Of a stretch of 8,572 bases of DNA, positions 1-8,572 are shown in pieces (the stretch's first letter is position 1; each line of letters begins with the position of its first letter). The notes under the pieces are model-generated. The model was not told where the DNA came from. It worked only from the letters and a program-made list of their open reading frames with translations, and did not search any database. The position numbers and the translations under genes were made by a program. Origin of the DNA: Chloroflexota bacterium (GTDB taxonomy: Bacteria > Chloroflexota > Chloroflexia > QHBQ01 > JADMIH01); contig JADMIH010000164.1 of assembly GCA_015478675.1 (NCBI GenBank), forward strand, positions 1 to 8,572, read 5' to 3'.

Positions 1-267
1 TAATAGCCAGGGGACACCGCTGTGACCCCGTCGGGGGCTTTGCGCGTGGTGAGTGTACAGGAGATACAGTTGTTCTCCCTGCGCCCCTTATTCTGAACGC
101 TTAGCTGGCGCTCAAAGGGTGGACAGAGCGAGTCAGTTGGCCTGACATAGCGATCAGTATATTACCCAGTCTCATTCAGGACCAAAGGACTATTCTGCCT
201 AAGCGTACGGAGGGTTATTATAGATCAGTGGTACACCTACTACTATATCGCCTGTTTAGAGGTATTT
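1..267. other. Non-coding region upstream of the GT87-like gene
   Basis: No convincing coding sequence or RNA gene is visible. There is a weak small hairpin (CCCC-gtc-GGGG at 26-36) followed by CTTTG, which could be the tail of a terminator for a gene outside the window. At 91-103 the string TTCTGAACGCTTA resembles the right terminal repeat of the two MITE copies further on, so a third, mostly unseen copy may end here. No good -35/-10 pair was found for the downstream gene. Confidence 0.5.
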
Positions 268-1626
268 ATGCTTGCGGAGAGTAAGGAGAAGCTGGCCGGT
301 ACTGCCAGTGTTTCAAATGCGCGCTTGGGAAGTAGATGGGCGAGCAAGAGGCAGCTTTATCTTCTGGTACCCTTTGCGCTTTTTATTTTTAGCTTTGTCT
401 ATAGCACCTGGAGTTGGGTGCGTTTCTTCCAGTCGCCCGATGTAGCGAATAGCGAGCCTGTTGCGCTCTTCAGCCAAACCGATTTTCCCGCCGTTACTAT
501 GGCATCCAGGATGGTTAGCTCCGGTCGTGGTGGGGACCTTTACAACTTCGAGGCCCAGCTGCAAGCGCAGCGAGACCTCATATCAGAAGGGTATATTTAC
601 CAGCCTCTTGCCGCGCCCCTCCGATTTCCATACCCTTATACGCCATTTCTAGCTGTGCTGTGGTCTCCCTTATCCCAGATGTCACCACTGGCTCAGATGG
701 CTATTTATGACCTCCTCAATCTGGCTGCTATGGCTGTGGGCTTTTGGTTCCTTCTGCTATCTTTGCCGCTTCCCAGGTTGCAAAGAGTGCTGATACTGTT
801 GAGCGTGTTGACCTATTTCCCTTTCATCAACAACCTTGAACAAGGGCAGGGTAGTGGTATAACTATCTTTAGCCTGGCGGTTGGCATTGCGCTTTTGCGC
901 CGGCGACGTGATTTGCCTGCCGGTCTTGCTCTGGGCTTATTAGTTCTCAAGATGCAGTGGTTGCCTATTCTGCTGCTCGTACTGCTTTGCAAGCGAAGAT
1001 GGCAGGCGCTCACCGGCGTAGCGATTACCGCAACAGTATTCCTGGCGATTAGCTTTCTGGCGATGGGCACTGCTTGGATACCGGGTTTTCTGGATGTAGT
1101 GGTTCGAGCGCAGCGTTTTGACCCGCTGTTCGCTTTAGCTCCATCTCTGAGCCACAGCCTGAGCGGGGGTATTGCTGCGCTGATAGGGCAGTTGAATCCT
1201 GCGCTAAGAACCGTAAACACGGCGCTCACTCTGGCTGTAGCGGGCTTGGTAATCTGGCTTTGGAGGGGAAAGTGGCAGCCCGGCACACCGAGATGGGATG
1301 GCCTTATCGCTGTGACTTTGCTGGCAATGGTGTTGACTAACCTGCAAGTCAACACACATGATCTATCTCTGCTCTGCTTGCCTGCCGCACTCGGTGCCTC
1401 TTACTTCTGGCAGTCCACAGACTTCAAGCATGCCACCAAGATGTGGTATGGTCTTTTCTGGGTAGCATATCTGGCTCCGGAGCTCTTTCTACCTCAGATA
1501 TTTTCTGCTCCCATCCGGCTCACCACCCTCCTGATGGCACTGATGCTTTGCTTCCTGGCGGGGCTACTGCTGCGTGTGAAGGGCGACTCGCGCGCCATCT
1601 CGAGGCTTGCCACAGCTTCCAGGTAG
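268..1626 (+). CDS. Polytopic membrane protein, GT87 (DUF2029)-like glycosyltransferase
   Basis: A 452-residue membrane protein with about ten hydrophobic segments, roughly at residues 30-50, 145-168, 195-210, 216-240, 248-268, 318-331, 345-358, 365-380, 393-410 and 418-436. The order of motifs fits the GT-C fold family GT87, which includes polyprenyl-phosphate-mannose-dependent mannosyltransferases. A loop after the first membrane segment carries an Asp (QTDFPAV, D72) followed by GGDLYN, which is the position of the candidate catalytic residue in that family. Then come RFPYPYTPFLAVLWSPL (119-135), a GQGSG loop (193-197), LKMQWLP (227-233) and HDLSLLCLP (364-372). It probably transfers a sugar from a lipid carrier to an extracytoplasmic acceptor, but the acceptor cannot be told. 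The ATG start has AGAGG five bases upstream. It converges on rplA and is not part of that operon. Family call by pattern only. Confidence 0.75.
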   Translation: MLAESKEKLAGTASVSNARLGSRWASKRQLYLLVPFALFIFSFVYSTWSWVRFFQSPDVANSEPVALFSQTDFPAVTMASRMVSSGRGGDLYNFEAQLQAQRDLISEGYIYQPLAAPLRFPYPYTPFLAVLWSPLSQMSPLAQMAIYDLLNLAAMAVGFWFLLLSLPLPRLQRVLILLSVLTYFPFINNLEQGQGSGITIFSLAVGIALLRRRRDLPAGLALGLLVLKMQWLPILLLVLLCKRRWQALTGVAITATVFLAISFLAMGTAWIPGFLDVVVRAQRFDPLFALAPSLSHSLSGGIAALIGQLNPALRTVNTALTLAVAGLVIWLWRGKWQPGTPRWDGLIAVTLLAMVLTNLQVNTHDLSLLCLPAALGASYFWQSTDFKHATKMWYGLFWVAYLAPELFLPQIFSAPIRLTTLLMALMLCFLAGLLLRVKGDSRAISRLATASR

Positions 1627-1685
1627 GTAAACAGCAGCGCACAACTTTTTGTTTGTGGTAGAAAGGGTAAGCGCTGGGTTAAATG

Positions 1686-1721
1686 AAGAAAGCGCGGGAG
1701 TTGAAATCTCAGCGCTTTCTT
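1686..1721. terminator. Bidirectional terminator hairpin between convergent genes
   Basis: AAGAAAGCGC pairs with GCGCTTTCTT in a 10-bp perfect outer helix, with a GAG/CTC inner helix. It lies 60 bases after the stop of the GT87-like gene and 85 bases after the stop of rplA. The A/T-rich flanks of the stem give a T-rich 3' side on both strands, so it could stop transcription from both sides. The T-tract is short, so strength is uncertain. Confidence 0.65.
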
Positions 1722-1734
1722 TATGCTCAAGGGG

Positions 1735-1761
1735 AAAAGCCCTCGTGGCTGCAAGAGGGGC
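1735..1761 (-). terminator. Probable rplA operon terminator
   Basis: On the minus strand GCCCCTC, a 10-base loop and GAGGGC form a 6-bp GC-rich stem with one bulged base, followed directly by TTTT and then CCCCTT. It is 46 bases past the rplA stop codon and could work together with the stronger hairpin at 1686-1721. Confidence 0.45.
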
Positions 1762-1770
1762 CGAAGCGAA

Positions 1771-1791
1771 GTGCCGGGAGTAAGCCGGCAC
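1771..1791. other. Perfect 7-bp hairpin just after rplA
   Basis: GTGCCGG, seven loop bases, CCGGCAC. There is no T-tract next to it on either strand, so it is more likely a 3'-end stabilising or processing hairpin of the rplA transcript than a terminator. It starts 16 bases past the rplA stop. Confidence 0.4.
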
Positions 1792-1806
1792 CTGGCCTGC
1801 GTGGGT

Positions 1807-2541
1807 CTATCTTTTTTGCTCGCTTCCCGCTTCTGTCAGCGTTTGGGGCACGTCCATGTGTATGCCGGGACCCATCGTGCTTGTCAGGGTGATAGATTTG
1901 ACATATGTGCCCTTAGCACCTGTGGGCTTGGCGCGTACCACGGCGTCTACGAAGGAGAGGAGGTTGTCTTTTATCTGGTCCTCGGTGAAGGAGGCTTTGC
2001 CGATGCCTACGTGCAAGAGGCCCGTCTTGTCGTTGCGGAACTCGAGCTTACCGCCCTTGACTTCGTTGATTGCGCGGGGCAGGTCGTTGGGGTTGTTGAC
2101 GATGGTGCCGCTCTTGGGGTTAGGCATGAGTCCTCTGCGGCCCAGCACCTTGCCAAGACCTGCCTTACCTATCTTGCCCATCTGGTCAGCTACCGCGATG
2201 GCTACGTCGAAGTCTACCCAGCCGCCATTGATCCGGTTGATCAGCTCGTCGCTGCCCGCGTAGTCGGCTCCTGCCTCGAGGGCGATACGCTCGCCCTCGC
2301 CTTCCGTGAAGACGAGCACGCGTACAGGCTTACCTGTGCCATGTGGCAGGGTAGCTGTCGAGCGCACCTGCTGATCGGCGTGGCGCGGGTCGATGCCGAG
2401 CTTCATATGCACTTCGACTGTGGGGTCGAACTTTACATAGGTGGTCTTCTTGAGCAATCCAACGGCCTCTTCAGGCACGTATGTTTTTTCTTCGTCTACC
2501 TGGGCAAGAGCCTCAAGGTACTTCTTTCCGTGCTTAGGCAT
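1807..2541 (-). CDS. rplA: Ribosomal protein L1 (uL1)
   Basis: A 244-residue protein, slightly longer than the usual 225-235, with the L1 signature GRRGLMPNPKSGT at residues 134-146 and the conserved RNA-binding strand TVEVHMKLGIDPRHADQQVR at 41-60. L1 forms the mobile L1 stalk of the 50S subunit near the E site, and in many bacteria it represses translation of its own L11-L1 mRNA. The ATG is preceded by AGGAGG, which overlaps the TAG stop of rplK (spacing between the genes is 9 bases), so translation is probably coupled. The last residues are a short charged tail (GSEQKR). It is the last gene of the operon: the rplJ-rplL pair that often follows is absent and a convergent membrane-protein gene lies there instead. 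Confidence 0.97.
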   Translation of the reverse strand: MPKHGKKYLEALAQVDEEKTYVPEEAVGLLKKTTYVKFDPTVEVHMKLGIDPRHADQQVRSTATLPHGTGKPVRVLVFTEGEGERIALEAGADYAGSDELINRINGGWVDFDVAIAVADQMGKIGKAGLGKVLGRRGLMPNPKSGTIVNNPNDLPRAINEVKGGKLEFRNDKTGLLHVGIGKASFTEDQIKDNLLSFVDAVVRAKPTGAKGTYVKSITLTSTMGPGIHMDVPQTLTEAGSEQKR

Positions 2542-2551
2542 TCGTCTCCTC

Positions 2552-2977
2552 CTATCCTTTCACATCAATGCCCATGCTGCGGGCTGTGCCTTCAATCATC
2601 TTCGAGGCTGTCTCTTCGTCGTAGGCGTTGAGGTCCTTCATCTTGGTGCGGGCGATCTCGGCGATCTGGCCCTTTGTGACAGAGCCTACTTTGGTTTTGT
2701 TGGGCACGCCTGAGCCTGCGGGCACTCCCGCGGCCTTGCGCAGCAGGTCGGCTGCGGGGGGCGTTTTGGTCACGAAGGTGAAAGAGCGGTCCTCAAAGAC
2801 AGTGATTTCCGCCGGTATGATAAAACCGGCCTGGTCGGCTGTGCGCTCGTTGTATTCCTTGACGAACTGCATGATGTTGATGCCATGACCACCGAGCGCC
2901 GGGCCGACGGGAGGCGCTGGTGTAGCCTTGCCTGCGTTGATTTGCAGCTTTACTATTGCGCGTACTTTCTTAGCCAA
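2552..2977 (-). CDS. rplK: Ribosomal protein L11 (uL11), TTG start
   Basis: A 141-residue protein of the normal family length. The N-terminal domain has the proline-rich [18 protein letters not shown] segment (residues 12-29), which faces the thiostrepton region and release or elongation factors. The C-terminal domain, with [19 protein letters not shown] (112-130), binds the 23S GTPase-associated centre. The family N-terminus MAKKV aligns to a TTG codon, with AGGAGG seven bases upstream and no in-frame ATG close by, so TTG is the likely start. It is followed closely by rplA. The 285-base gap behind nusG holds a terminator and a structured leader, so its transcription is probably regulated apart from secE-nusG. 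Confidence 0.97.
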
Positions 2978-3073
2978 TTATGAACCTCCTGTGTGTAGTA
3001 GCCTGCTGCCTGCATCTTGTTGACGTTATCTCTTGCCTCCGTTATAGTTGCATTTCCCTCACAGTTGCCGGGC

Positions 3074-3105
3074 AAACAAAAGGGCCTGGGAGAAGCCCCA
3101 AACCC
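3074..3105 (-). terminator. Intrinsic terminator or attenuator upstream of rplK
   Basis: On the minus strand GGGTTTGGGG, the loop CTTC and TCCCAGGCCC form a 10-bp helix (seven Watson-Crick pairs and three G-U pairs), followed directly by TTTTGTTTG. It lies about 157 bases past the nusG stop and 96 bases before the rplK start. No convincing promoter was found between it and rplK, so some transcripts must read through it. Confidence 0.75.
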
Positions 3106-3110
3106 ACCTT

Positions 3111-3234
3111 GCAGCACGGAGGCTGCATTCTCCAAAATGGCGTTTGAGGTATCGGCGGAAGCGTAAGAGCTTCCTCCCTCCGCTATTCACTTATTCAGGC
3201 AGCCTTGCTGTTCGGCAACGACTGCTATACCTCA
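3111..3234 (-). ncRNA. Structured 5' leader of rplK-rplA, candidate attenuator RNA
   Basis: In the minus-strand RNA, UGAGGUAU (3227-3234) pairs perfectly with AUACCUCA (3145-3152), closing a junction of about 108 nt. Inside are GGAAGC/GCUUCC and a GCGG/CCGC extension at 3153-3182, and a GCAG/CUGC arm with an inner GCAA/UUGC hairpin around 3199-3225. A further GCAGC/GCUGC hairpin sits at 3111-3126. The segment CCUCAAACGCC (3139-3149) overlaps the closing helix and can also pair with all ten bases of the terminator 5' arm at 3096-3105. These two folds exclude each other, as in a transcription attenuator. The ligand is unknown; L1 or L11 would be natural candidates. Structure drawn by eye, with no energy calculation. 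Confidence 0.5.
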
Positions 3235-3262
3235 CAAGCTGACTGCCACAAATTATCTGCTC

Positions 3263-3937
3263 TCAGACCAGCTTTTCTACCTGCAAAAAGTCAAGCTCCA
3301 CAGGGGTTTCGCGCCCGAAGAAGGATACGCGAACCCGTACCTTACCCTTCTCCTGGTTGATGGTTTCGATTATGCCCTCGAAATCGGCGAATGGGCCATC
3401 TATGATCTTTACCGCCTGCCCAGGCTGCAACATCACTTTGAACTTGGTGGGCGCTGCGGTCTGCATTTGCTTGAGTATAGCGTCGGCTTCTTGCGGGGGG
3501 AGGGCGGTTGGCTCGTTTCCTATACCCACGAAGCCGGTTACACCAGGGGTGTTACGCACTACGTACCACGATTCTTCGTCCATGACCATCTCGACCAGTA
3601 CATAGCCGGGAAATATTTTGCGCTGTACAGGGTGGCGCTGGCCTCCCTTTATCTCTATTTCTTCTACTGTGGGCACTTCCACGCGGAAGATCCGCTCGCT
3701 CATGTCGAGGGTGAGGATGCGGTGCTCAAGGTTTTTTTTGACCTTATTTTCGTAGCCGGAATAGGTATGTATGATGTACCAGTGTCGGCCATCATCGAAT
3801 GTGTCATCCGCCGTGCCGGGTGTGGTTTCGGTGTCGGCCGCGCCGTTGCTCGCACTGTTCAGCACGGTATCAGGTGTGACTGTTTCTTCCATGTCGGGCT
3901 GGGTATCTGTTACGTCGGTAAAGGTTTGAGGGTCCAT
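3263..3937 (-). CDS. nusG: Transcription termination/antitermination factor NusG
   Basis: A 224-residue NusG. The NGN domain begins at RHWYIIHTYSGYENKVKKNL (residues 51-70), with the RNA polymerase-binding core through KIFPGYVLVEM (107-117). The C-terminal KOW domain contains GPFADFEGIIETINQEKGKVRV (181-202) and can contact Rho or ribosomal protein S10. It binds the beta' clamp helices, affecting elongation, pausing and termination. The first 50 residues are an added, probably disordered, acidic tail rich in Thr and Asp, with no Lys or Arg. Most NusG proteins start only a few residues before the WY motif. The ATG at 3937 is the only start upstream of this tail; GGAG lies about 14 bases before it, which is a weak ribosome binding site. 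It lies 41 bases downstream of secE. Confidence 0.96.
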   Translation of the reverse strand: MDPQTFTDVTDTQPDMEETVTPDTVLNSASNGAADTETTPGTADDTFDDGRHWYIIHTYSGYENKVKKNLEHRILTLDMSERIFRVEVPTVEEIEIKGGQRHPVQRKIFPGYVLVEMVMDEESWYVVRNTPGVTGFVGIGNEPTALPPQEADAILKQMQTAAPTKFKVMLQPGQAVKIIDGPFADFEGIIETINQEKGKVRVRVSFFGRETPVELDFLQVEKLV

Positions 3938-3978
3938 ATGTGGTGGATTTTGCTCCAGAGCGCGTGTAACGTGGCGGG

Positions 3979-4266
3979 CTAGCGATTGACCAGTTGGTAG
4001 ATATAGTTCAATATGGCGTCTATAGTACCCAGCAAGGTGCCGAGGACGGCGGTTATACCTATTACCACAATCGTGAGGTTGCGTGTCTCCTCACGTGTGG
4101 GCCAGGTGACCTTGCGCAGTTCGGACCTAATATCGTTGATATTAGTACGCATCCTGCCAATTCTGCTGGTATCATTGCCGACGCTGCCTGCCGCCGCGGT
4201 GCGGGGTTTGGCACTCCCCGGTGCGGGCTGGGGCGCTACGGGCTGTTTGCGGCCAAGCATAGCCAT
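3979..4266 (-). CDS. secE: Preprotein translocase subunit SecE
   Basis: A 95-residue single-span SecE, the clamp subunit of the SecYEG protein-conducting channel in the cytoplasmic membrane. The conserved amphipathic surface helix SELRKVTWPTREE occupies residues 48-60, followed by one hydrophobic transmembrane helix at about 64-87. The first 40 residues are Ala-, Pro- and basic-rich and poorly conserved, as is common in the family. Two ATG codons are possible (residues 1 and 3); AGGAG lies ten bases before the first, which supports it. It sits between tRNA-Trp and nusG, the usual bacterial arrangement, and is probably co-transcribed with both. Confidence 0.96.
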   Translation of the reverse strand: MAMLGRKQPVAPQPAPGSAKPRTAAAGSVGNDTSRIGRMRTNINDIRSELRKVTWPTREETRNLTIVVIGITAVLGTLLGTIDAILNYIYQLVNR

Positions 4267-4353
4267 TGGAATGGGACTCCTATCAGGCTTTGAGAAATCT
4301 TATACGCCTACCAATTAGATCAAAACAGGTATACAGCAATTATCGCTTGCGGG

Positions 4354-4426
4354 CACGTGCGGAGGGACTCGAACCCCCAACCTTGGCTTTTGGAGAGCCC
4401 TGCGCTGCCAATTGCGCCACGCACGT
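4354..4426 (-). tRNA. tRNA-Trp (anticodon CCA)
   Basis: A 73-nt cloverleaf folds completely. The acceptor stem is ACGTGCG/CGCACGT, the D stem GCGC/GCGC, the anticodon loop CTCCAAA with anticodon CCA at 4391-4393, and the T arm GGGGG-TTCGAGT-CCCTC with one G-U pair. The discriminator is G. The outermost pair of the anticodon stem is a G-A mismatch. The 3' CCA is not encoded (GCCC follows), so it must be added by CCA nucleotidyltransferase. The gene is 87 bases upstream of secE, an arrangement seen in many bacteria. Confidence 0.95.
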
Positions 4427-4492
4427 ATGCTCTGTGACTTTGGCCTGGAACTCCGGCCTTTGCTGCTGTTTGGCCTTTTACAGCTTGCTTCA

Positions 4493-4524
4493 TGAAAAGA
4501 AAAGAGCCGGACGCAGATCCGGCC
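4493..4524 (-). terminator. Intrinsic terminator upstream of tRNA-Trp
   Basis: On the minus strand GCCGGA, TCTGCG and TCCGGC form a perfect 6-bp GC-rich stem, followed by TCTTTTCTTTTC. It can end the tRNA-tuf-rpmG transcript, but it also lies only about 12 to 40 bases downstream of the predicted start of the promoter at 4542-4571. Confidence 0.75.
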
Positions 4525-4541
4525 CGTCCAATGTGCCCCTC

Positions 4542-4571
4542 ATTATACGCTAACCAAAGCGTTACTGTCAA
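4542..4571 (-). promoter_or_regulatory. Consensus sigma-70-type promoter for tRNA-Trp-secE-nusG
   Basis: On the minus strand a perfect TTGACA (4566-4571) and a perfect TATAAT (4542-4547) are separated by 18 bases. Transcription should start near 4535. The first gene in that direction is tRNA-Trp, after the terminator at 4493-4524. Within the spacer, TAACGC and GCGTTA form a short inverted repeat on either strand around CTTTGGTTAGCG, though no operator can be assigned. Confidence 0.85.
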
Positions 4572-4577
4572 GGATTC

Positions 4578-4730
4578 GACGCGGTGTAAGAGTTCAGAGT
4601 TGGGGTGGAGCATTCTTGAAGGAGTCGCTGTGAAGGCGTATCCTTACGTACCCTCACCCCATGCCCTTCTCCCATGGAGGGTGGAGGGGCTAGCCGCCTC
4701 CACCTCAAGTCTGAACGGTTACGACGCGAT
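4578..4730. mobile_element. MITE copy A, IS66-like ends, with 8-bp target duplication
   Basis: The element spans 4586-4722 (137 bp). Its ends are inverted repeats beginning GTAA: the left end and the reverse complement of the right end match at 21 of the first 25 bases, sharing GTTCAGA and GGTGGAG. It is flanked by GACGCGGT (4578-4585) and GACGCGAT (4723-4730), an 8-bp duplication with one difference. GTAA ends and an 8-bp duplication are typical of IS66-family elements. There is no transposase, so it is a non-autonomous element. Its first 60 bases are about 80% like copy B. It lies between rpmG and the terminator of that transcript, so it is probably transcribed. Confidence 0.75.
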
Positions 4731-4787
4731 GCGGGCTAAGAGTGAGCACACAAGAAGGGCCGGAGTCAGGGGTTAGGTGCTCCCTGG

Positions 4788-4952
4788 CTACTTGGTTTCG
4801 CGGTGTACGCGAGTGGCGCGACAGCGGGGGCAGAACTTGTTAAACTCCAATCTCCCCGGGTCGTTTCGTTTGTTCTTGGAGCTTGTATAGTTGCGGTCCT
4901 TGCACTCGGTACAAGCCAGGTAGATAATTATGCGATCTGCTTTCTTTGCCAT
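4788..4952 (-). CDS. rpmG: Ribosomal protein L33 (bL33)
   Basis: A 54-residue protein beginning [20 protein letters not shown] and ending in [10 protein letters not shown]. It has two Cys pairs, C14-x-x-C17 and C41-x-x-C44, so it is the zinc-binding (C+) form of L33, a small 50S protein near the E site. The ATG has GAGGG nine bases upstream. It follows tuf by 100 bases of hairpin-rich spacer and precedes the MITE and the terminator at 4493-4524, so it is probably the last gene of the tRNA-tuf-rpmG unit. It is too short to appear among long open reading frames but is unmistakable by sequence. Confidence 0.96.
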
Positions 4953-4970
4953 GATATTTACCCTCAGATG

Positions 4971-5004
4971 GAGTTACGAGTTGTATCACCACAACTCGTA
5001 ACTC
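4971..5004. repeat. Perfect 14-bp hairpin between tuf and rpmG
   Basis: GAGTTACGAGTTGT and its exact complement ACAACTCGTAACTC flank a 6-base loop. The right arm and the bases after it run in heptads (CAACTCG, TAACTCG, CAATTCA), like short tandemly repeated repeats. There is no T-tract, so it is not a classic terminator. It may be a processing or stability element in the tuf-rpmG mRNA. Confidence 0.75.
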
Positions 5005-5017
5005 GCAATTCATAACG

Positions 5018-5054
5018 CCGCCGGAGGCGGGAAGTGAATGAGGTTAAGAACCTC
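5018..5054. other. Two small hairpins at the tuf 3' end
   Basis: CCGCC-gga-GGCGG (5018-5030) and GAGGTT-aag-AACCTC (5040-5054) are two further short hairpins. The second spans the tuf stop codon. Neither is followed by T residues on the minus strand, so a terminator role is not supported. Confidence 0.4.
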
Positions 5055-6258
5055 ACTCGATAATTTTGGCTACCACGCCTGCGCCTACTGTGCGGCCACC
5101 TTCGCGGATAGCGAAGCGCAGACCTTCAGTAATAGCTACGGGCACGATAAGCTCAACTGTCATGTCAATATTGTCGCCGGGCATAACCATCTCAACGCCT
5201 TCGGGGAGCTGGATAGTGCCGGTTACGTCGGTTGTGCGGATGTAGAACTGAGGGCGGTAGCCGGGGAAGAATGGCTTGTGGCGGCCACCCTCATCCTTGC
5301 TCAGCACATATACCTGGCCTGTGAACTTGGTGTGAGGCTTGATCGACTTGGGCGTTGCCAGTACCTGGCCGCGCTCAATGTCGGTGCGCTCGATACCACG
5401 CAGGAGACAACCAACATTGTCGCCGGCCATCCCCTCGTCGAGTGTCTTTTGGAACATTTCTACGCCCGTCACAACTGTGCTGCGGATTTCATCGTTCATG
5501 CCGATGATTTCAATGGTATCGCCTACCTTGACCTTGCCCTGCTCGATGCGCCCTGTAACCACTGTGCCGCGGCCTTTGATGCCGAAGACATCCTCGACGG
5601 GCATCAGGAATGGGCGGTCGATAGCGCGATCAGGGGTCGGGATGTAGTTGTCTACAGCGTCCATTAGCTCGCGGATAGGAGCGTACTCAGGAGCGCTGGG
5701 GTCCTGTGAAGTGGACTCCAGAGCCTTGAGGGCCGAGCCGCGCACAATAGGTGTGTCGTCGCCGGGGAACTCGTACTTGTTTAGAAGGTCGCGGACCTCA
5801 AGCTCCACAAGCTCAAGCAGTTCCTCGTCATCCATCATGTCAACCTTGTTAAGGAAGACGACGATAGCAGGCACCTGCACCTGGCGGGCCAGTAGAATGT
5901 GCTCTTTGGTCTGGGGCATAGGGCCGTCAGGGGCCGATACAACCAGGATCGCACCGTCCATCTGGGCAGCGCCTGTGATCATGTTCTTGATATAGTCGGC
6001 GTGACCGGGGCAGTCTACGTGAGCGTAGTGTCGCTTGTCGGTCTCGTACTCCACGTGGCGGATAGCGATAGTAATACCGCGCTCGCGCTCTTCGGGAGCG
6101 TTGTCAATGTCAGCGTAGGACATGAACTTGGACTTGTTGCCCTGTATGCCCATCACCTTGGTGATAGCGGCGGTGAGGGTGGTCTTGCCATGGTCTACGT
6201 GGCCGATTGTGCCTACATTTACATGCGGCTTCGTTCTTTCAAATTTCTGCTTAGCCAA
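5053..6258 (-). CDS. tuf: Translation elongation factor Tu, TTG start
   Basis: A 401-residue EF-Tu, the GTPase that brings aminoacyl-tRNA to the ribosomal A site. The GTP-binding motifs are all present: GHVDHGKT (19-26), the Mg-coordinating Thr of switch I (T63 in RGITI), DCPGH (82-86), NKVD (137-140) and GSAL (174-177). Domains 2 and 3 follow from about residue 210 to the end. After RGITI the sequence is AIRHVEY, where E. coli has NTSHVEY. The family N-terminus [14 protein letters not shown] aligns to a TTG codon with AGGAGG ten bases upstream, and no in-frame ATG is near. It lies 81 bases after tRNA-Thr(GGU), with no clear promoter of its own, so it is probably co-transcribed with the three tRNAs. 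Confidence 0.98.
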
Positions 6259-6284
6259 CTTGCTTTTTCCTCCTAGTGTATAGT

Positions 6285-6298
6285 GCCTGTTTTCAGGC
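6285..6298. other. Small hairpin in the tRNA-tuf spacer
   Basis: GCCTG-TTTT-CAGGC lies 13 bases upstream of the tuf Shine-Dalgarno sequence. It could mark the end of the tRNA 3' trailer or a processing site. Weak evidence. Confidence 0.3.
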
Positions 6299-6339
6299 TG
6301 AACTTTGTTTGGACATACACGGATCCAGGGTTAAACTGG

Positions 6340-6413
6340 AGCCCACGAGCAGAATCGAACTGCTGACCGCGGTCTTACCAAGACCGTGCTCTACCTAACT
6401 GAGCTACGTGGGC
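6340..6413 (-). tRNA. tRNA-Thr (anticodon GGU)
   Basis: A 74-nt cloverleaf with acceptor stem GCCCACG/CGTGGGC, D stem GCTC/GAGC, anticodon loop TTGGTAA (anticodon GGT at 6377-6379), and T arm AGCAG-TTCGATT-CTGCT, all stems perfect. Discriminator T; the CCA end is not encoded. Directly upstream of tuf, as in the classic tRNA-tufB operon. Confidence 0.97.
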
Positions 6414-6510
6414 CTGTTTACTTGACCCCATATATGCTTTTTCCACTGAACGAGCTACAGTTCGCCCTTGCCGCAATTATCGCAAAGAGAGAGCGCTGGA
6501 TTCCGATGGG

Positions 6511-6594
6511 TGGGCAGAGAAGGATTCGAACCTCCGTAGGGCGAAGCCCGACTGGTTTACAGCCAGTTCCGATTGGCCACTCCGGCATCTGCCC
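6511..6594 (-). tRNA. tRNA-Tyr (anticodon GUA)
   Basis: An 84-nt class II tRNA with a long variable arm (CGGGC-ttc-GCCCT region). The acceptor stem is GGGCAGA/TCTGCCC, the anticodon stem ACTGG/CCAGT, the loop CTGTAAA (anticodon GTA at 6558-6560), and the T loop TTCGAAT. Discriminator A; the CCA is not encoded at the exact position (CCC follows). It begins one base after the CCA end of tRNA-Thr(UGU), so the two need tight processing. Confidence 0.96.
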
Positions 6595-6595
6595 A

Positions 6596-6670
6596 TGGAG
6601 CCGACGGTCAGATTCGAACTGACGACCGGCTGTTTACAAAACAGCTGCTCTACCCCTGAGCTACGTCGGC
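6596..6670 (-). tRNA. tRNA-Thr (anticodon UGU), CCA encoded
   Basis: A 72-nt cloverleaf plus an encoded CCA (6596-6598). Acceptor stem GCCGACG/CGTCGGC, D stem GCTC/GAGC, anticodon stem GCTGT/ACAGC, loop TTTGTAA (anticodon TGT at 6636-6638), T arm GTCAG-TTCGAAT-CTGAC, all stems perfect. Discriminator T. It is the first gene after the promoter at 6758-6786 and the only one of the four tRNAs here with CCA in the DNA. Confidence 0.97.
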
Positions 6671-6757
6671 GCGCCGCCTCTTTGCGATAAAATTGTTCAG
6701 GTTTCGTCTTGCGTGTAGATAACATTTTTACGCGTGGCAATCTCAGAGACGCAACCC

Positions 6758-6786
6758 ATTATACTGTACGGCAACAGGCATGTCAA
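6758..6786 (-). promoter_or_regulatory. Perfect consensus promoter of the tRNA-tuf-rpmG operon
   Basis: On the minus strand a perfect TTGACA (6781-6786), a 17-base spacer and a perfect TATAAT (6758-6763). Transcription should start near 6750, giving an 80-base leader before tRNA-Thr(UGU). Very strong promoters are expected for tRNA and EF-Tu genes. The discriminator after the -10 box begins GGGTTGC. Confidence 0.9.
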
Positions 6787-6799
6787 GCAGATTTTGGGC

Positions 6800-6986
6800 G
6801 TAAATGTTCAGAGTTGAGGTGGAGCAATCTGCAAGGAGAAGCTGTGGAGGCGTACCCTCACCTACCCTTTCGCACCCTCACCCCATGCTCCTCTCCCACG
6901 AGGGGAGAGGGGGTTTGGGGGTGAGGGCGGGTGCACCCGCGCGGATACCCCAAGAAGATTGCTCCACCCCTACTCTGAACGCTTAC
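6800..6986. mobile_element. MITE copy B, IS66-like ends
   Basis: This is a 187-bp element with inverted ends beginning GTAA: left end and reverse-complemented right end match at 27 of 31 bases, including GTTCAGAGT and GGTGGAGCAATCT. It is homologous to copy A and in the same orientation, but has a longer interior with a G/C-rich hairpin (6875-6927) and a perfect 14-bp palindrome GCGGGTGCACCCGC (6927-6940). No target duplication is visible (TTTTGGGC left, GATGCACC right). An IS4-family element begins 11 bases past its right end. No transposase. Confidence 0.75.
6875..6927. repeat. G/C-rich imperfect hairpin inside MITE B
   Basis: CCCTCACCCC near the left matches GGGGTGAGGG at the right, and CTCTCCC matches GGGAGAG nearer the centre, around the loop ACGA. 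Copy A holds a shorter, decayed version around 4652-4690. This type of CCCTCACCCC...GGGGTGAGGG palindrome is common as a dispersed repeat in bacterial genomes. Confidence 0.6.
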
Positions 6987-7008
6987 GATGCACCCGTCTG
7001 ACATCCAG

Positions 7009-7821
7009 TCATAACTGGTCCACTATGTCTTTGCCGAGGAGAGCGGCCACACCGGGAGGAATGGAGCCAGTGGCAGCCTTGTGCCGGCGAAGAATAGCCT
7101 CGGTAACCATGTAGTCCAGCACACGTTGCAAGCCCCACAGCAGTATCTTCTTGCCGGGTTTGCGCCCTTTGTGCGGCTCGAACCCTCCCAGCTTAGCCAG
7201 AAGTTCCACGTCTACCCACTCCCACTCTCCATCTATCTCATACAGGAACCCTGCGGCCACCCAGCCCAGTGCCACCAGCGTCCTCACTGCTTCCAAGTCC
7301 AATACCTGCACCTCTCCCCAACCTACGCATGTTTTCAGGAACTGGAAGGCTTCCTCCACACTCCATCGCTGACGATACATCTGAAAGAGGCGTGCTGCCT
7401 GAGCAGAGGTGTTGCATGTCCAATCAATCAGCAAGTACCACGACTCCATGCGGCTGTCCAGCACCTCGACCTTCAACAGCCACATTGCCTGGGTGACTTT
7501 CTCATCTTCACCTTTCCTCGGTCCCACTCGGCGCACGTCCGGCTCATAGCTCACCCTGATCGGACAACTGCTGAGTTGCACCGTCACCGATTGGCGCTTC
7601 TCGTATCGCTGCCCCTTCAGCCGTACCACCATACTGGCTTGTACCCTGCCTTGAGCACGCAGGTGAAGTTCGGCTTCCCGAAGATGGCCCCCCAGCCAGT
7701 GGTTGGACAAGCTCTTGTACTGTACAAGCCTCTCTAAGGACTCCCACCGAAATAAAGTGACCGAGTAACCGAGATGTACTGGGCTAGCGATGAGTAGAAT
7801 TTCATCATTCTCGCAGAAGCT
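7009..7821 (-). pseudogene. IS4-family transposase, C-terminal part (frameshifted)
   Basis: This is the downstream half of the transposase. The open frame runs from 7821 to the TGA at 7009; the first usable start codon in it is a TTG at 7710 (233 codons from there), but the homologous protein clearly begins further up. It contains the IS4 signature Y-x2-R-x3-E-x6-K in YRQRWSVEEAFQFLK, whose Glu is the third catalytic residue, followed by a hydrophobic segment (VRTLVALGWVAAGFLYE) and a basic C-terminus. The stop codon lies inside the left inverted repeat. It is one frame away (+1) from the upstream half, with an overlap window of about 14 bases at 7808-7821. Probably inactive unless the frame is bypassed. 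Confidence 0.85.
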
Positions 7822-8374
7822 TTACTGTTTTCTGGTCAACTTGTTTCGGCTCGGACCCTAAGTGATGCGCTCGACACAGCAAGTGTTGTTCTTGCTCCCA
7901 CACTGTACGCCACACCGCCACATCATCAAAGCCACTGTCCATTACCCATGTGACGGGGTGCTCATCTTGAATGGGAGAGAGGGCTGTGCCTGCCTGGGTG
8001 AGGGCAGTCTGCACTTCGTGTGACTCGGAGAGGTGGTCCTGTTCTTTGCTTGAGAAGAGGCGGTGGTACAGCAAAGCCCGATGGTGGGGAGTGTCCGCCA
8101 GCACATTCAAGGTGCGGTAGCCCTTCACCGTTGTGCCTTGCAGGCTGCCTACTCGCATGAGGTCCTGCATTTCTTTAGCATGAGGTTTGCGCAGGTCCGA
8201 CCCGTCCAGCACCAGCCATATCTCAGTGCCGCATGGTGTCTGCCTGAGGGAGGCAACTCCTCGCTCGGCAAGGCTTCCAACCAGCCGGCAGGCGAGAGAA
8301 GTGCCTCCTACTTGCGAACGACGGGTGCTCTCGCCACTGGCAAAGCGCAGCACCCTCTGTGCTCCGTCACGCAC
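7805..8374 (-). pseudogene. IS4-family transposase, N-terminal part (frameshifted)
   Basis: This is the upstream half of the transposase, 189 codons from a GTG at 8374. The same frame stays open back to 8455 without another standard start, so the true N-terminus is uncertain. It holds the first catalytic Asp in LVLDGSD (residue 57) and the second in VMDSGFDD (residue 146). It stops at TGA (7805-7807) just after KTVKLLRE, where the protein should continue in the +1 frame as ENDEILLIASPVHLGYS. Together the two halves would make a protein of about 455 residues or more, normal for IS4 transposases. A one-base indel is the simplest explanation. Confidence 0.85.
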
Positions 8375-8499
8375 TTCCGACAGGAGAGGAGCTACAGCAG
8401 CTATCCTGGAGCAGATCAGGCTGCCTGCCCCCAGTATGCCGCATGTTGCTTGATTTTAGCCTACCCCTTACCTCCTTTTCAGTTGTGACTGGATGTCAG

Positions 8500-8572
8500 G
8501 GGAATGCTTCTTTAGCCGATGGTATTTACGCACAAATGACGATCAAGAAGCATATTGCAAAGAGTATAGCTG
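8500..8572. other. Non-coding flank beyond the IS element
   Basis: Seventy-three bases outside the right inverted repeat. No gene, tRNA or repeat is recognisable, and the bases do not duplicate those on the other side of the element. Confidence 0.5.

Follow-up and report, generated by a model that had tools for sequence, protein, structure and literature searches.

A candidate L1-responsive transcription attenuator in the nusG-rplK spacer of a Chloroflexota bacterium

Our analysis suggests that the nusG-rplK spacer of a Chloroflexota bacterium acts as an autogenous transcription attenuator that controls the rplK-rplA operon in response to L1, a reading to which we assign a probability of about 55%. 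L1 is a widespread autogenous repressor. The operon lies on the minus strand of the window, the whole stretch of 8,572 nucleotides that was analysed; the leader features described below are on that strand and their coordinates are given in the direction of transcription. Four features were read from the sequence: the L1-type site, its resemblance to 23S rRNA, the unusual distance between it and rplK, and the terminator that intervenes.

According to our model, RNA polymerase would reach the leader either by continuing out of the nusG transcription unit or by starting at a weak promoter that lies at the end of nusG. When there is little free L1, nucleotides 3149-3135 would pair with 3109-3096 while the terminator's 3′ arm has yet to emerge, and transcription would read through into rplK-rplA. 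In contrast, L1 in excess over 23S rRNA would bind a 23S mimic at 3180-3146, thereby locking the sequence CCUC in the outer helix of the site. With CCUC locked the antiterminator would not form, the terminator (3105-3082) would fold and transcription would stop.

Results

The rplK-rplA locus and its long leader

The genes on the minus strand of the window are arranged in the order tuf, rpmG, tRNA-Trp, secE, nusG (3937-3263), rplK (2977-2552), which encodes L11 and has a TTG start codon, and rplA (2541-1807), which encodes L1 and begins 10 nt after the rplK stop codon. The L1 protein is an ordinary L1 (PF00687) that is close to solved L1 chains. Its best matches among 84,980 species genomes, with about 60-65% identity, came from Thermomicrobiales, Chloroflexia and other Chloroflexota. 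The closest NusG in the genomes searched was 69% identical to that of the window, and the NusG proteins P0001-P0055, which are protein sequences, were 70-97% identical to it. A search of viral contigs for DNA of the window's close relatives found none, and a second draw of genomes from the phylum under a stricter limit, which began with the same genomes, contributed no closer relative.

The genes rplJ and rplL do not follow rplA in the window because a convergent gene of the GT87 family (268-1626) lies there. On the other side of the operon, the rpmG-tuf-tRNA stretch is flanked by direct repeats that are imperfect, one of 72 nt (82%) and another of 51 nt (78%); they lie at 4583-4689 and 6797-6913, 2.2 kb apart. 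An IS-like element (6981-8516) is bounded by 37-nt inverted repeats (78%; 6981-7017 and 8480-8516) and contains a piece of a DDE transposase (7009-7710; PF01609, barely above the cut-off) as well as an ORF with no Pfam match (7805-8374). The transposase of this element seems to be split.

We found that the nusG-rplK spacer of the window is 285 nt long, whereas the median was 86 nt among 177 operons in which the spacer was measured. Six of the 177, the window included, had a spacer of at least 285 nt. The folding energies of the spacer were unremarkable (z of -0.24 and -1.31). Sequence reading identified a Shine-Dalgarno (SD)-like AGGAGG for rplK at 2990-2985, far from the L1-type site. A leader peptide taken from the list of open reading frames was dropped for want of a convincing SD sequence.

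An L1-type site in the leader

A descriptor and a covariance model both identified an L1 (uL1)-type site at 3180-3146, inside the rplK-rplA operon and before rplK. The site consists of two helices separated by an asymmetric internal loop, with GA facing about 7 nt. Its outer helix pairs GAGG (3180-3177) with CCUC (3149-3146), its inner helix pairs GGAAGC (3174-3169) with GCUUCC (3162-3157), and GA (3176-3175) lies opposite the 3′ internal loop GCCGAUA (3156-3150). In the fold predicted with the site held, GCG (3183-3181) may also pair with CGC (3142-3140), giving an extended L1 fold that spans 3183-3140.

The descriptor had the form xyGG-GA-GG(helix)-loop-(helix)CC, then usually 7 nt, then CCy′x′, and required the outer helix together with four or more inner pairs. 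It matched the window once when both strands were searched, and 21 of 5000 shuffled versions of the window's spacer contained it. Across distinct spacers it matched 37 of 191, the window included, whereas 20 rounds of shuffling gave 0.40 matches on average and never more than 2.

The covariance model, R1, was built from an alignment (A2) of 23 relatives' sites from which the window was left out. These were 23 of the 36 linear descriptor matches outside the window; the sites left out had a 5-nt loop (L019, L041, L057, L087, L092 and L099), a 6-nt loop (L078) or longer hairpins (L195 and L205), or were near copies (L074, L075, L141 and L210). The first alignment, A1, which had 17 sites, mixed internal-loop lengths, and the model was not built from it. 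With filters off, R1 scored the window site at 29.7 bits (E 1e-5), whereas the next best match reached 12.4 bits. At the second position of the outer helix, 20 of the 23 model sites have a U-A pair and the other three an A-U pair, which is also the pair in the window. Pairing was present in 98.5% of the cells of A2, with 25 two-sided changes versus 5.8 in shuffles, but these counts are biased upward because the descriptor itself asks for pairing. Thus, the identity of the site rests instead on the enrichment over shuffles and on the match in the window. When R1 was run on ten loci it found three Ktedonobacterial sites weakly (17.6-19.3 bits; 5-nt loop) and did not find a 23S arm; on whole genomes, with strict filters and a threshold of E 0.05, it gave matches in 94 of 400. 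From these data we conclude that the element at 3180-3146 is an L1 mRNA site, an assignment that is solid by sequence and in which binding is predicted, and that L1 is the probable ligand of the leader.

L1 binds helices 76-78 of 23S rRNA (PMC10931766, section 3.1), and the L1 sites of rplK-rplA mRNAs are irregular stem-loops with an internal bulge that resemble the 23S site and occur before rplK, rplA or both (PMC10931766). For comparison with the window we collected 23S loci. A first pattern gave no matches in 14 genomes; the Rfam LSU model, used instead, succeeded in four of seven genomes, and an anchor recovered the L1 arm in two of four 23S loci. The stretch compared, which we take to lie in the L1-binding arm, reads GGUGG-GA-GCCGG...CCGGU-GAAAUA-CCAC in the 23S rRNA of locus L163, and the 23S rRNA of L164 has GGUGGGAGCCGG and GUGAAAUACCAC in common with it. 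Comparison by eye revealed that the mRNA element and the 23S arm are built from the same parts, arranged in the same order, and GAUACC of the window resembles AAUACC of 23S rRNA.

Position of L1-type sites in related operons

A survey of relatives' operons was carried out on 339 records. After 11 records without L11, 30 with too short an upstream sequence and 51 duplicates had been dropped, 247 operons remained, the window included. An L1-type site, linear or permuted, was present before rplK and/or rplA in 163 of these, and the descriptor found no site in 84. The site stood before each gene in 61 operons, before only rplA in 81 and before only rplK in 21; thus, a site restricted to rplK is not peculiar to the window. 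Three loci (L202, L215 and L227) resemble the window in combining an rplK-only site with a very short rplK-rplA gap. Neither R1 nor the descriptor found a second L1 site before rplA in the window, where there is no room for one because the gap between the two genes is 10 nt.

The relatives' spacers often contain a conserved short element, located right before the rplK SD sequence. All of the linear rplK sites of 55 relatives end 10-43 nt before the start codon, and all 142 linear rplA sites end 9-55 nt upstream of rplA. These short distances suit blocking of ribosome entry, that is, translational repression, and L1 control of rplK-rplA has been described as translational (PMC10931766, section 3.1). 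Conceivably, L1 bound at 3180-3146 would likewise repress translation, or would speed mRNA decay, at a distance, in which case the terminator would be incidental. That explanation has in its favor both the described mode of L1 action and the location of the relatives' sites next to start codons. However, the site in the window is not close to the ribosome binding site. It ends 168 nt before rplK, whereas no such distance exceeds 55 nt among the relatives surveyed, and a terminator sits in between, such that we consider action at a distance improbable.

A strict terminator between an L1-type site and its gene was found only in the window among the 247 operons. The leaders of L087 and L208 each contain a linear rplK site and a loose terminator-like hairpin, but the hairpin is not between the site and the gene because the site, at 15-21 nt from rplK, is too close.

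The survey also contained a circularly permuted rplK site, GUGA-CCUC...GAGG-GA-helix, in which a loop closes the outer helix whereas the inner helix is open. This form occurs in Chloroflexales-type loci, for example L006, L007, L009, L011-L014, L016, L017, L020, L127, L131, L134, L136, L138, L139 and L145. It was present in 18 of 191 spacers, versus 0.85 in shuffles, and in 26 of the 247 operons of the final survey, 22 of which also have a normal rplA site. When four relatives' loci were searched with Rfam 15, no L1-type family was reported.

The terminator and the promoters around it

The preliminary description of this DNA had placed a 10-bp intrinsic terminator with a U tract upstream of rplK. 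A strict search recovered both elements: a hairpin of ten pairs, GGGUUUGGGG-CUUC-UCCCAGGCCC, at 3105-3082 with a predicted energy of -15.0 kcal/mol, and the U tract UUUUGUUU at 3081-3074. The terminator therefore precedes the first gene of the operon, as it would in an attenuator. A looser search found terminators in eight of the 247 rplK leaders, whereas strict terminators were found in two, the window and L027. L027, the sole other locus with a strict terminator-like hairpin in the nusG-rplK spacer, has it 35 nt before rplK, and its linear L1-type site stands before rplA.

Promoters were scored by their match to the consensus. A weak promoter-like sequence, TAGAAA-16-GATAAT (9 of 12 positions), lies at the end of nusG (3279-3252) and is a possible start of the leader. 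A 12 of 12 match is located farther upstream at 4571-4542, before tRNA-Trp, secE and nusG. This match directly precedes a 9-bp terminator-like hairpin with TTTTCTTTTC (4525-4504), and both the match and the hairpin are upstream of tRNA-Trp-secE-nusG. The best match between the terminator and rplK was CCGGCA/TATAAC at 3071-3041, with 8 of 12 positions and a 19-nt spacing. This result agrees with the earlier claim that no good promoter lies there, and leaves room for a downstream promoter.

Such a promoter is central to another explanation, in which the terminator is the end of the tRNA-Trp-secE-nusG unit, rplK-rplA transcription starts after it, and the L1 site was stranded by an insertion, persisting as a relic or acting only on read-through transcripts. 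Terminators between transcription units are ordinary, the TATAAC at 3046-3041 (5 of 6) could serve as a -10 box, and in several settings the terminator is computed to form even when L1 is absent, as described below. We nevertheless consider this arrangement rather unlikely, given the poor score and spacing of the best promoter candidate, the intact state of the L1 site and the rarity of strict terminators in the surveyed leaders. Moreover, the 3′ strand of the L1 site fits the terminator arm better than do those of 160 other sites.

Predicted competition between the L1-type site, the antiterminator and the terminator

A central feature of the attenuation model is an antiterminator that shares sequence with both the L1-type site and the terminator. 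The preliminary description had noted that CCUCAAACGCC at 3149-3139 can pair with the 5′ arm of the terminator; we found this pairing and found that it continues through the next four bases. The 5′ strand of the antiterminator is CCUCAAACGCCAUUU (3149-3135, with G3141 bulged), which pairs better with the terminator arm than any other stretch of the leader, and its 3′ strand (3109-3096) holds the entire 5′ arm (3105-3096). The structure comprises 8 bp, a bulged G and 6 bp, engages all ten bases of the terminator arm and the four bases before them, and contains one G-U pair, within the first eight pairs. Predicted folds place a small hairpin, UGCAGC/GCUGCA (3127-3110), inside the antiterminator. 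The computed energy of the antiterminator pairing is -16.1 kcal/mol, versus -15.0 kcal/mol for the terminator hairpin. The 3′ strand of the L1 site is also the start of the antiterminator strand (shared nucleotides 3149-3146), and the extended L1 fold overlaps it at 3149-3140. In the sequence and the computed folds, the predicted ligand site thus overlaps the antiterminator and the antiterminator overlaps the terminator, which is the arrangement of an attenuator.

Several controls were used to gauge this pairing. Pairing as good or better was obtained with 19 of 5000 shuffled arms and in 75 of 5000 shuffles of the bases that follow CCUC. When the equivalent strands of 160 other L1 sites were tried, none paired as well with the terminator arm, and only 0.9% of the 8557 minus-strand 15-mers of the window did so. 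In a blunter control, in which the whole leader upstream of the terminator was shuffled, equal or stronger competition arose in 12-20% of 400 shuffles.

We also computed folds of growing transcripts with 5′ ends at 3262, 3250 and 3245. For these transcripts the junction helix (see below) or the L1 site led until 3111, and the antiterminator reached 0.99-1.00 at 3096-3091, where only the 5′ arm of the terminator is out. When the L1 site was held, the antiterminator was excluded and the terminator reached 0.97-1.00; in these folds, an L1 site that holds CCUC prevents formation of the antiterminator, resulting in formation of the terminator. Without L1, the terminator still reached 0.49-0.85 at 3075 at equilibrium, and thus read-through would depend on the antiterminator folding first. 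When the 5′ end was placed at 3400, the junction helix reached 0.93 versus 0.03 for the antiterminator at 3091, and the terminator reached 0.95 at 3075 without L1. Mutual exclusion and the energies are computed results; L1 binding, regulated termination and its direction are inferred. The proposed attenuation step is a good inference from one sequence.

The junction helix

The preliminary description had assigned the role of ligand-binding fold to a different structure, a junction closed by UGAGGUAU (3234-3227) and AUACCUCA (3152-3145), which was thought to decide between antiterminator and terminator in a leader of an unrecognised type. The perfect 8-bp pairing is present, it excludes the antiterminator, and it is populated in several of the computed folds. 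However, when 3262-3140 was shuffled 200 times by dinucleotides, 8% of the shuffles contained an 8-bp Watson-Crick helix, and the junction helix alone is therefore not beyond chance. A search of the whole window with Rfam 15 at the gathering score gave three tRNA matches, none in the leader, and the three matches obtained in 3300-2940 at E values up to 10 were all at chance level. Furthermore, the sequence enclosed by the junction is the L1-type site, and the 3′ strand of the junction helix overlaps that site such that the two compete for the same strand. We thus rejected the junction as the ligand site and main element, and a decision made by this fold is very improbable. The helix may at most be a basal anti-antiterminator, and probably is not a designed part. 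What stands from the preliminary description is a transcription-level leader for rplK-rplA, which is still the best fit and is strengthened by an L1-type site that lies upstream of the terminator and shares its 3′ strand with the antiterminator. Its sensing element, the site at 3180-3146 that had been overlooked, is of a known kind.

Discussion

The organization proposed for the window resembles that of the B. subtilis rplJL leader, in which the L10(L12)4 site functions as an anti-antiterminator and is followed by an antiterminator and a terminator, each structure excluding the next, a mechanism that is proven for L10 (PMC4538822). The order of the elements and the logic of exclusion, which is computed here, are the same in the window. 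In contrast, the window has an L1-type ligand site, controls the rplK-rplA operon, belongs to Chloroflexota and is known here from its sequence. The L20 attenuator of B. subtilis infC-rpmI-rplT also exemplifies autogenous transcription attenuation by a ribosomal protein, but with another protein and another RNA (PMC4538822).

The site in the window shares with the known L1 sites of rplK-rplA mRNA the operon, the irregular stem-loop, the asymmetric loop and the mimicry of 23S rRNA. Unlike those sites, for which a review describes control at the level of translation (PMC10931766), it is 168 nt from the start codon and is followed by a terminator. In streptococci, the rplK-rplA leader is described as having a fold similar to that in E. 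coli, and the authors suggest translational feedback by L1; the operon is the same, whereas a terminator switch does not appear in the available portion of that description (PMC6431027). A survey of ribosomal leaders includes conditional terminators among the known mechanisms, with rplK and rplA not named in the part available (PMC7247131). Defined 3′ ends have been reported in the 5′ UTRs of translation-regulated ribosomal protein operons of E. coli, where the accessible text likewise does not name rplK or rplA (PMC7815308). Our search of the literature, in which subscription papers were thinly covered, found no report of L1-dependent transcription attenuation.

We consider the odds even that a 23S-mimic L1 site has been displaced from the ribosome binding site and coupled to an antiterminator plus a terminator, such that one transcriptional switch for both genes would replace the translational operators that are usual in the phylum. 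The survey of relatives' operons yields a covariance model for L1 sites across Chloroflexota. If the attenuation model is true, the level at which a ribosomal protein operon is controlled can change while the protein-RNA contact stays.
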